A program made the position numbers and the translations under genes. The notes under the pieces are model-generated. The model was not told the DNA's origin. It did not search any database and saw only the letters and a program-made list of their open reading frames with translations. Source: Roseovarius litoreus (GTDB lineage: Bacteria > Pseudomonadota > Alphaproteobacteria > Rhodobacterales > Rhodobacteraceae). From it: a stretch of 64,000 nt of DNA. Shown here one piece after another: positions 1 through 64,000 of the stretch. Location: contig NZ_FRCB01000003.1 in assembly GCF_900142765.1 (NCBI RefSeq), forward strand, positions 62,001-126,000, written 5' to 3'. The first letter of the stretch is position 1. The number at the start of each line of letters is the position of its first letter.

Positions 1-189
1 CCCCTGATGGAGGATGTTGCCATGTCCCGTGCGCTTGGCGCGCGGCTTGAGGGTCTGCCGGGTGTCGTGACCACCAGTGCGGCGCGCTATGCCCGTGACG
101 GCTGGCTGCGGCGTGGGGCGCGCAACCTGTCCTTGTTGCTCAGATACCTGATGGGCGCCGATCCCGAGAGCCTGGCGCGCCGCTACTAG
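1..189 (+). CDS. C-terminal end of a TIGR04283-type family 2 glycosyltransferase (partial)
   Basis: The reading frame is open from the first base and stops at 187-189, so only the last 62 residues of a longer gene are inside the window. The fragment starts PLMEDVAMSRALG and ends in a basic amphipathic segment with LLLRYLMG and ARRY. This resembles the C-terminus of the rSAM/selenodomain-associated glycosyltransferase 2 family (TIGR04283), where a PLMEDV motif is followed by a Trp/Arg-rich helix. The GT-A catalytic core lies upstream of the window and cannot be checked. The family's acceptor is not known, so the assignment is to family only. Confidence 0.6.
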   Translation, partial: PLMEDVAMSRALGARLEGLPGVVTTSAARYARDGWLRRGARNLSLLLRYLMGADPESLARRY

Positions 190-236
190 CTCCGAAAGGT
201 GACACCCGGCGTCACCTTGGCCACAGGCGGAAACCC

Positions 237-920
237 TTAGAAAATCGGCTTGTGGGTCGCCTCGTAATCGGCCTGCATCGCGTCATGCTGATACTCGGCC
301 TCCAGCCAATCCTCAAAGCTGATGCCGGTCGCCGCGTGGCTTTGCTCATAGCGATCGAGGATATGATCCAGAACGCCGGTCTTCGACCATTTGAGATGGA
401 TATACTTCACCCCCAGCATCTTGCGGGCCTCCGAAACGGGGCGTCCCTCGATCACCAGCAGGTAGATGGCAGCGGCAAAGCCCGCGCGATCCGCACCGGA
501 TTTGCAATGCATGACAAAGGGTTTTTCAATCTCGCGGAAGGCGCGGATCAGACCCTTGATTTCGGTTCCCGGCGCGGCCTGACGGGCCATCAGGTTCACA
601 TTGACCAGTGTCAGACCAAGGGTGCGGCAGCTTTCTTCTTCCACCAGATAATGTGCGGTCCCGCCTGCGCCGCGAAGGTTGAGGATCGTCTTGATCCCTT
701 TCTTCTTCAGTTTGACGAAGCGTTCATGGGTCGGCTGGTTCGAGCGATAGACACCCGGGGCGATTTCGTAGAAATTCGTCCAGACCTTGCGCAGAACCGC
801 ATGGTCGAACCACAGATTATAGATATTTGCCCGGCGGCGATTTTCCGGTGTCGACAGGTCCGTGTCGAACGAATTGCGCAGGTTTCGTTCCCAATCGACG
901 AGTCTTCTGAACAGTTTCAT
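237..920 (-). CDS. Tyrosine phosphatase-like (DSP/PTP superfamily) protein
   Basis: A 227-residue cytosolic protein with the cysteine-phosphatase signature HCKSGADRAG (nucleophile Cys139, phosphate-loop Arg145), which follows the C-x5-R rule of dual-specificity and tyrosine phosphatases. Upstream are the family landmarks VYRSNQPT and ILNLRG. The frame is open back to 968, but I prefer the ATG at 918-920 (MKLFRRLVDWERNL) because a GGAG lies about 12 bases before it and family members begin with a similar short basic helix. The gene is transcribed towards the end of the glycosyltransferase fragment (convergent). The substrate is unknown; phosphoprotein or phospholipid phosphate is possible. The catalytic loop is intact, so it should be active. 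Confidence 0.8.
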   Translation of the reverse strand: MKLFRRLVDWERNLRNSFDTDLSTPENRRRANIYNLWFDHAVLRKVWTNFYEIAPGVYRSNQPTHERFVKLKKKGIKTILNLRGAGGTAHYLVEEESCRTLGLTLVNVNLMARQAAPGTEIKGLIRAFREIEKPFVMHCKSGADRAGFAAAIYLLVIEGRPVSEARKMLGVKYIHLKWSKTGVLDHILDRYEQSHAATGISFEDWLEAEYQHDAMQADYEATHKPIF

Positions 921-1067
921 AAAAGGGAAGCGCTCCATCCGGCAGGTCCGATTGCCTGAACGCCCCATTTATTCGGCAGCGGCCCTCATGGCAAGGCGCG
1001 CGGGGCCGATTGACGGCAGGCTGATGCAAGGTAATGTCACCCCATTCATGTCAGGAGACCCCATCCC

Positions 1068-2264
1068 GTGAGCCTCAGCCAAGGACGCCCCTATCTGGCC
1101 ATTCCCGGCCCGTCAGTCATGCCCGATGCCGTGTTGCGCGCCATGCACCGCGCCTCGCCCAATATTTACGAGGGCGATCTGATCGACCTGACCGCCGGGC
1201 TGATCCCCGATCTGCGGCGCGTGGCCCGCACCAAGGGCCATGTCGCGATCTATATCGCCAATGGGCATGGGGCTTGGGAGGCTGCGTTGGCCAATGTGAT
1301 CGCACCGGGCGAAAGGGTGCTGGTGGCGGCTACGGGGCGGTTTGGCCACGGTTGGGGCGATATTGCCACCGGCCTTGGCGCAGAGGTCGAAATACTTGAT
1401 TTCGGCAAGCAAAGCCCGCTTGATCCGGGTCGCGTGGAAGATGCGCTGCGCGCCGATAAAGCCCACAAGATCAAGGCGGTGCTGGTCACTCATGTGGATA
1501 CCTCGACCTCGATTCTCAATGATGTGGCGGCCGTGCGCGCAGCCCTTGATGCCGCCCGGCACCCGGCGCTTTTGATGGCTGATTGCATCGCGTCGCTTGC
1601 CTGTGACCGGTTCGAGATGGACGCCTGGGGTGTGGATGTGATGGTCGCCGCCAGCCAGAAAGGGTTGATGACGCCGCCCGGTCTGAGCTTTGTCTTCTTC
1701 GGCGACAAGGCAGCTGAGCTGCGCGCCGGGATGGAGCGGGTCAGCCGCTATTGGGATTGGAGGCCGCGGGCGCAGCCCGAGATGTTCTATCAGTATTTTG
1801 GCGGAACCGCCCCGACACATCATCTGTTCGGGCTGCGCGCCGCGCTGGACATGATCCACGAGGAAGGGATCGAGGCGGTCTGGGCACGCCATGACCTGCT
1901 GGCGCAAGCCATATGGGCGGCATGTGAGGCCTGGGGGCAGGATGGACCTTTGCAGCTGAACGTGGACACTCCGGCCTACCGCAGTCGCGCGGTGACGTCG
2001 CTGAGGATTGGTGCGCCGCACGGGTCGGCGCTGCGCAAATGGGTGCAGGACAAGGCCGGCGTGACCTTGGGCATCGGGCTTGGCATGGCCGAGCCGGGTG
2101 ATCCTGCGTGGCACGGATTCTTTCGCATGGGACATATGGGCCATGTCAACGCACATATGGTTCTGGGAATGCTGGGCGCGGTCGATGCGGGGCTGTCGGC
2201 GCTGGAGATTCCGCATGGCTCAGGGGCGCTGGAGGCGGCGACACGGGTGATCGCGCGGGCCTGA
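1068..2264 (+). CDS. Class V aminotransferase, serine-glyoxylate / alanine-glyoxylate type
   Basis: A 398-residue PLP enzyme of fold type I. The N-terminal IPGPSVMPDAVLRAM and ANGHGAWEAAL segments are typical of alanine/serine-glyoxylate aminotransferases. Asp172 (LLMADC) should contact the pyridine nitrogen, and Lys198 in AASQKGLM should form the Schiff base. The family moves an amino group from serine, alanine or a related donor to glyoxylate, purine-catabolic oxo acids or hydroxypyruvate; which one applies here cannot be read from the sequence. The start is GTG at 1068, eight bases after an AGGAGA box (1054-1059). No serine-cycle genes are nearby, so a methylotrophic role is not supported. 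It is convergent with the small membrane protein gene at 2268. Confidence 0.85.
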   Translation: MSLSQGRPYLAIPGPSVMPDAVLRAMHRASPNIYEGDLIDLTAGLIPDLRRVARTKGHVAIYIANGHGAWEAALANVIAPGERVLVAATGRFGHGWGDIATGLGAEVEILDFGKQSPLDPGRVEDALRADKAHKIKAVLVTHVDTSTSILNDVAAVRAALDAARHPALLMADCIASLACDRFEMDAWGVDVMVAASQKGLMTPPGLSFVFFGDKAAELRAGMERVSRYWDWRPRAQPEMFYQYFGGTAPTHHLFGLRAALDMIHEEGIEAVWARHDLLAQAIWAACEAWGQDGPLQLNVDTPAYRSRAVTSLRIGAPHGSALRKWVQDKAGVTLGIGLGMAEPGDPAWHGFFRMGHMGHVNAHMVLGMLGAVDAGLSALEIPHGSGALEAATRVIARA

Positions 2265-2267
2265 TGC

Positions 2268-2444
2268 TTAGCCGCGGCGCGCGATCCAGGTGATCAGCAG
2301 ATTTAGACCATAGCCCACCGCGAACACGGCGGGCAAGCCGAAGGCTGCCCATAAGGCCATGAAAATCCACAACAAGTTCACAAGCCCCATGATAAGCGCC
2401 GGCACGGTGTAGTTCGGCGCTTCGGGCATATTACCGCGTCTCAT
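2268..2444 (-). CDS. Small 58-residue membrane protein
   Basis: A short minus-strand frame (ATG 2442-2444, stop 2268-2270) encodes 58 residues starting MRRGNMPEAPNYTVPA, followed by two hydrophobic stretches (about residues 14-34 and 37-54) separated by a short turn, and a basic tail ending ARRG. This fits a two-helix hairpin with the charged ends facing the cytoplasm. The gene fills the gap between hisC and the aminotransferase, on the same strand as hisC and 58 bases beyond its stop. The pattern of N-terminal charge, two helices and a basic stop is what a real small membrane gene looks like, and codon use is coherent. Function is unknown. It may be co-transcribed with hisC. Confidence 0.6.
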   Translation of the reverse strand: MRRGNMPEAPNYTVPALIMGLVNLLWIFMALWAAFGLPAVFAVGYGLNLLITWIARRG

Positions 2445-2502
2445 GACGCGATCTTAGCGCAGGATTGGCGGTTGTCAGCGGAAAATGTGAGTGGCCACCC
2501 GC

Positions 2503-3609
2503 TCAGGCGCGGGCGGCGGCAAGGGCTTGAGGCAGGGTTTCTGCCAGAACATCAAGGTCTTGCGGGCGGCCACAGCTGATGCGGATGCAGCGGTCCTGCG
2601 GGGGCACCACGGGCTTGCGGACAAAGACGCCACGGGCCAGAAGCGCGTCCAGAACACGGGTTGCGAAGGCCCCGTCGGCGCCGCAATCGACGGCGACGAA
2701 ATTGGTGGCCGAGGGCAGGGCCACAAGGCCGTTATCGGCGGCGATAGCGGCGATCCGGTCGCGGGCGGTGGCCACCTGATCCTGCACATGCGCAAGCCAG
2801 GCGGTGTCGCGCAGCGCGGCCAGGGCACCGGCCTGAGCCACCCGGTTCATCCCGAAATGGTTGCGGATGCGGTCAAAGGCCCGGATCAGGTCCGGCGCCC
2901 CCACGGCATAGCCGATCCGGGCGCCCGCCATGCCGTAACCCTTTGAAAAGGTTCGCATTCTAATCACGCGCGGGTCATCGGCGTCAATCGGGGCCGCAAC
3001 GCCCGTTGGGGCGAATTCGATATAGGCTTCGTCCAGAAGCAACAAACAGCCATCAGGAAGGTCATCGAGAGCGGCCAGAATATCGGTGCCGGGATACCAG
3101 CTGCCCATCGGATTGTCGGGGTTGGCCAGATAGACCAGCTTGGCATCAACTTCTTTCGCACGGGTTAACAGGGCGGCGGGATCCTCGCGGTCGTCGCGGT
3201 AGGGCACCTTGTGCAGCACACCGCCGAATCCGGCCACGTGGTAGTTGAAGGTCGGGTAGGCGCCGTCCGAGGTGACGACCGCATCGCCGGGCGCCACGAG
3301 AAGCCGCACGAGATTGCCCAGAAGCCCGTCAATCCCTTCTCCCACAAGGATATTTTCGACCCGCGCCTGCATGTGATCGGCCAGTGCCGCGCGCAGGTCA
3401 TGGCTGGTCGGATCGCCGTATTTCCAGATCTCGAGCGCTTCGGCCTGCATGGCCTTGACGGCTGCGGGCGAGGGGCCGAAGAGGCTTTCATTGGCGCCAA
3501 GCCGCGCCCGAAAAGGCGTGCCACGGCTGCGCTCAAGCTCTTCCGGGCCGACGAAAGGCACGGTCGAGGGCAGGGAATTCACGAGGTCGGTATAGCGGGG
3601 TCCGGTCAT
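2503..3609 (-). CDS. hisC: Histidinol-phosphate aminotransferase
   Basis: A 368-residue class I/II PLP aminotransferase. It converts imidazole-acetol phosphate plus glutamate to histidinol phosphate in histidine biosynthesis, in the cytosol. Visible landmarks are LGANESLFGPSP at the N-terminus, the ANPDNPMG motif (about 162-169), DEAYIEF (193-199) and the PLP lysine Lys223 in RTFSKGYGMAGARIG. Length is normal for HisC. The gene stands alone, not in a his operon, as is usual in this family. Related pyridoxal enzymes for phenylalanine/tyrosine (HisC2/AroJ) look similar, so aromatic aminotransferase activity is an alternative. Its upstream region holds a hairpin and an 11-bp repeat array (3656-3717) between it and valS. 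Confidence 0.87.
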   Translation of the reverse strand: MTGPRYTDLVNSLPSTVPFVGPEELERSRGTPFRARLGANESLFGPSPAAVKAMQAEALEIWKYGDPTSHDLRAALADHMQARVENILVGEGIDGLLGNLVRLLVAPGDAVVTSDGAYPTFNYHVAGFGGVLHKVPYRDDREDPAALLTRAKEVDAKLVYLANPDNPMGSWYPGTDILAALDDLPDGCLLLLDEAYIEFAPTGVAAPIDADDPRVIRMRTFSKGYGMAGARIGYAVGAPDLIRAFDRIRNHFGMNRVAQAGALAALRDTAWLAHVQDQVATARDRIAAIAADNGLVALPSATNFVAVDCGADGAFATRVLDALLARGVFVRKPVVPPQDRCIRISCGRPQDLDVLAETLPQALAAARA

Positions 3610-3673
3610 GTGGGGCAGCTAAATCCATTGCGAAAGAATGTGCAACCCTTGCGTCCGAAGGCCGAAAAACGGC

Positions 3674-3717
3674 CTTCGGTATCACGTCGGTATAACGTCG
3701 GTATCGCGTCGGTACTG
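3674..3717 (+). repeat. Dispersed 11-bp direct-repeat array, copy A
   Basis: Four consecutive 11-bp units: CTTCGGTATCA, CGTCGGTATAA, CGTCGGTATCG, CGTCGGTACTG. The same ordered set recurs at 13680, 37065 and 47707. The first unit overlaps a perfect 8-bp inverted repeat (CGAAGGCC at 3656-3663 and GGCCTTCG at 3671-3678, loop of seven). The array sits between valS and hisC, both on the minus strand, so its orientation is opposite to local transcription. No T-run follows the hairpin on either strand, so a classical terminator is not supported. Function unknown. Confidence 0.85.
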
Positions 3718-3745
3718 CAGCGCAGCATCGGGCGCGGCCGGAGCC

Positions 3746-6673
3746 TCAGCCAAGTTCGGCCAATCGGCCGAGTGCTGCGCGCAGCTTGCCCTCTTCCTCT
3801 TCGCGCAGGGCGAGGGTTTCGCGCGCCTCTTCGACCACGTCCTCGGGGGCGCTGGCGACGAATTTGGGATTGTTCAGCCGACCGCGCAAACCGCCCAGTT
3901 CCTTTTCCAGCTTGCCGAGGGTCTTTTCCAGCCGGGCCTTTTCCTCGGCCACGTCGATGATATCGGCCACCGGCATCCCGAAGCTGCCGCCTTCGACGGC
4001 GACGGTGATGCAGCCCTTGGGGAGTGCCTCGACATGGGTAAACTCGCCGATCCGGGCCAGCCGGGTGATCATCGCCTGATTGTTGTCCCAGGCGCGCTGA
4101 CCTGCGGCATCAAGTTCGGTGCACAGGAGCGGCACATGGAGACCCGCGGGCACATGCACCTGCGACCGTGCAGAGCGGACCGCGTCGATCAGGGTGATGA
4201 CCCAGTTCATTTCGCGGTCGGCCTGTGCATCGACCAGATCGGCGCTGGTGTAGTCGGGCCAATCGGCATGGACCAGCATCTTGGCGCGGCTACCAAGGGT
4301 GCCCCAGAGCTCTTCGGTGACGAAGGGCATGATCGGATGCAGCAAAATCAGGCACTGGTCGATGACCCATGCCATCGTGGCCTGTGTCTCGGCGCGGGTG
4401 GCGTCATCGCCATCCAGAAGAAGGGGCTTCGAGAATTCCACATACCAGTCGCAGACCTTGCCCCAGACGAAGGCATAAAGCGCGTTGGCGGCATCGTTGA
4501 AGCGGAAGGCCGCAAGTGCCTCGTCCACGGTTTCACGGACCTTGGCGGTTTCGCCGATGATCCACTTGTTCACGGTGGCGTCGGGTTGCGGAATGGTGCC
4601 GTCGCTGCCGGTGGCGCCGTTCATTTCGGCAAAGCGCGCGGCATTCCAGAGCTTCGTGGTGAAGTTGCGATAGCCCGCGATCCGGTCTTTCGACAGTTTC
4701 AGGTCACGGCCCATGGCGGCCATCGCCGTGAGGGTGAAGCGCACCGCATCGGCGCCGTAATCGTCGATCAGGTCCAGCGGGTCCAGCACGTTGCCGAGCG
4801 ATTTGGACATCTTCTTGCCCTTCTCGTCGCGGACAAGGGCGTGGACATAGACATGGCTGAACGGCTTTTGCCCCACGACGGCGTATTGCATCATCATCAT
4901 CCGGGCGACCCAGAAGAAGATGATGTCAAACCCGGTGATCAGGACCGATGTGGGGAAGTATTTTTGCAGCTCGGGCGTGTCGTCGGGCCAGCCGAGCGTG
5001 CCGATGGGCCAGAGGCCAGAGGAGAACCATGTGTCGAGCACATCCTCGTCACGGGTGAGCGCCTTGCCGCCGGCCATGGCGATGGCTTCTTCTTCGGAGG
5101 CGGCGCAATACTGGGTGCCGTCCTCGTCATACCAGACCGGGATCTGGTGCCCCCACCACAGCTGGCGCGAGATGCACCATGGCTCGATGTTTTCGAGCCA
5201 GTGGAAATACACCTTGCGGTCTGCATCGGGCATGATCGTGGTTTCGCCCGAGCGCACGGCATCGAGCGCGGGGCCGACGATCTTGGCGGTGTCGACGAAC
5301 CATTGATCGGTCAGCATCGGCTCGATCACGACTTTCGAGCGGTCGCCGAAAGGCTGCATGATGGGCTTGGATTCGACCAGTGGGACAAGCGACAGCTCGC
5401 GCGGGTCGCCGCCTTCTTCGGGGGCGACGGGCGTGTGGGCGGCCTTGCCCAGACGAGGGTCGTTTTCAGGCACCATGACGGCGAGGCCCTCATGGGAGAT
5501 TTCGGCGATCACGCGGGCGCGCGCCTCGAAACGGTCCAGCCCGCGCAGGTGATCGGGCACGAGGTTGAGCGCATCGACCTCGGCGGCAGTGAAGGCGGCG
5601 CCATTGGCGATCTCCTGCGCGCGGGCGGCGGCCTCGGCATAGGGCAGGCCGTCGTCGCGCATATGGGCGCGGGTGTCCATCAGGCGGTACATCGGGATGT
5701 TGCCGCGCTTGGCCACCTCGTAGTCGTTGAAGTCATGCGCGCCGGTGATCTTGACCGCGCCCGAGCCGAAATCGGGATCGGGGTAGTCATCGGTGATGAT
5801 CGGGATCAGGCGGCGGTGCTCTTTGGGGCCAACGGGAATCTCGCAGAGTTTCCCGACGATTGGCGCGTAACGTTGATCCGATGGATGAACGGCGACGGCG
5901 CCATCGCCCAACATGGTTTCGGGGCGCGTGGTGGCGATCGAGATGTAATCGCGCTCTTCCTCGAACAGGACATTGCCGTCCTCGTCGCGTTCGACATAGG
6001 TATAGGTCTCGCCGCCGGCCAGCGGGTATTTGAAGTGCCACATATGGCCGGGGGTCTCGATATTCTCGACCTCGAGATCCGAGATCGCGGTTTCGAAATG
6101 CGGATCCCAGTTGACCAGCCGCTTGCCGCGATAGATCAGCCCCTTGTTGTACATGTCCACGAAGACCTTGATGACGGCGTCGTGGAAATTGCCCTCTTCA
6201 CCGGCGGGGGCGCCGGGGGCGCCGGACATGGTGAAGGCGTTGCGCGACCAGTCACAGGAGGCGCCGAGGCGCTTGAGCTGATTGATGATCGTGCCGCCGG
6301 ATTGGGTTTTCCATTCCCAGACCTTTTCGAGGAACTGGTCGCGGCCCAGTTCGCGGCGGCCGGGCTGGCCTTCGGCGGCCAGCTTGCGTTCGACGACCAT
6401 CTGCGTGGCGATGCCGGCGTGATCCTGCCCCGGCTGCCACAGCGTGTCATCGCCGCGCATCCGGTGCCAGCGGATCAGGATATCCTGCAGCGTGTTGTTG
6501 AACGCATGGCCCATATGCAGGCTGCCCGTCACGTTGGGCGGCGGGATCATGATGCAGAACGGCTCGGCGCCGGGTCTGGCATTGGCGCCGGCCTTGAAGG
6601 CGCCGGTCTGTTCCCATGCCTCGTAGATGCGGCCTTCGGCCTGTGCTGCGTTGAAGGTCTTTTCCATCGCCAT
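3746..6673 (-). CDS. valS: Valyl-tRNA synthetase
   Basis: A 975-residue class Ia aminoacyl-tRNA synthetase that charges tRNA-Val in the cytosol and edits misactivated threonine in its CP1 domain. The HIGH motif appears as HMGH (53-56) in [13 protein letters not shown], and KMSKS is intact at 621-625. The C-terminal 70 residues are the charged coiled-coil arm typical of ValS. The greater distance between HIGH and KMSKS than in enterobacteria reflects insertions in the editing region, which alphaproteobacterial ValS often carry. The start at 6673 (MAMEKTF) could be two codons later. It lies upstream of hisC on the same strand, with the copy A repeat between them. Confidence 0.97.
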
Positions 6674-6750
6674 GGTCTTGATCCCGTGGTCATTCCGCTT
6701 GGTCCCGACCCCCTTAGCGAAACTGGCGCGCGAGTGGAAGCGGTTAAGGC

Positions 6751-7185
6751 TCAGGTGCTGCGATCAAGCTTGGTGGACAGGTGGATGAGGCTTTCCGAGC
6801 CCTTGACGCCTCGGGTTTCGCCGATCCGGTCGAGCGTGTCGTCGAGTGCCTCGGTGGTGTCCGCCTCGAGCCCGACGATCAGATCGAACCGGCCCGAGGT
6901 GGTGTGCACGGTCTTGACGCCGGGCAGGGATTTGAGCCGGGCCAGAACCGCCGGCGCGCTGCGCGGCTCGATGCTGAGCAGGGCCGTGGCGCGTAGCGGC
7001 GCGCGCTGGCTGTCGGCAAGGCGCAGGGTGTAGCCCCGGATCACGCCCGAGGATTCGAGCCGGTCCAGCCGGGCCTGCACGGTGGTGCGCGCCAGATCCA
7101 GCCGCCGCGCGAGAAGAGCGACCGGCGCCCGCGCGTTTTCGGCCAGAAGGGCGATGAGGGCGCGGTCTGTGTCGTCGATTTGCAT
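6751..7185 (-). CDS. Lrp/AsnC family transcriptional regulator
   Basis: A 144-residue regulator with an N-terminal winged helix-turn-helix ([18 protein letters not shown] through [12 protein letters not shown], residues 3-52) and a C-terminal RAM/AsnC ligand-binding domain (about 66-140) whose ligand loop region reads [15 protein letters not shown]. Such proteins form octamers or dimers that bind amino acids. The gene is divergent from the PLP decarboxylase at 7299, with only 113 bases between the two start codons. The simplest inference is that it controls that decarboxylase in response to a basic amino acid or its product. It is separated from valS by 77 bases, so read-through from its own promoter towards valS is possible. 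Confidence 0.88.
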
Positions 7186-7298
7186 GATGGCTCCGTCATT
7201 CTGGCGATCACGAGAGTCAGTTTATGCAATCTGACGCGCGGAATCGACGCCTTTTGGCGGCACACTTCAAGAAACAGGCAGGCGAACAGAGGACCGAC

Positions 7299-8429
7299 AT
7301 GCGCGAGACACCGACCTGGGCGACACCGATAGCCCATATCGTGAGACACCGGCCCGATACCGCGCAGCTTTATTTCAGCCCCGCGGCCTTGCAGGACATG
7401 GCGCGGCGGTTTCAGCGGGGGTTCGATGGGCTGGTGACCTATGCGGTCAAGGCCAATCCGGGCGAAGAGGTGCTTGCCAATCTGGTGGCGGCGGGCATCC
7501 GCGCCTTCGATGTGGCCAGCCCGCAGGAGATGGCCGCGGTGCGCGCGGTCTGTGGCGATGCGGCGCTGCATTACAACAATCCCGTCCGCTCGGTTGATGA
7601 GGTCGCGGTGGCGCGAGCCTATGGCGTGGCGTCCTGTTCGGTGGATTGTCCAAGGGAGTTGGACAAGCTCGAGAGTTTGCCGAGAAGCACGGAAATCGCT
7701 GTGCGCCTTGCCTTGCCGGTCAAAGGGGCGGCGTATGATTTCGGTGAGAAGTTCGGACTTGAGCCCAAGCGCGCTGCGGTCTTGTTGCGCAAGGTGGCCG
7801 AGCGCGGCTTCGTTCCGGCGATCACCTTTCATCCGGGCACGCAATGCGCCGATCCGGCGGCTTGGGGGACGTATATCGAAGCGGCGGCAGAGGTGGCGCG
7901 CGCGGCGAAGGTGCAGATCGCGCGGCTGAATGTGGGGGGTGGGTTTGCCTCGCATCGCGGCGGAGACGCGCCCGATCTGGAGGCGATATTCGTGCATATC
8001 CGCGCCGAGACGGATCGCTGTTTCGGGGCACAGGCGCCAAGGCTCGTTTGCGAGCCGGGCCGTGCGATGGTGGCCGATGCGCTGACGCTGGCCACCCGGG
8101 TCAAGGCGCTGCGCGCCTGTGGTGCGGTGTTCCTGAACGATGGCATCTATGGCGGGCTGATGGAGATGCGCGATATCGGCGCGCCGGGCCGGCTTCGGGT
8201 GATCGATCCGCAGGGGCGCGCACGCCAAGGCGCCCCGGTGCCGCGTGTCGTCTTTGGCCCCACCTGCGACAGCCTAGACCGGCTGCCCGAACCGTTGCCG
8301 CTACCGGGGGATATCGCCGAGGGGGATTATGTTCTCTTTGATGGCATGGGTGCCTATTCGCGCAGCTTGACCACGCGTTTCAACGGCTACGGGTTGGAAG
8401 ATATGGTCACGGTGGCCGATCTTATGTGA
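7299..8429 (+). CDS. Fold-III PLP decarboxylase, ornithine/lysine/DAP decarboxylase family
   Basis: A 376-residue group IV decarboxylase (alanine racemase fold). PLP lysine is Lys51 in VTYAVKANPG. His178 lies in the HPGTQC motif, followed by LNVGGGF and CEPGR, which bind the PLP phosphate, and by FGPTCDSLD, whose Cys is the conserved catalytic residue contributed across the dimer interface. This pattern fits ornithine decarboxylase, giving putrescine for polyamines; lysine or carboxynorspermidine-type substrates cannot be excluded. The frame is open from 7224, but the ATG at 7299 has an AGAGGA box 7-8 bases upstream and starts where family members do. It is divergent from an Lrp-type regulator, which probably controls it. 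Confidence 0.82.
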   Translation: MRETPTWATPIAHIVRHRPDTAQLYFSPAALQDMARRFQRGFDGLVTYAVKANPGEEVLANLVAAGIRAFDVASPQEMAAVRAVCGDAALHYNNPVRSVDEVAVARAYGVASCSVDCPRELDKLESLPRSTEIAVRLALPVKGAAYDFGEKFGLEPKRAAVLLRKVAERGFVPAITFHPGTQCADPAAWGTYIEAAAEVARAAKVQIARLNVGGGFASHRGGDAPDLEAIFVHIRAETDRCFGAQAPRLVCEPGRAMVADALTLATRVKALRACGAVFLNDGIYGGLMEMRDIGAPGRLRVIDPQGRARQGAPVPRVVFGPTCDSLDRLPEPLPLPGDIAEGDYVLFDGMGAYSRSLTTRFNGYGLEDMVTVADLM

Positions 8430-8503
8430 CTGGCTCTGGACATGTCGGCCCGTCCCGCTAGGGTCCGCCCTGACGATGCGGCAGACATGCGAAAGGGCGG
8501 ATC

Positions 8504-10798
8504 ATGGACAAGTTCGGCAAAAGCCAGCCGGTGACACGGGTCGAGGATCAGAGATTTCTCACCGGTCATGGCCGCTACGTGGATGATATCGCCCCGAAAG
8601 GCGCGCTGGTGGCGTATGTGCTGCGCGCCCCGGTGGCCCATGCCGAGATCACGGCGCTGGATGTCGAGGCCGCGAGGGAAGCCCCCGGCGTGCATCTGGT
8701 TCTGACAGCGGACGATCTGGCGCAGGATGGCGTGACCGAGGGGATGGCCTTCAACCTTGTGCAGAACAGGGACGGGACCAAGGGCGCGGCCCCGCGCAGG
8801 CCGATCCTGGCCGAGGGGCGGGTGCGCTTTGTGGGCGAGCCTGTGGCCCTGATCGTGGCCGAGAGTCTCGTGGCGGCGCGCGATGCCGCCGAGCTGATCG
8901 AGATGGAGCTCGAGGATCTGCCGGCCCATATGGAGATCGGTCCCGGCGGCACGGCCCTGCATGACGAGGCGCCGGACAACCGTGCCTTTGACTGGGGCAT
9001 GGGCGACGAAGCGGCGGTCGAGGCGGCGGTGGCGCGTGCGGCGCATGTGGTGCGCATGAGCCTGCATGACAACCGGATCATCGCCAACCCGATGGAGCCG
9101 CGCGGTTGCTATGCCGAGATCGAGGGCAACCGCCTGCATCTGGCGGTGAACGGGCAGGGCGTCTGGGGCACCAAGCGCAATCTGGCGCGGGTTCTGGGAC
9201 TGTCGCCTGACGATATTCGCGTGACCAACCCCGATGTGGGCGGCGGGTTCGGCACCAAGGCGATGGATTATCCTGAAACCTATCTGGTGGCCCATGCCGC
9301 GCGCAAGCTGGGGCGGCCGGTGCGCTGGATGGCGGATCGCACCGAGACCATGCTGAGCGACAATGCCGGGCGCGGGCTGGATCACGATCTGATGATGGCG
9401 TTCGATGCCGATCTGAAGATCACGGCCTACCGTGTGGACAGCCGGGTGGATCTGGGCGCCTATAACAGCACGATGGCGCAGGCGATCCAGTCGGAGCTTT
9501 TCTCCAAGGTTCTGATGGGGGTCTATGACGTGCAGGACACCTATTTGCATGTCGAGGGCTATTACACCAACACCACGCAGGTCGATGCCTATCGCGGGGC
9601 GGGCCGGCCCGAGGCGATCTATGCGCTGGAGCGGATCATGGACCGCGCGGCGCGCGAATTGGGCGTGGACACGTGGGATCTGCACCGGCGCAACTTCATC
9701 CCGAAAGAGGCGTTCCCTTATGTGTCCTCCACGGGCGAGACCTATGATGTGGGCGATTTCGACCGGGTGCTGACCCGCGCCGAGGCCGAATGCGACCGCG
9801 CGGGGTTTGCGGCGCGCAAGGCCGAGAGCGCGGCGCGCGGCAAGCTGCGCGGCATGGGGCTGTGCTATTACATCGAGAGCATTCTGGGAAATCCGTCGGA
9901 GACCGCCAAGGTGGAGTTCAACGAGGACGGCACCGTGACGATCTATGTGGGCACGCAATCCAACGGGCAGGGCCACGAGACGGTCTATGCGCAGTTCCTG
10001 TCGGATCAGACAGGCATACCGGCGCATCTGATTTCGGTGGTGCAGGGGGATAGCGACCGGATCGCCACGGGTGGCGGCACCGGCGGGTCACGGTCGGTCA
10101 CCACGCAGAACAACGCCACGCTTGCGACGGTGAGCCGGATGATCGAGCGGTTCACGCCCTATCTGGCGGAGAAGATGGGGGTGGAGGCCCGCGAGGTGAG
10201 CTTTGACGACGAGACGTTCCGCGCAGCCGGATCGAACCTGACGCCCACGATGATCGAGGCGGCGGCGATGGCGCGCGCGGATGGGCGCACCGATCTTCTG
10301 GTGCATGAGGAAACGGCGACGCTGCCTGCGCGGTCCTTTCCCAATGGCGCGCATGTGGCCGAGATCGAGCTGGACCCCGATACCGGCAAGGTGACGTTGG
10401 AACGATACACGGTGGTCGATGATTTCGGCAATCTTATCAACCCCATGCTGGTCGAAGGGCAGGTGCATGGCGGTGCGGTGCAGGGCATCGGTCAGGCATT
10501 GTGCGAACGGGTGGTGCATGACGAGGATGGCCAGCTTTTGACGGCGAGCTTCATGGATTATGCGATGCCGAGGGCTGATGATGTGACCATGATCCGCTTT
10601 GCCACCGAGGCCGTGCCTTCGACCGCGAACGTGATGGGCATGAAGGGCTGCGGCGAGGCGGGGACCGTGGGCGCCATGGCCGCCACGGCGAATGCGGTGG
10701 CGGATGCGCTTTGGGACAAGGGTGTGCGGCAGGCGGATATGCCCTTCACGCCGCACCGGGTCTGGATGATGATGAACGCCGCGATGGCGGCGGAGTAG
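8504..10798 (+). CDS. Xanthine dehydrogenase-family molybdopterin-binding subunit (CoxL form II-like)
   Basis: A 764-residue large subunit of the molybdenum hydroxylase family. The N-terminal domain (about 1-130) has the RFLTGHGRYVDDI start of aerobic CO dehydrogenase-like proteins; the molybdopterin-binding domain follows. The active-site loop reads AYRGAGR (362-368), the form II signature, not the AYRCSFR of true CO dehydrogenase, and the catalytic glutamate region GCGEAGTVGA is near the C-terminus. The substrate is therefore some aromatic or aliphatic compound oxidised by hydroxylation, not identifiable here. Oddly, no small (2Fe-2S) or medium (FAD) subunit gene is adjacent on either side, so its partners must lie elsewhere or be absent. 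Start ATG 8504 follows a GGATC-type ribosome site. Confidence 0.88.
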   Translation: MDKFGKSQPVTRVEDQRFLTGHGRYVDDIAPKGALVAYVLRAPVAHAEITALDVEAAREAPGVHLVLTADDLAQDGVTEGMAFNLVQNRDGTKGAAPRRPILAEGRVRFVGEPVALIVAESLVAARDAAELIEMELEDLPAHMEIGPGGTALHDEAPDNRAFDWGMGDEAAVEAAVARAAHVVRMSLHDNRIIANPMEPRGCYAEIEGNRLHLAVNGQGVWGTKRNLARVLGLSPDDIRVTNPDVGGGFGTKAMDYPETYLVAHAARKLGRPVRWMADRTETMLSDNAGRGLDHDLMMAFDADLKITAYRVDSRVDLGAYNSTMAQAIQSELFSKVLMGVYDVQDTYLHVEGYYTNTTQVDAYRGAGRPEAIYALERIMDRAARELGVDTWDLHRRNFIPKEAFPYVSSTGETYDVGDFDRVLTRAEAECDRAGFAARKAESAARGKLRGMGLCYYIESILGNPSETAKVEFNEDGTVTIYVGTQSNGQGHETVYAQFLSDQTGIPAHLISVVQGDSDRIATGGGTGGSRSVTTQNNATLATVSRMIERFTPYLAEKMGVEAREVSFDDETFRAAGSNLTPTMIEAAAMARADGRTDLLVHEETATLPARSFPNGAHVAEIELDPDTGKVTLERYTVVDDFGNLINPMLVEGQVHGGAVQGIGQALCERVVHDEDGQLLTASFMDYAMPRADDVTMIRFATEAVPSTANVMGMKGCGEAGTVGAMAATANAVADALWDKGVRQADMPFTPHRVWMMMNAAMAAE

Positions 10799-10839
10799 AG
10801 GGTCATATCCCCTTATGTGTCCCGGCCCGTGCCGGGACG

Positions 10840-10870
10840 AAAAAGGGCCCGTGATCTGCACCACGGGCCC
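10840..10870 (-). terminator. Rho-independent terminator of metF
   Basis: On the minus strand, a perfect 9-bp stem (GGGCCCGTG at 10845-10853 with CACGGGCCC at 10862-10870, loop of eight) is followed directly by five T residues (complement of A at 10840-10844). It lies 30 bases beyond the metF stop. A second perfect hairpin (10820-10837) just beyond it has no T-run and may serve the convergent molybdoenzyme gene. Confidence 0.8.
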
Positions 10871-10899
10871 GGATGATGTCGGGATGACAGGATGTCGGC

Positions 10900-11766
10900 T
10901 CAGGCGACGTCGCGAAGGGTGGCCTTGGGCGTCACGCCAAGCGCATGGCAGACATCGCGGGTCAGTTCGGGGCGGTTGAGCGTGTAGAAATGCAGATGCT
11001 CCACCCCGCCTTCGATCAGTTCACTGCACAGTTCGGTGGCAAGCGCCGTGGCCAGCAGATCCTGCCGGTTGTCGCGGATCGCCTTGTCGAACGTGTCGTC
11101 GAGCCATGCGGGGATCGTGGTGCCGCAAGAGGTGGCGAATTTGCGCACGCCGGTCCAGTTCTCGATCGGCAGGACGCCGGGGATGATCGGCGCGTCGATC
11201 CCGGCCTTGACGCAGGCGTCACGGAACCGGAAGAACGTCTCGGCCTCGAAGAAAAACTGGGTGATCGCTTCGGCGGCACCGGCATCCAGCTTGCGCTTGA
11301 GCCAGTCGATATCGGCTTTGGCGTCAGCGGCCTCGGGGTGTTTCTCGGGATAGGCGCCGACCCGGATGGTGAATTTGCCCGTATCGGCCAGCGCTTCGAT
11401 CAGCTCGCAGGAATTGGCAAAGCCGTCCGGATGGGCGGTGAAGCCGCCCGATCCTTTGGGAGGATCGCCGCGCAGTGCTACGATCTCGGTGACGCCGGCC
11501 TCGTGGAAGCTGTCGGCGATGGCGAGGGTTTCTTCGCGGGTGGCTTCGACGCATGTCAAATGGGCGGCGACGTTGAGGCCCGTGGCCTTGTGGAGCGTGC
11601 CCACAGCCTCGCGGGTCAATTCGCGGGTGGTGCCGCCAGCGCCGTAGGTGACCGACACGAAGCGCGGGTCAAGCGGGGCGAGAACCTGAATGGTGTCCCA
11701 AAGGCGGAACGAGGCCTCAAGCGTTTTGGGCGGGAAGAATTCGAACGAAACCTTGGGCGCTGTCAT
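10900..11766 (-). CDS. metF: 5,10-methylenetetrahydrofolate reductase
   Basis: A 288-residue FAD-dependent reductase that makes 5-methyltetrahydrofolate, the methyl donor for methionine synthesis. It starts MTAPKVSFEFFPPKT, the canonical MetF opening, with the catalytic Glu in FEFFPPK. Further motifs are FVSVTYGAGGTTRE, HLTCVEATREE and VALRGDPPKG, all part of the folate/FAD TIM barrel. The frame is open 17 codons upstream, but the ATG at 11764-11766 is where the family begins. It is divergent from metR, and a near-consensus MetR box lies between them, so activation by MetR with homocysteine is likely. A strong terminator follows. Length is normal. Confidence 0.95.
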   Translation of the reverse strand: MTAPKVSFEFFPPKTLEASFRLWDTIQVLAPLDPRFVSVTYGAGGTTRELTREAVGTLHKATGLNVAAHLTCVEATREETLAIADSFHEAGVTEIVALRGDPPKGSGGFTAHPDGFANSCELIEALADTGKFTIRVGAYPEKHPEAADAKADIDWLKRKLDAGAAEAITQFFFEAETFFRFRDACVKAGIDAPIIPGVLPIENWTGVRKFATSCGTTIPAWLDDTFDKAIRDNRQDLLATALATELCSELIEGGVEHLHFYTLNRPELTRDVCHALGVTPKATLRDVA

Positions 11767-11819
11767 CTGAGGTATCCTGAGGATTACATTGTTCGCCTCT
11801 TGTTGCAGGCGCCGCACTG

Positions 11820-11832
11820 TGAGACAACTTCA
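11820..11832. promoter_or_regulatory. Probable MetR-binding site
   Basis: The 13-bp sequence TGAGACAACTTCA matches the MetR consensus TGAA-N5-TTCA with a single mismatch in the left arm. It lies in the 100-bp divergent gap, 53 bp upstream of the metF start and 34 bp upstream of metR, a good position for activation of one gene and autoregulation of the other. Binding is inferred from the match and the neighbouring metR gene. Confidence 0.5.
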
Positions 11833-11866
11833 TAATATTCATGGTTACAATGAGGCGCGTTAATAT

Positions 11867-12796
11867 ATGCATATCGAGCTTCGGCACCTGAGGACGATCC
11901 GGGCCATCCATCAGGCGGGCGGGATCGCGCGCGCGGCGGATCTTCTGCACATCACCCAATCGGCATTGAGCCATCAGATCAAGGGGTTGGAGGATCAGGC
12001 GGGGGTCGAGCTTTTCGTGCGCCGCTCCAAGCCGTTGAAGCTGTCGGCGGCGGGGCACCGTTTGCTGAGGGTGGCCGAGAAGGTGCTGCCCGAGATCGAG
12101 GCGCTGGAGGATGAGTTCGGCGGCTTGCGGCAGGGCAGCGCCGGGCGGATGCATATCGCCATTGAATGCCACGCCTGTTTCGAATGGCTGTTCCCGGTGC
12201 TGGAGCGATTCCGCAAGGCCTGGCCGGATGTGGATGTGGATATCAAGCCGGGTCTGGCTTTTGACGCGCTTCCGGCGCTGCGCAAGGAGGAGGTGGATCT
12301 GGTGGTGTCGTCGGACCCCGAGGATCTGCCTGGCATCGGCTTCAAGCCGCTCTTCGATTACGAGCCGGTCTTCGTGGCCTCGAGCCTGCACCCATTGGCC
12401 GCGAAAGCCTATGTGGAGGCCGAGGATTTCCGCGACGAGACGCTCATCACCTATCCGGTGGACCGCTCGCGGCTGGATGTGTTCACCGAACTGCTGACAC
12501 CTGCCAAGGTCGAGCCGCGTGCGACCCGGCAGGTGGAGCTGACGGCGGTGATCCTGCTGCTGGTCGCGTCCAATCGTGGCGTGGCGGTCTTGCCCGACTG
12601 GGTGGTGCGCGAAGTGCGCACCAGCACCGATTACGTGACCCGGCCGATCACGGAAAAGGGTTTGACCAAAAGGCTTTACGCGGCGATCCGCGAGGATGAT
12701 GCGGACAAGCCCTATGTCGCGCACCTGATCCGGCTGGCCCGCGAGATCCCGGTCAGGATGCAACGCGGAGAGGTGCAGGGGGAACGCCCCTTGTAA
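11867..12796 (+). CDS. metR: LysR-type activator of methionine biosynthesis, MetR
   Basis: A 309-residue LysR-family regulator. The N-terminal winged HTH (1-60) reads LRHLRTIRAIHQAGGIARAA..SALSHQIKGLE, close to MetR of enterobacteria. The effector domain has RMHIAIECHACFEWLFPVLE, matching the IAIECHSC..W..P.LE block specific to MetR, and later YPVDRSRLDVF, again a MetR landmark. MetR binds homocysteine and activates metE, metF, metA and glyA-type genes. Here it is divergent from metF, which is the classic arrangement. The start ATG 11867 opens directly on the HTH. I am confident of the orthology from the motifs plus context; homocysteine as effector follows from the family. Confidence 0.88.
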   Translation: MHIELRHLRTIRAIHQAGGIARAADLLHITQSALSHQIKGLEDQAGVELFVRRSKPLKLSAAGHRLLRVAEKVLPEIEALEDEFGGLRQGSAGRMHIAIECHACFEWLFPVLERFRKAWPDVDVDIKPGLAFDALPALRKEEVDLVVSSDPEDLPGIGFKPLFDYEPVFVASSLHPLAAKAYVEAEDFRDETLITYPVDRSRLDVFTELLTPAKVEPRATRQVELTAVILLLVASNRGVAVLPDWVVREVRTSTDYVTRPITEKGLTKRLYAAIREDDADKPYVAHLIRLAREIPVRMQRGEVQGERPL

Positions 12797-12848
12797 GCAA
12801 GGCCGGGGCGGCGTATACGCGCGGCCTGAACCGATGGGAGCCGATACG

Positions 12849-13637
12849 ATGCCGGGCAGTGCCAACCTCAACATCATGATCAAGGCCGCGCGCAAGGCGG
12901 GGCGGTCGCTGGTCAAGGATTTCCGCGAGGTCGAGCAGCTTCAGGTGTCGATGAAGGGTGCGGGCGATTTCGTGAGCCGCGCCGATCTGGCGGTCGAGAA
13001 GATCATCAAGGACGAGCTGAGGGGCGCGCGCCCGACCTATGGCTGGCTGGCCGAGGAAAATGGCGGCGAGGATGGCGAGGATCCGACCCGGCGCTGGATC
13101 GTCGATCCGCTGGACGGAACCACCAATTTCCTGCATGGCCTGCCTCATTGGGCGGTGTCCATCGCCTTGGAACACAAGGGAAAAATCGTCTCGGGTGTGA
13201 TCTATGATCCGGCCAAGGACGAGATGTTCTTCGCCGAGAAGGGCGAGGGCGCGTGGATGAATGACAGCCGCTTGCGGGTGTCGGGGCGCGGCAAGATGAT
13301 CGAGTCGATCTTTGCCACGGGCCTGCCTTTCGGGGGGCGGTCGGACCTGCCCGAGACGCTGCAGGATCTCGCGCGGCTGATGCCGGTCTGTGCGGGGGTG
13401 CGGCGCTGGGGATCGGCGGCGCTGGACATGGCCTATGTGGCGGCCGGGCGCTATGAGGGCTTCTGGGAACGGCGGCTGAATGCCTGGGATCTGGCGGCGG
13501 GTATCATCATCGTGCAGGAGGCGGGGGGCTTTGTCGAACCGCTGAACGAAGGCGATGACATCCTTGCGGATGGCAATGTCATTTGCGGCAATGAGCTGAT
13601 TTTCGACAAGTTCACCAAGGCGGTGCGCGGCCGGTAA
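12849..13637 (+). CDS. suhB: Inositol monophosphatase family protein (SuhB)
   Basis: A 262-residue magnesium-dependent phosphatase of the inositol monophosphatase family. Metal-binding motifs are complete: WLAEENGGEDGE (Glu ligand), WIVDPLDGTTNFLHG (two Asp ligands) and WDLAAGIIIVQEAGG near the C-terminus. Substrates could be inositol-1-phosphate, NADP or fructose bisphosphate; in enterobacteria SuhB also binds RNA polymerase antitermination complexes. I start it at the ATG at 12849, with GGAG twelve bases upstream, not the in-frame ATG at 12834. The stop codon is part of a 6-bp hairpin (13635-13652) and a repeat array begins 42 bases downstream. Upstream metR is co-directional, 52 bases away. 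Confidence 0.9.
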   Translation: MPGSANLNIMIKAARKAGRSLVKDFREVEQLQVSMKGAGDFVSRADLAVEKIIKDELRGARPTYGWLAEENGGEDGEDPTRRWIVDPLDGTTNFLHGLPHWAVSIALEHKGKIVSGVIYDPAKDEMFFAEKGEGAWMNDSRLRVSGRGKMIESIFATGLPFGGRSDLPETLQDLARLMPVCAGVRRWGSAALDMAYVAAGRYEGFWERRLNAWDLAAGIIIVQEAGGFVEPLNEGDDILADGNVICGNELIFDKFTKAVRGR

Positions 13638-14003
13638 CCCGAATCAGGGTTAAGGCGCGGTAAAACAAGCGAAAAGAGCGTTCGGTATCACGTCGGTAAA
13701 ACGTCGGTATCGCGTCGGTGCCGAGGTCAGTGCAGGCCGGTGTTAACGCGGCGCGCGCTGTTGCGGATGGGCCGGCCTTGCCGGCCCTGACAGGCCGTCG
13801 CGGGCCGTCGCGGGCACAGGATCGGTGCAGGTCCGGCACTGCGCGTCCCGTGTGATCGGCGATGCGTATCTGCAGGAGCATGCCGCGAGGTGGGGATTGT
13901 AACAGGCCCACGGCGCAGCTAATCGTGGGGCATGTGTTTTTAACGAAATCGAATATGTGCGTGTTACCTGCTTCCGCCCGTCCAAGCATTTTAGAGGATC
14001 ACG
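13638..14003. other. 366-bp intergenic stretch with hairpin and repeat array
   Basis: This gap between suhB and the next regulator holds no convincing gene. It begins with a perfect 6-bp hairpin that uses the suhB stop codon (TAACCC at 13635-13640, GGGTTA at 13647-13652), without a following T-run. The copy B repeat array occupies 13680-13745. The rest is GC-rich, then turns more AT-rich from about 13920 (GTGTTTTTAACGAAATC), which probably contains the promoter of the regulator starting at 14004. Confidence 0.6.
13680..13745 (+). repeat. Dispersed 11-bp direct-repeat array, copy B
   Basis: Units in order: GTTCGGTATCA, CGTCGGTAAAA, CGTCGGTATCG, CGTCGGTGCCG, then two degenerate units AGGTCAGTGCA and GGCCGGTGTTA that keep the 11-bp phase. 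The first four correspond one-to-one to copy A. It begins 42 bases after suhB and runs in the same direction. A GAAAA motif lies just before the first unit, as in the other copies. Confidence 0.85.
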
Positions 14004-14783
14004 GTGAGAAAACCAGATGCAGCCCAAAAAGCCGCGCTTTTGGACAGGATCAGAAGCAATGAGTGGTTCGACATCGAAGAGTTCCTGTCAGAGCCGGACC
14101 TTGTGACCAGCCTGTGGGCCGATGAGGTCGCCAAGGCGGCATCGGACCATATCGCGGATAACCGGTGGGAGGCGTTCGCTCTGGCCGGCATTCGGCAATA
14201 TGCGCATGCCGACAGTCTGGCGGAGGTCAAGATCGCGAATATCGTCAAACAGGCCGGGTATTCGAGATCCACGTTCTTTCGCATTTTCGACAATCTGACG
14301 AAATATCAGCTGCGCCTTTACCAGCTTGTGTCCCAGCTGTCGGTGGATGTCTACAAACAGCGGCTATTCGCGAAAGCCAGATCGCCGCTCGACTTCGCCA
14401 ATTTCACCATCAATCTTTTCTACAGCGCCGATTGCACCATCCCGAATGACTGGGTCGCCATGTTGTGGAAGAAATACGGGCATCTCGGGCATGAAAGCTT
14501 TCATCCGCAGCTGGCGGATATTTCGCGGATCATCACGCAATTCACCCAGAAACACCGCGCGCTTGGCTATGCGGAACTGACGGTATCCGAGGTGCATCCG
14601 GTTGTCTGTCTCTATGAGAGGGAGGTTCTTGAAAGCCGGCTTGGACCCCAGCCCTCGTTCCCGTCCGCCGAGCAGTCCTTGAGGTGGAAACGCATGTTGT
14701 TCGGGCTGGTCGCGGACCCAAAGGTTCTGGAACGCGCCTCATCGGGCGGGCGGCATCCTTCCTTTCTTGATTACTACAAATAA
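14004..14783 (+). CDS. TetR-like HTH regulator, unassigned
   Basis: A 259-residue protein with a TetR-type helix-turn-helix near residues 68-105: AEVKIANIVKQAGYSRSTFFRIF followed by a Tyr/Leu-rich helix, as in the TetR motif with turn and FFRIF recognition end. An unusual 65-residue N-terminal extension precedes the HTH, starting RKPDAAQKAALLDRI. The C-terminal domain is helical and matches no family I recognise. The start is GTG at 14004 with AGAGGA six bases upstream. Base composition is visibly more AT-rich than its neighbours, and the gene is bracketed by two unrelated dispersed repeats and followed by tRNA-Leu, which suggests acquisition or relocation. There is no obvious target gene beside it. 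Regulator call is firm as to fold, not as to role. Confidence 0.65.
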   Translation: MRKPDAAQKAALLDRIRSNEWFDIEEFLSEPDLVTSLWADEVAKAASDHIADNRWEAFALAGIRQYAHADSLAEVKIANIVKQAGYSRSTFFRIFDNLTKYQLRLYQLVSQLSVDVYKQRLFAKARSPLDFANFTINLFYSADCTIPNDWVAMLWKKYGHLGHESFHPQLADISRIITQFTQKHRALGYAELTVSEVHPVVCLYEREVLESRLGPQPSFPSAEQSLRWKRMLFGLVADPKVLERASSGGRHPSFLDYYK

Positions 14784-14908
14784 AGCGTTTCGCGAAAAAC
14801 CTGTCTCAGGGATGTTCGCGAAATGCAGTGCTCTGTTCAATCTTTGCATGCGTTTCGCCTTGAGCTGATGCCTCAGGTTAAAGGCGGACCGCTTCGGGCC
14901 AGCGGCGC
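14782..14908 (+). repeat. Dispersed two-hairpin repeat, copy 1
   Basis: About 127 bp closely related to 51421-51548. It contains two imperfect inverted repeats: first TTTCGCGAA...TTCGCGAAA around 14789-14823, second GCGTTTCGCC...GGCGGACCGC around 14850-14892. It starts inside the TAA stop of the preceding regulator and ends 47 bases before tRNA-Leu. Paired substitutions between copies keep the outer arms complementary in part. It does not code for protein and carries no transposase. It resembles the palindromic intergenic repeats common in bacterial genomes. Confidence 0.75.
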
Positions 14909-14955
14909 TTGGCGTGAGGGGCTGAGGCGAGCGGTCACCGGCATGTCGGAGGCGC

Positions 14956-15041
14956 TGGTACCCGCGGCCGGACTCGAACCGGCACGGCCTTGCGGCCTGG
15001 AGATTTTAAGTCTCCTGTGTCTACCATTCCACCACGCGGGC
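14956..15041 (-). tRNA. tRNA-Leu (anticodon UAA)
   Basis: Read on the minus strand the gene starts GCCCGCGTGGTGGAATGG and ends CGCGGGTACCA, closing a seven-pair acceptor stem with encoded CCA. The anticodon arm is GGAGA-CTTAAAA-TCTCC, giving anticodon TAA. A long variable arm (GGCCGCAAGGCC) marks it as a class II tRNA, as required for leucine, and the T arm GGTTCGAGTCC is normal. Length is 86 bases including CCA. Confidence 0.97.
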
Positions 15042-15086
15042 CTCGGGCGCGGACAATATCCGTTCGGGGGCGGGTGTAAAGCGGTG

Positions 15087-15659
15087 TCAGAGCTCTTGTT
15101 CGGCGGCTTCGAGAACCGGCAACAGGTGGCGTTCGCTGAGCCAAGGGTTCATGGCGAGCGCCTTGCGGAGCGCCAGCACCGCTTCGGCCTTGCGTTCGAG
15201 CGCCGACAGGGTCAGCGCGCGCCCGGTGATTGCCGCCACGTGGCGCGGCGACAAGGCGAGGGTCCGGTCGAGATCGGGCAGGGCTGCCGAGAAATCCTCG
15301 CGCAGGAAATGGATGAATGCGCGCTGGTTGTAGCCTTCGGCGTAATCCGGGCAGTAGGCGATCAGAGCCTCGAATGCCTTCATCGCGCCGTCGTAATCGT
15401 AGATATTGCGCCGGGACATCCCCTCGTCCAGCAACTCCTGTGCATAGCTGTCGGGGGCGTCGGACCAGAGCGCCCACATCTCGTTGGAGAGCATGCGCCC
15501 GCTGCGTTCATCCTCGGCGGCTTGGGCGGCGCGGATCAGGTCGGTCAGCGCGGCGGAATGATCGGGGGCGGGCGGGCATGTCTGCTCCTGCGCGAGGGCG
15601 GGACCATGAAAGGCCAATGACAGGGCCAGAGCGATAATTGACGCAACACCATTCTTCAT
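15087..15659 (-). CDS. Secreted TPR-repeat protein
   Basis: A 190-residue protein with a clear signal peptide: [19 protein letters not shown] then PALAQE, giving a cleavage site near residue 24. The mature part has tandem tetratricopeptide-like helices: [37 protein letters not shown], then a second repeat from [21 protein letters not shown] and a third. This predicts a periplasmic protein-protein interaction module. The open frame continues about 195 codons further upstream, overlapping putR, but the ATG at 15657-15659 gives the signal peptide and avoids that overlap. It lies 32 bases beyond the putR stop on the same strand and could be co-transcribed. Partner unknown. Confidence 0.78.
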
Positions 15660-15691
15660 GAGCGCATTAGATGATGCGCCCGCGGCTGCAG

Positions 15692-16168
15692 TCAAATGAT
15701 ATCTGACAGCGCGTTTTCCTTTACCGCCTGCATCGCCACATAGGTCGAGGTGTTGGAGACATGCGGCAGGGTCGAGATATGTTCGGCCAGCACGCGGCGG
15801 TAATCGGACATGTTCTGGGTGCGCACCTTCATCAGGTAGTCGAAATTCCCGGCGATCAGGTGGACCTGTTCGATTTCGGGCACGCGGGCGACGGCGGCGT
15901 TGAATTCGGCCAAAGCGGCCTCGCGGGTGTCCTGAAGGCGGACCTCGACGAAACTGACGTGATCGAGGCCGAGGCGGATCGGATCGAAGAGCGCGCGGTA
16001 GCCGGTGATGACCCCGTCCGCCTCGAGTCGTCGGAGGCGGGCCTGGGTCGGCGATTTCGAAAGTCCGATTCTGCGCGCCAGATCTGTTATGCTGATGCGG
16101 CCATCCACGGCGAGCACGCCGAGAATCGCCCGGTCGAAACGGTCCAGTTCCGGGTGGTCGTTTTTCAT
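15692..16168 (-). CDS. putR: Lrp/AsnC-type proline regulator PutR
   Basis: A 158-residue Lrp-family protein: winged HTH at 8-58 (LDRFDRAILGVLAVDGRIS..LARRIGLSKSPTQARLRRLE) and a RAM domain after it (VSFVEVRLQDTRE..IEQVHLIAGNFDYLMKVRTQN). It is divergent from putA with 108 bases between the start codons. In Rhodobacter capsulatus an Lrp-like PutR in exactly this position activates putA in response to proline, and PutA there lacks its own DNA-binding domain, as here. The assignment rests on this context plus the family match. A role in the secreted TPR gene downstream is unknown. Confidence 0.85.
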   Translation of the reverse strand: MKNDHPELDRFDRAILGVLAVDGRISITDLARRIGLSKSPTQARLRRLEADGVITGYRALFDPIRLGLDHVSFVEVRLQDTREAALAEFNAAVARVPEIEQVHLIAGNFDYLMKVRTQNMSDYRRVLAEHISTLPHVSNTSTYVAMQAVKENALSDII

Positions 16169-16276
16169 GCCAAACCCTCGTAATTTTGTCCGCTTTGGAT
16201 TGCGGTTCCTCGTTAATCAGGAGAAATGACTTATCGCACGGTGGTATCATGGGTCAATGCACTTGGAGGAAACGCC

Positions 16277-19200
16277 ATGCCATATGACAGTGATCTGCGC
16301 CGCGCCATCGACATTGCCACCTATGCCGACGAGGCCGCCACGATCGAGCGGCTGACCGAGATCGCCGCGCTGTCGGAGACCGATCGCGCGAAGATCTGCG
16401 CGCGCGGCGCGCAGTTGGTGCGCGATATCCGGGGGCAGTCCAGCCCGGGGCTGATGGAGGTGTTTCTTGCGGAATATGGCCTGTCGACCGATGAGGGCAT
16501 CGCCCTCATGTGTCTGGCCGAGGCGCTGCTGAGGGTGCCGGATGCGCAGACCATCGACGCGCTGATCGAGGACAAGATCGCGCCGTCGGACTGGGGCAAG
16601 CATATGGGGCATTCGGCCTCGCCGCTGGTGAATGCCTCGACCTGGGCGCTGATGCTGACGGGCAAGGTGCTCAAGGACGAGGACCCAGGGATTGTGGGCC
16701 ATCTGCGCGGCGCGGTGCGCCGTCTTGGAGAGCCGGTGATTCGGTCGGCCGTGGGCCGCGCCATGAAGGAGATGGGCCGCCAGTTCGTGCTGGGCGAGAG
16801 CATCCAGTCGGCCATGAAGCGCGCGGCGGAGATGGAGAAGAAGGGCTATTCCTATTCCTATGACATGCTGGGCGAGGCGGCGCGCACCGATGCGGATGCC
16901 ACCCGCTATCACCTGAGCTATTCACGCGCGATCACCGCGATCGCCGAGGCCTGCACCAATGCCGATATCCGCGACAATCCCGGTATCTCGGTCAAGCTGT
17001 CGGCGCTGCATCCGCGCTATGAGGTGGCGCAGCGCGATCAGGTGATGGATGTGCTGGTGCCGCGTCTGCGCAGTCTGGCGTTGCTGGCGAAATCGGCGCG
17101 CATGGGGCTGAATATCGACGCAGAGGAGGCCGACCGCCTGTCGCTGTCGCTGGATGTGATCGAGACGGTGCTGAGCGAGCCTGCGCTGGCGGGCTGGGAC
17201 GGGTTCGGCGTTGTCGTGCAGGCCTATGGGCAGCGCGCGGCCTATGTGCTGGATTATCTGCATGATCTGGCCACCCGGCTGGATCGCCGGATCATGGTGC
17301 GGCTGGTCAAGGGGGCCTATTGGGATACCGAGATCAAGCTGGCGCAGGTCGAGGGCGTCGAGGGGTTCCCGGTCTTCACATCGAAGGCGGCGACCGACAT
17401 TTCCTATATCGCCAATGCGCGCAAGCTGCTTGGGATGACCGACCGGATCTATCCGCAATTCGCCACTCATAACGCGCATACCGCCGAGGCGATCCTGTAT
17501 ATGGCCGATGACAAGGACAGCTTCGAGTTTCAGCGGTTGCACGGGATGGGCGAGGCGCTGCACGATATCATCCTGCAATCCGAGGGCACGCGCTGCCGGA
17601 TCTATGCTCCCGTTGGCGCGCATCGCGATCTGCTGGCCTATCTGGTGCGGCGGCTGCTGGAGAACGGCGCCAATTCCAGCTTCGTCAACCAGATCGTCGA
17701 CGAGGATGTGCCGCCCGAGACCGTTGCCCGCGATCCGTTCGAGGCATTGAGGGATGAGCAGCCGGCATTGCCGACCGGCCCCGATCTGTTCCAGCCCGAG
17801 CGGCGCAATTCGATGGGGTTCGATCTGAGCCACCAGCCGACGCTGGACCATATCGAGGCGGCGCGTGGCCCGTTCGCCAACCACAGCTGGAGCGTGGCCC
17901 CGATCCTTGCCGGGCAGGCCGCGCCGAAAGCGCCCGAGCCTGTCACCAATCCCGCCGATCCCGCCGACAGCCCCGGCACGGTCGCCTGGGCCAGCCCGGC
18001 GGATGTGGAGACGGCGCTGGCGGCAGCAAAGGCCTGGGATGCGCCGGTGGCGACACGGGCCGAGGTGCTGAACAAGGTGGCCGACCTTTATGAAGAGAAT
18101 TTCGGCGAATTGTTCGCGGCGATCCATCGCGAGGCCGGGAAATCGGTGATGGATGCGGTGGCCGAATTGCGCGAGGCGGTGGATTTCCTGCGCTATTACG
18201 CGGCCAATGCGCCCGAGGGCGAGGCGGTGGGCATTTTCACCTGCATCAGCCCGTGGAACTTTCCGCTGGCGATTTTCACCGGTCAGATCAGCGCGGCGCT
18301 GGCGGCGGGCAATGCGGTTCTGTCGAAGCCTGCCGAGCAGACGCCGATCATCTCGGCTTTGGCGGTGCGTTTGATGCACAAGGCGGGCGTGCCCGAGACC
18401 GCGCTGCAACTGCTGCCCGGCGCAGGCGATGTGGGCGCGGCGTTGACATCCGATCCACGTGTGGACGGGGTGGCCTTCACCGGCTCGACCGAGACGGCGA
18501 TGAAGATCCGCGCCGCGATGGCCGAAAACCTGGCGCCCGGGGCGCCGTTGATCGCCGAGACCGGTGGTCTCAATGCGATGATCGTGGATTCGACGGCGCT
18601 GCCGGAGCAGGCGGTGCAGGCGATCGTGGAATCGGCCTTCCAGTCGGCGGGGCAGCGGTGCTCGGCGCTGCGCTGTCTTTATGTGCAGGAGGATATCGCG
18701 AAGCCCTTTACCGAGATGCTGATCGGCGCGATGGATGCGCTGCGTCTCGGGATGCCGTGGCACCTGTCGACGGATGTCGGCCCGGTGATCGACGACGAGG
18801 CCAAGCGCGGGATCGATGCGCATATCCAACAGGCCCGCGCCGAGGGCCGGTTGATCCACGAGTTGAAGACACCCAATGCGGGCACATACGTGGCGCCAAC
18901 GCTGATCCGGGTGGGTGGCATCGGTGAGATGGAGCGCGAGATTTTCGGCCCCGTACTTCATCTGGCGACCTTCAAGGCCCATGAGCTGGACCGCGTGATC
19001 GACGCGATCAACGCCACGGGATACGGGCTGACCTTCGGGTTGCAGACGCGGATCGATGACCGGGTGCAGCATGTCACCGACCGGATCAAGGCGGGCAACA
19101 TGTATGTGAACCGCAACCAGATCGGCGCGATCGTAGGCTCGCAGCCGTTTGGCGGCGAGGGGATGTCGGGCACCGGGCCAAAGGCGGGCGGGCCGAATTA

Positions 19201-19711
19201 CCTGCCGCGCTTCACGCGTCGCACGGCACCTATGGGCGACGAGGCCTGGCCGCGCGACATGGCGGAGACGGATCTGCAGGCTGCGCTGGATCACGCCAAT
19301 GCGCGCAAGGCCGAGCGCCGTGAGGCGCTGGTCTTGCCGGGGCCAACGGGAGAGTCCAACCGTCTGACCACGCATACCCGTGAGGCGGTGCTGTGTCTGG
19401 GACCGGGGGCGCAAGCCGCCGCCGCGCAGGCCCATGCCGTGCGAAAGCTGGGCGGGATCGCCGTTGAAGCCACGGGGCATGTGCCCTGCGAGACGCTGCG
19501 CCGTGTCGGCGGGATCTCGGGCGCGATCTATTGGGGACAGGACATGACCACGGCCCGCGCCTATGCCCAGGCCCTTAGCGAGAGGGCGGGGCCGATCCTG
19601 CCGCTGATCACCGGGATGCCGGATGCGGGCCATGTGCTGCATGAGCGTCATGTCTGTGTGGACACGACGGCGGCGGGCGGAAATGCGGCGCTTCTGGGGG
19701 GTATGGCCTGA
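16277..19711 (+). CDS. putA: Bifunctional proline dehydrogenase / pyrroline-5-carboxylate dehydrogenase (type B PutA)
   Basis: A 1144-residue fusion enzyme oxidising proline to glutamate. The FAD-dependent proline dehydrogenase barrel covers roughly 70-470 (SVKLSALHPRYE, NIDAEEADRL, VQAYGQRA, RLVKGAYWDTEIK, FATHNAHT). The NAD-dependent aldehyde dehydrogenase domain follows (about 520-980): FTCISPWNFPLAIFTGQ, Glu761 in IAETGG and the nucleophile Cys795 in SAGQRCSAL. The last ~150 residues form the extra C-terminal domain of type B PutA. There is no N-terminal ribbon-helix-helix domain, so regulation falls to the divergent putR. The frame opens at 16226, but the ATG at 16277 has GGAGG eight bases upstream. 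It acts at the inner face of the membrane, feeding quinone. Confidence 0.97.
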   Translation: MPYDSDLRRAIDIATYADEAATIERLTEIAALSETDRAKICARGAQLVRDIRGQSSPGLMEVFLAEYGLSTDEGIALMCLAEALLRVPDAQTIDALIEDKIAPSDWGKHMGHSASPLVNASTWALMLTGKVLKDEDPGIVGHLRGAVRRLGEPVIRSAVGRAMKEMGRQFVLGESIQSAMKRAAEMEKKGYSYSYDMLGEAARTDADATRYHLSYSRAITAIAEACTNADIRDNPGISVKLSALHPRYEVAQRDQVMDVLVPRLRSLALLAKSARMGLNIDAEEADRLSLSLDVIETVLSEPALAGWDGFGVVVQAYGQRAAYVLDYLHDLATRLDRRIMVRLVKGAYWDTEIKLAQVEGVEGFPVFTSKAATDISYIANARKLLGMTDRIYPQFATHNAHTAEAILYMADDKDSFEFQRLHGMGEALHDIILQSEGTRCRIYAPVGAHRDLLAYLVRRLLENGANSSFVNQIVDEDVPPETVARDPFEALRDEQPALPTGPDLFQPERRNSMGFDLSHQPTLDHIEAARGPFANHSWSVAPILAGQAAPKAPEPVTNPADPADSPGTVAWASPADVETALAAAKAWDAPVATRAEVLNKVADLYEENFGELFAAIHREAGKSVMDAVAELREAVDFLRYYAANAPEGEAVGIFTCISPWNFPLAIFTGQISAALAAGNAVLSKPAEQTPIISALAVRLMHKAGVPETALQLLPGAGDVGAALTSDPRVDGVAFTGSTETAMKIRAAMAENLAPGAPLIAETGGLNAMIVDSTALPEQAVQAIVESAFQSAGQRCSALRCLYVQEDIAKPFTEMLIGAMDALRLGMPWHLSTDVGPVIDDEAKRGIDAHIQQARAEGRLIHELKTPNAGTYVAPTLIRVGGIGEMEREIFGPVLHLATFKAHELDRVIDAINATGYGLTFGLQTRIDDRVQHVTDRIKAGNMYVNRNQIGAIVGSQPFGGEGMSGTGPKAGGPNYLPRFTRRTAPMGDEAWPRDMAETDLQAALDHANARKAERREALVLPGPTGESNRLTTHTREAVLCLGPGAQAAAAQAHAVRKLGGIAVEATGHVPCETLRRVGGISGAIYWGQDMTTARAYAQALSERAGPILPLITGMPDAGHVLHERHVCVDTTAAGGNAALLGGMA

Positions 19712-19819
19712 GAGGTCAGCCCCACCAAGCGCCTGAGCGTGGACGTGTTTTTGCGGCATTCGGTCTGGTAACAAGGCTGTGCGCTTGACCTGAGGCCGGG
19801 CGCGCGCCAACTATCTGGC

Positions 19820-20566
19820 ATGTTCCCGATCCGTGATCACAACCCATCGCGCCATACGCCCTTTGTCACCTACGCGTTGATCGCGATCAACGTGGTGGTG
19901 TTCCTGAGCTATTGGCCGCTTTTCGCGGATCCGCGGGAGTTGAACCTGTTTTTCTACGAATGGGCGCTGGTGCCCGCGCTGGTCAGTGAACAGGGGACAT
20001 GGTCAACGATGGCCACGTCGATGTTCCTGCATGGCGGATGGATGCATCTTGCGGGCAACATGCTGTTCCTGTGGATTTTCGGCGACAATCTCGAAGACGA
20101 GATGGGGCATCTGGGATATCTCGCCTTTTATCTCGCGTCGGGGATCGGGGCGGCGGCGGCGCATATGATCTCGGCGCCCTATAGCCCGGTGCCGACGGTG
20201 GGCGCATCGGGGGCCATTGCGGGCGTGATGGGGGGCTATCTGTTGATGTTTCCCAAGGCGCGGGTGGATGTGCTTTTGTTTTTCGTCTTCATTATCAGGA
20301 TCATACCAGTGCCGGCCTGGATCATGCTGTGCCTGTGGTTCGGCCTGCAATTGTTCAGCAGCATAGGGGCCGATCCGATGGCGGGCGGCGTGGCCTATTG
20401 GGCGCATGCGGGCGGCTTTCTGGTGGGGATGGCGCTGACCGTGCCGCTGTTCCTGCGGCGCGGCGGGCCGCGCTTCTGGCGGAGCACCGATGGGCATCCG
20501 CCGCATCCCGAGGCCACATATACCTATCGCAGGACGGATATTCCCCGCGTCAGGCGTCGCCGGTAA
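19820..20566 (+). CDS. Rhomboid family intramembrane serine protease
   Basis: A 248-residue membrane protein with about six transmembrane segments. The catalytic dyad is visible: Ser130 in VGASGAIAG and His196 in YWAHAGGF. The WMHLAGNMLFLWIFGDNLE block between the first and second helices is the conserved rhomboid loop. Rhomboids cut within or beside transmembrane helices of client proteins; the client here is unknown. The C-terminal 45 residues are basic and hydrophilic and would be cytoplasmic. The ATG at 19820 starts directly at the conserved MFPIRDHNP segment. It is convergent with metG, and the hairpin at 20577-20599 lies between the two stops. Confidence 0.93.
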   Translation: MFPIRDHNPSRHTPFVTYALIAINVVVFLSYWPLFADPRELNLFFYEWALVPALVSEQGTWSTMATSMFLHGGWMHLAGNMLFLWIFGDNLEDEMGHLGYLAFYLASGIGAAAAHMISAPYSPVPTVGASGAIAGVMGGYLLMFPKARVDVLLFFVFIIRIIPVPAWIMLCLWFGLQLFSSIGADPMAGGVAYWAHAGGFLVGMALTVPLFLRRGGPRFWRSTDGHPPHPEATYTYRRTDIPRVRRRR

Positions 20567-20572
20567 GGGTGC

Positions 20573-20599
20573 AAAAGCCGGGGAGGGGTGATCCCCGGC
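20573..20599 (-). terminator. Terminator hairpin for metG, possibly bidirectional
   Basis: An 8-bp perfect stem (GCCGGGGA at 20577-20584 with TCCCCGGC at 20592-20599, loop of seven). On the minus strand it is followed by four T residues (complement of AAAA at 20573-20576), fitting a short-tailed terminator for metG, whose stop is 18 bases away. On the plus strand the following CTTGTGGTCTTG is only weakly T-rich, so it may also slow transcripts of the rhomboid gene. Confidence 0.6.
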
Positions 20600-20617
20600 C
20601 TTGTGGTCTTGTGCGGG

Positions 20618-22336
20618 TCAGGTGCGGGTGCCGGAGAACCGGGTTTCCCAATCCTCGCGCTGCTCGTCGGTGATCTTGGTGAACAGAACCTCGGGCACGC
20701 TGAAGGCATGGCCCGGTTCCAGATGCGCCAGAGCCTGCGCCACGTCATCGGGCCAGTCGGTGTCGGCGGTGTGCATGGCGGTCAGCATCGTCTCGGAGGC
20801 ATCGGGAATGAAGGGTGCCGAGAGCACGGCATAAAGCCGGATCAGGTTGAGCGCGAGACGGATTTGTGCTGCGGCCTGTTCGGGGTCTTCCTTGTAGGTG
20901 GACCACGGGGCTGCCTCTTGCAGGTATTCGTTACCAGCCACCCAGATCGCGCGCAATTCCTGCGAGGCCTTGCGGACCTCGATCGCGTCCATATGGGCCT
21001 GATAGGTGCGGATGCGGTCGCCCAGATCGTCGATCAGCGCGCGTTCGCGGGCGCGCATCTCGCCGCCGTCGGGCACGGCTTCGCCGAATTTCGAGCGGCA
21101 GAACTTGGTCACGCGGCTGACGAAATTGCCCAGAACATCGGCCAGGTCCTTGTTGACCGATTGCTGGAAATTCTCCCAGGTGAATTCGGAATCCGAGCTT
21201 TCGGGCGCATGGCTGAGCAGCCACCAGCGCCAGTAATCGGCGGGCAGGATCTCGAGCGCCTGATCCATGAACACGCCGCGGCCCTGGCTGGTGCTGAACT
21301 GGCCGCCGTCATAGTTCAGGTAGTTGAAGGACTTGATGTAATCCACCAGCTTCCAGTCCTCGCCGGAGCCGAGGATCGTGGCGGGAAAGCTGAGGGTGTG
21401 GAAGGGCACGTTGTCCTTGCCCATGAACTGGGTGTAGCGCACATCGTCGGCGCCGCGTTCGGTGCGCCACCAGCGTTCCCATGCACTGTCGTCGAGCGAA
21501 TGCGCCTCGGCCCATTCGGCGGCGCAGGCGATATATTCGATGGGGGCGTCGAACCAGACATAGAACACCTTGCCGTCCATGCCGGGCCAGTCTTCGTCGC
21601 CGCGCTTGACGGGAATGCCCCAGTCGAGATCGCGGGTGATCCCGCGATCCTGCAGCCCGTCGCCATCGTTGAGCCATTTGCGGGCGATCGAGGTGGTCAG
21701 GATCGGCCAGTCGGTCTTGGAGTCGATCCAGTCGCTGAGTTGATCGCGCATCAGGGACTGGCGCAGATAGAGATGCGTGGTCTCGCGCACCTCGAGATCG
21801 GTGGAGCCGGAAATCGCGCTGCGCGGGTCGATCAGATCGGTGGGATCGAGCTGTTTGGTGCAGTTCTCGCACTGATCGCCACGGGCCTTGTCATAGCCGC
21901 AATTGGGGCAGGTGCCTTCGATGTAGCGGTCGGGCAGGAAGCGGCCATCGGCCTTGGAATAGACCTGTTTTTCGGTGACTTCCTCGATCAGGCCGGCAGC
22001 GTGGAGGCGGCCCGCGAAATGCTGGGTCAGGCGGTGATTCTGCGGGCTGGAGGAGCGGCCGAAATGATCGAAACTGAGGCGGAAGCCTTCGGCCAGATCG
22101 GATTGCACCTTGTGCATGCGGGCGCAGTATTCGGCCACCGGCTCGCCGGTCTTGGCGGCGGCAAGTTCGGCGGGAGTGCCGTGCTCGTCGGTGGCGCACA
22201 GGAACATCACCTCATGGCCGCGGGCGCGCTGATAGCGGGCATAAAGATCGGCGGGAAGCTGGGAGCCGACAAGGTTTCCCAGGTGCTTGATCCCGTTGAT
22301 ATAGGGGATCGCCGAGGTGATCAGGTGCCGTGCCAT
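20618..22336 (-). CDS. metG: Methionyl-tRNA synthetase
   Basis: A 572-residue class I synthetase that charges both initiator and elongator tRNA-Met. The ATG at 22334-22336 gives the family start [21 protein letters not shown], where HLGN replaces HIGH. A knuckle [17 protein letters not shown] supplies four zinc-binding cysteines, and the KMSKS equivalent reads FSTSQGRG, typical of this MetG subgroup. No C-terminal Trbp111-like dimerisation domain is present, so it is the short form. The frame continues 27 codons upstream but without conserved sequence. The MFS gene lies 88 bases upstream on the same strand. Confidence 0.96.
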
Positions 22337-22424
22337 GGTGTCGGATGCCCTTTGAAAGTTGTCTCGCGCCTCGTTTAACGCAGGTCGCCGGGGTATGCCA
22401 GCGACCGTTGCGGGCAAGGCTGCG

Positions 22425-23648
22425 TCAGTCAGGCTCGCGGGTGCGGCCCGTGAGGCGGCCGATCAGGAAGCTGGTGCGCGGTGTCCAGATATACGAGGTG
22501 CGGGGCCGCCCCGAAGGGCGCGCGCACATCCGGATCAGCCCGAAGCCGATCAGGGCCACATGCCCGAGCGCGATCATCCAGAACATCGCTGCAGGCCCGT
22601 AGCGGTCGATCAGCGCCGAGGCCAGAAGCGGGGCGGCGATCGCGCCGATGGCGTAGAAGAACATCAGTGCGGCCGAAAGCTCCACCCGTTCGGAACTGTC
22701 GGCGTAATCATGGGCATGGGCGGCGGCGACCGAATAGATCGGAAAGGTCGTCAGGCCAAAGAAGAAGGCGGTGAGCAGCACCCCCGTCGAGCTCAGGTCA
22801 TGGGCGAGGGCCGTCGTCACGCAGCTGATGATCGCGGCCACCGAGAGCCAGAGCATGACCCAACGGCGGTCAAACCTGTCGGCCAGCCAGCCCACCGGGT
22901 ATTGCGCGAGCGCGCCGCCCAGAACGAAGGCGGCGAGGAACCACGCGATCTGGTCCACGACAAGGCCGACCTGCTGGCCATAGACCGGTCCGACCATGCG
23001 GAAGGTCGCACTGGACAGGGCCGCCACGATGACGCCCATGGCCGCCAGCGGCGAGCATCGCACGGCAAGGCCGGGGCGCAGGCGCGGGGCGGCGGGGGTC
23101 TCGGGCTGGCTGACGCGGGTGATGGTGAGCGGCAGAAGCGAGGCGCAGCACAGGATCGCCAGAAGATTGTACGAGACATAGGAGGCCGGTTCGAGCACCG
23201 AGATCATCATTTGCGCCACAAGGGACGCGCCCATGTCGGCCACCCGGTAGACGCCCATCGTGCGGCCTCGGGTCTCGTTGGTGACCTTGGCCTGAAGCCA
23301 TGCCTCGATCACCGTGTAGCAGCCCGCCACGCAAAGCCCTGACGCCACCCGCATCACCGCCCAGGCATAGGGGTCCACCACCATCATATGCATGAGCAGT
23401 CCGATGGCGCCGGTGGCGGTAAAGGCGGCGAAGGCGCGCGAATGGCCGACGCTGCCCATCAGGCGCGGCGCCCACCAGCAGCCGATGAAGAAGCCCATGA
23501 AATGCGCCGAGCCGAGAAAGCCGATCTGGGCGGTGGTGAAATCCAGCGCCAGCCCCGAGATCGCATCAAGCGGCGCCACGCCCCCCGTCGAGAGTTGCAG
23601 AAGGATGACCGACAGGAAAAGGGCGGCGAAGGAAATGAGAAGGCGCAT
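22425..23648 (-). CDS. MFS transporter, YcaD-like
   Basis: A 407-residue membrane protein with about twelve hydrophobic segments in two halves. Family landmarks are the first helix [43 protein letters not shown] in helix 2, a R-G-R-x-M cytoplasmic loop ([17 protein letters not shown]) and [15 protein letters not shown] at the start of the second half. This is the YcaD/CynX-type group of the major facilitator superfamily; substrates are generally unknown. The basic C-terminal tail is cytoplasmic. The gene is upstream of metG on the same strand with a separate start and no evidence of operon function. Confidence 0.85.
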
Positions 23649-23727
23649 GTTCCGGCCAGACTGTCAGTCTGGCTGCGGCATGCCTGCGGTTTTTCGACAA
23701 AAACGCGTCGTTTTCCGCGCGGTGCGG

Positions 23728-24303
23728 TTATTTTGTGATCCGTGCGACGATGCGGATGCCGATCAGATCGCCCACAAGCCCGGCATAGCCTGTGGCCCCG
23801 AAGGCCGAGCGGCTGACGCTGCCGGTCAGCAGCACGGTCAGGTTGTCACGGTCGCCCGGCTGCGTGCCGCGCTGACGGTAAAGGCCGGCATCGAGCGTGA
23901 CCGCGCGGGTGATGCCGCGCACGGTGAGGTCGCCGGTGATCGTGGCCCCCGACAGGTCGCCCGTGATCCGGGTCGAGCGGAAGCGGATCTCGGGATGGGT
24001 GACGGTGTCCAGAACGTTGGCATCGCGCAGGGCCTGGGTGGCCAGAAAGAACCCCGCGCGCGCCTGTGCTGCGTCGAGGACCACATCGACACGGCTGGCG
24101 GGGACATTGTCGAGATCCAGCCGCATGTCGGCGGATTTGACGGGCATCTGCCCGCTGTTGGCGGCGTCGCCGATCCTGTAGGTGAATGCCACGGTCGAGC
24201 GTGCGGCATCCAGCCGGTAGCGTTGCTGTGCCGAGTGGCCCGCGCCGGGGAGGGCAAGGGCGCAAAGGGCGAGAGGCCCGAGGATCGCGGAACGTCGGTT
24301 CAT
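23728..24303 (-). CDS. YceI-family periplasmic lipocalin-like protein
   Basis: A 191-residue secreted protein. The signal peptide reads MNRRSAILGPLALCALALPG followed by an AGHSA site, then the mature YceI barrel begins (QRYRLDAARSTVAFTYRIGD). Repeating beta-strand pattern and the central VRGITRAVTLDAGLY block match the YceI fold, which holds an isoprenoid quinone or similar lipid in a lipocalin-like cup. The C-terminal IGIRIVARITK is also a family trait. Its role here is not specified by neighbours; the ImuA-like gene lies 34 bases upstream on the same strand and may read into it, which would place YceI within SOS control. Confidence 0.85.
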   Translation of the reverse strand: MNRRSAILGPLALCALALPGAGHSAQQRYRLDAARSTVAFTYRIGDAANSGQMPVKSADMRLDLDNVPASRVDVVLDAAQARAGFFLATQALRDANVLDTVTHPEIRFRSTRITGDLSGATITGDLTVRGITRAVTLDAGLYRQRGTQPGDRDNLTVLLTGSVSRSAFGATGYAGLVGDLIGIRIVARITK

Positions 24304-24337
24304 GAATGAACTCTAGCGCGTTTTCGGGCGGCGCGTC

Positions 24338-24934
24338 TCACATTCGCGTCATGCGCCACCGACCGGGCGCGCCGTTGAGCTGCCACGTGGCCTGTGGGGC
24401 GGTGCGCGCGCGCAGGCGTGACAGGGTCCAGCCATGGCGTGCCGTCTCATGTGCGGGCGCCATGTGCCAGCGGGTTTCCACCCCCGCCGCCCCGCCATCG
24501 CCGGGTGTCAGGATCAGTCCGAGGGGGGTGTGCGGGCCGGTCTGCGCGCCGGTTTCGGCAGCCAGATGCAGCCGGCGCACCGGGGTCATGGAGGGCGCGT
24601 CGGGCAGGTCCGCCACGGCCAGGGGCACGGTGCCGCTGCGCAGCACCTCTTCCAGGGTCCAGAGCAGATCCTCGGGGCGGGTGGGGGTCAGGAAGGTGAA
24701 GCGTCCGGGATCGACGAAGGCGGCCATCCCGTCGGGGTTAAGCCGATCCCCCAGCCAGGCCGGTGTGATCCAGAAGACCGGCCCGCGCGTCGCCGCCGCC
24801 ACCAGCATCGCCAATGTGTGCCGCGCCGGACCGCAGGCTTCGTGCAGCCGTGCCAGGGGCAGCGCCATGTCGCCCAGCACCGGCAGGGCGGGGCGGGCGG
24901 CATGGTGGCGGCGATCGAGCAAGTGGGCTGTCAT
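24338..24934 (-). CDS. ImuA-like SOS-regulated protein
   Basis: A 198-residue RecA/SulA-fold-like protein starting MTAHLLDRRHHAARPALPV. Segments resembling the ImuA family of alphaproteobacteria are PVFWITPAWLGDRLNPDGMA, EDLLWTLEEVLRSG, SMTPVRRLHLAAETGA, GLILTPGDGGAAGVETRW and TLSRLRARTAP. ImuA normally works with ImuB and DnaE2 in mutagenic repair, but neither gene is adjacent here. A canonical alphaproteobacterial LexA box lies 17 bases upstream of the ATG (24932-24934), supporting SOS induction independently of the homology. The frame is open 66 codons further upstream, through that box, so I reject the longer start. No Walker A motif is evident, so any RecA-like ATPase activity is doubtful. 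Confidence 0.65.
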   Translation of the reverse strand: MTAHLLDRRHHAARPALPVLGDMALPLARLHEACGPARHTLAMLVAAATRGPVFWITPAWLGDRLNPDGMAAFVDPGRFTFLTPTRPEDLLWTLEEVLRSGTVPLAVADLPDAPSMTPVRRLHLAAETGAQTGPHTPLGLILTPGDGGAAGVETRWHMAPAHETARHGWTLSRLRARTAPQATWQLNGAPGRWRMTRM

Positions 24935-24951
24935 GCGGTGAGCGATAGCAT

Positions 24952-24966
24952 GTTCACCAAATGTTC
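24952..24966. promoter_or_regulatory. LexA (SOS) box GTTC-N7-GTTC
   Basis: The exact direct repeat GTTC-ACCAAAT-GTTC matches the LexA operator of Rhodobacter and other alphaproteobacteria. It lies 17 bases before the ATG of the ImuA-like gene and about 100 bases before the divergent aldo/keto reductase, so LexA bound here would mainly block the former. Confidence 0.72.
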
Positions 24967-25065
24967 TCAAGCGCGCAATGCGGGGGAGAGGGGGGTGACC
25001 ACAGGCGGAAAAAGCGTAAGCTGCGCCGGGAAAAGCATGATGCGACGATACGGAAGGAATGACGG

Positions 25066-26109
25066 ATGAAGAGGGTCCCGCTTGGCCGCACAGGGCTTGA
25101 GGTGAGCGCGCTGTGCCTTGGCTCGATGACATGGGGCAGCCAGAACACCCCGGAAGAGGGCCATGCCCAGATCGACAGGGCGTTGGAAAGGGGCGTCAAC
25201 TTCATCGACACCGCCGAGATGTATCCGGTCAACCCGACGCTGAAGGAAACCACCGGCCGCACCGAAGAGATCATCGGTCAGTGGTTCGCCAAGACCGGGC
25301 GGCGCGACGAGGTGATCCTGGCCACCAAGCATTCCGGCGAGGGGTTCATGCACGCGCGCAACGGGGCGCCGATCAGCTCGGCCACGATCCCCGAAACGGT
25401 CGAAGGATCGCTGCGGCGGCTGCAGACCGATCATATCGACCTGTATCAGCTGCATTGGCCCAACCGCGGTAGCTACATGTTTCGCAAGAACTGGAGTTTC
25501 GATCCGTCGGGCCAGAGCCGAACCGAGACCATCGCGCATATGGAGGACACGCTCGAGGCGCTGCAAAAGCAGGTCGACAAGGGCAATATCGGGCATTTCG
25601 GGTTGAGCAACGAAAGCGCCTGGGGCACGGCGCAATGGCTGCGGATCGCCGAGGCGCGGGGCTGGCCAAGGGTGGCCTCGATCCAGAACGAATATTCGCT
25701 GCTCTGTCGGCTCTATGACACCGATCTGGCGGAACTGAGCGTCAACGAGGATGTGGGACTGCTGGCGTTTTCGCCGCTGGCGGCGGGGCTGCTGAGCGGC
25801 AAGTATCAGGGTGGCGTCGTGCCCGGCACGTCGCGCATGGCGCTGAACAGCACGCTTGGCGGGCGTGTGACCGACCGGGTGTTCGACGCGGTGGACGCCT
25901 ATCTGCAGATCGCCGGACGGCATGGGCTGCACCCGGTGGAGATGGCGCTGGCCTGGTGCCTGACGCGGCCTTTCATGTGCTCGGCCATCTTCGGGGCGAC
26001 CACACTGGAGCAGTTGGACACCGCGCTGAACAGTGTCGATCTGGTGTTGTCGGACGAGGTCCTGAGCGAGATCGACACCGCGCATCGCGCCCATCCCATG
26101 CCATTCTGA
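25066..26109 (+). CDS. Aldo/keto reductase, Tas-like
   Basis: A 347-residue TIM-barrel oxidoreductase using NADP(H). The active-site tetrad is visible: Asp in FIDTAEMYPVNP, Tyr in the same motif, Lys in LATKHSG and His in LYQLHWPN. The inserted MYPVNPTLKETTGRTEEIIG loop and the HWPNRGSYMF segment mark the Tas/NADP-dependent subgroup of AKR rather than aldose reductases. Substrates of Tas-like proteins are poorly defined; carbonyl detoxification is the usual guess. The ATG at 25066 gives MKRVPLGRTGLEVSALCLGSM, the family start. It is divergent from the ImuA-like gene and convergent with the XRE regulator. Confidence 0.92.
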   Translation: MKRVPLGRTGLEVSALCLGSMTWGSQNTPEEGHAQIDRALERGVNFIDTAEMYPVNPTLKETTGRTEEIIGQWFAKTGRRDEVILATKHSGEGFMHARNGAPISSATIPETVEGSLRRLQTDHIDLYQLHWPNRGSYMFRKNWSFDPSGQSRTETIAHMEDTLEALQKQVDKGNIGHFGLSNESAWGTAQWLRIAEARGWPRVASIQNEYSLLCRLYDTDLAELSVNEDVGLLAFSPLAAGLLSGKYQGGVVPGTSRMALNSTLGGRVTDRVFDAVDAYLQIAGRHGLHPVEMALAWCLTRPFMCSAIFGATTLEQLDTALNSVDLVLSDEVLSEIDTAHRAHPMPF

Positions 26110-26127
26110 GGCGGAGCACGGCCCGCG

Positions 26128-26994
26128 TCAGTCCTCGGACAGCTCCTTGCGCAGGGCGCGCAGGTGATCGGGCAATTGCCGGGCGGTGACATGGGCCTCG
26201 CGCACCAGATGGTCGAAATGCCGGGTCAGGGCCTGCACCCGTTCGGTATCGCGGAATGCCATGTAGTTCTGGCCGATATAGATCACGGTCAGAAGCGGGC
26301 CGAAGATGGTGATCGGAGCGGAATAGAGCCGGCGCGCATCATAGAGATAGACGCGCAGACGTGGATAAAGCTGCTGCGTGACCTCGAGCAGGCGGTCGAT
26401 CTGTGCTTCGCGGACGTCGCGGGGCAATCCGGTGTAATAGCCCTCGCCGCGCACGAGGCTGCGGATTTCCGAGAGCGGCATCGCGATCTCGTAATCCGAT
26501 TGGGTGCCGCGCATCCACTCGAGCCGGTCCTCGGAGGCGCCGATCGCCTGTTGGGTGCTGCGGCCCAGATGGGGCGTGTATTCCCATTCCAGCATCTCGC
26601 GGGTCTTGAGCATGTCCGACAGCCCCGCCGGCACATGGCGGATCTTGTAGCCCGCGGCTTCCTTGTGCCACTGGAAGATCTGCTCATCCACCAGCGCACG
26701 GGGGGCTTCGGTGAGTGACATCGAGGTGGCCAGAATGTCGGCCGCGGTTTCGGGGCGGTCGGTGAGGCCGAGAAGCCAGTCCGCCGACACGCCGAGCGCA
26801 CGGGCACATTCGCCGACCACCTGCGCATTGGGCAGCCGCGCGCCTTGTCCCTTGAGCAGTTGCGAAATCGTCGAACGATCCACCCCGACCGCCCGGGCCA
26901 GCGCGCTTTGATTGCTGCCCCGCTCGTTCAGCGCCGCGGTCAGGCGCAGACGAAAGAGATCGGCCCGAAGGCGTTTGTCGGTTTTTTCCGGCAT
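26128..26994 (-). CDS. XRE-family transcriptional regulator with C-terminal sensor-like domain
   Basis: A 288-residue protein. Residues about 13-76 form a lambda-repressor-type HTH (ALNERGSNQSALARAVGVDRSTISQLLKG, then QVVGECARALGVSADWLLGLTDRP). The remaining ~200 residues contain a conserved-looking block, IFQWHKEAAGYKIRHVPAGL and MLEWEYTPHLG, with DARRLYSAPITIFGPLL further on, resembling the effector region of XRE regulators that bind small molecules. The ligand and targets are unknown. Its ATG lies in one CATATG and a second CATATG occurs 13 bases upstream (27011-27016), in an unusually AT-rich promoter, a possible autoregulatory site. Confidence 0.82.
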   Translation of the reverse strand: MPEKTDKRLRADLFRLRLTAALNERGSNQSALARAVGVDRSTISQLLKGQGARLPNAQVVGECARALGVSADWLLGLTDRPETAADILATSMSLTEAPRALVDEQIFQWHKEAAGYKIRHVPAGLSDMLKTREMLEWEYTPHLGRSTQQAIGASEDRLEWMRGTQSDYEIAMPLSEIRSLVRGEGYYTGLPRDVREAQIDRLLEVTQQLYPRLRVYLYDARRLYSAPITIFGPLLTVIYIGQNYMAFRDTERVQALTRHFDHLVREAHVTARQLPDHLRALRKELSED

Positions 26995-27101
26995 ATGATG
27001 AATAATATCACATATGCAGAGAAATGTTAACCAAGTGCGGAATGGTCCACCGGCGCGATGGCGCGTAGCTCTGAGGGCAGGAACAGCATCGGAGATGGCA
27101 C

Positions 27102-27308
27102 ATGGAGACGCGGCGGCGCACGCTTGTGAAGGCGATTGTCTGGAACTTGATCGGGCTTCTTGTGATGTCCCTTGTGGGGCTGGCGATGACCGGATCGGCC
27201 ACGATCGGTGGCGCCATGGCGGTGGTCAATACCGCGATCGGTCTGAGCATGTATGTCGCCTATGAGCGGGTCTGGTCGCGGATCGATTGGGGGCGAATGC
27301 GGGGCTGA
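27102..27308 (+). CDS. DUF2061 small membrane protein
   Basis: A 68-residue protein with the DUF2061 layout: a basic N-terminus with RRRTLVKAIVWNLIGLL, a first helix (about 9-28), a short TGSATIGGAM loop, a second helix and a conserved YERVWSRIDWG end. Such proteins are small inner-membrane proteins of unknown function, often near transport genes. The ATG at 27102 follows a GGAGA-containing region and lies 94 bases before the EamA gene on the same strand. Because the family is defined only by sequence, no role can be inferred. Confidence 0.8.
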   Translation: METRRRTLVKAIVWNLIGLLVMSLVGLAMTGSATIGGAMAVVNTAIGLSMYVAYERVWSRIDWGRMRG

Positions 27309-27402
27309 GGCCGTCGCGGATGCTGCACCCGATGCCGCCGGGACGGCGACGGATCAAATCCCCTCTGGTCCATGGCGTGAAAGCAGGTCATAGCTGTGCG
27401 CC

Positions 27403-28305
27403 ATGGACGCATGGATCATCCTTTCCGTGGCGGCCGCGGCGTTTCAGACGTTGCGGTTCATGCTGCAAAAACAACTCAGTATCGGCACGCTGTCGGCGGG
27501 CGGCGCCACATTCGCACGCTTTGCCTATTCGGCGCCTCTGGTGGTGCTGGGGCTGGCGGGATACCTTGTGTGGAGCGGTGCGGCATTGCCTGCGCGGGGC
27601 GGGGGCTTCTGGGCCTATGCGCTGATCGGGGCGCTGATGCAGGTTCTGGCGACGTGGTGCGTCGTGGCCTTGTTCGCGGCGCGGAATTTCGCGGTGGGCA
27701 TCACGTTCAAGAAGACCGAGGTGATACAGACCGCGCTGGTCGGTCTGCTGGTGCTGGGAGACAGGATCAGCGGGCTGGCGCTGGCGGCGATCATCCTGGG
27801 GTTGGTCGGGGTGCTTGTGCTGTCGGACAATGCGGGCCTGCCGGGGCTGAGCCTGCGGCGGATGATGAACCGGGCGGTGGGGCTTGGGATCGCGTCGGGT
27901 GCGTTCTTTGCCATCTCGGCGGTGGCCTATCGCGGCGCCACGCTGGAGGTGGCCAGCGACGATCCGCTATTGCGCGCGGGCGTCACGCTGGCGGTTGTGA
28001 CGGTGTCGCAGACCATCGGGCTTGGCGCGTGGCTTGCGTGGCGCGAGGCGGGGCAGGTGCGCGCCGTCTGGGGCGCGCGGCGGGTCGCGTTGTGGATGGG
28101 AGTGACCAGCATGGGCGGGAGCCTGTGCTGGTTCACGGCCTTCACCTTGCAGAATGCCGCGCTGGTCTTTGCGGTGGGACAGATCGAGGTGATCTTTTCG
28201 CTGCTCGTCTCGTGGCTGGTCTTTCGCGAGAAACTGACGCTGCGCGAAGCGGTCGGCATCACCCTGCTGACCGGCAGCATTCTGGCGCTTGTATTGCTGG
28301 GCTGA
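27403..28305 (+). CDS. EamA/DMT-family transporter
   Basis: A 300-residue membrane protein with ten hydrophobic segments in two EamA repeats. The first repeat begins MDAWIILSVAAAAFQTLRFM and ends with the ALVGLLVLGDRISG turn; the second repeat ends with the parallel SLLVSWLVFREKLTLREAVG. This internal duplication and the conserved GDRI/REKL turns are typical of drug/metabolite transporters. DMT exporters move amino acids, purines and other metabolites; specificity cannot be read here. It follows the DUF2061 gene and is convergent with the Nudix gene. Confidence 0.88.
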   Translation: MDAWIILSVAAAAFQTLRFMLQKQLSIGTLSAGGATFARFAYSAPLVVLGLAGYLVWSGAALPARGGGFWAYALIGALMQVLATWCVVALFAARNFAVGITFKKTEVIQTALVGLLVLGDRISGLALAAIILGLVGVLVLSDNAGLPGLSLRRMMNRAVGLGIASGAFFAISAVAYRGATLEVASDDPLLRAGVTLAVVTVSQTIGLGAWLAWREAGQVRAVWGARRVALWMGVTSMGGSLCWFTAFTLQNAALVFAVGQIEVIFSLLVSWLVFREKLTLREAVGITLLTGSILALVLLG

Positions 28306-28332
28306 GATCTGCGGCACGTCAGGTCAGGCCGG

Positions 28333-29040
28333 TCAGGTCCGCGCCATGGGGCTTTTGCCCTGAAGGCGCAGAAACAGGCTTTCCTCGTCGTCATTGCGGA
28401 AGAACGGCACGGATGCGGGCGGCTTGGCATCCTCCACGCGGGCGGCGATCTCGGCCAGCACGACTTCGGTGATGAAGGGCAGGTCGAAATCCCGTACCCG
28501 CGCCAGCGGCACCCATTGCAGATGCGAAAGCTCGTCGCAGGCGGCCGAAAAATCATCCAGATCACCGGCGATCGCATCGGCATCCACCAGAAAGAACCGC
28601 GCATCGAAGCGGCGCGGGCGTCCCGGAGGCGTGATGGCGCGAAACACGAATTGCAGCGCCTCGGCGCTTGGCAGAAGGCCACGATCCGCAAAGCTCGTCC
28701 AGTCGGCGGGAACGGCAGGCGAGGGCCAATCGCCGGGACGACCCAGCATGAGGCCGGTTTCTTCCCATAATTCGCGGATGGCGGCCGCGGCCAGCGCATG
28801 GGCCAGATCGCGCGGAGACTCCTCGGTCAGGCGTTGGGCGCACAGGCCGGGCAGGGGGCGGGCCAGCGGCACCGAAGCATCCGCTTCATCCACTGCGCCG
28901 CCCGGAAAGACGAACTTGTTGGGCATGAAAGCCGCGGTCGCGCCGCGCTGGCCCATCAGGACATGCGGGTCGTTCCGGCGATCCCGCAGCGCGATCACCG
29001 TGGACGCATTCCGGATGGCGGTTTTGTCTGGCGTGGTCAT
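28333..29040 (-). CDS. Nudix hydrolase
   Basis: A 235-residue protein of the Nudix superfamily. The signature is split by an insertion: the glycine part FVFPGGAVDEAD is followed about 40 residues later by the catalytic AIRELWEETGLML, which supplies the magnesium-binding glutamates (R-E-x-x-E-E-x-G). This layout is typical of the long NUDT19-like/CoA-type or ADP-ribose-type Nudix proteins. The product hydrolyses a nucleoside diphosphate linked to some group; the substrate is unknown. The ATG at 29038-29040 is chosen because conserved sequence begins shortly after; the frame extends further upstream without support. It is convergent with EamA and 29 bases downstream of the DUF983 gene. Confidence 0.85.
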   Translation of the reverse strand: MTTPDKTAIRNASTVIALRDRRNDPHVLMGQRGATAAFMPNKFVFPGGAVDEADASVPLARPLPGLCAQRLTEESPRDLAHALAAAAIRELWEETGLMLGRPGDWPSPAVPADWTSFADRGLLPSAEALQFVFRAITPPGRPRRFDARFFLVDADAIAGDLDDFSAACDELSHLQWVPLARVRDFDLPFITEVVLAEIAARVEDAKPPASVPFFRNDDEESLFLRLQGKSPMART

Positions 29041-29069
29041 GTCAGCCCTTTCGTCGCCGAAAGGGGGGT

Positions 29070-29483
29070 TCAGGCCGGGTTTCCGAACCCGTGCATCTGT
29101 CGCGCCCATTGAAAGGCCACGATCATCCCCTTCAGTCGCGGCAGAAGATACAGCGAGAGGGTCACGCATCCAACCGCGAAAATGGTGAACAGCACCAGGG
29201 GTTCGGGCCGCCATGCGACGAATGCGATGTGCAGCAGCGGCGCCATGAGGTGACCGACGATCAGGATCGTCAGATAGGCCGGGCCGTCATCGGCGCGGTG
29301 GTGGCTGAGATCCTCGCGGCAGACCGTGCAGGTATCGCGCACCTTGAGATAGCTTTTGAGCATCGGGCCACTGCCGCAATTGGGGCATTTGCGCCGAAAT
29401 CCCTTGCGCAGCGCCGGCCATAATTGCCGCTCGCCCTCTTGCTCAAGGTCGTGCTCGTGCTCGTGGTGCTGCGCGTTGGCCAT
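29070..29483 (-). CDS. DUF983 zinc-ribbon membrane protein
   Basis: A 137-residue protein with a cytoplasmic zinc-ribbon (CPNCGSGPMLKSYLKVRDTCTVC, cysteines spaced C-x2-C...C-x2-C) followed by two transmembrane helices (about 70-92 and 94-115). This is the DUF983 pattern, found next to cytochrome oxidase genes in many alphaproteobacteria, but no oxidase genes are seen here. The N-terminus is rich in His and Glu (HHEHEHDLEQEGE), which may bind metal. It is upstream of the Nudix gene, and the two may be co-transcribed. Confidence 0.85.
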   Translation of the reverse strand: MANAQHHEHEHDLEQEGERQLWPALRKGFRRKCPNCGSGPMLKSYLKVRDTCTVCREDLSHHRADDGPAYLTILIVGHLMAPLLHIAFVAWRPEPLVLFTIFAVGCVTLSLYLLPRLKGMIVAFQWARQMHGFGNPA

Positions 29484-29730
29484 GATCGTCCTTTCCGGTC
29501 AGGGTCCGACAATGGGCCATTCACCAAAGGATATGAAGATGTCAGGTGGTCATTGCGTCGTGATGTCGCAAATGCCGGGCGTGCAAAACGGCAGGGTCCG
29601 GCGGCGATCACGCAAGCGTGAAGTATTGACGGGGTTCAATGCGACGGAACCTTGCGGCTGGTCCGTATGACCTTGTGAACCGGCCAGGGTGCCGGTCTCG
29701 CAGTATAGGAAAGCAAAGGAGAAGATTGCC

Positions 29731-30444
29731 ATGAAACGCACCTATCTGATGACCGGAGCCGTAACGGCCCTGATTATTGCGACAGCCGGTCTGGGCGTCG
29801 CGCAGCAAGCCATGCAGGGCGACATGGGAGGCGGTCAGCATGGTCCGGCCTTTGATTTCGAGGAGCTCGACGCCGATGGTGACGGTCGGATCACCCGAGA
29901 CGAGATGGCGGCACAGGCGCAGGCCCGTTTTGGCGCGGCTGATGCGGATGGCGACGGCAAGCTGTCACCGCAGGAAATGGCCGAGCGGATGCAAGCGCGC
30001 ATGATGGAGCGCATGGCCCGGCGCGTCGAACAGATGATCGCCCGTCAGGACAGTGACGGAGACGGCCTGCTCAGCATGGAAGAGATGCAGGCGGGACGCA
30101 TGGGACGGATGTTCGACCGTCACGACGCTGACGGGGATGGCGCGATCTCGGCCGAAGAATTCGAGGACATGGCCAATATGCGCGCCGAACGGATGTCCCG
30201 GGCCCGTGATGGCAAGGGACATGGCGGACAGGGGTATCATAAGGAAGGCCATTACCGGCACGGGCATGACAAAGACGAGCATGGGATGAAAGGCCATCAC
30301 ATGCGCGCCAGCCACGAGGGTCATGCGCAGGGTGGCGGTGTCAGCGAGATCCATTACCACACGCATCATCATTACTATTCCGGGCAGGGCGATGGAGCCG
30401 GCATGCAGCGGCGCGATCACATGCAGCGTGGTGGGGCCGACTGA
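29731..30444 (+). CDS. Secreted EF-hand protein with His-rich C-terminus
   Basis: A 237-residue exported protein. The signal peptide is MKRTYLMTGAVTALIIATAG then LGVAQQ, with cleavage near residue 25. Four EF-hand loops follow: DADGDGRITRDE, DADGDGKLSPQE, DSDGDGLLSMEE and DADGDGAISAEE, all with the ligand Asp/Asn/Glu positions intact. The last 75 residues are rich in His, Gly and Lys (HKEGHYRHGHDKDEHG, HYHTHHHYYSG), a likely transition-metal-binding tail. It starts at the ATG at 29731 after AAAGGAGAAG. It lies just upstream of the ECF sigma/anti-sigma/metal-sensor genes, separated by a strong hairpin, so it may be the output or the buffer of that system. Calcium binding follows from the family; no data on affinity. 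Confidence 0.88.
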   Translation: MKRTYLMTGAVTALIIATAGLGVAQQAMQGDMGGGQHGPAFDFEELDADGDGRITRDEMAAQAQARFGAADADGDGKLSPQEMAERMQARMMERMARRVEQMIARQDSDGDGLLSMEEMQAGRMGRMFDRHDADGDGAISAEEFEDMANMRAERMSRARDGKGHGGQGYHKEGHYRHGHDKDEHGMKGHHMRASHEGHAQGGGVSEIHYHTHHHYYSGQGDGAGMQRRDHMQRGGAD

Positions 30445-30469
30445 TCCGCGCCCGTGCGACGGATCGGAT

Positions 30470-30493
30470 CCCCGGGCCGCATATGGCCCGGGG
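30470..30493 (+). terminator. Strong GC hairpin between the EF-hand gene and the sigma gene
   Basis: A perfect 9-bp stem (CCCCGGGCC at 30470-30478 and GGCCCGGGG at 30485-30493) with loop GCATAT. It begins 25 bases after the EF-hand stop. It is followed by TTG and no long T-run, so it could be a terminator, a weak attenuator or an RNA-stability element controlling how much read-through reaches the sigma gene. Confidence 0.5.
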
Positions 30494-30542
30494 TTGCCGT
30501 GCCACGCCACGGGGCGCATCATGAAGGCCGGGGACAGGGGAT

Positions 30543-31121
30543 ATGCCACTGGATGCGATGAGCGACATGTCGGACGAGGCCTTGCTGGTGCTCTTCGCCA
30601 ATGGTGACAGGCTCGCCGCGCAAGCCTTGACCCTGCGTCTGACACCACGGCTTCTCAATCATGCCTACAGGTTGCTGGGCAATGCCGCCGAGGCCGAGGA
30701 CGTGGCCCAGGAGGCCATGCTGCGGCTGTGGAAGATCGCCCCGAACTGGCGGCAGGGCGAGGCGATGGTGACCACCTGGCTTTATCGCGTCGTGGCCAAT
30801 CTGTGCATCGACCGCAGGCGTCAGGCCCGACCCTCCGCGCTGGACGCCGCGGCCGAGCCGGTGGACCCGGCCAAGGGGGCGGTGGCGCTTCTTCAGGGGG
30901 CCGAGCGGGCGAAAGCCCTGCAAGAGGCGCTGGACCGGCTGCCCGACAGGCAGCGTCAGGCGATTGTGCTGCGCCATATCGAGGATCTGGGCAATCCGCA
31001 GATCGCCGAGATCATGGAAATCAGCGTCGAGGCGGTAGAAAGTCTGCTGGCGCGAGGGAAACGGGCATTGTCGGCCGATCTGATCGATCGGCGCGAGGAA
31101 TTGGGGTTCACCGATGAGTAA
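30543..31121 (+). CDS. ECF-type RNA polymerase sigma factor
   Basis: A 192-residue group 4 sigma factor. Region 2 spans about 20-85 (HAYRLLGNAAEAEDVAQEAMLRLW..EAMVTTWLYRVVANLCIDRRR), ending in the DNA-melting helix. Region 4 follows (about 118-170: ALDRLPDRQRQAIVLRHIEDLGNPQIAEIMEISVEAVESLLARGKRAL) with the HTH for the -35 element. There is no region 1.1 or 3, as expected for ECF. The stop overlaps the start of the next gene by 8 bases, so the two are translationally coupled. An in-frame ATG at 30558 is an alternative start. The gene's partner is the anti-sigma-like gene at 31114. Confidence 0.92.
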   Translation: MPLDAMSDMSDEALLVLFANGDRLAAQALTLRLTPRLLNHAYRLLGNAAEAEDVAQEAMLRLWKIAPNWRQGEAMVTTWLYRVVANLCIDRRRQARPSALDAAAEPVDPAKGAVALLQGAERAKALQEALDRLPDRQRQAIVLRHIEDLGNPQIAEIMEISVEAVESLLARGKRALSADLIDRREELGFTDE

Positions 31122-31479
31122 AGACCAAGACGACATCCGGGCGCTCGATGCCTGTTTCAAGGCAGCGCGTGCGACCCCGCTCGAGCCGTCGAGCGCCCTG
31201 CTGGCAAGGGTGCTGGCCGATGCCGAGACGGTTCAGTCCGACATGCAGCGCCCATGCGCCCGCGCGCCTCGGGCGCGCGGCGGTCGCCTGCTTCAGGCGG
31301 TCCGGGCGCTTGGCGGATGGCCCGCCATGGGAGGGCTCGCCGCTGCGACAGTGGCCGGCATCTGGATCGGGTTCAGTCCGCCCGAGCAGGTGGAGGCCTA
31401 TTTCTCGGCGCCTGACGCCGCCTATATCGTCGATCTCGCTCCGGGGGCGGGGTTCGATCTTGCAGAAGGATCGCTGTGA
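31114..31479 (+). CDS. Anti-sigma factor-like single-pass membrane protein
   Basis: A 121-residue protein. The N-terminal ~60 residues are cytosolic and helical (DIRALDACFKAARATPLEP, ALLARVLADAET). A single hydrophobic helix (about 70-86, GGLAAATVAGIWIGFSPP) should cross the membrane, leaving ~35 residues outside. It starts inside the last codons of the sigma gene and its own stop overlaps the ATG of the next gene (31479), a tight three-gene unit. By analogy with CnrH/CnrY/CnrX, this position and topology suit an anti-sigma factor that holds the ECF sigma at the membrane. No zinc-binding (HxxxCxxC) motif is present. Sequence homology to known anti-sigmas is not evident to me, so this is inferred from context. 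Confidence 0.55.
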   Translation: MSKDQDDIRALDACFKAARATPLEPSSALLARVLADAETVQSDMQRPCARAPRARGGRLLQAVRALGGWPAMGGLAAATVAGIWIGFSPPEQVEAYFSAPDAAYIVDLAPGAGFDLAEGSL

Positions 31480-31976
31480 TGGCGCAGGATCAAGAACAGC
31501 CGAAACGCGATAAAGCCCCGATGGGCAAGTGGATGCGCGGTCTTCTGGTGGTGTCGCTTGCGCTGAACCTTTTGGTGGCAGGGGCGGTTGCGGGCCATCT
31601 GATCTCGGGCGGGGGAGGGCATGGCAGGCATCACGCGCCCGGTATCGACGCGGCTGGCGGGCCGATGACCCGCGCGCTGGACGAGCGCGACCGGCGCGCG
31701 ATCGCCCGGCAGCTGCGCGAGGCCTATCGCGACGGCAGGCCCGGCCGCGCCGAGCAGCGCGCGGCATTCGATGCGCTGATTGCCGATCTGCGCAAGACAC
31801 CGTTCGACCGGATGGCGATCGAGGGGCATATGGCGCGTATCCGCGGGATGCTGGTCGCTCGGCTGGAGCTTGGACAGGGGCTTTTGGTGGACCGGCTGGA
31901 AGGCATGGAACCGCAGGAGCGGGCGGCCTTTGCGGACAGGCTCGAAGCGGGTTGGCAGCGCGGTCGCGACAGGTAA
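31479..31976 (+). CDS. Periplasmic heavy-metal sensor, CnrX/Spy-like
   Basis: A 165-residue protein with one N-terminal membrane anchor (about 22-42, GLLVVSLALNLLVAGAVAGHLI) and a periplasmic helical domain: LDERDRRAIARQLREAYRDG, RAEQRAAFDALIADLRKTPFDRMAIEGHMARIRGMLVARLELGQGLLVDRLEGMEPQERAAFADRL. This repeated antiparallel helix pattern with a central Met/His-containing stretch is that of the metal-resistance family that includes CnrX, ZraP and Spy. A His/Gly-rich linker (GGGGHGRHHAPG) follows the anchor. The start ATG overlaps the preceding stop. It probably senses a metal or envelope stress and releases the sigma factor; the ligand cannot be read from the sequence. Confidence 0.75.
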   Translation: MAQDQEQPKRDKAPMGKWMRGLLVVSLALNLLVAGAVAGHLISGGGGHGRHHAPGIDAAGGPMTRALDERDRRAIARQLREAYRDGRPGRAEQRAAFDALIADLRKTPFDRMAIEGHMARIRGMLVARLELGQGLLVDRLEGMEPQERAAFADRLEAGWQRGRDR

Positions 31977-32004
31977 CGCGCTACCGGGGATGTCTTGGGG
32001 CGGA

Positions 32005-33396
32005 TCACGCGGCGGGGCGGCGGCTGAAGGTCACCATGTTGCGCCCATCGGATTTCGAGCCATAAAGCGCGCGGTCGGCCTCGTCCAGAAGGGTGTCCAC
32101 CCGTGGCGTTTCCGCATCGGGCCGGGGATGGCCAAGGGTGGCGCCGATGCTGATGGTCACGTTCAACGGCGCCTCGCTGGACATCACGTGCAAGGGGCTG
32201 CGCCGGACCGCCGCGCAGAGCCGCCGCGCCATGCGGCTCGCTTCGTCGCGGCCCGTATCGGGCATGACGATCAGGAATTCTTCGCCGCCGATACGGGCGA
32301 TCATGTCTTCGTCGCGCAAGTTGGATTTCAACAGGCGCGCGATCTGGCTGAGCACGGCATCCCCGGCGGCGTGCCCGTGACGATCATTGATTCGCTTGAA
32401 ATGATCGAGATCGGCCACCATCACCGCAAATCCGCGCCCGTCGCGCCGGGTCTCGTCGATCAACCGGTCGAGGAAGGGCAGGGCATAGCGGCGGTTATAT
32501 AGGCCGGTCAGAGGATCGATCACCGCCGCTTCAAGCCCGGTCTGGAGCTGTTCGCGCATGGATTCGGCCTTGCGGGCACGGGCCAGTTGCCGGTCGAGCC
32601 GCAACTGCAATTCGCGCGTGTCGCAGGTTTCGTCGATCACGTCATCTGCTCCCATATCCAGCAGCCCCGGCGTGAGGCCGGCCGCATCGGGGGAAAGCAG
32701 GGCGATGATCGGGCGTTTGCGGCTGTGCGGCGATGCGTTGAGCCGTGCGATCAGGTCGACGCTCTCATCGCGGCTGCCCACACAGACCCGGAGCAGGTAC
32801 AGATCCGGCACGGTGCCGTCGCGCGGGTGTACCAGCGCGCTTTCGGGGTCGAGCGGCTTGACCTGGCAACGGCTGAGCTGACCCAGTTTGGCAGCCAGCG
32901 CGACAGCCTCTTTCTGGCCATGCGCCACAAGTCCGATATGGCATATCCGGTCGAAAATCGGTGCGGTTTCAGCGAATCCCAATGCCGATGCCGTGCCGGC
33001 ATGAACGCGCAGGTCACGGGCCATCTGATGCTGGCGCAGAAGGCTGCGCAGCCGTGCGAGCAGCATGCTCTCATCCACGGGTTTGACGAGGATCTCGTCG
33101 GCACCGGATTGCAGCGCGGCAAGCCGCGCCTGATGATCGTCGTGATGCAGGAACATGATGACCGGCGCCGCCTCGACCCCGTCGCGGACCTTGAGGCTTT
33201 GGACAAAGCCATGGCTCGACATATCGCTGAGGGTGGGCGCGCAGATCACCAGATCCGGGTTTTCCCGCGCCGCCAGCGCCAACGCCTCGGCCCCGGTGCG
33301 CGCCTGGATCACGTCGTAATAGGCGGCCGACAGCTTGACCTTCAGGACGATCCTGTTGGTCGCAAGGTCGTCGAGGATGAGAATTTTGCCGGACAT
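32005..33396 (-). CDS. PleD-like response regulator diguanylate cyclase
   Basis: A 463-residue protein: first receiver-like domain (1-120), second receiver-like domain (about 150-275), then a GGDEF cyclase (about 290-463). The cyclase is intact: active-site GGEEF in MIARIGGEEFLIV, and the inhibitory RxxD site five residues upstream (RDED). It should make c-di-GMP with product inhibition. In the first receiver the usual phospho-acceptor Asp position, in PDLVICAPTLSDM, is not Asp, so phosphorylation control there is doubtful, although ILDDL (N-terminal acidic pocket) and the KPVD lysine are kept. It is divergent from the DUF3572 gene, an arrangement seen with PleD in alphaproteobacteria. Confidence 0.87.
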   Translation of the reverse strand: MSGKILILDDLATNRIVLKVKLSAAYYDVIQARTGAEALALAARENPDLVICAPTLSDMSSHGFVQSLKVRDGVEAAPVIMFLHHDDHQARLAALQSGADEILVKPVDESMLLARLRSLLRQHQMARDLRVHAGTASALGFAETAPIFDRICHIGLVAHGQKEAVALAAKLGQLSRCQVKPLDPESALVHPRDGTVPDLYLLRVCVGSRDESVDLIARLNASPHSRKRPIIALLSPDAAGLTPGLLDMGADDVIDETCDTRELQLRLDRQLARARKAESMREQLQTGLEAAVIDPLTGLYNRRYALPFLDRLIDETRRDGRGFAVMVADLDHFKRINDRHGHAAGDAVLSQIARLLKSNLRDEDMIARIGGEEFLIVMPDTGRDEASRMARRLCAAVRRSPLHVMSSEAPLNVTISIGATLGHPRPDAETPRVDTLLDEADRALYGSKSDGRNMVTFSRRPAA

Positions 33397-33482
33397 CGGA
33401 GGTTGCCTTTCGGACTTGCTCTTTTCGTGACCATGACTATCCCTGTGAGTGGTTAAGAAAACCTTTCCGGGAATTAATCATT

Positions 33483-33767
33483 TTGACGCTGACGCAGGAT
33501 AATGCCGAAACAGTCGCCTTGCGCTGCCTGGGGTGGCTTGCGGGGAACGAAGATCTTTTGCCCGTTTTCATGGGCGCCACCGGGGTTTCCGAGGCCGACA
33601 TGAGGGAAAACGCGCAAGATGTTGAGTTTCTTGGATCCGTTCTGGATTTCATCCTGATGGATGATGCCTGGGTCGTGCAATGTTGCAGCGCATTGGGCAT
33701 CGAGAACGACATGCCGATGCGGGCCCGTGCGGCTCTTCCGGGCGGGCAGCAGGTCAACTGGACATGA
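33483..33767 (+). CDS. DUF3572 protein
   Basis: A 94-residue cytosolic protein matching the DUF3572 layout: ETVALRCLGWLAGNEDLLPVFMGATGV then DVEFLGSVLDFILMDDAWV and an end GGQQVNWT. Function is unknown. The start appears to be TTG at 33483, as conserved sequence begins immediately and no in-frame ATG or GTG precedes it. The stop overlaps the ATG of the HAD gene (33764), so the two are translationally coupled. Divergent from pleD, from which it is separated by 86 bases. Confidence 0.85.
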   Translation: MTLTQDNAETVALRCLGWLAGNEDLLPVFMGATGVSEADMRENAQDVEFLGSVLDFILMDDAWVVQCCSALGIENDMPMRARAALPGGQQVNWT

Positions 33768-34480
33768 CGACCATTGCCTCGGGGATCGCAAGAAAGATTG
33801 ACGGCATTCTCTTTGACAAGGATGGCACGCTGTTCGATTTCAATGCCACATGGAATGTCTGGGCGCAGACCACGATCCATGACCTGGCGGGCGGAGAGCC
33901 GGCGACCATGGCCCGGATCGCGCTTGAAATCGACTTCGATCTCGAGAATGGCCGCTTCAATCCGCAAAGCCCGGTGATCGCGGGCACCAATCGCGAGGCC
34001 GCCGAATGCATGGGCCGCGCCCTGCCGGAGCGCAGCATCGAGGAGATCGAATATCTGCTCATGATGAGTGCCGCCGAAGCGCCGCTGGCGCCCGCGGTGC
34101 CGCTGGCGGCGTTTCTCGAGGGTTTGGCGGCACAGGGCATCGCCCTTGGCGTGATGACCAATGATACCGAATACGGTGCCCGCAGCCATTTGCGCAGTGC
34201 CGGGGTCGAGGAACATTTCGATTTCATTGCCGGGTTCGATTCAGGACATGGCGCGAAACCCGCGCCGGGGCCGCTGCTGGCTTTTGCCCGCCATGTCAGC
34301 CTTTTGCCCGAACGGGTGGTGATGGTCGGCGACAGCACGCATGACCTGCTGGCGGGCCGTGCGGCGGGGATGCAGACGGTGGGCGTTCTGACTGGTCTTG
34401 CCGGCCATGACGATCTGGCGCCGCTGGCGGATGCCGTGCTGCCGGATATCGGGCATCTGCCGGCCTGGATGCTGGCATGA
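33764..34480 (+). CDS. HAD-family phosphatase, phosphoglycolate phosphatase-like
   Basis: A 238-residue HAD hydrolase. Motif I is ILFDKDGTLFDFN with the nucleophilic Asp; motif II is GVMTNDTE; motif III includes the lysine near GHGAKPAPGPLL; motif IV is VMVGDSTHDLLAGRAAG. The cap domain lies between motifs I and II, as in Gph/PGP enzymes. Likely activity is removal of phosphate from a small molecule such as 2-phosphoglycolate. The ATG at 33764 overlaps the DUF3572 stop; its own stop overlaps the EamA start (34477), so DUF3572-HAD-EamA form one coupled operon. Confidence 0.88.
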   Translation: MTTIASGIARKIDGILFDKDGTLFDFNATWNVWAQTTIHDLAGGEPATMARIALEIDFDLENGRFNPQSPVIAGTNREAAECMGRALPERSIEEIEYLLMMSAAEAPLAPAVPLAAFLEGLAAQGIALGVMTNDTEYGARSHLRSAGVEEHFDFIAGFDSGHGAKPAPGPLLAFARHVSLLPERVVMVGDSTHDLLAGRAAGMQTVGVLTGLAGHDDLAPLADAVLPDIGHLPAWMLA

Positions 34481-35370
34481 CGCGGCACCCGCTGTTCGGG
34501 ATCCTGCTGGCGGTGTTCGGAACGCTGGTTCTGACGCCCGACACGATGTTCATGCGCTGGTCCGAGATGGGCGGCTTCGAGATGGTCGCCTGGCGCGGTC
34601 TTCTGATGGGGGTGGCCATGCTGGTGATGTGGGCGATCCTCAGCCGCGACCGGCGCGCAGACCTGCTGATCCTTGGCTCGGGCTTTGGCCTGACCATCGT
34701 GGTGTGTCAGTTCTTCAACGCCACCTTGTTCGGCCTTGGCATATCGGTGGCGCCGGTCGCCGTGGTGCTGTTCGGGCTGGCGACCGTGCCGATCTTTTCG
34801 GCGATCCTGGCGTGGTTGATCCTTGGTGAGCCGACGCGGAGGGCCACTTGGGTCACCATCGCTGCGGTGATGACGGGGATCGGGATCGCGGTTTTCAGCG
34901 GCGACAAGGGCCAGATCGGGCTGGACCGGAATTCGCTCTATGGGGCGTTGTTCGGGCTTGGTACGGCGCTGGTGCTGGCACTCAACTTCGTGGTGATGCG
35001 CCGTCGTCCGCAATTGCCGATCCTTCTTGTGATCGGGGTGGGGGCCGCGCTGGCCGGGGCCACGGCGCTAGGTGTGGCGGGGCCGCAGGCCATGACCAAT
35101 GGCAATGTCTGGGCGATTGCCGTGACCGGTCTGGTCATCCTGCCGGTATCTTTCTTCACGCTGTCGCTGGCCTCGCGCTATACGCATGCATCGAATGTGA
35201 GCCTGCTTTTGTTGCTGGAAACCGTACTGGGGCCGGTCTGGGTCTGGGTGGGCACGGGCGAGGCGCCGACACCCATGATGATCGTCGGCGGTGCGATCGT
35301 GGTGGGCAGTCTCGCGGTGTATATCATATGGACTGGTCGCCGACCCGGACCGGGCGGGCCTGTGCATTGA
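34477..35370 (+). CDS. EamA/DMT-family transporter
   Basis: A 297-residue membrane protein with ten predicted helices in two EamA repeats; visible landmarks are MVAWRGLLMGVAMLVMW, ILAWLILGEPTRRAT (the conserved E-P turn after the first repeat) and SLLLLLETVLGPVWVWVGTGEAPT (second). Specificity unknown; DMT proteins export metabolites. It starts ATGA, overlapping the HAD stop by four bases. Any link between this exporter and the HAD phosphatase's product is inference. Confidence 0.88.
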   Translation: MTRHPLFGILLAVFGTLVLTPDTMFMRWSEMGGFEMVAWRGLLMGVAMLVMWAILSRDRRADLLILGSGFGLTIVVCQFFNATLFGLGISVAPVAVVLFGLATVPIFSAILAWLILGEPTRRATWVTIAAVMTGIGIAVFSGDKGQIGLDRNSLYGALFGLGTALVLALNFVVMRRRPQLPILLVIGVGAALAGATALGVAGPQAMTNGNVWAIAVTGLVILPVSFFTLSLASRYTHASNVSLLLLLETVLGPVWVWVGTGEAPTPMMIVGGAIVVGSLAVYIIWTGRRPGPGGPVH

Positions 35371-35494
35371 TGCCGGCGCGCCTCTGAGCAACGCGGGCCA
35401 ATTCTCCAAAAACGACAGCATCAGTCGCAAAGCGGCAAACGCAAGGCCTTGTGCGGTGGTTCCATGATCCAGAGCCGCAAAAGGAATCCCGGCG

Positions 35495-37057
35495 ATGGCA
35501 AAAGCTTTGAGACGCAGGCAGCGCGCGGGCGGGCGGGCAGGCAACGCGGAGCGCCGGGGCACCGCGGCGATCGAGCAGATGCCATGGGCGCCGCCGGTCA
35601 ATATCGACCGGCCCGTCGAGCCACTGGATGAGGCCGGGATCGCCGCGATCCATGATGGCGCGATGCGGATTCTCGAAGAGATCGGGATCGAGTTTCTGAA
35701 CCCCGAGGCTCTGGACATCCTGCGCGGATCGGGAGGCTGCACCATACGCGACGAGAATGTGCGCATGGGCCGCGACTTCGTGATGGAGATGATCGCAAGG
35801 GCGCCGCGCGAATGGACGATCACGCCCCGCAATCCTGCAAGACAGCTTGCCATCGGGGGGCGCCACATGGTGTTCGGCAATGTCTCGTCGCCGCCGAATT
35901 ACTGGGATTTGGCTCTCGGCCGCAAGGTGGCGGGCAATCGTGAGATGTGCCGCAACCTTTTGAAACTGAGCCAGTATTTCAACTGCGTGCATTTCATCGG
36001 CGGCTATCCGGTGGAACCGCAGGATATCCATGCCAGCGTGCGCCATCTGGATGTGCTCTATGACAAGCTGACCCTGACCGACAAGGTGGCCCATGCCTAT
36101 TGTCTGGGCAAAGAGCGGGTCGAGGACGTGATGGAAATGGTCCGGATCGCAGCCGGGCTGAGCGATGCCGAATTCGAGGCGCGGCCGCATATGTACACCA
36201 ACATCAATTCCACCTCGCCGCTCAAGCATGACTACCCCATGCTGGATGGCTGGATGCGGGTGGCGCGGCGCAATCAGGGGCTTGTGGTCACGCCGTTCAC
36301 CTTGGCCGGGGCGATGGCGCCGGTTACGATGTCGGGGGCGGTGACGTTGAGTCTGGCGGAGGGATTGTGCGCGGTGGTGCTGGCGCAGATCATCCGGCCG
36401 GGGGCGTGTTGTGCGATCGGGACTTTCACATCGAATGTGGATATGAAAACCGGAGCGCCAGCATTCGGGACGCCGGAATACATGCGCGCCACGCAGATGA
36501 CCGGGCAGATGGCGCGGTTCTACGGTCTGCCGATGCGGGCCAGCGGGGTATGTGCCGCGAATGTGCCCGATGGGCAGGCCATGTGGGAGACCTCGAACAG
36601 CCTGTGGTCGGCGGTGCAGTCGGGCGCCAACATGGTCTATCACGCCGCCGGGTGGCTGGAGGGTGGGCTGATCGCCAGCCCCGAGAAATTCGTGATGGAT
36701 TGCGAAATTTTACAGCATATTCAACGCTATATGGACCCTACCCTGACCGCGACCGGCCCCGAGGACATCGCGCTCGAGGCGGTGCGTGAGGTGGGCTGCG
36801 AGGGTCATTACTTTGGCATCCAGCACACGCAGGACCGCTATACCACGGCCTTCTATCAGCCCTTTCTGAGCGATTGGAGCAACTACGAGGCATGGGAGGC
36901 GGCGGGGGCTGCCTGGACGGCGCAGAGAGCGCATCAGGTCTTTCACGACATCATCGCAAGCTTCGAGCCGCCGCCGATGGAGGTGGCCATCCATGAGGAA
37001 CTGGCGGCCTTCGTGGAGCGGCGCAAGGCCGAGGGCGGGGCGCCCACGGACTTCTGA
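35495..37057 (+). CDS. Trimethylamine methyltransferase (MttB) family protein, non-pyrrolysine
   Basis: A 520-residue protein of the MttB superfamily, with NYWDLALGRKVAGN, MYTNINSTSPLKHDYPMLDG and YPVEPQDIHASVRHLD typical of the fold. No in-frame TAG occurs in the frame, so it lacks the pyrrolysine codon of methanogen MttB. Non-Pyl members demethylate betaines such as glycine betaine or proline betaine and pass the methyl group to a corrinoid protein. No corrinoid-protein gene is adjacent, so the acceptor must be elsewhere, or the substrate differs. An Arg-rich N-terminus (RRRQRAGGRAGN) is unusual. The ATG at 35495 follows AAAAGGAA. The repeat copy C begins 7 bases after its stop. Confidence 0.85.
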   Translation: MAKALRRRQRAGGRAGNAERRGTAAIEQMPWAPPVNIDRPVEPLDEAGIAAIHDGAMRILEEIGIEFLNPEALDILRGSGGCTIRDENVRMGRDFVMEMIARAPREWTITPRNPARQLAIGGRHMVFGNVSSPPNYWDLALGRKVAGNREMCRNLLKLSQYFNCVHFIGGYPVEPQDIHASVRHLDVLYDKLTLTDKVAHAYCLGKERVEDVMEMVRIAAGLSDAEFEARPHMYTNINSTSPLKHDYPMLDGWMRVARRNQGLVVTPFTLAGAMAPVTMSGAVTLSLAEGLCAVVLAQIIRPGACCAIGTFTSNVDMKTGAPAFGTPEYMRATQMTGQMARFYGLPMRASGVCAANVPDGQAMWETSNSLWSAVQSGANMVYHAAGWLEGGLIASPEKFVMDCEILQHIQRYMDPTLTATGPEDIALEAVREVGCEGHYFGIQHTQDRYTTAFYQPFLSDWSNYEAWEAAGAAWTAQRAHQVFHDIIASFEPPPMEVAIHEELAAFVERRKAEGGAPTDF

Positions 37058-37064
37058 AAAACGG

Positions 37065-37119
37065 CTTCGGTATCGCGTCGGTATAACGTCGGTATTACGT
37101 CGGTATCGTATCGGTGAAA
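37065..37119 (+). repeat. Dispersed 11-bp direct-repeat array, copy C
   Basis: Five exact-phase units: CTTCGGTATCG, CGTCGGTATAA, CGTCGGTATTA, CGTCGGTATCG, TATCGGTGAAA, with a possible sixth at 37120. It matches copies A, B and D with one extra middle unit. It starts 7 bases after the MttB stop, on the same strand, preceded by GAAAAACGG as in copy A. The longest regular copy in the window, so best for defining the unit. Confidence 0.88.
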
Positions 37120-37196
37120 TCCGGTGCGCGCAGGCGTGAGGCCGGGTCGCTGACCCATCGTCCGACCCCCAAAGAATTTCGCGTCAATTTGATCTG

Positions 37197-37218
37197 TTGA
37201 GGAGGTTTTAATCCTCAA
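37197..37218. promoter_or_regulatory. 22-bp inverted repeat upstream of the H-NOX-like gene
   Basis: TTGAGGA (37197-37203) and TCCTCAA (37212-37218) form a perfect 7-bp inverted repeat around GGTTTTAA. It is 54 bases before the H-NOX-like ATG, in the right place for a dimeric repressor or activator site of the two-gene H-NOX/GGDEF operon. As RNA it would form a hairpin. No known regulator is assigned. Confidence 0.4.
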
Positions 37219-37271
37219 ACGCGATCCTCGTGCCTGTCGGAAACCCGAGCCTTCGGAGAAGGGAGCCTTGA

Positions 37272-37865
37272 ATGCAAGGATTGGTCAACCGCGCGGTGGA
37301 GCGGTTCGTGTGCGATACATATGGGCGCGATACATGGCAGGCGATCATGCGCGGCCTCGATCTGGGGTTTTCCGAGTTCGAGGCGATGCTGAATTACGAT
37401 CCCGAGATCACGCCGCGTCTGCTGGCGGCGGTGGCGGCTGCACTGGACAGGCCGCAGGCGGACATCCTGGAGGATATCGGGACATATCTTGTCTCGCATC
37501 CCAATGCGGCGGCTGTGCGGCGGCTCTTACGCTTCGGGGGAGACACGTTCGAGGAGGTGCTTCATTCACTGGAAGACCTGCCGGGGCGCGCGGCGCTTGC
37601 GGTGTCGGAGCTGCGTCTGCCGCCGGTGGATGTGTCAGAAGAGGCGGACGGCCGGTTCTGTCTGCGGATCGGTGCAGCGAACAGCCCCGGGCAAGGCTTT
37701 GGCCATCTGGCGGTGGGTCTTTTCCGGGCGCTGGCGGACGATTACGGCGCGCTTGTGCTACTGGAGCACAAGGGCGAGCAGGCCGGTGTGGAGCGTGTGG
37801 AGATCGACTTTCTGAGCGCCGATCATGCAAGGGGTCGGGCGTTTTCCCTCGGAGCGTTCGGGTGA
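37272..37865 (+). CDS. H-NOX-like (haem NO-binding domain) protein lacking the haem ligand
   Basis: A 197-residue protein with the HNOB/H-NOX pattern: MQGLVNRAVERFVCDTYG, LLRFGGDTFEEVLHSLEDL, then the conserved-looking AVSELRLPP region and a C-terminal FGHLAVGLFRALADDYGALV. H-NOX domains normally bind haem through a His in an L-H-x-x-R-type motif; here the aligned residue is Pro104 in LEDLPGRA. The haem-propionate motif Y-x-S-x-R also seems missing (aligned region RIGAANSPGQ). It therefore probably does not bind haem in the usual way. It starts at an ATG with GGGAG upstream, and its stop overlaps the GTG of the next gene (HNOBA-GGDEF), so the two are translationally coupled. It should be soluble. 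Confidence 0.75.
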   Translation: MQGLVNRAVERFVCDTYGRDTWQAIMRGLDLGFSEFEAMLNYDPEITPRLLAAVAAALDRPQADILEDIGTYLVSHPNAAAVRRLLRFGGDTFEEVLHSLEDLPGRAALAVSELRLPPVDVSEEADGRFCLRIGAANSPGQGFGHLAVGLFRALADDYGALVLLEHKGEQAGVERVEIDFLSADHARGRAFSLGAFG

Positions 37866-38866
37866 GGGATTGCGGCGCGGCAGCGCCGCCGGATCAGGCG
37901 GCTTTGGATGTGCTCTGCCCGATGCATGCGCGGCTGGACCGGGAAGGGTGGATCGTCCATGCAGGCCCGATGCTGGCCAAGCTCGATGCGCGCTCGGGCG
38001 TGGTGGGGCGCCGGTTTGCCGATCTCTTCGAGCTGCGCCGCCCGCGCATCGACGACAGGGTCGATCTTCTGATGGACGGCGGCGCGGTGCGTTTGCGGCT
38101 GCGGCTGCGCCAGCCTCCGGCCACGGGGCTGAAGGGAGTGTTCGTGCCGGTGGCCGGGGGGGCGGTGGTCAACCTGTCCTTCGGCATTGCCCTGCAGGAG
38201 GCGGTGCGCGATTTTTCCCTGACGGCGGGGGATTTCGCGGCGACCGATCTGGCTGTCGAGATGCTCTATCTGATCGAGGCGAAATCTGTCGCGATGGAGG
38301 CGTCGCGCAAGTTGAACCTGCGGCTGCAGGGCGCGCGCATCGCGGCGGAGGAAAAGGCCTTTACCGATACGCTGACCGGGCTTGGCAACCGGCGCGTGCT
38401 GGAGCCGCTTCTGACACGGCTGATCGATGCCGGGAGTGACTTTGCGCTGCTGAATCTTGATCTCGATTTCTTCAAGGCGGTCAACGACACGCTGGGACAT
38501 GCGGCTGGCGATCATGTGTTGCAGCAAGCGGCTGGCATCATGCGGGCCGAGACGCGCGACAGTGACAGGGTGCTGCGTCTTGGCGGGGATGAGTTCGTGG
38601 TGATCCTCGAGGGGCCGGTGGATCGCGCGCGGGTGGATGATATCGCAAGGCGGCTGATCGCGCGCCTCGAGGAGCCGATGCGGTGGGAGGGCAGGCCGCT
38701 GGAAATCTCGGCCAGCATCGGCGCGGCCTTGAGCCGAAGCTATGTCACGCGGGAGGCGGGGGCGATGATCGCGCAGATGATGGACGATGCCGACCGCGCG
38801 CTTTACGCCGCCAAGGCGGCGGGGCGAGGGCGGCATGTGGTTCATGATCCATCCGAGGGGGGGTGA
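37862..38866 (+). CDS. HNOBA-GGDEF diguanylate cyclase
   Basis: A 334-residue cytosolic protein. The N-terminal ~165 residues resemble the HNOBA domain (haem NO-binding associated, as follows H-NOX in soluble guanylate cyclase): LCPMHARLDREGWIVHAG, GRRFADLFELRRPR and FSLTAGDFAATDLAVEMLYL. A coiled-coil linker follows (IEAKSVAMEASRKLNLRLQGA), then a GGDEF domain with GGDEF at 241-245 and the RxxD inhibitory site (RDSD) five residues before it. It should make c-di-GMP. The start is GTG at 37862, overlapping the preceding stop (GTGA); a much longer frame opens upstream inside the H-NOX gene but would read that gene in the wrong frame. Together with the H-NOX-like gene it looks like a split bacterial version of the cyclase architecture. 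Confidence 0.82.
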   Translation: MRDCGAAAPPDQAALDVLCPMHARLDREGWIVHAGPMLAKLDARSGVVGRRFADLFELRRPRIDDRVDLLMDGGAVRLRLRLRQPPATGLKGVFVPVAGGAVVNLSFGIALQEAVRDFSLTAGDFAATDLAVEMLYLIEAKSVAMEASRKLNLRLQGARIAAEEKAFTDTLTGLGNRRVLEPLLTRLIDAGSDFALLNLDLDFFKAVNDTLGHAAGDHVLQQAAGIMRAETRDSDRVLRLGGDEFVVILEGPVDRARVDDIARRLIARLEEPMRWEGRPLEISASIGAALSRSYVTREAGAMIAQMMDDADRALYAAKAAGRGRHVVHDPSEGG

Positions 38867-39197
38867 GCCATGAGGGCAGAAGGGGCGGCGGCCCTGGCTG
38901 ACAAGGGGCGGGTGACACGGGGCAGGTGACACGAGACCGGTTGCAAGGCAGGCCCGGGCCGGGTGCGCCGCATGCAAGACATCTTGTTATTTTCGTTCCG
39001 GGTGCTAGGATTTCCGCATTTGAAGCAGAATGTGCCAATTCACGAGACTTGTAACGCAATGGTAATGGTAAACGAGTTGTTTTCTTGACCGCGGCCCGTT
39101 GTCTCCCAAGCTGATTTTTTCGCGGTTTGCGTGTGTTTATCAGCCCTGCGAGGCGATGGGACGACTGAAAATTTTGAAATTCAGGATTAAAATCGAT
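38867..39197. other. 331-bp gap, no gene seen
   Basis: No coding frame here is convincing. After a GC-rich start, the composition becomes more AT-rich from about 38980, with repeated short motifs such as GTAACGCAATGGTAATGGTAAACG near 39050-39074, then TGATTTTTTCGCGG. This probably includes the promoter of the winged-helix gene at 39198. No terminator was seen for the cyclase. Confidence 0.5.
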
Positions 39198-39500
39198 ATG
39201 GTAGAGTCCACTCTTTTGTCAGCCATGGCGCGCTTGCGTATCGCTTTGAGAACGCTTGAGGCGGATCTCGGGATGGGGGATCTGAGCCCTGCGGAACTTG
39301 ATGCGCTGGCCGCGACGGTGCAGCTTTTGGAAGAAAAAGAGCATTTCAAAGCCGCGGATCTGGCCAATCATCCCTTGCTGGATCAGATCTCGCGTGCGAG
39401 CAAATACAGGGTGATACAGTCGCTTGAAACACGCGGATTGCTGACGACGGTGCAGCATAATGGCCGCAAGCGATATGTCCTGAGCGCCGTTCAGGCTTGA
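39198..39500 (+). CDS. Small winged-helix (MarR-like) protein
   Basis: A 100-residue protein: short N-terminal helix (LLSAMARLRIALRTLEAD), then a probable winged HTH (SPAELDALAATVQLLEEKEHFKAADLANHPLLDQISRASKYRVIQSLETRGLLTTVQHNGRKRYVLS), with recognition helix and a basic wing. This resembles MarR/ArsR-type DNA-binding domains but lacks their dimerisation helices. I start it at the ATG at 39198; an upstream in-frame ATG (39156) or a later one (39228) cannot be excluded. Function and targets unknown. It precedes tex by 151 bases and is probably independent. Confidence 0.55.
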   Translation: MVESTLLSAMARLRIALRTLEADLGMGDLSPAELDALAATVQLLEEKEHFKAADLANHPLLDQISRASKYRVIQSLETRGLLTTVQHNGRKRYVLSAVQA

Positions 39501-39651
39501 TGCGCCAACCCTTCTGATGATCCGTCCTGCCGGGGCGATGCGGCCTGTGCAACAGCCTTGCGCGAGGGCGTGAGGCCCGGGGGCGTGAGCCCCTTTTCTC
39601 TGGTGTCGGCGCCTTGTATCAGGGAGTTCCGCACAGCAGAGGACGCGTGAT

Positions 39652-41973
39652 TTGACCCAGACCGCAGAGCGCATTGCCCGCATCATCGCCACCGAGATCA
39701 ATGCCCGACCCGATCAGGTGAGTGCGACCGTCCAGCTTCTTGATGGGGGGGCGACGGTGCCTTTCGTGGCCCGCTATCGCAAGGAAGCGACCGGAGGCCT
39801 TGACGACACGCAGTTGCGGACCCTCGCTGACAGGCTGGGCTATTTGCGCGAGCTTGAGGCGCGTCGCGCGGTCATCCTTGGCTCGATCAAGGAGCAGGGC
39901 AAGCTGACCGAGGCGCTGGAGCGAAGCATTGCCGGTGCGGACACCAAGGCCGCACTTGAAGACATCTATCTGCCGTTCAAGCCGAAGCGCCGCACCAAGG
40001 CGATGATCGCGCGCGAAAACGGGCTTGAGCCGCTGTTGCGCGCCATCCTGGAGGATCGCGCGGCCCGGCCCGAGGATCTGGCTGCGGGGTATCTGAGCGA
40101 GGCGGTGGCGGATGCCAAAGCCGCGCTGGAGGGCGCGAGGGATATCCTCGTGGAGGAATTGAGCGAAAACGCCGATCTGCTGGGGCGCTTGCGTAGCTTC
40201 ATGCAGGAGACCGCGCTGATCACCGCACGGGTCCAGCCGGGCAAGGAAGAGGCGGGGGTCAAGTTCTCGGATTATTTCGATCACCGTGAAAAATGGGCGA
40301 GCATCCCGTCGCATCGGGCGCTGGCGATTCTGCGCGCGGCCAAGGAAGAGATCGTCACCGTCGATATCGCCCCCGATCCCGAAACCGACGCCCCGCGCGC
40401 CATCGCCATGATCGAGGCGGCGATCGGCATTGCAGGCAACGCGCCGGGGGATCAGTGGCTGCGCGAGGTGGCGGGCTGGACATGGCGGGTCAAGCTCAGT
40501 CTGACGATGTATGTCGATCTGATGGGCACGCTGCGCAAACGTGCGCATGAAGAGGCTATCACCGTCTTTGCCCGCAACCTGCGCGATCTTCTGCTGGCGG
40601 CCCCGGCGGGGCCGCGCCCGACGCTCGGGCTTGATCCCGGCATTCGCACCGGGGTCAAGGCGGCGGTGGTGGATGCCACGGGCAAGCTTCTGGAGACCGC
40701 GACGCTCTATCCGTTTCAGCCGCGTATGGATGTGGCGGGCGCACAGGCCGTGATCACCGCGATGATCGCGCGCCACGGGGTCGAGCTGATCGCCATCGGC
40801 AACGGGACGGCGAGCCGCGAAACCGAGCGGCTGGTCGCCGACACGCTCAAGCAGCTGCCCAAGGGTAGCGCGCGCCCTGCAAGCGTGATCGTGTCCGAGG
40901 CGGGGGCTTCGGTCTATTCGGCATCGGAACTTGCGGCCGAGGAATTTCCCGATCTGGATGTGTCCCTGCGCGGGGCGGTGTCGATCGCACGGCGGCTGCA
41001 GGATCCGCTGGCCGAACTGGTGAAGATCACCCCGCAATCCATCGGCGTGGGACAATATCAGCATGATGTCGATCAGCGCCGTCTGACGCAGGCGCTCGAT
41101 GCGGTGGTCGAGGATGCGGTGAACGCGGTGGGCGTCGATCTGAACATGGCGTCGGCGCCGCTTCTGGCGCGGGTGGCGGGGGTGGGGCCGTCGCTTGCAC
41201 AGTCCATCGTGGCGCATCGCGACGCACAGGGTCGGTTCGAGTCGCGCAAGGCGCTGCTCAAGGTCTCGGGGATGGGGCCGAAGGCGTTTGAGCAATGCGC
41301 GGGATTCTTGCGGCTGCGCGATGGCAGCGAGCCGCTGGACGCCACCTCGGTGCATCCGGAAGCCTATGACGTCGCCCGGCGCATCGTGCAGGCCTGTGGC
41401 CGCGACATACGGGCGATCATGGGCGCACCGGAGGCCCTGCGCGGGTTGAATGCAGCAGATTTCGTGGATGACCGTTTCGGCCTGCCCACGGTGCGCGATA
41501 TTCTGGGGGAGCTTGAAAAGCCCGGCCGTGACCCGAGGCCCGATTTCGTGACCGCCCGCTTCGCCGAGGGCATCGACGACATCAAGGATTTGCGCCCCGG
41601 CATGTCGCTGGAGGGAACGGTGACGAATGTGGCGGCCTTCGGCGCTTTCGTGGATATCGGCGTGCATCAGGATGGGCTGGTGCATGTCAGCCAGCTGGCG
41701 GACAGGTTCGTCAAGGACCCGCATGAGGTTGTCAAGGCCGGGGACGTGGTCCGGGTGCGGGTGGTCGAGGTGGATGTGGCCCGCAAGCGCATCGGGCTGA
41801 GCATGCGCAAGGCCAAGTCCGAGGGGCAAACACCTTCGCAGGAGAAGAAACCCACAGGCCGCAGGCCGCACAAGTCGCAGCCGCCCAAGACCAGCACCAA
41901 GTCCGAGCCGCGCGAGAGCGCGCAAGGTGCGCTTGGCGAGGCCTTGCGCAATGCGATGCGCGGCAAGACCTGA
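39652..41973 (+). CDS. tex: Tex family RNA-binding transcription accessory protein
   Basis: A 773-residue protein with the Tex layout: N-terminal HtH domains with ERIARIIATEINARPDQ and TVPFVARYRKEATGGLDD, then the YqgF-type RNase H-like domain (LGLDPGIRTGVKAAVVDATG), two HhH motifs (LLARVAGVGPSLAQSIVAHR and KVSGMGPKAFEQCAGFLRL) and a C-terminal S1 RNA-binding domain (TVTNVAAFGAFVDIGVHQDGLVHVSQ). A basic ~60-residue tail follows the S1 domain. Tex proteins affect transcription and RNA turnover and are broadly conserved. The start is TTG at 39652, with AGAGGA ten bases upstream; no ATG/GTG in this frame starts where the family does. Confidence 0.95.
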   Translation: MTQTAERIARIIATEINARPDQVSATVQLLDGGATVPFVARYRKEATGGLDDTQLRTLADRLGYLRELEARRAVILGSIKEQGKLTEALERSIAGADTKAALEDIYLPFKPKRRTKAMIARENGLEPLLRAILEDRAARPEDLAAGYLSEAVADAKAALEGARDILVEELSENADLLGRLRSFMQETALITARVQPGKEEAGVKFSDYFDHREKWASIPSHRALAILRAAKEEIVTVDIAPDPETDAPRAIAMIEAAIGIAGNAPGDQWLREVAGWTWRVKLSLTMYVDLMGTLRKRAHEEAITVFARNLRDLLLAAPAGPRPTLGLDPGIRTGVKAAVVDATGKLLETATLYPFQPRMDVAGAQAVITAMIARHGVELIAIGNGTASRETERLVADTLKQLPKGSARPASVIVSEAGASVYSASELAAEEFPDLDVSLRGAVSIARRLQDPLAELVKITPQSIGVGQYQHDVDQRRLTQALDAVVEDAVNAVGVDLNMASAPLLARVAGVGPSLAQSIVAHRDAQGRFESRKALLKVSGMGPKAFEQCAGFLRLRDGSEPLDATSVHPEAYDVARRIVQACGRDIRAIMGAPEALRGLNAADFVDDRFGLPTVRDILGELEKPGRDPRPDFVTARFAEGIDDIKDLRPGMSLEGTVTNVAAFGAFVDIGVHQDGLVHVSQLADRFVKDPHEVVKAGDVVRVRVVEVDVARKRIGLSMRKAKSEGQTPSQEKKPTGRRPHKSQPPKTSTKSEPRESAQGALGEALRNAMRGKT

Positions 41974-42210
41974 GGCCCGGGCCTTCGGGGGCAGCTTCCG
42001 GATGGTTCGCTGCGCCTTGGTCCGGGGGCGGGGGCACGGCTATCTTGTGCCTGAAGGCTTCGCAGCAAGCGAGGTGGTGCCGGGCCTTTGGCCTGTCTGG
42101 CCTGTCGGGTCCCAGATGACGACCTGCCGGATGGGCTAACGCAATTCAATCGGGCAGAGCGCCACACCGGACGCTGTCAGATTTTGCTTGGTAATTTTCT
42201 GGGGGAGGAG

Positions 42211-42285
42211 TGGCAGCCCGTAGGGGAATCGAACCCCTCTTTCCAGGTTGAAAACCTGGCGTCCTAACCGATAGACGAACGGGCC
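42211..42285 (-). tRNA. tRNA-Glu (anticodon UUC)
   Basis: On the minus strand: GGCCCGTTCGTCTATCGG at the 5' end and ACGGGCTGCCA at the 3' end, with encoded CCA. The anticodon arm is CCAGG-TTTTCAA-CCTGG, giving anticodon TTC. The T arm is GGTTCGATTCC. Length 75 bases including CCA. All four stems pair properly (with a normal G-U in the acceptor). Confidence 0.97.
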
Positions 42286-42485
42286 ACTGCTGCGCGTGAA
42301 TGGCTATCTAGAGAAGTGACCTGACCTGTTCAAGCAGTTTTTTCACCAATGCCGACAATTTCCGAAATGCCGGGCAGGCGAGCTGTCTGCGCCGTTTTCG
42401 GGGGATGCGATCCGGCCTGTTCGTGACGTGTCAGGGGCCTTGGAGCCGCCTCTGGAGCGCCGGGAAAAGGGCGCGCTTGCCAATG

Positions 42486-44228
42486 TCAGGCAGGAGCCGC
42501 GTCTTCCAGCTGGAGCTGCGCGCTGCGGCGCCCGCCCCATTCGTTGATCCCGATCCGACCGGCCAGATGGAACCGCGCGCCGCCATGCGACATCAGCGCC
42601 TGCCCGAGCGGGCTGTCGAAGGCGCCGAAGGCGATGGCGTCGAGCTGACCGGACAATCCGTCGCCGAAGCGCAGTTTCAGATGCGCATCGCCCACCCGCT
42701 TGGCAAAGCCGATCTGCATGTCGGGAAAGACATAGCGCGGCCCCGGCGCGCCTGCGCCGAAGGGACCGGCGGCTTCGATCCGCTCGACCAGCTCGACCGT
42801 GGCGGCGCCGGGCATAAGGACGCCATCAAGCCGCAGATCGGCGGGGCCTGCGGCGCCTGATCCTTGCCGGTCGAGCAATTCGGACAGGCGCTCCATCGCG
42901 GCTTCGAGTCGATCGCGCGCCACGGTGAGACCTGCGGCCATGCGGTGCCCGCCGCCCTTGATGAGCAGCCCCTCGGCGGCAAGACGCTGGATCGACGCGC
43001 CCAGATCGACGCCCGATATGGACCGGCCCGAGCCTTTTCCCTCGTCGCCATCCATGCCGATCACGATGGCGGGGCGGTTCGTCAGTTCCTTGAGCCGCGA
43101 GGCCACGATCCCCACCACACCGGGATGCCATCCTTCGCCCGCAGCCCAGACCAGCGGCGCGTCCAGTCCGCGTGCCTCGGCCTGCGCGAGGGCGGCGGCG
43201 CGCACGCCGGCTTCGATGTCGCGGCGCTCGGAATTCAGCTGATCCAGCCGTTCAGCGAGGGATCGCGCCTCGGAGATGTCGCGGGTCGCCAGCAGCCGTG
43301 CGCCCAGATCGGCCTTGCCGATCCGCCCCCCGGCATTGACACGCGGACCCATCACGAAGCCAAGGTGATAAGCCGAGGGCGCCGTATCGAGCCGCGCCAC
43401 ATCGCTGAGCGCGACAAGGCCCGGACGGTCGCGATGCGCCATGATGCGCAGACCCTGCCGGACAAAGGCGCGGTTCACGCCCTTCAGGGGTGCGACATCG
43501 GCCACGGTCGCCAGCGCCACCAGATCGAGCATGGCCAACAGGTCGGGGCCTGTCTCGCCAAGGGCGCGCAGCTGCCGCCCGGCTTCGACCAGCATCAGGA
43601 ACACGACGGCGGCGGCGCAGAGATGCGCCAGATCACCGGTCTCGTCCTGCCGGTTGGGATTGACCACCGCAAGTGCGGGCGGCAGCGTCTCGCCGCCCAG
43701 GTGGTGATCGAGGATCACGACATCCGCGCCACGCGCGGCTGCGATGGCGTCATGGCTGAGCGTGCCGCAATCCACGCAGATGATCAGGTCATGGGCTGCG
43801 GCAAGCTCGGCCATGGCGGGTTCATTGGGGCCATAGCCCTCGTCGATCCGGTCGGGGATATAGAGCGTCGCGGCAAGGCCCATCTGGCGCAGCCAGTCGA
43901 TCAACAGCGCCGCGGATGAGCCGCCATCCACGTCGTAATCCGCGAAGATCGCGATACGCTCGTGGCCGCGCACCGCCGCGATGAAGCGGCCGGCGGCGGT
44001 TTCCATGTCCCGAAGGCTGCGCGGATCGGGCAAGAGGTCGCGCAGCGACGGTTCGAGATAGGGCTCGGCCTCGGTTTCGGGCACGCCAAGCCGCGCGAGC
44101 GTCTGGCACAGCGGACGGGGCAGGCCGGTGGATTGGGCCATCGCTTCGGCGCGGCGCTCGATCTCGGCGCCGGGGCCGATCCAGCGCCGCCCGGTCAGCG
44201 AATGCGCGATGCCGAGATAGGCGTCCAC
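42486..44228 (-). CDS. recJ: Single-stranded-DNA-specific exonuclease RecJ
   Basis: A 580-residue DHH-family nuclease that degrades single-stranded DNA 5' to 3' in RecF recombination and mismatch repair. Motifs: IAIFADYDVDGGSSAALL (motif I), LIICVDCGTLSHDAI, VVILDHHLGGE (the DHH motif), GPRVNAGGRIGKADLGARLL and ISGVDLGASIQRLAAEGLLIKGGGHRMAAGLTV (DHHA1 domain). The C-terminal OB-like domain ends with GRRSAQLQLEDAAPA. It is 15 bases downstream of glpX on the same strand and so at the end of the hom-glpX-recJ operon, an arrangement frequent in Rhodobacteraceae. Confidence 0.95.
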   Translation of the reverse strand: MDAYLGIAHSLTGRRWIGPGAEIERRAEAMAQSTGLPRPLCQTLARLGVPETEAEPYLEPSLRDLLPDPRSLRDMETAAGRFIAAVRGHERIAIFADYDVDGGSSAALLIDWLRQMGLAATLYIPDRIDEGYGPNEPAMAELAAAHDLIICVDCGTLSHDAIAAARGADVVILDHHLGGETLPPALAVVNPNRQDETGDLAHLCAAAVVFLMLVEAGRQLRALGETGPDLLAMLDLVALATVADVAPLKGVNRAFVRQGLRIMAHRDRPGLVALSDVARLDTAPSAYHLGFVMGPRVNAGGRIGKADLGARLLATRDISEARSLAERLDQLNSERRDIEAGVRAAALAQAEARGLDAPLVWAAGEGWHPGVVGIVASRLKELTNRPAIVIGMDGDEGKGSGRSISGVDLGASIQRLAAEGLLIKGGGHRMAAGLTVARDRLEAAMERLSELLDRQGSGAAGPADLRLDGVLMPGAATVELVERIEAAGPFGAGAPGPRYVFPDMQIGFAKRVGDAHLKLRFGDGLSGQLDAIAFGAFDSPLGQALMSHGGARFHLAGRIGINEWGGRRSAQLQLEDAAPA

Positions 44229-44243
44229 CCCCGCCCCGCCGGA

Positions 44244-45206
44244 TCAGCGGGTGGGGTTGCGGTAAATCATCCGGCGCAGCGAGCCGGTCTTGGACCGCAT
44301 CAGCACGGTTTCGGTTTCGACGTAACCGGGGCGGCGCTTGATGCCCGACACGACCGAGCCATCGGTCACTCCGGTCGCCGCGATGATCACATCGGCGGTC
44401 ACCATCTCGTCGCGCGAATAGACGCGGTCGAGATCGGTGATCCCGGCCTTGGCGGCGCGGGCTTTTTCATCGTCGTTGCGGAACAGAAGACGGCCCCAGA
44501 TCTGGCCACCCATGCATTTCAGGGCGCTGGCGGCCAGCACGCCTTCGGGGGCGCCGCCGGATCCCATATACATGTCGATCCCGGTCTGCTCAGGCTCGGC
44601 GCAATGCATGACGCCGGCAACGTCCCCGTCGGTGATCAGGTGGATCGCCGCACCCGTGCTGCGCACGTCGGCGATCATCTCCTGGTGGCGGGGGCGTTCG
44701 AGGATGCAGACGGTGATATCCGACGGCTTGCAGCCCTTGGCCTTGGCCAGGGCTTCGACCCGCTCACGCGGCGACATGGCGAGCGAGACGACATCGGTGG
44801 GATAGCCCGGCCCGATGGCCAGCTTGTCCATATAGACATCCGGGGCGTGCAGCAGCGTGCCGCGCGGGGCCATCGCGATCACGGTCAGCGCATTGGGCAT
44901 GGCCTTGGCCGTCAGGGTCGTGCCCTCGAGCGGGTCGAGGGCGATATCGACGCCGGGGCCATCGCCGGTGCCCACCTCTTCGCCGATATAGAGCATCGGG
45001 GCTTCGTCGCGTTCGCCTTCGCCGATCACCACGACGCCCTTGATGCTGAGCATGTTGAGCTGTTCGCGCATGGCGTTCACTGCCGCCTGATCGGCGGCTT
45101 TCTCGTCGCCGCGACCGATCAGGTCGGCACAGGCGAGGGCCGCAGCCTCGGAGACACGGGCGAGGCCCAGAGACAGCATGCGGTCGTTGAAGTCGGCGGC
45201 GGTCAT
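44244..45206 (-). CDS. glpX: Class II fructose-1,6-bisphosphatase
   Basis: A 320-residue lithium-sensitive phosphatase (GlpX) acting in gluconeogenesis. Metal and substrate motifs are visible: VVIGEGERDEAPMLYIGEEVG, DIALDPLEGTT (the signature D-P-L-E-G-T), GDVAGVM and GSGGAPEGVLAASALKCMGG. I start it at the ATG at 45204-45206 (MTAADFNDRMLSLG); the frame extends 20 codons upstream without conserved sequence. It lies between hom and recJ and is probably co-transcribed. In this lineage it is often the only fructose bisphosphatase, though the Calvin-cycle type cannot be excluded elsewhere. Confidence 0.95.
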   Translation of the reverse strand: MTAADFNDRMLSLGLARVSEAAALACADLIGRGDEKAADQAAVNAMREQLNMLSIKGVVVIGEGERDEAPMLYIGEEVGTGDGPGVDIALDPLEGTTLTAKAMPNALTVIAMAPRGTLLHAPDVYMDKLAIGPGYPTDVVSLAMSPRERVEALAKAKGCKPSDITVCILERPRHQEMIADVRSTGAAIHLITDGDVAGVMHCAEPEQTGIDMYMGSGGAPEGVLAASALKCMGGQIWGRLLFRNDDEKARAAKAGITDLDRVYSRDEMVTADVIIAATGVTDGSVVSGIKRRPGYVETETVLMRSKTGSLRRMIYRNPTR

Positions 45207-45294
45207 GGCAAATCCTTGTTTGATGCAAGTCGCGTAAGCATTAGCGGCAGCACCCTTTGCGCACAAGTGGCGCGGGTCTTTCGAATGCCCGCGG

Positions 45295-46581
45295 TCAGAC
45301 GGTTTCTATTCTCAGGGCGACAGGCTCGGTGGCCACCACGTCCAGCCGCGACATGGCGTCAAGGGCCGCATCAAGCGCGCTGCGGGTGGTCTTGTGGGTC
45401 ACGATCAGCACGGGGGCGGTGGTGTCGTCGTGGCGATACTGGCGCATCCGGTCGATGGATATTCCCGCCTCGCCCAGCACCGCGGCCACCTTGGCCAGAG
45501 CGCCGGGTTTATCTTCGAGCGCCATGCGCAGGTAATAGGGGGCGGGCGTCGCACCGAGGGCGCTTTGGGCTTTTTGCAGGCCCTTGGCGGGCTGTCCGAA
45601 GGTCGATACGCGACAGCCGCGCGCGATGTCCATCACGTCGGCCATCACGGCGCTGGCCGTGGGGCCTTCGCCCGCGCCGGGGCCGCGCAGGACGATCTGT
45701 TCGACCATGTCGCCCTCGAGCACCACCATGTTGGTGCCACCCTCGAGCTGACCGAGGGGGCTGTCGGCGGGGACAAGACAGGGCGACATGCGCTGTTCAA
45801 GCCCACGGCCGGTCATCCGGGCGACGCCAAGCAGCTTGATGCGGTAGTCCATATCGGCGGCATGGCGGATGTCGGCGATCGTCACCTTCTCGATGCCTTC
45901 AAGATCGACCGCGTCGAAATCGACCTGCGTGCCGAAGGCGATGGAGGCTAGCAGGGACAGCTTGTGACCGGCGTCGATCCCGCCCACATCCAGCGTCGGA
46001 TCGGCTTCGAGATAGCCAAGCTGCGCGGCCTCGTCGAACACCGTGTCATAGGGCAGGCCCGCCGATTGCATACGGGTCAGGATGTAGTTGCAGGTGCCGT
46101 TCATCACGCCCATCACGCGGGTGATCTCGTTGCCGGCAAGCCCTTCGGTCAGCGCCTTGATGACCGGGATGCCGCCAGCCACGGCGGCTTCGAAGCGCAG
46201 CACGCGACCGGCGTTTTCTGCAGCGATTGCAAGAGCCTGCCCGTGATGGGCCAGCATCGCCTTGTTGGCGGTGACCACGTCCTTGCCCGCGGCGATGGCG
46301 GCTTCGGTCGCAGCCTTGGCAGGCCCGTCGCTGCCGCCCATCAGCTCGACGAACACATCCACATCGTCACGCGTGGCAAGGGCGACAGGATCATCCTCCC
46401 ATGCGTAGTCGGAAAGGGTCACGCCGCGGTCCTTGTCGCGGGTGCGCGCGGAGATGGCCGAGATCGTGATGGGCCGTCCGGCGCGCGCGGCCAGAAGGCT
46501 GGCTTTCTGGCGGACGATCTTGACGACGCCGGTGCCGACGGTCCCCAATCCGGCGATGCCAAGGCGCAGGGGGTCTGTCAT
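45295..46581 (-). CDS. hom: Homoserine dehydrogenase
   Basis: A 428-residue NAD(P)-dependent enzyme of threonine and methionine synthesis, reducing aspartate semialdehyde to homoserine. The Rossmann start is LRLGIAGLGTVGTGVV; the catalytic region includes VTANKAMLAHHG, EAAVAGGIPVI, GVMNGTCNYIL and EADPTLDVGGIDAGHKLSLL. A C-terminal ACT domain (about 345-428: LRMALEDKPGALAKVAAVLGEAGISIDRM) points to feedback control by threonine. Start chosen at the ATG 46579-46581 where the family opens; longer frame rejected. First gene of the hom-glpX-recJ operon. Confidence 0.96.
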   Translation of the reverse strand: MTDPLRLGIAGLGTVGTGVVKIVRQKASLLAARAGRPITISAISARTRDKDRGVTLSDYAWEDDPVALATRDDVDVFVELMGGSDGPAKAATEAAIAAGKDVVTANKAMLAHHGQALAIAAENAGRVLRFEAAVAGGIPVIKALTEGLAGNEITRVMGVMNGTCNYILTRMQSAGLPYDTVFDEAAQLGYLEADPTLDVGGIDAGHKLSLLASIAFGTQVDFDAVDLEGIEKVTIADIRHAADMDYRIKLLGVARMTGRGLEQRMSPCLVPADSPLGQLEGGTNMVVLEGDMVEQIVLRGPGAGEGPTASAVMADVMDIARGCRVSTFGQPAKGLQKAQSALGATPAPYYLRMALEDKPGALAKVAAVLGEAGISIDRMRQYRHDDTTAPVLIVTHKTTRSALDAALDAMSRLDVVATEPVALRIETV

Positions 46582-46669
46582 GTCGGTCTCCATTCGTCGC
46601 TTCCGGGGTGGTCTGGACGCGCGATGTAACGGGTTCGACGGGGCCTTGCAACGCAGGTTTTCAGGGGCC

Positions 46670-46966
46670 TTACCTTTCCTGCACGCCACGGGCCATGCGG
46701 TCGCGGGTGTCGGGGTCGATCACGGCGCCGCGAAGGGTGGCGGCGCGGGCGCGGAGGGTGGCGGTGCGGGCGTCGATTTCGCTGCGGTCTTCGTCGCCGA
46801 GGTCGGGGGCCGGAGCGCTGGCGCGAAGGGTTTCGATGGGCACAAGCTGGGGATAGGGCGCGTCGCGCAGGGCGGGGTCAATCGCGTCGTCAAGCGCGGG
46901 AAGCTGCGTGCAGCCTGCCGGTAGAATGGTGGCGAAAGCCAAGAAAACAAGGGTGCCGGCGCGCAT
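46670..46966 (-). CDS. Small lipoprotein
   Basis: A 98-residue protein with a type II signal peptide: MRAGTLVFLAFATILPAGC, where ILPAGC is a lipobox and Cys19 the lipidated residue. The mature part is acidic then helical (ALRDAPYPQLVPIETLRA; a repeated Ala/Arg-rich stretch near RTATLRARAATLRG). It should be anchored to a membrane in the periplasm. Function unknown. Divergent from the TetR gene at 47073, sharing a ~100-bp control region that contains a perfect palindrome, so it may be part of that regulon. It is 88 bases upstream of hom. Confidence 0.7.
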   Translation of the reverse strand: MRAGTLVFLAFATILPAGCTQLPALDDAIDPALRDAPYPQLVPIETLRASAPAPDLGDEDRSEIDARTATLRARAATLRGAVIDPDTRDRMARGVQER

Positions 46967-47040
46967 GGATCGGACCTCGGGACAGGTGTGTTGTCTCTCT
47001 CTTGCCACTGTTTGAGGGGCGAGGGCAAGCGAGGGCTTTG

Positions 47041-47060
47041 ATCTGAACGGGTGTTCAGAT
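47041..47060. promoter_or_regulatory. Perfect 20-bp palindrome, probable TetR operator
   Basis: ATCTGAAC and GTTCAGAT flank GGGT, making a perfect 8+4+8 inverted repeat, ending 12 bases before the ATG of the TetR gene. A GATAAT -10-like sequence overlaps its right arm (47058-47063). Symmetry, length and position suit a TetR dimer site for autorepression, and it could also affect the divergent lipoprotein gene. Confidence 0.65.
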
Positions 47061-47072
47061 AATTTGACCGCC

Positions 47073-47681
47073 ATGGCCAGAACCCAAGGATCGCATTCCG
47101 ACATCACCGGCCCGCGGGTGCGGGAGGCGGCCTTGCGCCTTTTTGCCCGGGAGGGCTATGCCGCTGTTTCCATGAGACAAATCGCCGGTGAAGTGGGGGT
47201 GCAGGCGGGGGCCTTGTACAATTACACGCCCGACAAGCAGACCCTGCTGTTCGATCTGATGAAGGCGCATATGGATGATCTTCTGACAGCCTGGGAGGCG
47301 GAGGCGGCGCCCGAGCACCCGCTGGAGGCGCTGGAGCGGTTCGCAAGGTTCCATATCCGGTTCAACACCGAGCGGGCCGATGCGGTCTTTGTCTCCTATA
47401 TGGAGCTGCGTAACCTCAGCCCGAAAAATTTCGAGGTGATAGAAGGGCTTAGGCGGCGCTATGAGGATCAGCTGGAGCACATTCTGCGGCGGGGCGTGGC
47501 GCTGGGCCTGTTCGATGTGGCCGAGCCGAAGATCACCACGATGGCGGTGATTGCCATGTTGACCGGTGTGAATACCTGGTTTCGGGACGGGGGGCGGTTG
47601 AGCCTGCCGGATGTCGAGACGATCTATTGGGATATGGTGCGCAGGGCGGTGACTCCGGAACCCGCCGCGAATCGCGGTTAA
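47073..47681 (+). CDS. TetR-family transcriptional regulator
   Basis: A 202-residue TetR protein: N-terminal HTH (VREAALRLFAREGYAAVSMRQIAGEVGVQAGALYNYTPDKQTLLFDLM, about 15-58) followed by helical ligand-binding domain (FHIRFNTERADAVFVSYMELRNLS..LEHILRRGVALGLFDVAEPKITTMAVIAMLTGVNTWF). The C-terminal domain resembles TetR_C proteins of fatty-acid or acyl-CoA regulators, but the ligand is unknown. A perfect 20-bp palindrome lies just upstream and is probably its operator. The ATG at 47073 is favoured over the TTG at 47064. The repeat copy D begins 25 bases after the stop. Confidence 0.85.
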   Translation: MARTQGSHSDITGPRVREAALRLFAREGYAAVSMRQIAGEVGVQAGALYNYTPDKQTLLFDLMKAHMDDLLTAWEAEAAPEHPLEALERFARFHIRFNTERADAVFVSYMELRNLSPKNFEVIEGLRRRYEDQLEHILRRGVALGLFDVAEPKITTMAVIAMLTGVNTWFRDGGRLSLPDVETIYWDMVRRAVTPEPAANRG

Positions 47682-47706
47682 CGCTCTGAAAAGGCAGGAA
47701 AAACCC

Positions 47707-47761
47707 GTTCGGTATCACGTCGGTATGACGTCGGTATCGCGTCGGTGCGGGATCGGTGCAG
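47707..47761 (+). repeat. Dispersed 11-bp direct-repeat array, copy D
   Basis: Units GTTCGGTATCA, CGTCGGTATGA, CGTCGGTATCG, CGTCGGTGCGG, GATCGGTGCAG, in the same order as in copies A-C, preceded by GAAAAACCC. It is 25 bases after the TetR stop and 37 bases before the convergent end of the LuxR-type gene. Confidence 0.85.
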
Positions 47762-47798
47762 GGCGCCCTGTCACCAAGGGTTAACCGACCGCGCGCCG

Positions 47799-48470
47799 TC
47801 AGATCAGATCGAGCCGGTTCGCACGCACAACCGCATGGGTGCGGTTTTTCGCCTGCAGCTTGGCGCAGAGCGTGCGCATGATCATCTTCACCTGGCTTTC
47901 GGTGATGCCGAGTTCCTGGGCGATTTCCTTGTTGGTGCCGCCGTCGGAGGCCAGTTGCAGGATGCGTTTTTCGCGATGCGTCAACGCCTCGTTGCGGGGG
48001 CGGGCGGGTTCGACCCAGTTGTGATGCAGTTCGGAATTGATGTTGGCGGGAATGAACACCTCGCCGCTCTGGATCAGGCCGATGGCGTTGACAAGCGATC
48101 TGAGGCTCTGGCCATGCGAGATGATGCCGTCGGCGCCCTTGCTCAAGGCGTTCTTGGCCAGGTTCGTGTCGACCTTGTGGGTGAAGAGCACGATTTTCGA
48201 GTCGCTGCTGGCCCGGGCGGCCTGTGACAGCGCATCAAGCCCCTTGATGCCCGTATTCGCCGGATCGAGCAGGATCACGTCGGGAATATTGCCGTCTGCG
48301 ACAAGGCTGCGCACCTCGTCTATGGAGCCTGCGACGGTGACATCGAAACCATATTCAGTCTTGAGAAAATGCTGGATGGCTTCCGAGATCATCCGGCTGG
48401 TCGCAACGAGGCAAATGGATGTCTCGTCACTGGGATCGGTCGGCTTTCGACCGGATTGCGCGGTGTTCAT
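47799..48470 (-). CDS. LuxR-type (REC + HTH) response regulator
   Basis: A 223-residue two-domain regulator. The receiver domain (about 18-135) has the phospho-acceptor-like Asp in NIPDVILLDPANTG and the Lys in VLFTHKVD. The GerE HTH (about 158-215) reads ALTHREKRILQLASDGGTNKEIAQELGITESQVKMIMRTLCAKLQAKNRTHAVVRA. The ATG at 48468-48470 has an AGGAGGACGC site directly before it, so I start there. No sensor kinase is adjacent; it may be an orphan. Convergent with TetR through repeat copy D. What it controls is unknown. Confidence 0.88.
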   Translation of the reverse strand: MNTAQSGRKPTDPSDETSICLVATSRMISEAIQHFLKTEYGFDVTVAGSIDEVRSLVADGNIPDVILLDPANTGIKGLDALSQAARASSDSKIVLFTHKVDTNLAKNALSKGADGIISHGQSLRSLVNAIGLIQSGEVFIPANINSELHHNWVEPARPRNEALTHREKRILQLASDGGTNKEIAQELGITESQVKMIMRTLCAKLQAKNRTHAVVRANRLDLI

Positions 48471-48719
48471 GCGTCCTCCTAGGGACTGGGCAGTTGGAAT
48501 GTCACTCGTGAACCTACCGCAAAACGCCTTCGGGAAGATGGGCCCAATGGCCATCATCCGCACATCCCCATCAGATACACTCATAGCGCGAAGGTCAACC
48601 TTTGGTGTTGCCTAATTTGGGTGTCGGCACGTTTCAGCACAAGGCCGAGAGGCGGTCGCGGTGGCGGGTTTGGGGGAGAAGGGGCGCGGGCCGCGCAGGC
48701 CTTGCTGTGCTATGCGCCA

Positions 48720-48956
48720 TCATGCCAGCGAGACCCGTGGCTGGCAGCGCGCCTGCCACAAAAGAGTGTTCAAATGCATCATGCGCACCGCCATTTCGAT
48801 CGCGTCATAGGAGACCGGATCGGGAAGGGTCACATCGCAGATCGAGAGATCCGGGTCTGGTGCAGGGTGGGAGCCTGCGCCTGCGGATACGAGCATCGCT
48901 CGCGTCTCAGGGTGACATCTCCTGAAGGTGGCGAGGCGGTCGATCACCCGGGCCAC
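48720..48956 (-). CDS. Doubtful 78-residue hypothetical protein
   Basis: A short minus-strand frame encoding MARVIDRLATFRRCHPETR and later DLSICDVTLPDPVSYDAIE, a soluble-looking sequence with natural residue composition. It has no recognisable family and only a weak ribosome site. Listed because the residue pattern looks protein-like, unlike the flanking frames, but it could be a chance frame or the remnant of a gene. Confidence 0.3.
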   Translation of the reverse strand: MARVIDRLATFRRCHPETRAMLVSAGAGSHPAPDPDLSICDVTLPDPVSYDAIEMAVRMMHLNTLLWQARCQPRVSLA

Positions 48957-49131
48957 CGCGCGGGCTGCGGCGGAGCATTACGAGTATTTGGGGAACGATG
49001 AAGGGAGGGGTGCGCGGGCAGCGGCGCGATGCAGTCCGGATGCAGGGCCTTGCGGAGTGACGTCTGGCAGGCGGGTATCGCGTGGCCTGTGTCGATCCGG
49101 GGGCTGCCTTGGTAAGACGGATGCGGCTGGT

Positions 49132-49165
49132 GGGGTTGGGGGCGGCCGGGGGCTGGTATGGGGGG
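49132..49165 (+). other. G-quadruplex-prone tract
   Basis: Four G-runs of at least four G each with short loops: GGGG-TT-GGGGG-CGGCC-GGGGG-CTGGTAT-GGGGGG, on the + strand. This fits the general G-quadruplex pattern. Further G-runs follow to 49215. It lies in a gene-free region about 315 bases before the VPLPA-CTERM gene. Confidence 0.6.
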
Positions 49166-49479
49166 CGGCTGTGCCGGGGGGTCCGCGGCACATGGGGCAG
49201 GCGACCCTGGGGGTGGGTGCCTGTGGTGAATATAGTGAGCTAAAGCAAAGCAGTTTGGCGCGCTTTGAAGGGGTGGCGGCGGGCTTCTTTCTGCTGGATT
49301 CTCGGAAAATATTGTTTTCATGAGAGGTTTTAACCGCAGGCGCCATGCGTGCGGTCGAGAAAGAACTTGCGTCATGTTAATTGTTTTGAAAGCCTGCAAG
49401 AGGCCGGATGTGAGCATCCCATTAGGGTGTCGGGCGGTTTCGGCCAATTTTGAAGAGACATTTTGAACAGGGAGATCCA

Positions 49480-50277
49480 ATGAAACAGATGCGATTGGCG
49501 GCCATGGCCGCAGCGACGATTTTGACGACGACCACATTTGCACATGCCACGGTCATCACCCAGCAGAGCTTCGATGCCGACCCGACCTTGTCGGACACGC
49601 AGGCTCCGGGAAGCTGGTATGTGGACCGCTATGCACCGGCGGGATTTTCATCCCAGGACTTCATGGGAGATCATCGCCTGGCCCATGAGATCACCGCCTC
49701 GGACGGGGCCGACAACAGGCCGTCTTCCTTCTCGAGCGTTTTTTACAACACGCAAGGCCGCAAATACGATACGGCCGGCGCCAACCGGATCTCGATCGAT
49801 CTGTTCTTTGACGCCGCGTTCGAGACGGGGGGGCGGCTTGGCGGTTTCTGGGGAACGGCGTTCGATGCCGCAGATGCCATAACGGCCTATCCGATCATCG
49901 ATTATTTCGGCACCGGCACCGGGCAGGACGCAGGCTTCCGGTATTGGGATGGCGCGGCTTTCGTGTTTGCCGGCACGCCATCGGGATTCGCATGGGAGGC
50001 GTTCAACACCCTGACCATCGAGCTTGATCGGGCGGCGGAGCAGTTCGAGTATTTGGTGAACGGTGAAGTGATCGGCACGATCGGGGCGAACGGGGCGACG
50101 CGGATCGGGAACGCGATCCTGCAGAATTACAACTCGCAGGCGGGCACAGACCGGACGCTTTACTGGGACAATTTCTCGGCGGAAGTGACCGCGCCGATCC
50201 CGCTGCCGGCGACGCTGCCGATGCTGCTGGCGGGGCTGGGGCTGGCAGGGGTCGTGGCGCGGCGCAAGCGCGGCTGA
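49480..50277 (+). CDS. VPLPA-CTERM sorting-domain secreted protein
   Basis: A 265-residue exported protein: signal peptide MKQMRLAAMAAATILTTTTF then AHATV, and a C-terminal sorting signal PIPLPATLPMLLAGLGLAG followed by VVARRKRG. A short PLPA motif, a hydrophobic helix and basic residues are the hallmark of the VPLPA-CTERM group, handled by an exosortase-type enzyme. The mature region is beta-rich (GSWYVDRYAPAGF, YWDGAAFVFAG, LTIELDRAAEQFEYLVNGEVIG, RTLYWDNFSAEV), suggesting an extracellular jelly-roll-like domain. The exosortase is not in the window. Start ATG 49480 follows GGGAGATCCA. It stands alone between two gaps. Confidence 0.85.
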   Translation: MKQMRLAAMAAATILTTTTFAHATVITQQSFDADPTLSDTQAPGSWYVDRYAPAGFSSQDFMGDHRLAHEITASDGADNRPSSFSSVFYNTQGRKYDTAGANRISIDLFFDAAFETGGRLGGFWGTAFDAADAITAYPIIDYFGTGTGQDAGFRYWDGAAFVFAGTPSGFAWEAFNTLTIELDRAAEQFEYLVNGEVIGTIGANGATRIGNAILQNYNSQAGTDRTLYWDNFSAEVTAPIPLPATLPMLLAGLGLAGVVARRKRG

Positions 50278-50346
50278 GCCGGGCGATCCTCGGGACAGGG
50301 TGACGGGCGGCATTGAGGGGCCGCCCGCATGCGGTTCGGGCAGAGG

Positions 50347-51258
50347 TCAATGCGCGGGTTTGATGAAGGTGCCGTTGCGCAGCTCGGCCATGGCCTGTTG
50401 CAATTCCTGCGCGGTGTTCATCACGATCGGGCCGTGCCAGGCGACCGGCTCCTGGATGGGAGCGCCGGAGATCAACAGGAAGCGGACCCCGTCGGGACCG
50501 GCCTGCACCGTTACCTCGTCGCCGGTGCCGAAGCGCACCAGCGTGCGGTCGCCCGAGAGGTCGCGGATATTGACCTCCTGGCCCATGACCTCTTTTTCCA
50601 GCAGAATGCCGGTGGGCTGGCTGGTATCGGCGAAGGCGCCGGAGCCTGCGAAGACATAGGCGAAGGCGCGCCGGTAGGTGTCGACCTTGAAGGTCTTGCG
50701 GGCGCCGGGGGGGACGGAGATATCGAGATATTGCGGATCGGCGGCGATGCCGTCGACCGGGCCGGTGCGGCCCCAGAAGCTGCCGACGATCACCCGGACG
50801 CGGGTGCCGTCGTCATCGGTCACCACGGGGATGTCGGGGGCCTTGACGTCCTGATAGCGTGGTGCGGTCATCTTGAGCGCCGAGGGCAGGTTCGCCCAGA
50901 GCTGGAAGCCATGCATCTGGCCGTGGCTGTTGCCGCGCGGCATTTCCTGATGCAGGATGCCCGATCCGGCGGTCATCCATTGCACATCGCCCGCCCCGAG
51001 CGTGCCGGTATTGCCCAGGCTGTCGCCGTGATCGACCTCGCCTTCGAGGACATAGGTGATCGTCTCGATCCCGCGATGGGGATGCCAGGGAAAGCCGCTG
51101 GCGTATTTCGCCGGATCGTCGTTGCGGAAATCGTCGAAGAGCAGGAAGGGGTCGAGCTCGGAGGGGTTATGAAAGCCGAAGGCGCGGTGGAGATGGACTC
51201 CCGCGCCCTCGAGCGTGGGTTGGGCGCGGTGGGTTTCGAGTGTCGGTCTGATGGACAT
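50347..51258 (-). CDS. Pirin family protein
   Basis: A 303-residue bicupin. The N-terminal cupin has the metal-binding FPWHPHRGIETITYVLEGEVDHGDS block with two His, then GAGDVQWMTAGSGILHQEMP and HGFQLWANLPS, the standard pirin order; a second cupin follows. Bacterial pirins include quercetin 2,3-dioxygenases and redox-sensing proteins; metal ligands are intact, so dioxygenase activity is possible. The ATG at 51256-51258 (MSIRPTLETHRA) is chosen over the longer frame. It is divergent from the membrane protein at 51564; the R2 repeat copy lies between. Confidence 0.9.
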   Translation of the reverse strand: MSIRPTLETHRAQPTLEGAGVHLHRAFGFHNPSELDPFLLFDDFRNDDPAKYASGFPWHPHRGIETITYVLEGEVDHGDSLGNTGTLGAGDVQWMTAGSGILHQEMPRGNSHGQMHGFQLWANLPSALKMTAPRYQDVKAPDIPVVTDDDGTRVRVIVGSFWGRTGPVDGIAADPQYLDISVPPGARKTFKVDTYRRAFAYVFAGSGAFADTSQPTGILLEKEVMGQEVNIRDLSGDRTLVRFGTGDEVTVQAGPDGVRFLLISGAPIQEPVAWHGPIVMNTAQELQQAMAELRNGTFIKPAH

Positions 51259-51420
51259 GGGAGTGGCTCCTTTCGGGGCAAGAGATATGCCGGGACGCGG
51301 CCCGCGCAATGGGGCGATCTGTGAGCGGGTGAACGCAAGCTGTGCGCGGGGGACAACAGGTGCTGGCACAGAGCAGTGCCGCGCTGCGATACCCCCTCGC
51401 GTCCGGGGCGGTTTCGGGCT

Positions 51421-51548
51421 AAAGCGTGTCGCGAAAAACCTGACCCACAGATTTTCGCGAGATGCAGTGCCTTGTTCGATCGTTGCACGCGTTTCGCCTT
51501 TAGCTGGTGCCTCAGGTCACAGGCGGAACGCTTCAAGCCGCAGCGGCA
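51421..51548 (+). repeat. Dispersed two-hairpin repeat, copy 2
   Basis: Second copy of the ~127-bp element found at 14782. Shared anchor segments include CGCGAAAAACCTG, ATGCAGTGC, GCGTTTCGCC, GCCTCAGGT and AGGCGGA. The arms GCGTTTCGCCT and AGGCGGAACGC form a near-perfect outer stem around CTCAGG. It lies in the divergent gap between pirin and the 51564 gene, so possibly part of that gene's 5' region. It is non-coding. Confidence 0.75.
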
Positions 51549-51563
51549 AGTTGGGAGACATGG

Positions 51564-52067
51564 ATGGCGGACGAGGTTCTGGCGGTTTTGAAGGCATCGC
51601 CCCCGCGGCGGGTGCTCGGTGTGGGAACGGTGCTGATGCTGGGCGCGCTGGCGGTCTATGTGGCGCTGTTCGAGCCGCCGGGGCATCCGGGCTGGACCGC
51701 GTTCCTGATCGCGCTGGGGCTGACGGCGCTGTGGCTGAGCAACAAGATGCGCCATGCCACGATGGCGCATCTGGAGCTGACGCGCAGCGAGCTGCGCAGC
51801 AGCACGGGCGAGGTGCTGGTCAGGGTCGCGGATGTCGAGCAGCTGGAGCGGGGGGCCTTGGCGTTCAAGCCGTCGAACGGGTTCATGCTGAAGCTGAGAG
51901 CCGGGAGCGACGCCGGGCCACGGCGTTGGGAGCCGGGCCTGTGGTGGCGCATGGGGCGGCGCGTGGGCATCGGTGGCGTGACGCCGGGATCGCAGGCCCG
52001 GGTGATGGCCGAGCTTCTGACCCAAATGATGGCGCAGCACGCAGCGGAGCGGCAGGACAAGCGCTGA
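51564..52067 (+). CDS. Two-helix membrane protein, unassigned
   Basis: A 167-residue protein with two predicted transmembrane helices near the N-terminus (about 17-35: RVLGVGTVLMLGALAVYVAL, and 45-60: TAFLIALGLTALWLSN), then a soluble, likely beta-rich domain with ELTRSELRSSTGEVLVRVADVEQLERGALAFKPSNGF, resembling a PH-like/DUF304-type fold. It ends with a helical Met/Gln-rich tail. Function unknown. The ATG at 51564 is preceded by GGGAGAC. It is convergent with the Tad gene cluster at 52091, with only 23 bases between the stops. Confidence 0.6.
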   Translation: MADEVLAVLKASPPRRVLGVGTVLMLGALAVYVALFEPPGHPGWTAFLIALGLTALWLSNKMRHATMAHLELTRSELRSSTGEVLVRVADVEQLERGALAFKPSNGFMLKLRAGSDAGPRRWEPGLWWRMGRRVGIGGVTPGSQARVMAELLTQMMAQHAAERQDKR

Positions 52068-52090
52068 TCACGGGCAGGGCGGATGCGGCG

Positions 52091-52666
52091 TCAGCTGCTC
52101 GGCGTGCAGCTTGGGCATTGGATGTTCTCCACGAAGCGCGGGCCGGTGAACACACGGGTCGTGACCGGGACCGAGGGATCGAAGCCGGCATTGAGGCGCG
52201 GCTCGTAATTCGACCAGCTTTCCACGATGATCAGCTGACGGCCATTGCCCAGAGTGGGCAGGGAGTCGTGATCGGTCGCGACATCGGAGGTTTGCAGCGG
52301 GTTCATCGGGCCTGTGCCGCGGATCTGGGACCAGACAACGGAATATTCATTCGTCGACGTGTCGAAGGTGACCACGGTCACCCGCAGCTGATTTTCGCCA
52401 ACACCGTTGGTGAACTCGTCGAACAGCTGTTTGGCGCCGTCCAGAAAGGGCTGATCGATGACGGCCTGTTCGCGCGAGATCATGTCGGTGACGGTATAGG
52501 TCGCCTTTTCGCGGACGCTTTTGAAGCGATACATCTCGAAGATCTCGAAGGTTGCCTGAAGCGCCCAGAACAGGATCGGGACGATCACCACGGCCTCCAC
52601 GGTGATCGTGCCCTGGACACCGTCGCGGAAGCGCAGCAGGAAGGATTTGAGGCGGGCATATGTCAT
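52091..52666 (-). CDS. TadE/TadG-like pseudopilin
   Basis: A 191-residue protein with the TadE N-terminal pattern: short basic head, then a hydrophobic helix with an acidic residue (TITVEAVVIVPILFWALQATFEIFEMYRF), matching the type IV pseudopilin helix used in Tad pili. The rest is extracytoplasmic. Two Cys near the end (NIQCPSCTP) may form a disulphide. It is the last gene of a three-gene cluster read from 55045 to 52091, four bases after the previous stop. The Tad secretion ATPase and platform genes are not here, so they must lie elsewhere. Confidence 0.8.
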   Translation of the reverse strand: MTYARLKSFLLRFRDGVQGTITVEAVVIVPILFWALQATFEIFEMYRFKSVREKATYTVTDMISREQAVIDQPFLDGAKQLFDEFTNGVGENQLRVTVVTFDTSTNEYSVVWSQIRGTGPMNPLQTSDVATDHDSLPTLGNGRQLIIVESWSNYEPRLNAGFDPSVPVTTRVFTGPRFVENIQCPSCTPSS

Positions 52667-52670
52667 CGGA

Positions 52671-53204
52671 TCATGGCTCGTTCACGAATGCGGAGAGGGA
52701 GACGACAGCGGATTGCCCGCTGGAATCCTTTTGCAGGGCACGGCCCAGAACGGCATCGGGCATCAGGGGGTCGTATTTCAGGCAGGCGCGCAGGATCATC
52801 AGATCGTTGCGCTGACCGGGTGTGAACTGCTTGACAGGCGCGGTCGGCTCGGCCCGATCCGTGCAATCCGCGACTGTATCCAGCCCGACATAGGCCCGCG
52901 GATCGATCGGCCGCATTTCGAGGCGCAGGTTTTCCGTGCAGTTGCCGCCGAGCCGAGCGAATTCGCAGACCATGTTCTTGATCGTGGGATGGTTGGGCGG
53001 TGTCGCATAGCCCAGCCGGATCTGCCGGACGGTCAGATCGAGACCGCGTTCCAGCATGGCATGGCGCAGGGTGATGAAGCTGAGCTCGAGTGCGAAGATC
53101 AGGAACATCATGAAAACCGGGAAAATAATCACGAATTCGATCGACGCATTGCCGTCTTCGGCACGTCTGAACCGCCGGAGCCGTCTGGACAGGGCGCAGA
53201 TCAT
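52671..53204 (-). CDS. TadE/TadG-like pseudopilin
   Basis: A 177-residue protein with a TadE-type start: basic RRLRRFRRAEDG, then the helix NASIEFVIIFPVFMMFLIFALELSF, with the conserved Glu at the helix beginning. The extracellular region contains several Cys (CEFARLGGNC, DTVADCTD, LRACLKYD) that may form disulphides. Its ATG overlaps the stop of the TadG gene (ATGA), showing translational coupling. Middle gene of the three-gene Tad-type cluster. Confidence 0.8.
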   Translation of the reverse strand: MICALSRRLRRFRRAEDGNASIEFVIIFPVFMMFLIFALELSFITLRHAMLERGLDLTVRQIRLGYATPPNHPTIKNMVCEFARLGGNCTENLRLEMRPIDPRAYVGLDTVADCTDRAEPTAPVKQFTPGQRNDLMILRACLKYDPLMPDAVLGRALQKDSSGQSAVVSLSAFVNEP

Positions 53205-55045
53205 TGGGTCAGCCTCAGTTTCTGGACATTGGCGGCGATCGACCCGAAAGCCTGGCTGATGTTCACCGTGGTCGCATCGAAGTGCTGCGACGGGGAGGAG
53301 GCGCAGTTCTCGAGCCGGTCGGCCGCGCTGTTGAATTCGCCCATCTCGAAGGCGATGGTATAGACGACGATGCCCTTGGACTTGGTGGCGCTACAGATGT
53401 CGGCCATAAGGTCGTCCTTGGTTTCGGGGGCAATGCTGCCATTGCCGTTTCTCGAGAACATGTTGTCCGGCGCGTAATCAAAGGTGGTTCTCGAGTAGAA
53501 ATCGGGCGTCATCAGGCCCCATGCCTCTTCCCAGGACAGCCGCTCCTGACTGTCGAAGTTGGGCAGCGTGGTGGGCAGAGCATTGAACTGCGCCGGGGTG
53601 AGATACACGCCGTTGGTGATGTCGGTGTAGTCGTTCCAGTAGGTCGAATAGAGGTAATAGTTGGTGATGTCCTCGGATTCATAGACGCAGACCCAATAGC
53701 CCGTGTTGCAGTTCATTTCACTGTAGGAGATGAAGCTCGGGTTGAAGACGAAATACCGGTATTTGAAGACGTCGTCGGTATACTGGACCCTGTAGAGATA
53801 TGAGTCCGGTCCGCGGTAATCCGGCTGGGTGTGATTTTCCACGATATCGGGGTTCATCAGCCCGTTGGGATCGTCGAGGCCATAGGTCCAGTCATTGGCA
53901 CCATCGCCCATGACGATGGCCACTTTGAGAACCTGTCCGGTCGAATAGAGCGCGGGCGTGTTATTGATAGAGGGATCGACGATATTGTAGGTCACGAGAT
54001 TGCCGCTGGAATCCGTTTTGGTGCGGGTCTGCTGCAGGCTGCTGACCACGGGCGCGAAGGCCGGGTCCAGAAGGCCGGCGGCCCATTTCATGCCCAGATG
54101 CGTCGAGGTACTGCCTGCGGCCTTGAGGCTGTCGATCTTGTTGTGCAGCGCCGTGACCGAGTTGGAATAGGGCAGGATGCGGAAATACTCGTCCGTGTAG
54201 CACGTCCGGTTATAGGCCGTGTTGGTGACGGTCGGATCACCGATGCCGATATTGCCGAAAGACCCGGTGAGCGAGGTATAGATCGTCTGCCCGTAGCTGC
54301 GCGCCGGGTCGATGGCGGTTTTCTCGAAATCGGACTCGAGAAAGTCGATGCAGGTCGAATAATTGTGGCGGACATCCACCGAGAGCGCCTCGAACATCTC
54401 GTCGCTGGGGGTCACCGACCAGCTGTAGGGTACGATCGAGATCGTGGTCGTGCCCTGATCCGAGGCGCTCATCACATCGGTGACGAATTGCTTGGCGGCG
54501 GATTTCATCTTGGTCAAACGCTCGCCCTCCATCGAGCCGGACACGTCGAGCACAAGCACGATTTCCATGCGTGGTGCTGCGATAGCGGCGGTGGCGCCGC
54601 CGGCGGTTGTCAGGGTGTCCACGCCGGACAGGCGCATCAGGAAGGTGTCCATCTCGAGCTCGACCGAGGCGGTGACGCTTTTGGCATTGAGCGATGCGAC
54701 GATATCCGTGTCGGGATCGATGGTGCTGAGATACTGGCTCAGATCCGCTGCGTCGAAGTAATCCTCGACGATGAATTTCACGTCGTCGGCGGTGGCATCG
54801 GCAGGGGCGCCGGCCCCGGCCAGAACCGCGCTGTCGAGCGTCGCCTGTAGATGGGTGCGCGCCATTTCGTGGCGCATGACATCGATGCCCAGGCCGGCAG
54901 CGGCGAGCATGACGACGAACAAAAAGAGCGACAGAATTGTTATGGCCCCATCGTCACGTGTCGCAAAACTCCCGGCGGTGCGAGAAATGCGCATGCCGTT
55001 TGTGGGGGTCTTGCGGATGGATGGGCAAATTCCCAAGCCAGTCAT
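53201..55045 (-). CDS. TadG-like protein with von Willebrand factor A domain
   Basis: A 614-residue protein: pseudopilin-like N-terminus (DDGAITILSLFLFVVMLAAAGLGIDVMRHEMA) that is also a membrane helix, then a vWA domain beginning MEIVLVLDVSGSMEGERLTKMKSAAKQF, with the MIDAS motif D-x-S-x-S intact. A long aromatic- and Asn-rich region follows (e.g. YVFNPSFISYSEMNCNTGYWVCVYES, NYYLYSTYWNDYTD) and a C-terminal part of the vWA fold (GIVVYTIAFEMGEFNSAADRLENCASS). Large Tad-associated vWA proteins are thought to act in assembly or adhesion at the cell surface; exact role unknown. The ATG at 55045 has GGTGAT upstream. First of three coupled Tad-type genes. Confidence 0.83.
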   Translation of the reverse strand: MTGLGICPSIRKTPTNGMRISRTAGSFATRDDGAITILSLFLFVVMLAAAGLGIDVMRHEMARTHLQATLDSAVLAGAGAPADATADDVKFIVEDYFDAADLSQYLSTIDPDTDIVASLNAKSVTASVELEMDTFLMRLSGVDTLTTAGGATAAIAAPRMEIVLVLDVSGSMEGERLTKMKSAAKQFVTDVMSASDQGTTTISIVPYSWSVTPSDEMFEALSVDVRHNYSTCIDFLESDFEKTAIDPARSYGQTIYTSLTGSFGNIGIGDPTVTNTAYNRTCYTDEYFRILPYSNSVTALHNKIDSLKAAGSTSTHLGMKWAAGLLDPAFAPVVSSLQQTRTKTDSSGNLVTYNIVDPSINNTPALYSTGQVLKVAIVMGDGANDWTYGLDDPNGLMNPDIVENHTQPDYRGPDSYLYRVQYTDDVFKYRYFVFNPSFISYSEMNCNTGYWVCVYESEDITNYYLYSTYWNDYTDITNGVYLTPAQFNALPTTLPNFDSQERLSWEEAWGLMTPDFYSRTTFDYAPDNMFSRNGNGSIAPETKDDLMADICSATKSKGIVVYTIAFEMGEFNSAADRLENCASSPSQHFDATTVNISQAFGSIAANVQKLRLTQ

Positions 55046-55352
55046 AGCATCACCTTTGGGTTGCAGAACACTTTAAATAGGCAGTCGAGCGTTAATATCT
55101 GTGCGATCCTAGTGACAGAATTAAGGCTGAATCCAGAGTTATTTCGTCATTTAACCCCATGATGTGAGACAGTTTTTATCGTTTCCCAGGGACTGTTTCC
55201 GGATTGTTATGCAATCCCGGAGCAAACAGGCGCAGGAGATTCGCCCGGCCCATGGGTGGACAAAAAAGTCGCTGACCTTCACGGTGGTTTAACGCCTATC
55301 TGGCACAGCGTTTGCAACATCACGGAGCAGGACCGGGAAAAAGGAACGTCTG
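55046..55352. other. 307-bp divergent promoter region
   Basis: The shared control region between the Tad cluster (minus) and glutamate dehydrogenase (plus). The first half is AT-rich (TTAATATCTGTGCGATCC at 55093, TTTTTATCG near 55174), probably the Tad promoter. The second half carries the sigma-54 promoter at 55301-55316 and a GGGAAAAAGGAACG ribosome-site region before the gdh ATG. No gene is seen here. Confidence 0.6.
55301..55316 (+). promoter_or_regulatory. Sigma-54 (RpoN) promoter of glutamate dehydrogenase
   Basis: The sequence TGGCAC-AGCGT-TTGCA (preceded by C) matches the RpoN consensus TGGCAC-N5-TTGCA, with the -24 GG at 55302-55303 and -12 GC at 55314-55315, correctly spaced. Transcription would begin near 55327, about 26 bases before the gdh ATG. 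This implies activation by an enhancer-binding protein such as NtrC. Confidence 0.72.
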
Positions 55353-56783
55353 ATGAAACACCTGAATGAGCCGTCGTTTCGCGAAAGCGTGGACCTTATG
55401 TTCAACCGCGCGGTTGCGCTGATGGACCTGCCCCCCGGGCTTGAAGAAAAGATCCGCGTCTGCAACGCCACCTATACTGTGCGCTTCGGCGTGCGGCTGC
55501 GCGGGAAGATCCAGACCTTCACCGGATATCGCAGCGTGCATTCGGAACATATGGAGCCGGTCAAGGGCGGTATCCGCTATGCGCTGTCGGTCAATCAGGA
55601 CGAGGTCGAGGCGCTGGCGGCGCTGATGACGTATAAATGCGCGCTGGTGGAGGCGCCGTTCGGCGGATCGAAAGGCGGGCTGTGCGTGGACCCGCGCGAA
55701 TGGGACGAGCACGAGCTGGAAAGCATCACCCGCCGCTTTGCCTATGAGCTGATCAAGCGCGACCTGATCAATCCGAGCCAGAACGTGCCGGCACCGGACA
55801 TGGGCACTGGCGAACGCGAGATGGCCTGGATCGCGGATCAATACCGGCGCATGAACACCACCGACATCAATGCGCGCGCCTGCGTGACCGGCAAGCCGCT
55901 GAATGCCGGTGGCATCGCGGGCCGTGTCGAGGCGACGGGACGCGGCGTGCAATATGCGCTGCGCGAGTTTTTCCGCCACCCCGAGGACATGGCCGCCGCC
56001 GGCCTGTCCGGATCGCTGGACGGCAAGCGCGTGATCGTGCAGGGCCTGGGCAATGTGGGCTATCATGCCGCCAAGTTCCTGCAGGAAGAGGATGGGGCGG
56101 TCATCACCGGCATCATCGAGCATGACGGCGCGCTTTACAGCGACGAGGGTCTGGATGTCGAAGCGGTGCGCGGCTGGATCATGAAACATGGCGGCGTGAC
56201 CGGCTATCCGGATGCCACCCATACCGCCGAGGGGGCTGCCGTGCTCGAACATGAGTGCGACATCCTGATCCCGGCGGCGATGGAAGGGGTGATCAACCTT
56301 GGCAATGCCGAACGCATCAAGGCGGCGCTGATCATCGAGGCGGCGAATGGCCCGGTCACCGCCGGCGCCGACGAAGTGCTGCGCAAGAAGGGCACGGTGA
56401 TCATTCCGGACATGTATGCCAATGCCGGCGGCGTGACGGTGTCCTATTTCGAATGGGTCAAGAACCTCAGCCATATCCGCTTTGGCCGGATGGGCCGCCG
56501 CCAGGAAGAGGCGCGGCATCAGTTGATCGTGGACGAGCTGGAGCGGCTGGACCGTCATCTCGGCGATGCCTGGGTCATGAGCCCCGACTTCAAGCAGAAA
56601 TACCTGCGCGGCGCGGGCGAGCTTGAACTGGTGCGCTCGGGTCTCGATGACACGATGCGCATCGCCTACCAGTCGATGCGCGAGGTGTGGCACGGGCGCG
56701 AGGATGTGACCGACCTGCGGACCGCGGCCTATCTGGTATCGATCAACAAGGTTGCCGCAAGCTATCGCGCGCTCGGTCTGTAG
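55353..56783 (+). CDS. Glu/Leu/Phe/Val family dehydrogenase (glutamate dehydrogenase)
   Basis: A 476-residue NAD(P)-linked dehydrogenase interconverting glutamate and 2-oxoglutarate plus ammonia. Substrate-binding and catalytic motifs are KGGIRY, LMTYKCALVEAPFGGSKGGLCVDP and VPAPDMGTGEREMAWI; the Rossmann part has KRVIVQGLGNVGYHAA and PAAMEGVINLGNAERI. Residues fit glutamate rather than leucine dehydrogenase, but the NAD versus NADP preference is not certain. The ATG at 55353 follows AAGGAACG. A sigma-54 promoter lies upstream, so nitrogen control is likely. Divergent from the Tad cluster. Confidence 0.93.
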   Translation: MKHLNEPSFRESVDLMFNRAVALMDLPPGLEEKIRVCNATYTVRFGVRLRGKIQTFTGYRSVHSEHMEPVKGGIRYALSVNQDEVEALAALMTYKCALVEAPFGGSKGGLCVDPREWDEHELESITRRFAYELIKRDLINPSQNVPAPDMGTGEREMAWIADQYRRMNTTDINARACVTGKPLNAGGIAGRVEATGRGVQYALREFFRHPEDMAAAGLSGSLDGKRVIVQGLGNVGYHAAKFLQEEDGAVITGIIEHDGALYSDEGLDVEAVRGWIMKHGGVTGYPDATHTAEGAAVLEHECDILIPAAMEGVINLGNAERIKAALIIEAANGPVTAGADEVLRKKGTVIIPDMYANAGGVTVSYFEWVKNLSHIRFGRMGRRQEEARHQLIVDELERLDRHLGDAWVMSPDFKQKYLRGAGELELVRSGLDDTMRIAYQSMREVWHGREDVTDLRTAAYLVSINKVAASYRALGL

Positions 56784-56886
56784 GCGATCAAGGTGACATA
56801 AAGAACAACCTTAAATTGCCAACTCGACGCACAATGTCTATGAGTCAACGGCGGCCGTGATGGCATGGCCGCCGTAAATACCCGGC

Positions 56887-57675
56887 ATGAGCGGCATGGG
56901 TTGGGACCAGATGACTGACAGGACGCCAGACGAGACGGCCCTTGATGCGCGCTATAAGGCATGGCTCAAGAAGAACCCGGGCAAGAGTTTTTCGGAATAT
57001 TTCGACGGGGTTCACGTCCCGAAAATCATGGCGGGGCATCCGCATGCCTCGTTGGGGCGCAATCTGACCACGGGGGATTGGCGGGTTTCGGGCAAGGGGT
57101 CGTTCCGTCGGGTCTGTGACGCGTTCAGCTTCGTGACCGGTGCGAAATCTCTGCCGAAGGACAGTGCGGTCTGCGAGCTGGGCTGCGGAACCTTGCGGAT
57201 CGGCGCGCATTTCATCGATCATCTTGGCCCGGGCCGGTTCGCCGGGCTGGATATCTCGCAGGCTTTGATCGACGAGGGTCGCACCGCTTTTGCGGAGCTG
57301 GTGCGCGCCAAGCGCCCGGTGCTCGGCACATTCGACAGCGCCCTTGAGACCGCTGCAGGACTGTGCCCTGATCTTGTCTTTGCCTTCAACGTGGTGTGCC
57401 ATGTCCATCCGGACGAGGAAGAGACCTTTTATGACAGGCTGCTGGCACTGGTGCACAAACCCGGCTGTATCGTCGTGCTTCAGGTGGTGACCCATCCCGA
57501 GCCGATACGCTATCAGGAATCCGGTTGGGCCAGACCTGTGCAGGACTATATCGAGCGCATGACGCCGCTGATCCATCACCGGCATGATGGGGACCTCATC
57601 AAAACCGGTGAGAAGGGCGGTCGCGAGATCGAGTCTCGGCTGCTTGCCTTCCGACGTCCGGCACAGGATGTATGA
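56887..57675 (+). CDS. Class I SAM-dependent methyltransferase
   Basis: A 262-residue methyltransferase. The SAM-binding motif I is CELGCGTLRIGAHFIDHLG, followed by an acidic strand end (GLDIS) and NVVCHVHPDEEETFYDRLLALVHKPG as motif post-I/IV. The first ~85 residues (KAWLKKNPGKSFSEYFDGVHV) are an N-terminal extension. The fold is that of small-molecule or lipid methyltransferases; the substrate is unknown. An in-frame ATG at 56911 is an alternative start. It follows gdh by 103 bases on the same strand. Confidence 0.82.
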   Translation: MSGMGWDQMTDRTPDETALDARYKAWLKKNPGKSFSEYFDGVHVPKIMAGHPHASLGRNLTTGDWRVSGKGSFRRVCDAFSFVTGAKSLPKDSAVCELGCGTLRIGAHFIDHLGPGRFAGLDISQALIDEGRTAFAELVRAKRPVLGTFDSALETAAGLCPDLVFAFNVVCHVHPDEEETFYDRLLALVHKPGCIVVLQVVTHPEPIRYQESGWARPVQDYIERMTPLIHHRHDGDLIKTGEKGGREIESRLLAFRRPAQDV

Positions 57676-57736
57676 GCGGCGATGCAAGGGGGTTGCGGCG
57701 CCTGACCGTGGCTGACAGGATGCGGGGCGACAGAGA

Positions 57737-58066
57737 ATGAATGAGGGTCTCATGCTGCGTGTTCTGACATTGTCCTGCGGGCTTGCCGTGCTGGCCGGAG
57801 CGGCCTCGGCCGAGACCGCCGCCCAGAAGGCCGAACGCTGCGCGGCGCAGGCCGATATCGTCACATTGGCGGTCGATGCCCGCCAGGAGGGGCGCGATGC
57901 ACAGGCCACCAAGGCGATGATGGAGGCCGCCGAGAGCGGTATTCCCGCCAGATATGCGCCCGGTATCACGCCGCTGGTGGAGTGGGTGTTCACCCTGCCG
58001 GAAGATCAGTTGGCGCTCGATGTCGGTGGCGCGTTTGAAAAACAGTGCCTCGAATTCAGCCAGTAG
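57737..58066 (+). CDS. Small secreted protein, unknown
   Basis: A 109-residue protein with a signal peptide: MLRVLTLSCGLAVLAGAASA then ETAAQKAERC, cleavage near residue 25. The mature part is helical and contains a Cys pair (ERCAAQ and KQCLEF) that could bridge. No family is recognised. The ATG at 57737 is used; the later ATG at 57752, with GAGGG just upstream, is at least as likely as the true start. It lies between the methyltransferase and dnaG. Confidence 0.6.
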   Translation: MNEGLMLRVLTLSCGLAVLAGAASAETAAQKAERCAAQADIVTLAVDARQEGRDAQATKAMMEAAESGIPARYAPGITPLVEWVFTLPEDQLALDVGGAFEKQCLEFSQ

Positions 58067-58123
58067 CGGGAATGATCGCGCACGGTCCTTGCCGTGGCGG
58101 ACCGTATCCACCATATTCCGGGT

Positions 58124-60085
58124 ATGAGTCTTCCACCCGGTTTTCTTGATGAATTGCGCTCGAGGACGTCGCTGTCTCAGGTGGCGGGCCGCAAGGTCAT
58201 GTGGGACATGCGCAAGTCCAATCAGGCCAAGGGCGACATGTGGGCGCCATGCCCGTTCCATCAGGAAAAGACCGCCAGCTTTCACGTGGATGACCGCAAG
58301 GGCTTTTATTACTGCTTCGGCTGTCATGCCAAGGGCGACGCGATCGGTTTCGTGAAGGACACCGAGAATGTCGATTTCATGGAGGCCGTGCGGATCCTCG
58401 CGGCCGAAGCGGGCATGCCGATGCCCGAACGCGACCCCCAGGCCCAGCAAAAGGCGGATCGGCGCCAGCAGCTTGCCGAGGTCATGGAGATGGCGGTGCA
58501 GTTCTTCCGCCTGCAGCTCAAGATGGGTGCAGGCGCCGCGGCGCGCGATTACCTGGCTGGCAGAGGGCTGGCGGAGGCCGGTCAGGAGCGGTTCGAGATC
58601 GGTTTCGCGCCCGCCTCGTGGCAGGCGCTGCTGGAGCATCTGACGAGCAAGGGCGTGGAGGAGGAGCTGATCCTCGATTGCGGGTTGTGCCGACGCAGCA
58701 CCAAGCCCGGAGGGCGGCCCTATGACGCGTTCCGCAACCGCATCATGTTTCCGATCCGCGATCCGCGCGGGCGCTGCATCGCCTTCGGTGGCCGGGCGAT
58801 GGACCCTGCCGATGATGCCAAATATCTGAATTCACAGGATACGGAACTCTTCGACAAGTCGCGTGTTCTGTATCATCACGGTCCGGCCCGGGAAGCTGCG
58901 GGCAAGGGCAAGCCACTGATCGTAGCCGAAGGCTATATGGATGTGATCGCGCTGGCGATGGCGGGGTTCGATGCGTCTGTGGCCCCGCTTGGCACGGCGG
59001 TGACTGAGCATCATCTGCAATTGCTGTGGCGCATCGCCGATGAGCCGATCATCGCGCTGGACGGGGACGGGGCGGGCCTGCGCGCGGCGTATCGTACGAT
59101 CGATGTGGCGCTGCCGCTGCTGGAGGCGGGCAAATCGCTGCGCTTCGCGCTGATGCCCGAGGGAATGGACCCCGACGATCTCTTGCGGGCCAAGGGGCCG
59201 GTGGCGGTGCAGGAGATCCTGGACCGGGCCTTGCCGATGGTGCAACTGCTTTGGCAGCGCGAGACCGAGGGCCGTGTTTTCGACAGCCCCGAGCGGCGCG
59301 CGTCGCTGGACAAGGCGCTGCGCGAGAAGATCATGCTGATCCGTGATCCTTCGATCCGCAGTCATTACGGGGAGGCGATCAAGGAATTGCGCTGGGCGCT
59401 GTTCAGCCCCCGGCGGCAGGAGGGCGGCAGCGCGCGTCAGGGCTTTGGGCGGGGCGGTCGATGGCAGCCTCCGGCCAGCGCACGCCAGACCACCCGCGCA
59501 TCGCTTCTGGTGGCGGCGGGCGAGGGGGCGCATCAGCGTCTCAGGGAGGCGCTGATCCTGGCCACGGTGATCTGCACGCCGCAGGTGTTCGACGATGTCG
59601 AGGGACAGTTGGAAGGGATGACCTGTTCGGATCCCGAACATGAGCGGCTTCGCGGGCTGATCCTGCGCCATGCGGGGCAGGCGGGCGAGGCGCTGCGTGC
59701 GCGGCTTGAGGCGGAGGCCGGGGGCGATGCCCTTGAAAAGCTGTTGTCGCTTCCCCATGTCGCTCTGGCTCCTGCTGTGCGCCGTCCGGGTGATCCGGAC
59801 ATCGCCCGCATGACCATCGCGGAAGAATTGTCAAAGCTCGAGGCCGAGCGCGGCCTCAACGCCGAAGTCAGGGAGGCCGCGGAGGATCTTGCGGGCGTTG
59901 CTGACGAGGCGGTGACATGGCGGTTGGGACAGGCCGCCGAAGAACGACAGCGCGCTTTGCGCAGCCAGACGGAAGACACGACTGAATACGATCTAGCGGA
60001 GAACGGCGCGCGAATCAGTCGCGATGAGCGCGAAAGACTGGAAAAGCTGCTGAACGGCATCACCTTTTCCAAACCGGCCCGTTGA
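58124..60085 (+). CDS. dnaG: DNA primase
   Basis: A 653-residue primase making RNA primers at the replication fork. The N-terminal CHC2 zinc domain is CPFHQEKTASFHVDDRKGFYYCFGCHAKGD (three Cys and one His ligand spaced as usual). The Toprim catalytic core contains VAEGYMDVIALAMAGF with Glu and then DGDGAG (Asp pair). The C-terminal third (helicase-binding domain) is less conserved. I start it at the ATG at 58124 (MSLPPGFLDELRSR), where the family opens; an in-frame GTG at 58094 is less likely. It is followed by rpoD, as in many alphaproteobacteria, without rpsU. Confidence 0.95.
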   Translation: MSLPPGFLDELRSRTSLSQVAGRKVMWDMRKSNQAKGDMWAPCPFHQEKTASFHVDDRKGFYYCFGCHAKGDAIGFVKDTENVDFMEAVRILAAEAGMPMPERDPQAQQKADRRQQLAEVMEMAVQFFRLQLKMGAGAAARDYLAGRGLAEAGQERFEIGFAPASWQALLEHLTSKGVEEELILDCGLCRRSTKPGGRPYDAFRNRIMFPIRDPRGRCIAFGGRAMDPADDAKYLNSQDTELFDKSRVLYHHGPAREAAGKGKPLIVAEGYMDVIALAMAGFDASVAPLGTAVTEHHLQLLWRIADEPIIALDGDGAGLRAAYRTIDVALPLLEAGKSLRFALMPEGMDPDDLLRAKGPVAVQEILDRALPMVQLLWQRETEGRVFDSPERRASLDKALREKIMLIRDPSIRSHYGEAIKELRWALFSPRRQEGGSARQGFGRGGRWQPPASARQTTRASLLVAAGEGAHQRLREALILATVICTPQVFDDVEGQLEGMTCSDPEHERLRGLILRHAGQAGEALRARLEAEAGGDALEKLLSLPHVALAPAVRRPGDPDIARMTIAEELSKLEAERGLNAEVREAAEDLAGVADEAVTWRLGQAAEERQRALRSQTEDTTEYDLAENGARISRDERERLEKLLNGITFSKPAR

Positions 60086-60152
60086 TTGTGGTTTGGTGAG
60101 AAATAGGTAAAGAAGACAGGGTACAGGGTGTGCGAATCACTAGAACGCGATA

Positions 60153-60166
60153 TTGATTCGAATCAC
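60153..60166. promoter_or_regulatory. FNR/FnrL-like box upstream of rpoD
   Basis: TTGAT-TCGA-ATCAC matches the FNR consensus TTGAT-N4-ATCAA with one mismatch in the last base. It lies 29 bases before the rpoD ATG. The overlapping 9-bp direct repeat CGAATCACT (60133-60141 and 60159-60167) is separate. Binding is speculative because one-mismatch sites arise by chance. Confidence 0.3.
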
Positions 60167-60194
60167 TCGATCGCTCACTGCTCAGGAGACTTTC

Positions 60195-62183
<1,989 letters not shown>

Positions 62184-62205
62184 GCTGCACCAAAGTGCAT
62201 GAAAG

Positions 62206-62230
62206 GGCCGCGTTTGACGCGGCCTTTTTT
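62206..62230 (+). terminator. Rho-independent terminator of rpoD
   Basis: A perfect 7-bp stem (GGCCGCG at 62206-62212, loop TTTGA, CGCGGCC at 62218-62224) is followed by six T residues (62225-62230). It lies 23 bases after the rpoD stop. This is the clearest terminator in the window. Confidence 0.92.
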
Positions 62231-62522
62231 CATGTCCGGCTGTGTACGACTGGTACGAAACCTACGCGCATTTGGGACGAAAGGGGTTCGGGCCGGTTTC
62301 GGGGCAGTTTCGGGGGTGAAGGGGCGCGCGCCGGGTTGACGATTGGCCGGGCCGGGGCCGTGCTGGTGTCCAAACGCACGGAGGTGTCACCAAAGGGTAA
62401 ATACTGCGACCGCTTCGTGTTTGTGAACAGGCCGTGCGGTGGTGTCACCTGCTTGAAAGGAATGGGCGGGCGTGGCCGGGGCGTGCTATGCTTTGGGGCG
62501 TAACCTTTGAGGGGGAGACGGC

Positions 62523-63020
62523 ATGCGCGGCATGATACTGAGCGCGATGGCACTGGGCGTGACCACCGGTTCGGCGGGGGCCGAGGGGTGTTTTGGCGCC
62601 GGCACACCGCTGTTTCATTGCACGCTGGAGCAGGGCGCAAAGGCGGTAGATGCCTGCCTGCAGGGCGATGTCGCCACTTACCGCTTTGGTCCTGCGACAG
62701 GGACGGCGGATTTGCTGCTGGCGCAGCCTGTCGCGCAAGTGGATATGTGGCCCTGGTCCGGTGTCGGGCGCTGGTTGTCCGAGGCGGCGGTTTTCGCCAA
62801 TGCCGGATATGCTTATCGGGTGAGCTATGCGGTGGACCGGCTGAGCGAGAGCCGCGAGGTGACAGGGGCGGTGCATGTGCTGCGCGGCGATGCGCAGCTG
62901 GCCGAGCTGCCTTGTGATCCGGGCAGTGTGACGGTGGCGGATCTCTATCCGCTTTTTGAGGCCAAGGAGGCGGCGGGCCAATGCTGGTCCGGCGAGGCGC
63001 AAGACTGGACAGGGTGCTGA
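62523..63020 (+). CDS. Secreted protein, unknown family
   Basis: A 165-residue protein with a signal peptide MRGMILSAMALGVTTGSAGA then EGCFG (cleavage near residue 20). The mature part contains several Cys (EGCFGAGTPLFHCTLEQ, VDACLQG, LPCDPG, GQCWSG, DWTGC) that suggest disulphides in the periplasm, and a VDMWPWSGVGRWLSEAAVFANAGYAYRV block. No family is recognised. The YjbQ gene starts five bases after its stop, so the two are probably co-transcribed. Confidence 0.7.
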   Translation: MRGMILSAMALGVTTGSAGAEGCFGAGTPLFHCTLEQGAKAVDACLQGDVATYRFGPATGTADLLLAQPVAQVDMWPWSGVGRWLSEAAVFANAGYAYRVSYAVDRLSESREVTGAVHVLRGDAQLAELPCDPGSVTVADLYPLFEAKEAAGQCWSGEAQDWTGC

Positions 63021-63024
63021 GCCG

Positions 63025-63447
63025 ATGCAGACCACATTCACCATCGAAACCAACGGTCAGGGGCTGTACGAGTTCACCCGGCAGGTGACCGCATGGGTCG
63101 CCGGATCGGGTGTGGGCGACGGGCTGTTGACGCTGTTCATCCGCCACACATCGGCAAGCCTGCTGATACAGGAAAACGCCGATCCGGATGTGCAGGGCGA
63201 TCTGAGGGCCTATTTCGCGCGGCTGGTGCCGAAGGCCAATGATCCGGCGATGGCCTATCTGCGCCACACCACCGAAGGCCCCGACGACATGCCGGCCCAT
63301 ATCAAGGCGGCGATGATGCCGGTCAGCCTGTCGATACCGGTCAGGGGTGGGCATCCGGTGCTGGGCACATGGCAGGGGATTTACGTCTTCGAGCATCGCG
63401 ATGCGCCGCACCGGCGCGCGGTGGCGGCGCATCTGATGGCGGATTGA
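63025..63447 (+). CDS. YjbQ family protein (secondary thiamine-phosphate synthase-like)
   Basis: A 140-residue protein of the UPF0047/YjbQ family. Family motifs include GDGLLTLFIRHTSASLLIQENADPDV, DDMPAHIKAAMMPVSLSIPV and a C-terminal GTWQGIYVFEHRDAPHRR. Some members show thiamine phosphate synthase activity in vitro; biological role unclear. The ATG at 63025 gives MQTTFTIETNGQGLYEF; the frame extends upstream into the preceding gene, which is rejected. Convergent with the SDR gene. Confidence 0.9.
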   Translation: MQTTFTIETNGQGLYEFTRQVTAWVAGSGVGDGLLTLFIRHTSASLLIQENADPDVQGDLRAYFARLVPKANDPAMAYLRHTTEGPDDMPAHIKAAMMPVSLSIPVRGGHPVLGTWQGIYVFEHRDAPHRRAVAAHLMAD

Positions 63448-63463
63448 GCGCGCCTTTGAGCGC

Positions 63464-64000
63464 TCAGCCTGTGGGCATGAGAAAGATCTCGCGCAGGTCG
63501 GCGCGGCGCGGTTGTTCGAGCGCATGCACGACCGAGGCCGCGACATCCGCGGGCTGCAGCTTGTCGGGTTTGGGTTCGTCGAAAAACGGCGTGTCCACCA
63601 TGCCGGGCGCGATCACCGTGCAGCGCCCGCCCCAGTCACGCATCGCCTCGGACATGTTGCCCGCCAGCCCGTGCACGAACCATTTGGACGCGCCATAGAT
63701 GGAGCCGGGGATGTAGCGCTTGCCGGCGGCCGAACCTGTGAGGATCAGGTGGCCGCGGCTGGCCTTGAGCGCGGCATGGGCGGCCTTGATGGTCCACAGA
63801 AGGCCCATGACGTTGACCTCCATCATGGTGCGCCATTCCTCGGGGTCGCCCTGTTCGATTCCGGGGGTGGACAGCCCGGTGCCGGCATTGGCAAAGACCG
63901 CGTCGATCCCCTGAAAATGCGTGGCGGCGCGTTCGATCGCGGCGCTGATGTCGTCGAGGCGGGTGACGTCGCCGGGCAGGGCCAGCGCGTGGTCGGGGCC
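63464..64000 (-). CDS. Short-chain dehydrogenase/reductase (partial, 5' end outside)
   Basis: The frame is open to the window edge, giving the C-terminal 178 residues of an SDR. Visible motifs are DAVFANAGTG (the N-A-G motif), VNVMGLLWTIKAAHAALK, and the catalytic Ser/Tyr/Lys in LTGSAAGKRYIPGSIYGASKWF, with the PGMVDTPFF loop after it. The cofactor-binding N-terminus (GxxxGxG) is outside the window. Substrate unknown; classical SDR with NAD(P)(H). Confidence 0.9.
   Translation of the reverse strand, partial: GPDHALALPGDVTRLDDISAAIERAATHFQGIDAVFANAGTGLSTPGIEQGDPEEWRTMMEVNVMGLLWTIKAAHAALKASRGHLILTGSAAGKRYIPGSIYGASKWFVHGLAGNMSEAMRDWGGRCTVIAPGMVDTPFFDEPKPDKLQPADVAASVVHALEQPRRADLREIFLMPTG

Follow-up and report, generated by a model that had tools for sequence, protein, structure and literature searches.

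The 64,000-nucleotide stretch of the Roseovarius litoreus genome analyzed here (the window) contains four intergenic arrays of contiguous 11-bp units, and these belong to a multicopy family of directional elements situated behind genes. We consider it about an even call that the arrays are dispersed DNA binding sites for a putative cooperative protein that acts on the chromosome and coevolves with the word that it reads.

Four phased arrays in the window

The positions at which a preliminary description had placed the four arrays (3674-3717, 13680-13745, 37065-37119, and 47707-47761) were confirmed, and Tandem Repeats Finder reports a period of 11 at each of them. Allowing up to 3 mismatches, the two-unit pattern CGTCGGTANNNCGTCGGTA matches the window 13 times, every time within the four arrays, against a mean of 0.30 matches over 100 dinucleotide shuffles, none of which reached 13. 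Arrays B, C, and D begin 42, 7, and 25 bases past a stop codon, within the 7 to 42 bases first reported, and array A is flanked, as also reported, by two minus-strand genes. Overlooked at that stage were the flanking modules GANTC, TTAA, GTTAAC, and GCGCGC around copies B and D. The features are as follows.

3674-3717, plus strand: array A, four 11-bp units, 3' of valS (a minus-strand gene) and in the opposite orientation to it
3655-3679, no strand assigned: hairpin at array A, with a perfect 10-bp stem and an A5 loop (A-tract 3665-3669), overlapping the first unit
13680-13723, plus strand: array B, four 11-bp units, 3' of a suhB-like gene (name given by eye)
13640-13758, plus strand: complete composite around array B, with an orthologous composite in genome G056
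Modules of array B: GAATC 13641-13645, TTAA 13650-13653, AAAA 13672-13675, GTTAAC 13742-13747, GCGCGCGC 13751-13758
37065-37119, plus strand: array C, five 11-bp units, with an A-tract at 37057-37061 and the outer modules absent
47707-47761, plus strand: array D, five 11-bp units, in a gap between convergent genes
47668-47797, plus strand: complete composite around array D, from GAATC to CGCGCGCC
Modules of array D: GAATC 47669-47673, TTAA 47678-47681 (within which the upstream gene has its stop codon), A-tract 47699-47703, GTTAAC 47780-47785, CGCGCGCC 47790-47797

The hairpin at 3655-3679 is peculiar to the valS copy of its own clade, and in G056 and G033 its stems, compared by eye, are altered yet still paired. 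No Rfam RNA family matches over the arrays above its gathering score, the sole matches in the window being two tRNAs. Short intergenic tandem repeats occur elsewhere in the window at 13793-13815 and 38899-38933, with periods of 10 and 14.

A genome-wide family with a near-rigid anatomy

The genome-wide search that the preliminary description had called for recovered 40 strict copies of the 39-base array (up to 3 mismatches) in the R. litoreus genome (G000) and none with the reversed pattern, and many copies occur in relatives too, such that the repeat is neither limited to the four places in the window nor lacking in related genomes. The core is near-invariant in 30 aligned genome copies, and the GAAAA first noticed ahead of the first unit reflects a general A-tract 9 bases upstream, with A at position -9 in 26 of the 30.

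In many copies the array is part of a near-rigidly spaced composite, about 130 bp long, that consists of GANTC (-40), TTAA (-30 and/or -19), the A-tract (-9), four units, GTTAAC, and GCGCGC. Among the 137 distinct arrays with enough flanking sequence, which come from R. litoreus and from named genomes of the family, offsets peak at -40 for GANTC, at -30 and -19 for TTAA, and at -9 and -10 for AAAA; behind the array, TTAA peaks at 18 bases and GCGCGCG or GCGTGCG at 26. GANTC occurs upstream (within 80 bases) in 70 of these arrays and downstream (within 100 bases) in 17, and TTAA is present upstream of 66, downstream of 68, and on both sides of 51. Outer modules are missing from many arrays, including copies A and C. 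In G380, all 12 copies viewed have CGAATC upstream, and 5 of the 12 have the exact downstream TTAA.

The CGAATC-GGTTAA flank is part of the array system. Searches for the module CGAATC-R-N(0-4)-GGTTAA gave 77 matches in 9 array-positive genomes (one of which, G056, has zero), 6 in 26 array-negative genomes, and 2 in the reversed control, and an array follows the module in 22 of 24 examples viewed from positive genomes and in none of 6 from negative genomes.

From 165 copies, the 34 that possess four units, GANTC, and downstream TTAA at the peak offsets align without gaps over about 130 bases, and no conserved RNA fold was found among them. Nor is a hairpin beside the array general, as the best stems average 3.8 bp compared to 3.4 bp in shuffles. 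The suggestion that the arrays are RNA elements acting at 3' ends is supported neither by the folding of these 34 copies nor by the orientation of the arrays relative to genes, which is free. Another intergenic repeat, with the palindromic word GTACGAAAC or TTTCGTACG, lies near several arrays: it is found behind arrays L022, L027, L045, and L110, at L189 in G007, and at about 62240-62270 in the window.

Patchy distribution and a second word

Arrays are present in 20 of 100 relatives (including R. litoreus itself), all of them among the 60 that belong to the same genus, and in 24 of 295 genomes of the family, some of these 24 having only one to three matches, mostly at 2 to 3 mismatches. Within a class-wide set of 385 genomes, the positives are 3 of the 5 family members and 1 of the 380 others, the latter an unrelated tandem repeat. 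Named genera among the matches listed (at least 113 stretches) are Roseovarius, Shimia, Salinihabitans, Pseudooceanicola, Sulfitobacter, and Boseongicola. Genomes thus have many arrays, few, or none. Blind sampling detected 7 arrays in 400 kb of the positive genome G016, no array of any word (and one unrelated lag-11 match) in 398 kb of the array-free G003, none in 100 kb each of G013, G009, and G108, and one weak or single candidate apiece in 200 kb each of G021 and G102. At L423:370-420 in G021, a lone 11-bp-phased array with the word TGCTNTA lies directly past a stop codon, with no second copy in 229 kb. Pseudooceanicola spongiae (G394) yields 257 lax matches, in many of which the last unit ends with GAACGGT, and among the 100 matches listed, those that have 0 to 1 mismatch and lie between 1.09 and 3.01 Mb are nearly all on the plus strand.

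The reversed control over the 295 family genomes produced matches in five, of which G121 and G161 look like chance and the other three carry a second word. This word, TATGGC, forms phased arrays in three genomes, each of a different genus, that are without the first word; the units are GCGTATGGCTG in G244, CGTATGG in G166, and TATGGCTGC in G310. The lag is 11 in 18 matches and different in two. There are 26 distinct copies, and of the 20 with both neighbors and no gene overlap, 1 sits in a divergent gap. The A-tract of the first word has a counterpart in G244, where 7 of 10 copies have a run of three or more A's that ends 6 to 7 bases ahead of the first unit. The second word seldom comes with outer modules, GTTAA or TTAAC being present on 3 of 20, 5 of 18, and 0 of 14 sides, with 5 to 7% in ordinary intergenic windows. 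At one junction the two words occupy the same place: the gene pair around the G244 array of L420 also flanks first-word arrays of R. litoreus (L026) and of a Roseovarius assembly (L102).

Placement behind genes

The arrays are found behind genes, pointing either way, and are underrepresented in divergent gaps. Among 145 array rows, in which the local duplicate pair described below is counted twice (seen from two loci), 17 lack a neighbor, 11 overlap a predicted gene, and 117 have both neighbors and no gene overlap. These 117 comprise 37 convergent, 69 tandem, and 11 divergent gaps, compared to 29, 161, and 105, respectively, for ordinary gaps (100 bases or longer, taken from G003, G016, and the window; chi-square test, P = 1e-10), the arrays being drawn from more genomes than the control gaps. 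Within tandem gaps, 38 arrays run along the direction of the genes and 31 against it. Of 56 cases in which the upstream gene runs in the same direction, 30 have a GANTC that starts 2 to 16 bases past its stop codon. The neighboring genes, judged by eye, are mixed and housekeeping-looking.

Such placement is what would be expected if the arrays were two-way terminators or insulators, at which a bound protein halts RNA polymerase arriving from either flank and so replaces intrinsic terminators. The enrichment in convergent gaps, the proximity of GANTC to stop codons, and the free orientation all fit this explanation, which we nevertheless regard as unlikely. Judged by a crude rule (GC-rich hairpin plus a T run), 6 of 138 array ends and 5 of 239 control ends have an intrinsic terminator, an equal rarity that gives replacement no support; moreover, the arrays attend only some dozens of genes per genome, and array-free relatives manage without them.

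With respect to replicons, the largest contig of G016 (5.45 Mb in a genome of about 6.2 Mb) carries every one of its 24 matches with 2 or fewer mismatches and of its 27 flank-module matches. Nucleoid-occlusion sites are absent from the terminus region. By eye, the 40 sites listed out of 50 (up to 3 mismatches) cover that contig of G016, whose skew samples show no clean origin or terminus. In G031, a 0.8-Mb gap in the arrays lies opposite gidB (by eye). The second contig of G007 bears three exact arrays, and confinement of the arrays to the main chromosome is accordingly not established.

A probably old site and signs of turnover

The array at the 3' end of valS is shared by eight genomes of the genus (G000, G056, G033, G016, G044, G008, G031, and G054), is lacking there in six other array-bearing genomes (G007, G014, G029, G053, G047, and G058), and occurs at this position in 0 of 16 array-free genomes. 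When mapped on a tree of valS from 29 genomes, the array-bearing label takes 7 changes, at least 5 of them on well-supported branches, and array presence clusters weakly (42 of 500 shuffles gave a value as low). The valS array and its convergent neighbor are orthologous between G016/G044 and G008/G031/G054, and array-free clades branch between or among these two groups; the simplest reading is therefore an old site that was lost in several lineages.

At suhB, G000 and G056 have the composite in common, with its modules conserved and its spacers changed, and in G341, which represents another genus, an array lies farther from the gene. Among the other 18 array-bearing genomes, 17 have no array within 260 bases of suhB, and the gene end was not located in G054. 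The lack of this array in most array-bearing genomes indicates that sites also turn over.

The patchy distribution, the high copy number, and the location in gaps behind genes are reminiscent of a mobile intergenic element (BIME-, ERIC-, or MITE-like) whose copies multiplied and have since been domesticated, the genome tolerating them or putting some of them to use, and point mutation would hardly build new composite sites. One local duplication is in evidence: on contig 4 of G000 (380.8 to 381.1 kb), L018 and L029 are near-identical arrays with near-identical flanks, 281 bp apart, the product of a recent event. This pair aside, spacers vary among the 30 aligned genome copies while module distances remain constant, and it is the modules that are conserved at orthologous sites. 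There were no matches among 72,556 plasmid records in PLSDB (with an unmasked query, on which chance matches fall), two stretches matched in a viral collection, and no transposase was seen by eye beside the arrays examined. Mobility, as raised in the preliminary description, may account for the origin of the copies, but there is no sign of recent movement beyond the one duplication, and a mobile repeat is a quite unlikely explanation of the arrays as they now stand.

Candidates for the putative reader protein

Regulators of the OmpR/PhoB/CtrA type read 11-bp direct repeats, and the head-to-tail 11-bp units of the arrays could be operators of such a gene regulator. The two upstream TTAA peaks (-30 and -19) show the 11-base offset of TTAA-N7-TTAA, the CtrA site given for Caulobacter (PMC4287350) and for Dinoroseobacter (PMC4046655). 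We nevertheless find this improbable, given that divergent gaps are avoided (11 of 117), that neighbors are mixed and housekeeping-looking, and that most copies keep only one intact TTAA word of the -30/-19 pair. Furthermore, when PF00486 proteins from 4 positive and 3 negative genomes were grouped (excluding 4 of 88 matches that lacked a gene call), no ortholog group was shared by all 4 positives and missing from all 3 negatives, which argues against a dedicated OmpR-type regulator, although a universal regulator would escape that test. The nearest winged-helix group is a CadC-like protein in 3 of the 4 positives, with about 47% identity.

The reader was likewise not found among AP2 proteins, at parAB, or between close array pairs. 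The AP2 candidate arose from the plant DRE word, a target of AP2 domains, on the reverse strand; PF00847 matches 1 of 295 genomes, below the cutoff, and that genome is array-free, so an AP2 reader was rejected. The genes beside parAB are the same in positive G016 and negative G003, those between close array pairs are mixed (by eye), and recurrent array neighbors offered no clue, looking like housekeeping genes (by eye).

Comparison with known systems

SlmA (SBS), Noc (NBS), and MatP (matS) bind single short, mostly palindromic sites that also occur inside genes. The arrays resemble these in providing dozens of interchangeable sites per protein but differ in being 44 to 130 bp long, directional, located in gaps behind genes, and genus-dependent in their word. 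REP/BIME, ERIC, and the rhizobial intergenic mosaic elements are likewise intergenic, multicopy, and behind genes; those elements are palindromic, whereas the arrays are direct repeats with no conserved hairpin and near-rigid module spacing. Contiguous direct repeats of 10 to 11 bp are known from the ParR-bound parC centromere and from the arm-type sites of lambda integrase, which are confined to one locus per replicon or element, as opposed to at least 40 sites here. TTAA words 11 bases apart, with GANTC next to them, are reminiscent of CtrA boxes and CcrM GANTC sites, which in PMC4287350 and PMC4046655 are situated in promoters; here such words flank an array behind genes. Searches of an open-access collection, from which most subscription journals are absent, listed no paper on the arrays.

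A putative chromosome-wide mark

The exact phase, the near-fixed module distances, the free orientation, the modules kept at orthologous sites, and the change of word together suggest a duplex-DNA-binding protein, and of the three possibilities raised in the preliminary description, a site for an oligomerizing DNA-binding protein fits best. Such a protein would sit head-to-tail on the 11-bp units, about one per helical turn, on double-stranded DNA beside the A-tract. In the lineage of the window, the site would often lie within a nucleoprotein element of about 130 bp, with GANTC and TTAA upstream of the array and GTTAAC and GCGCGC downstream. The sites appear to be interchangeable, in that there are dozens in nondivergent gaps, individual sites are gained and lost, and the word changes from genus to genus, suggesting a chromosome-wide role. 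The protein would thus probably serve the whole chromosome, through organization, tethering, or marking coordinated with replication and methylation, rather than the adjacent gene.

Beyond binding as such, it is possible, and we propose it only tentatively, that the arrays constitute a chromosome-marking system of a new kind in the Rhodobacteraceae, with a fast-evolving reader whose word was switched genome-wide between genera while at least one site remained unmoved, with GANTC methylation and CtrA-like boxes coupled to the system in some lineages, and with loss of the whole set in many. If so, part of a large bacterial family would possess a DNA mark spread over the chromosome, together with its reader protein, both apparently undescribed. 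The distribution of many, few, or no arrays, along with the second word, makes this reader findable through comparisons of gene content, and the junction that bears different words in two genera would allow a change in DNA-binding specificity to be followed across whole genomes.
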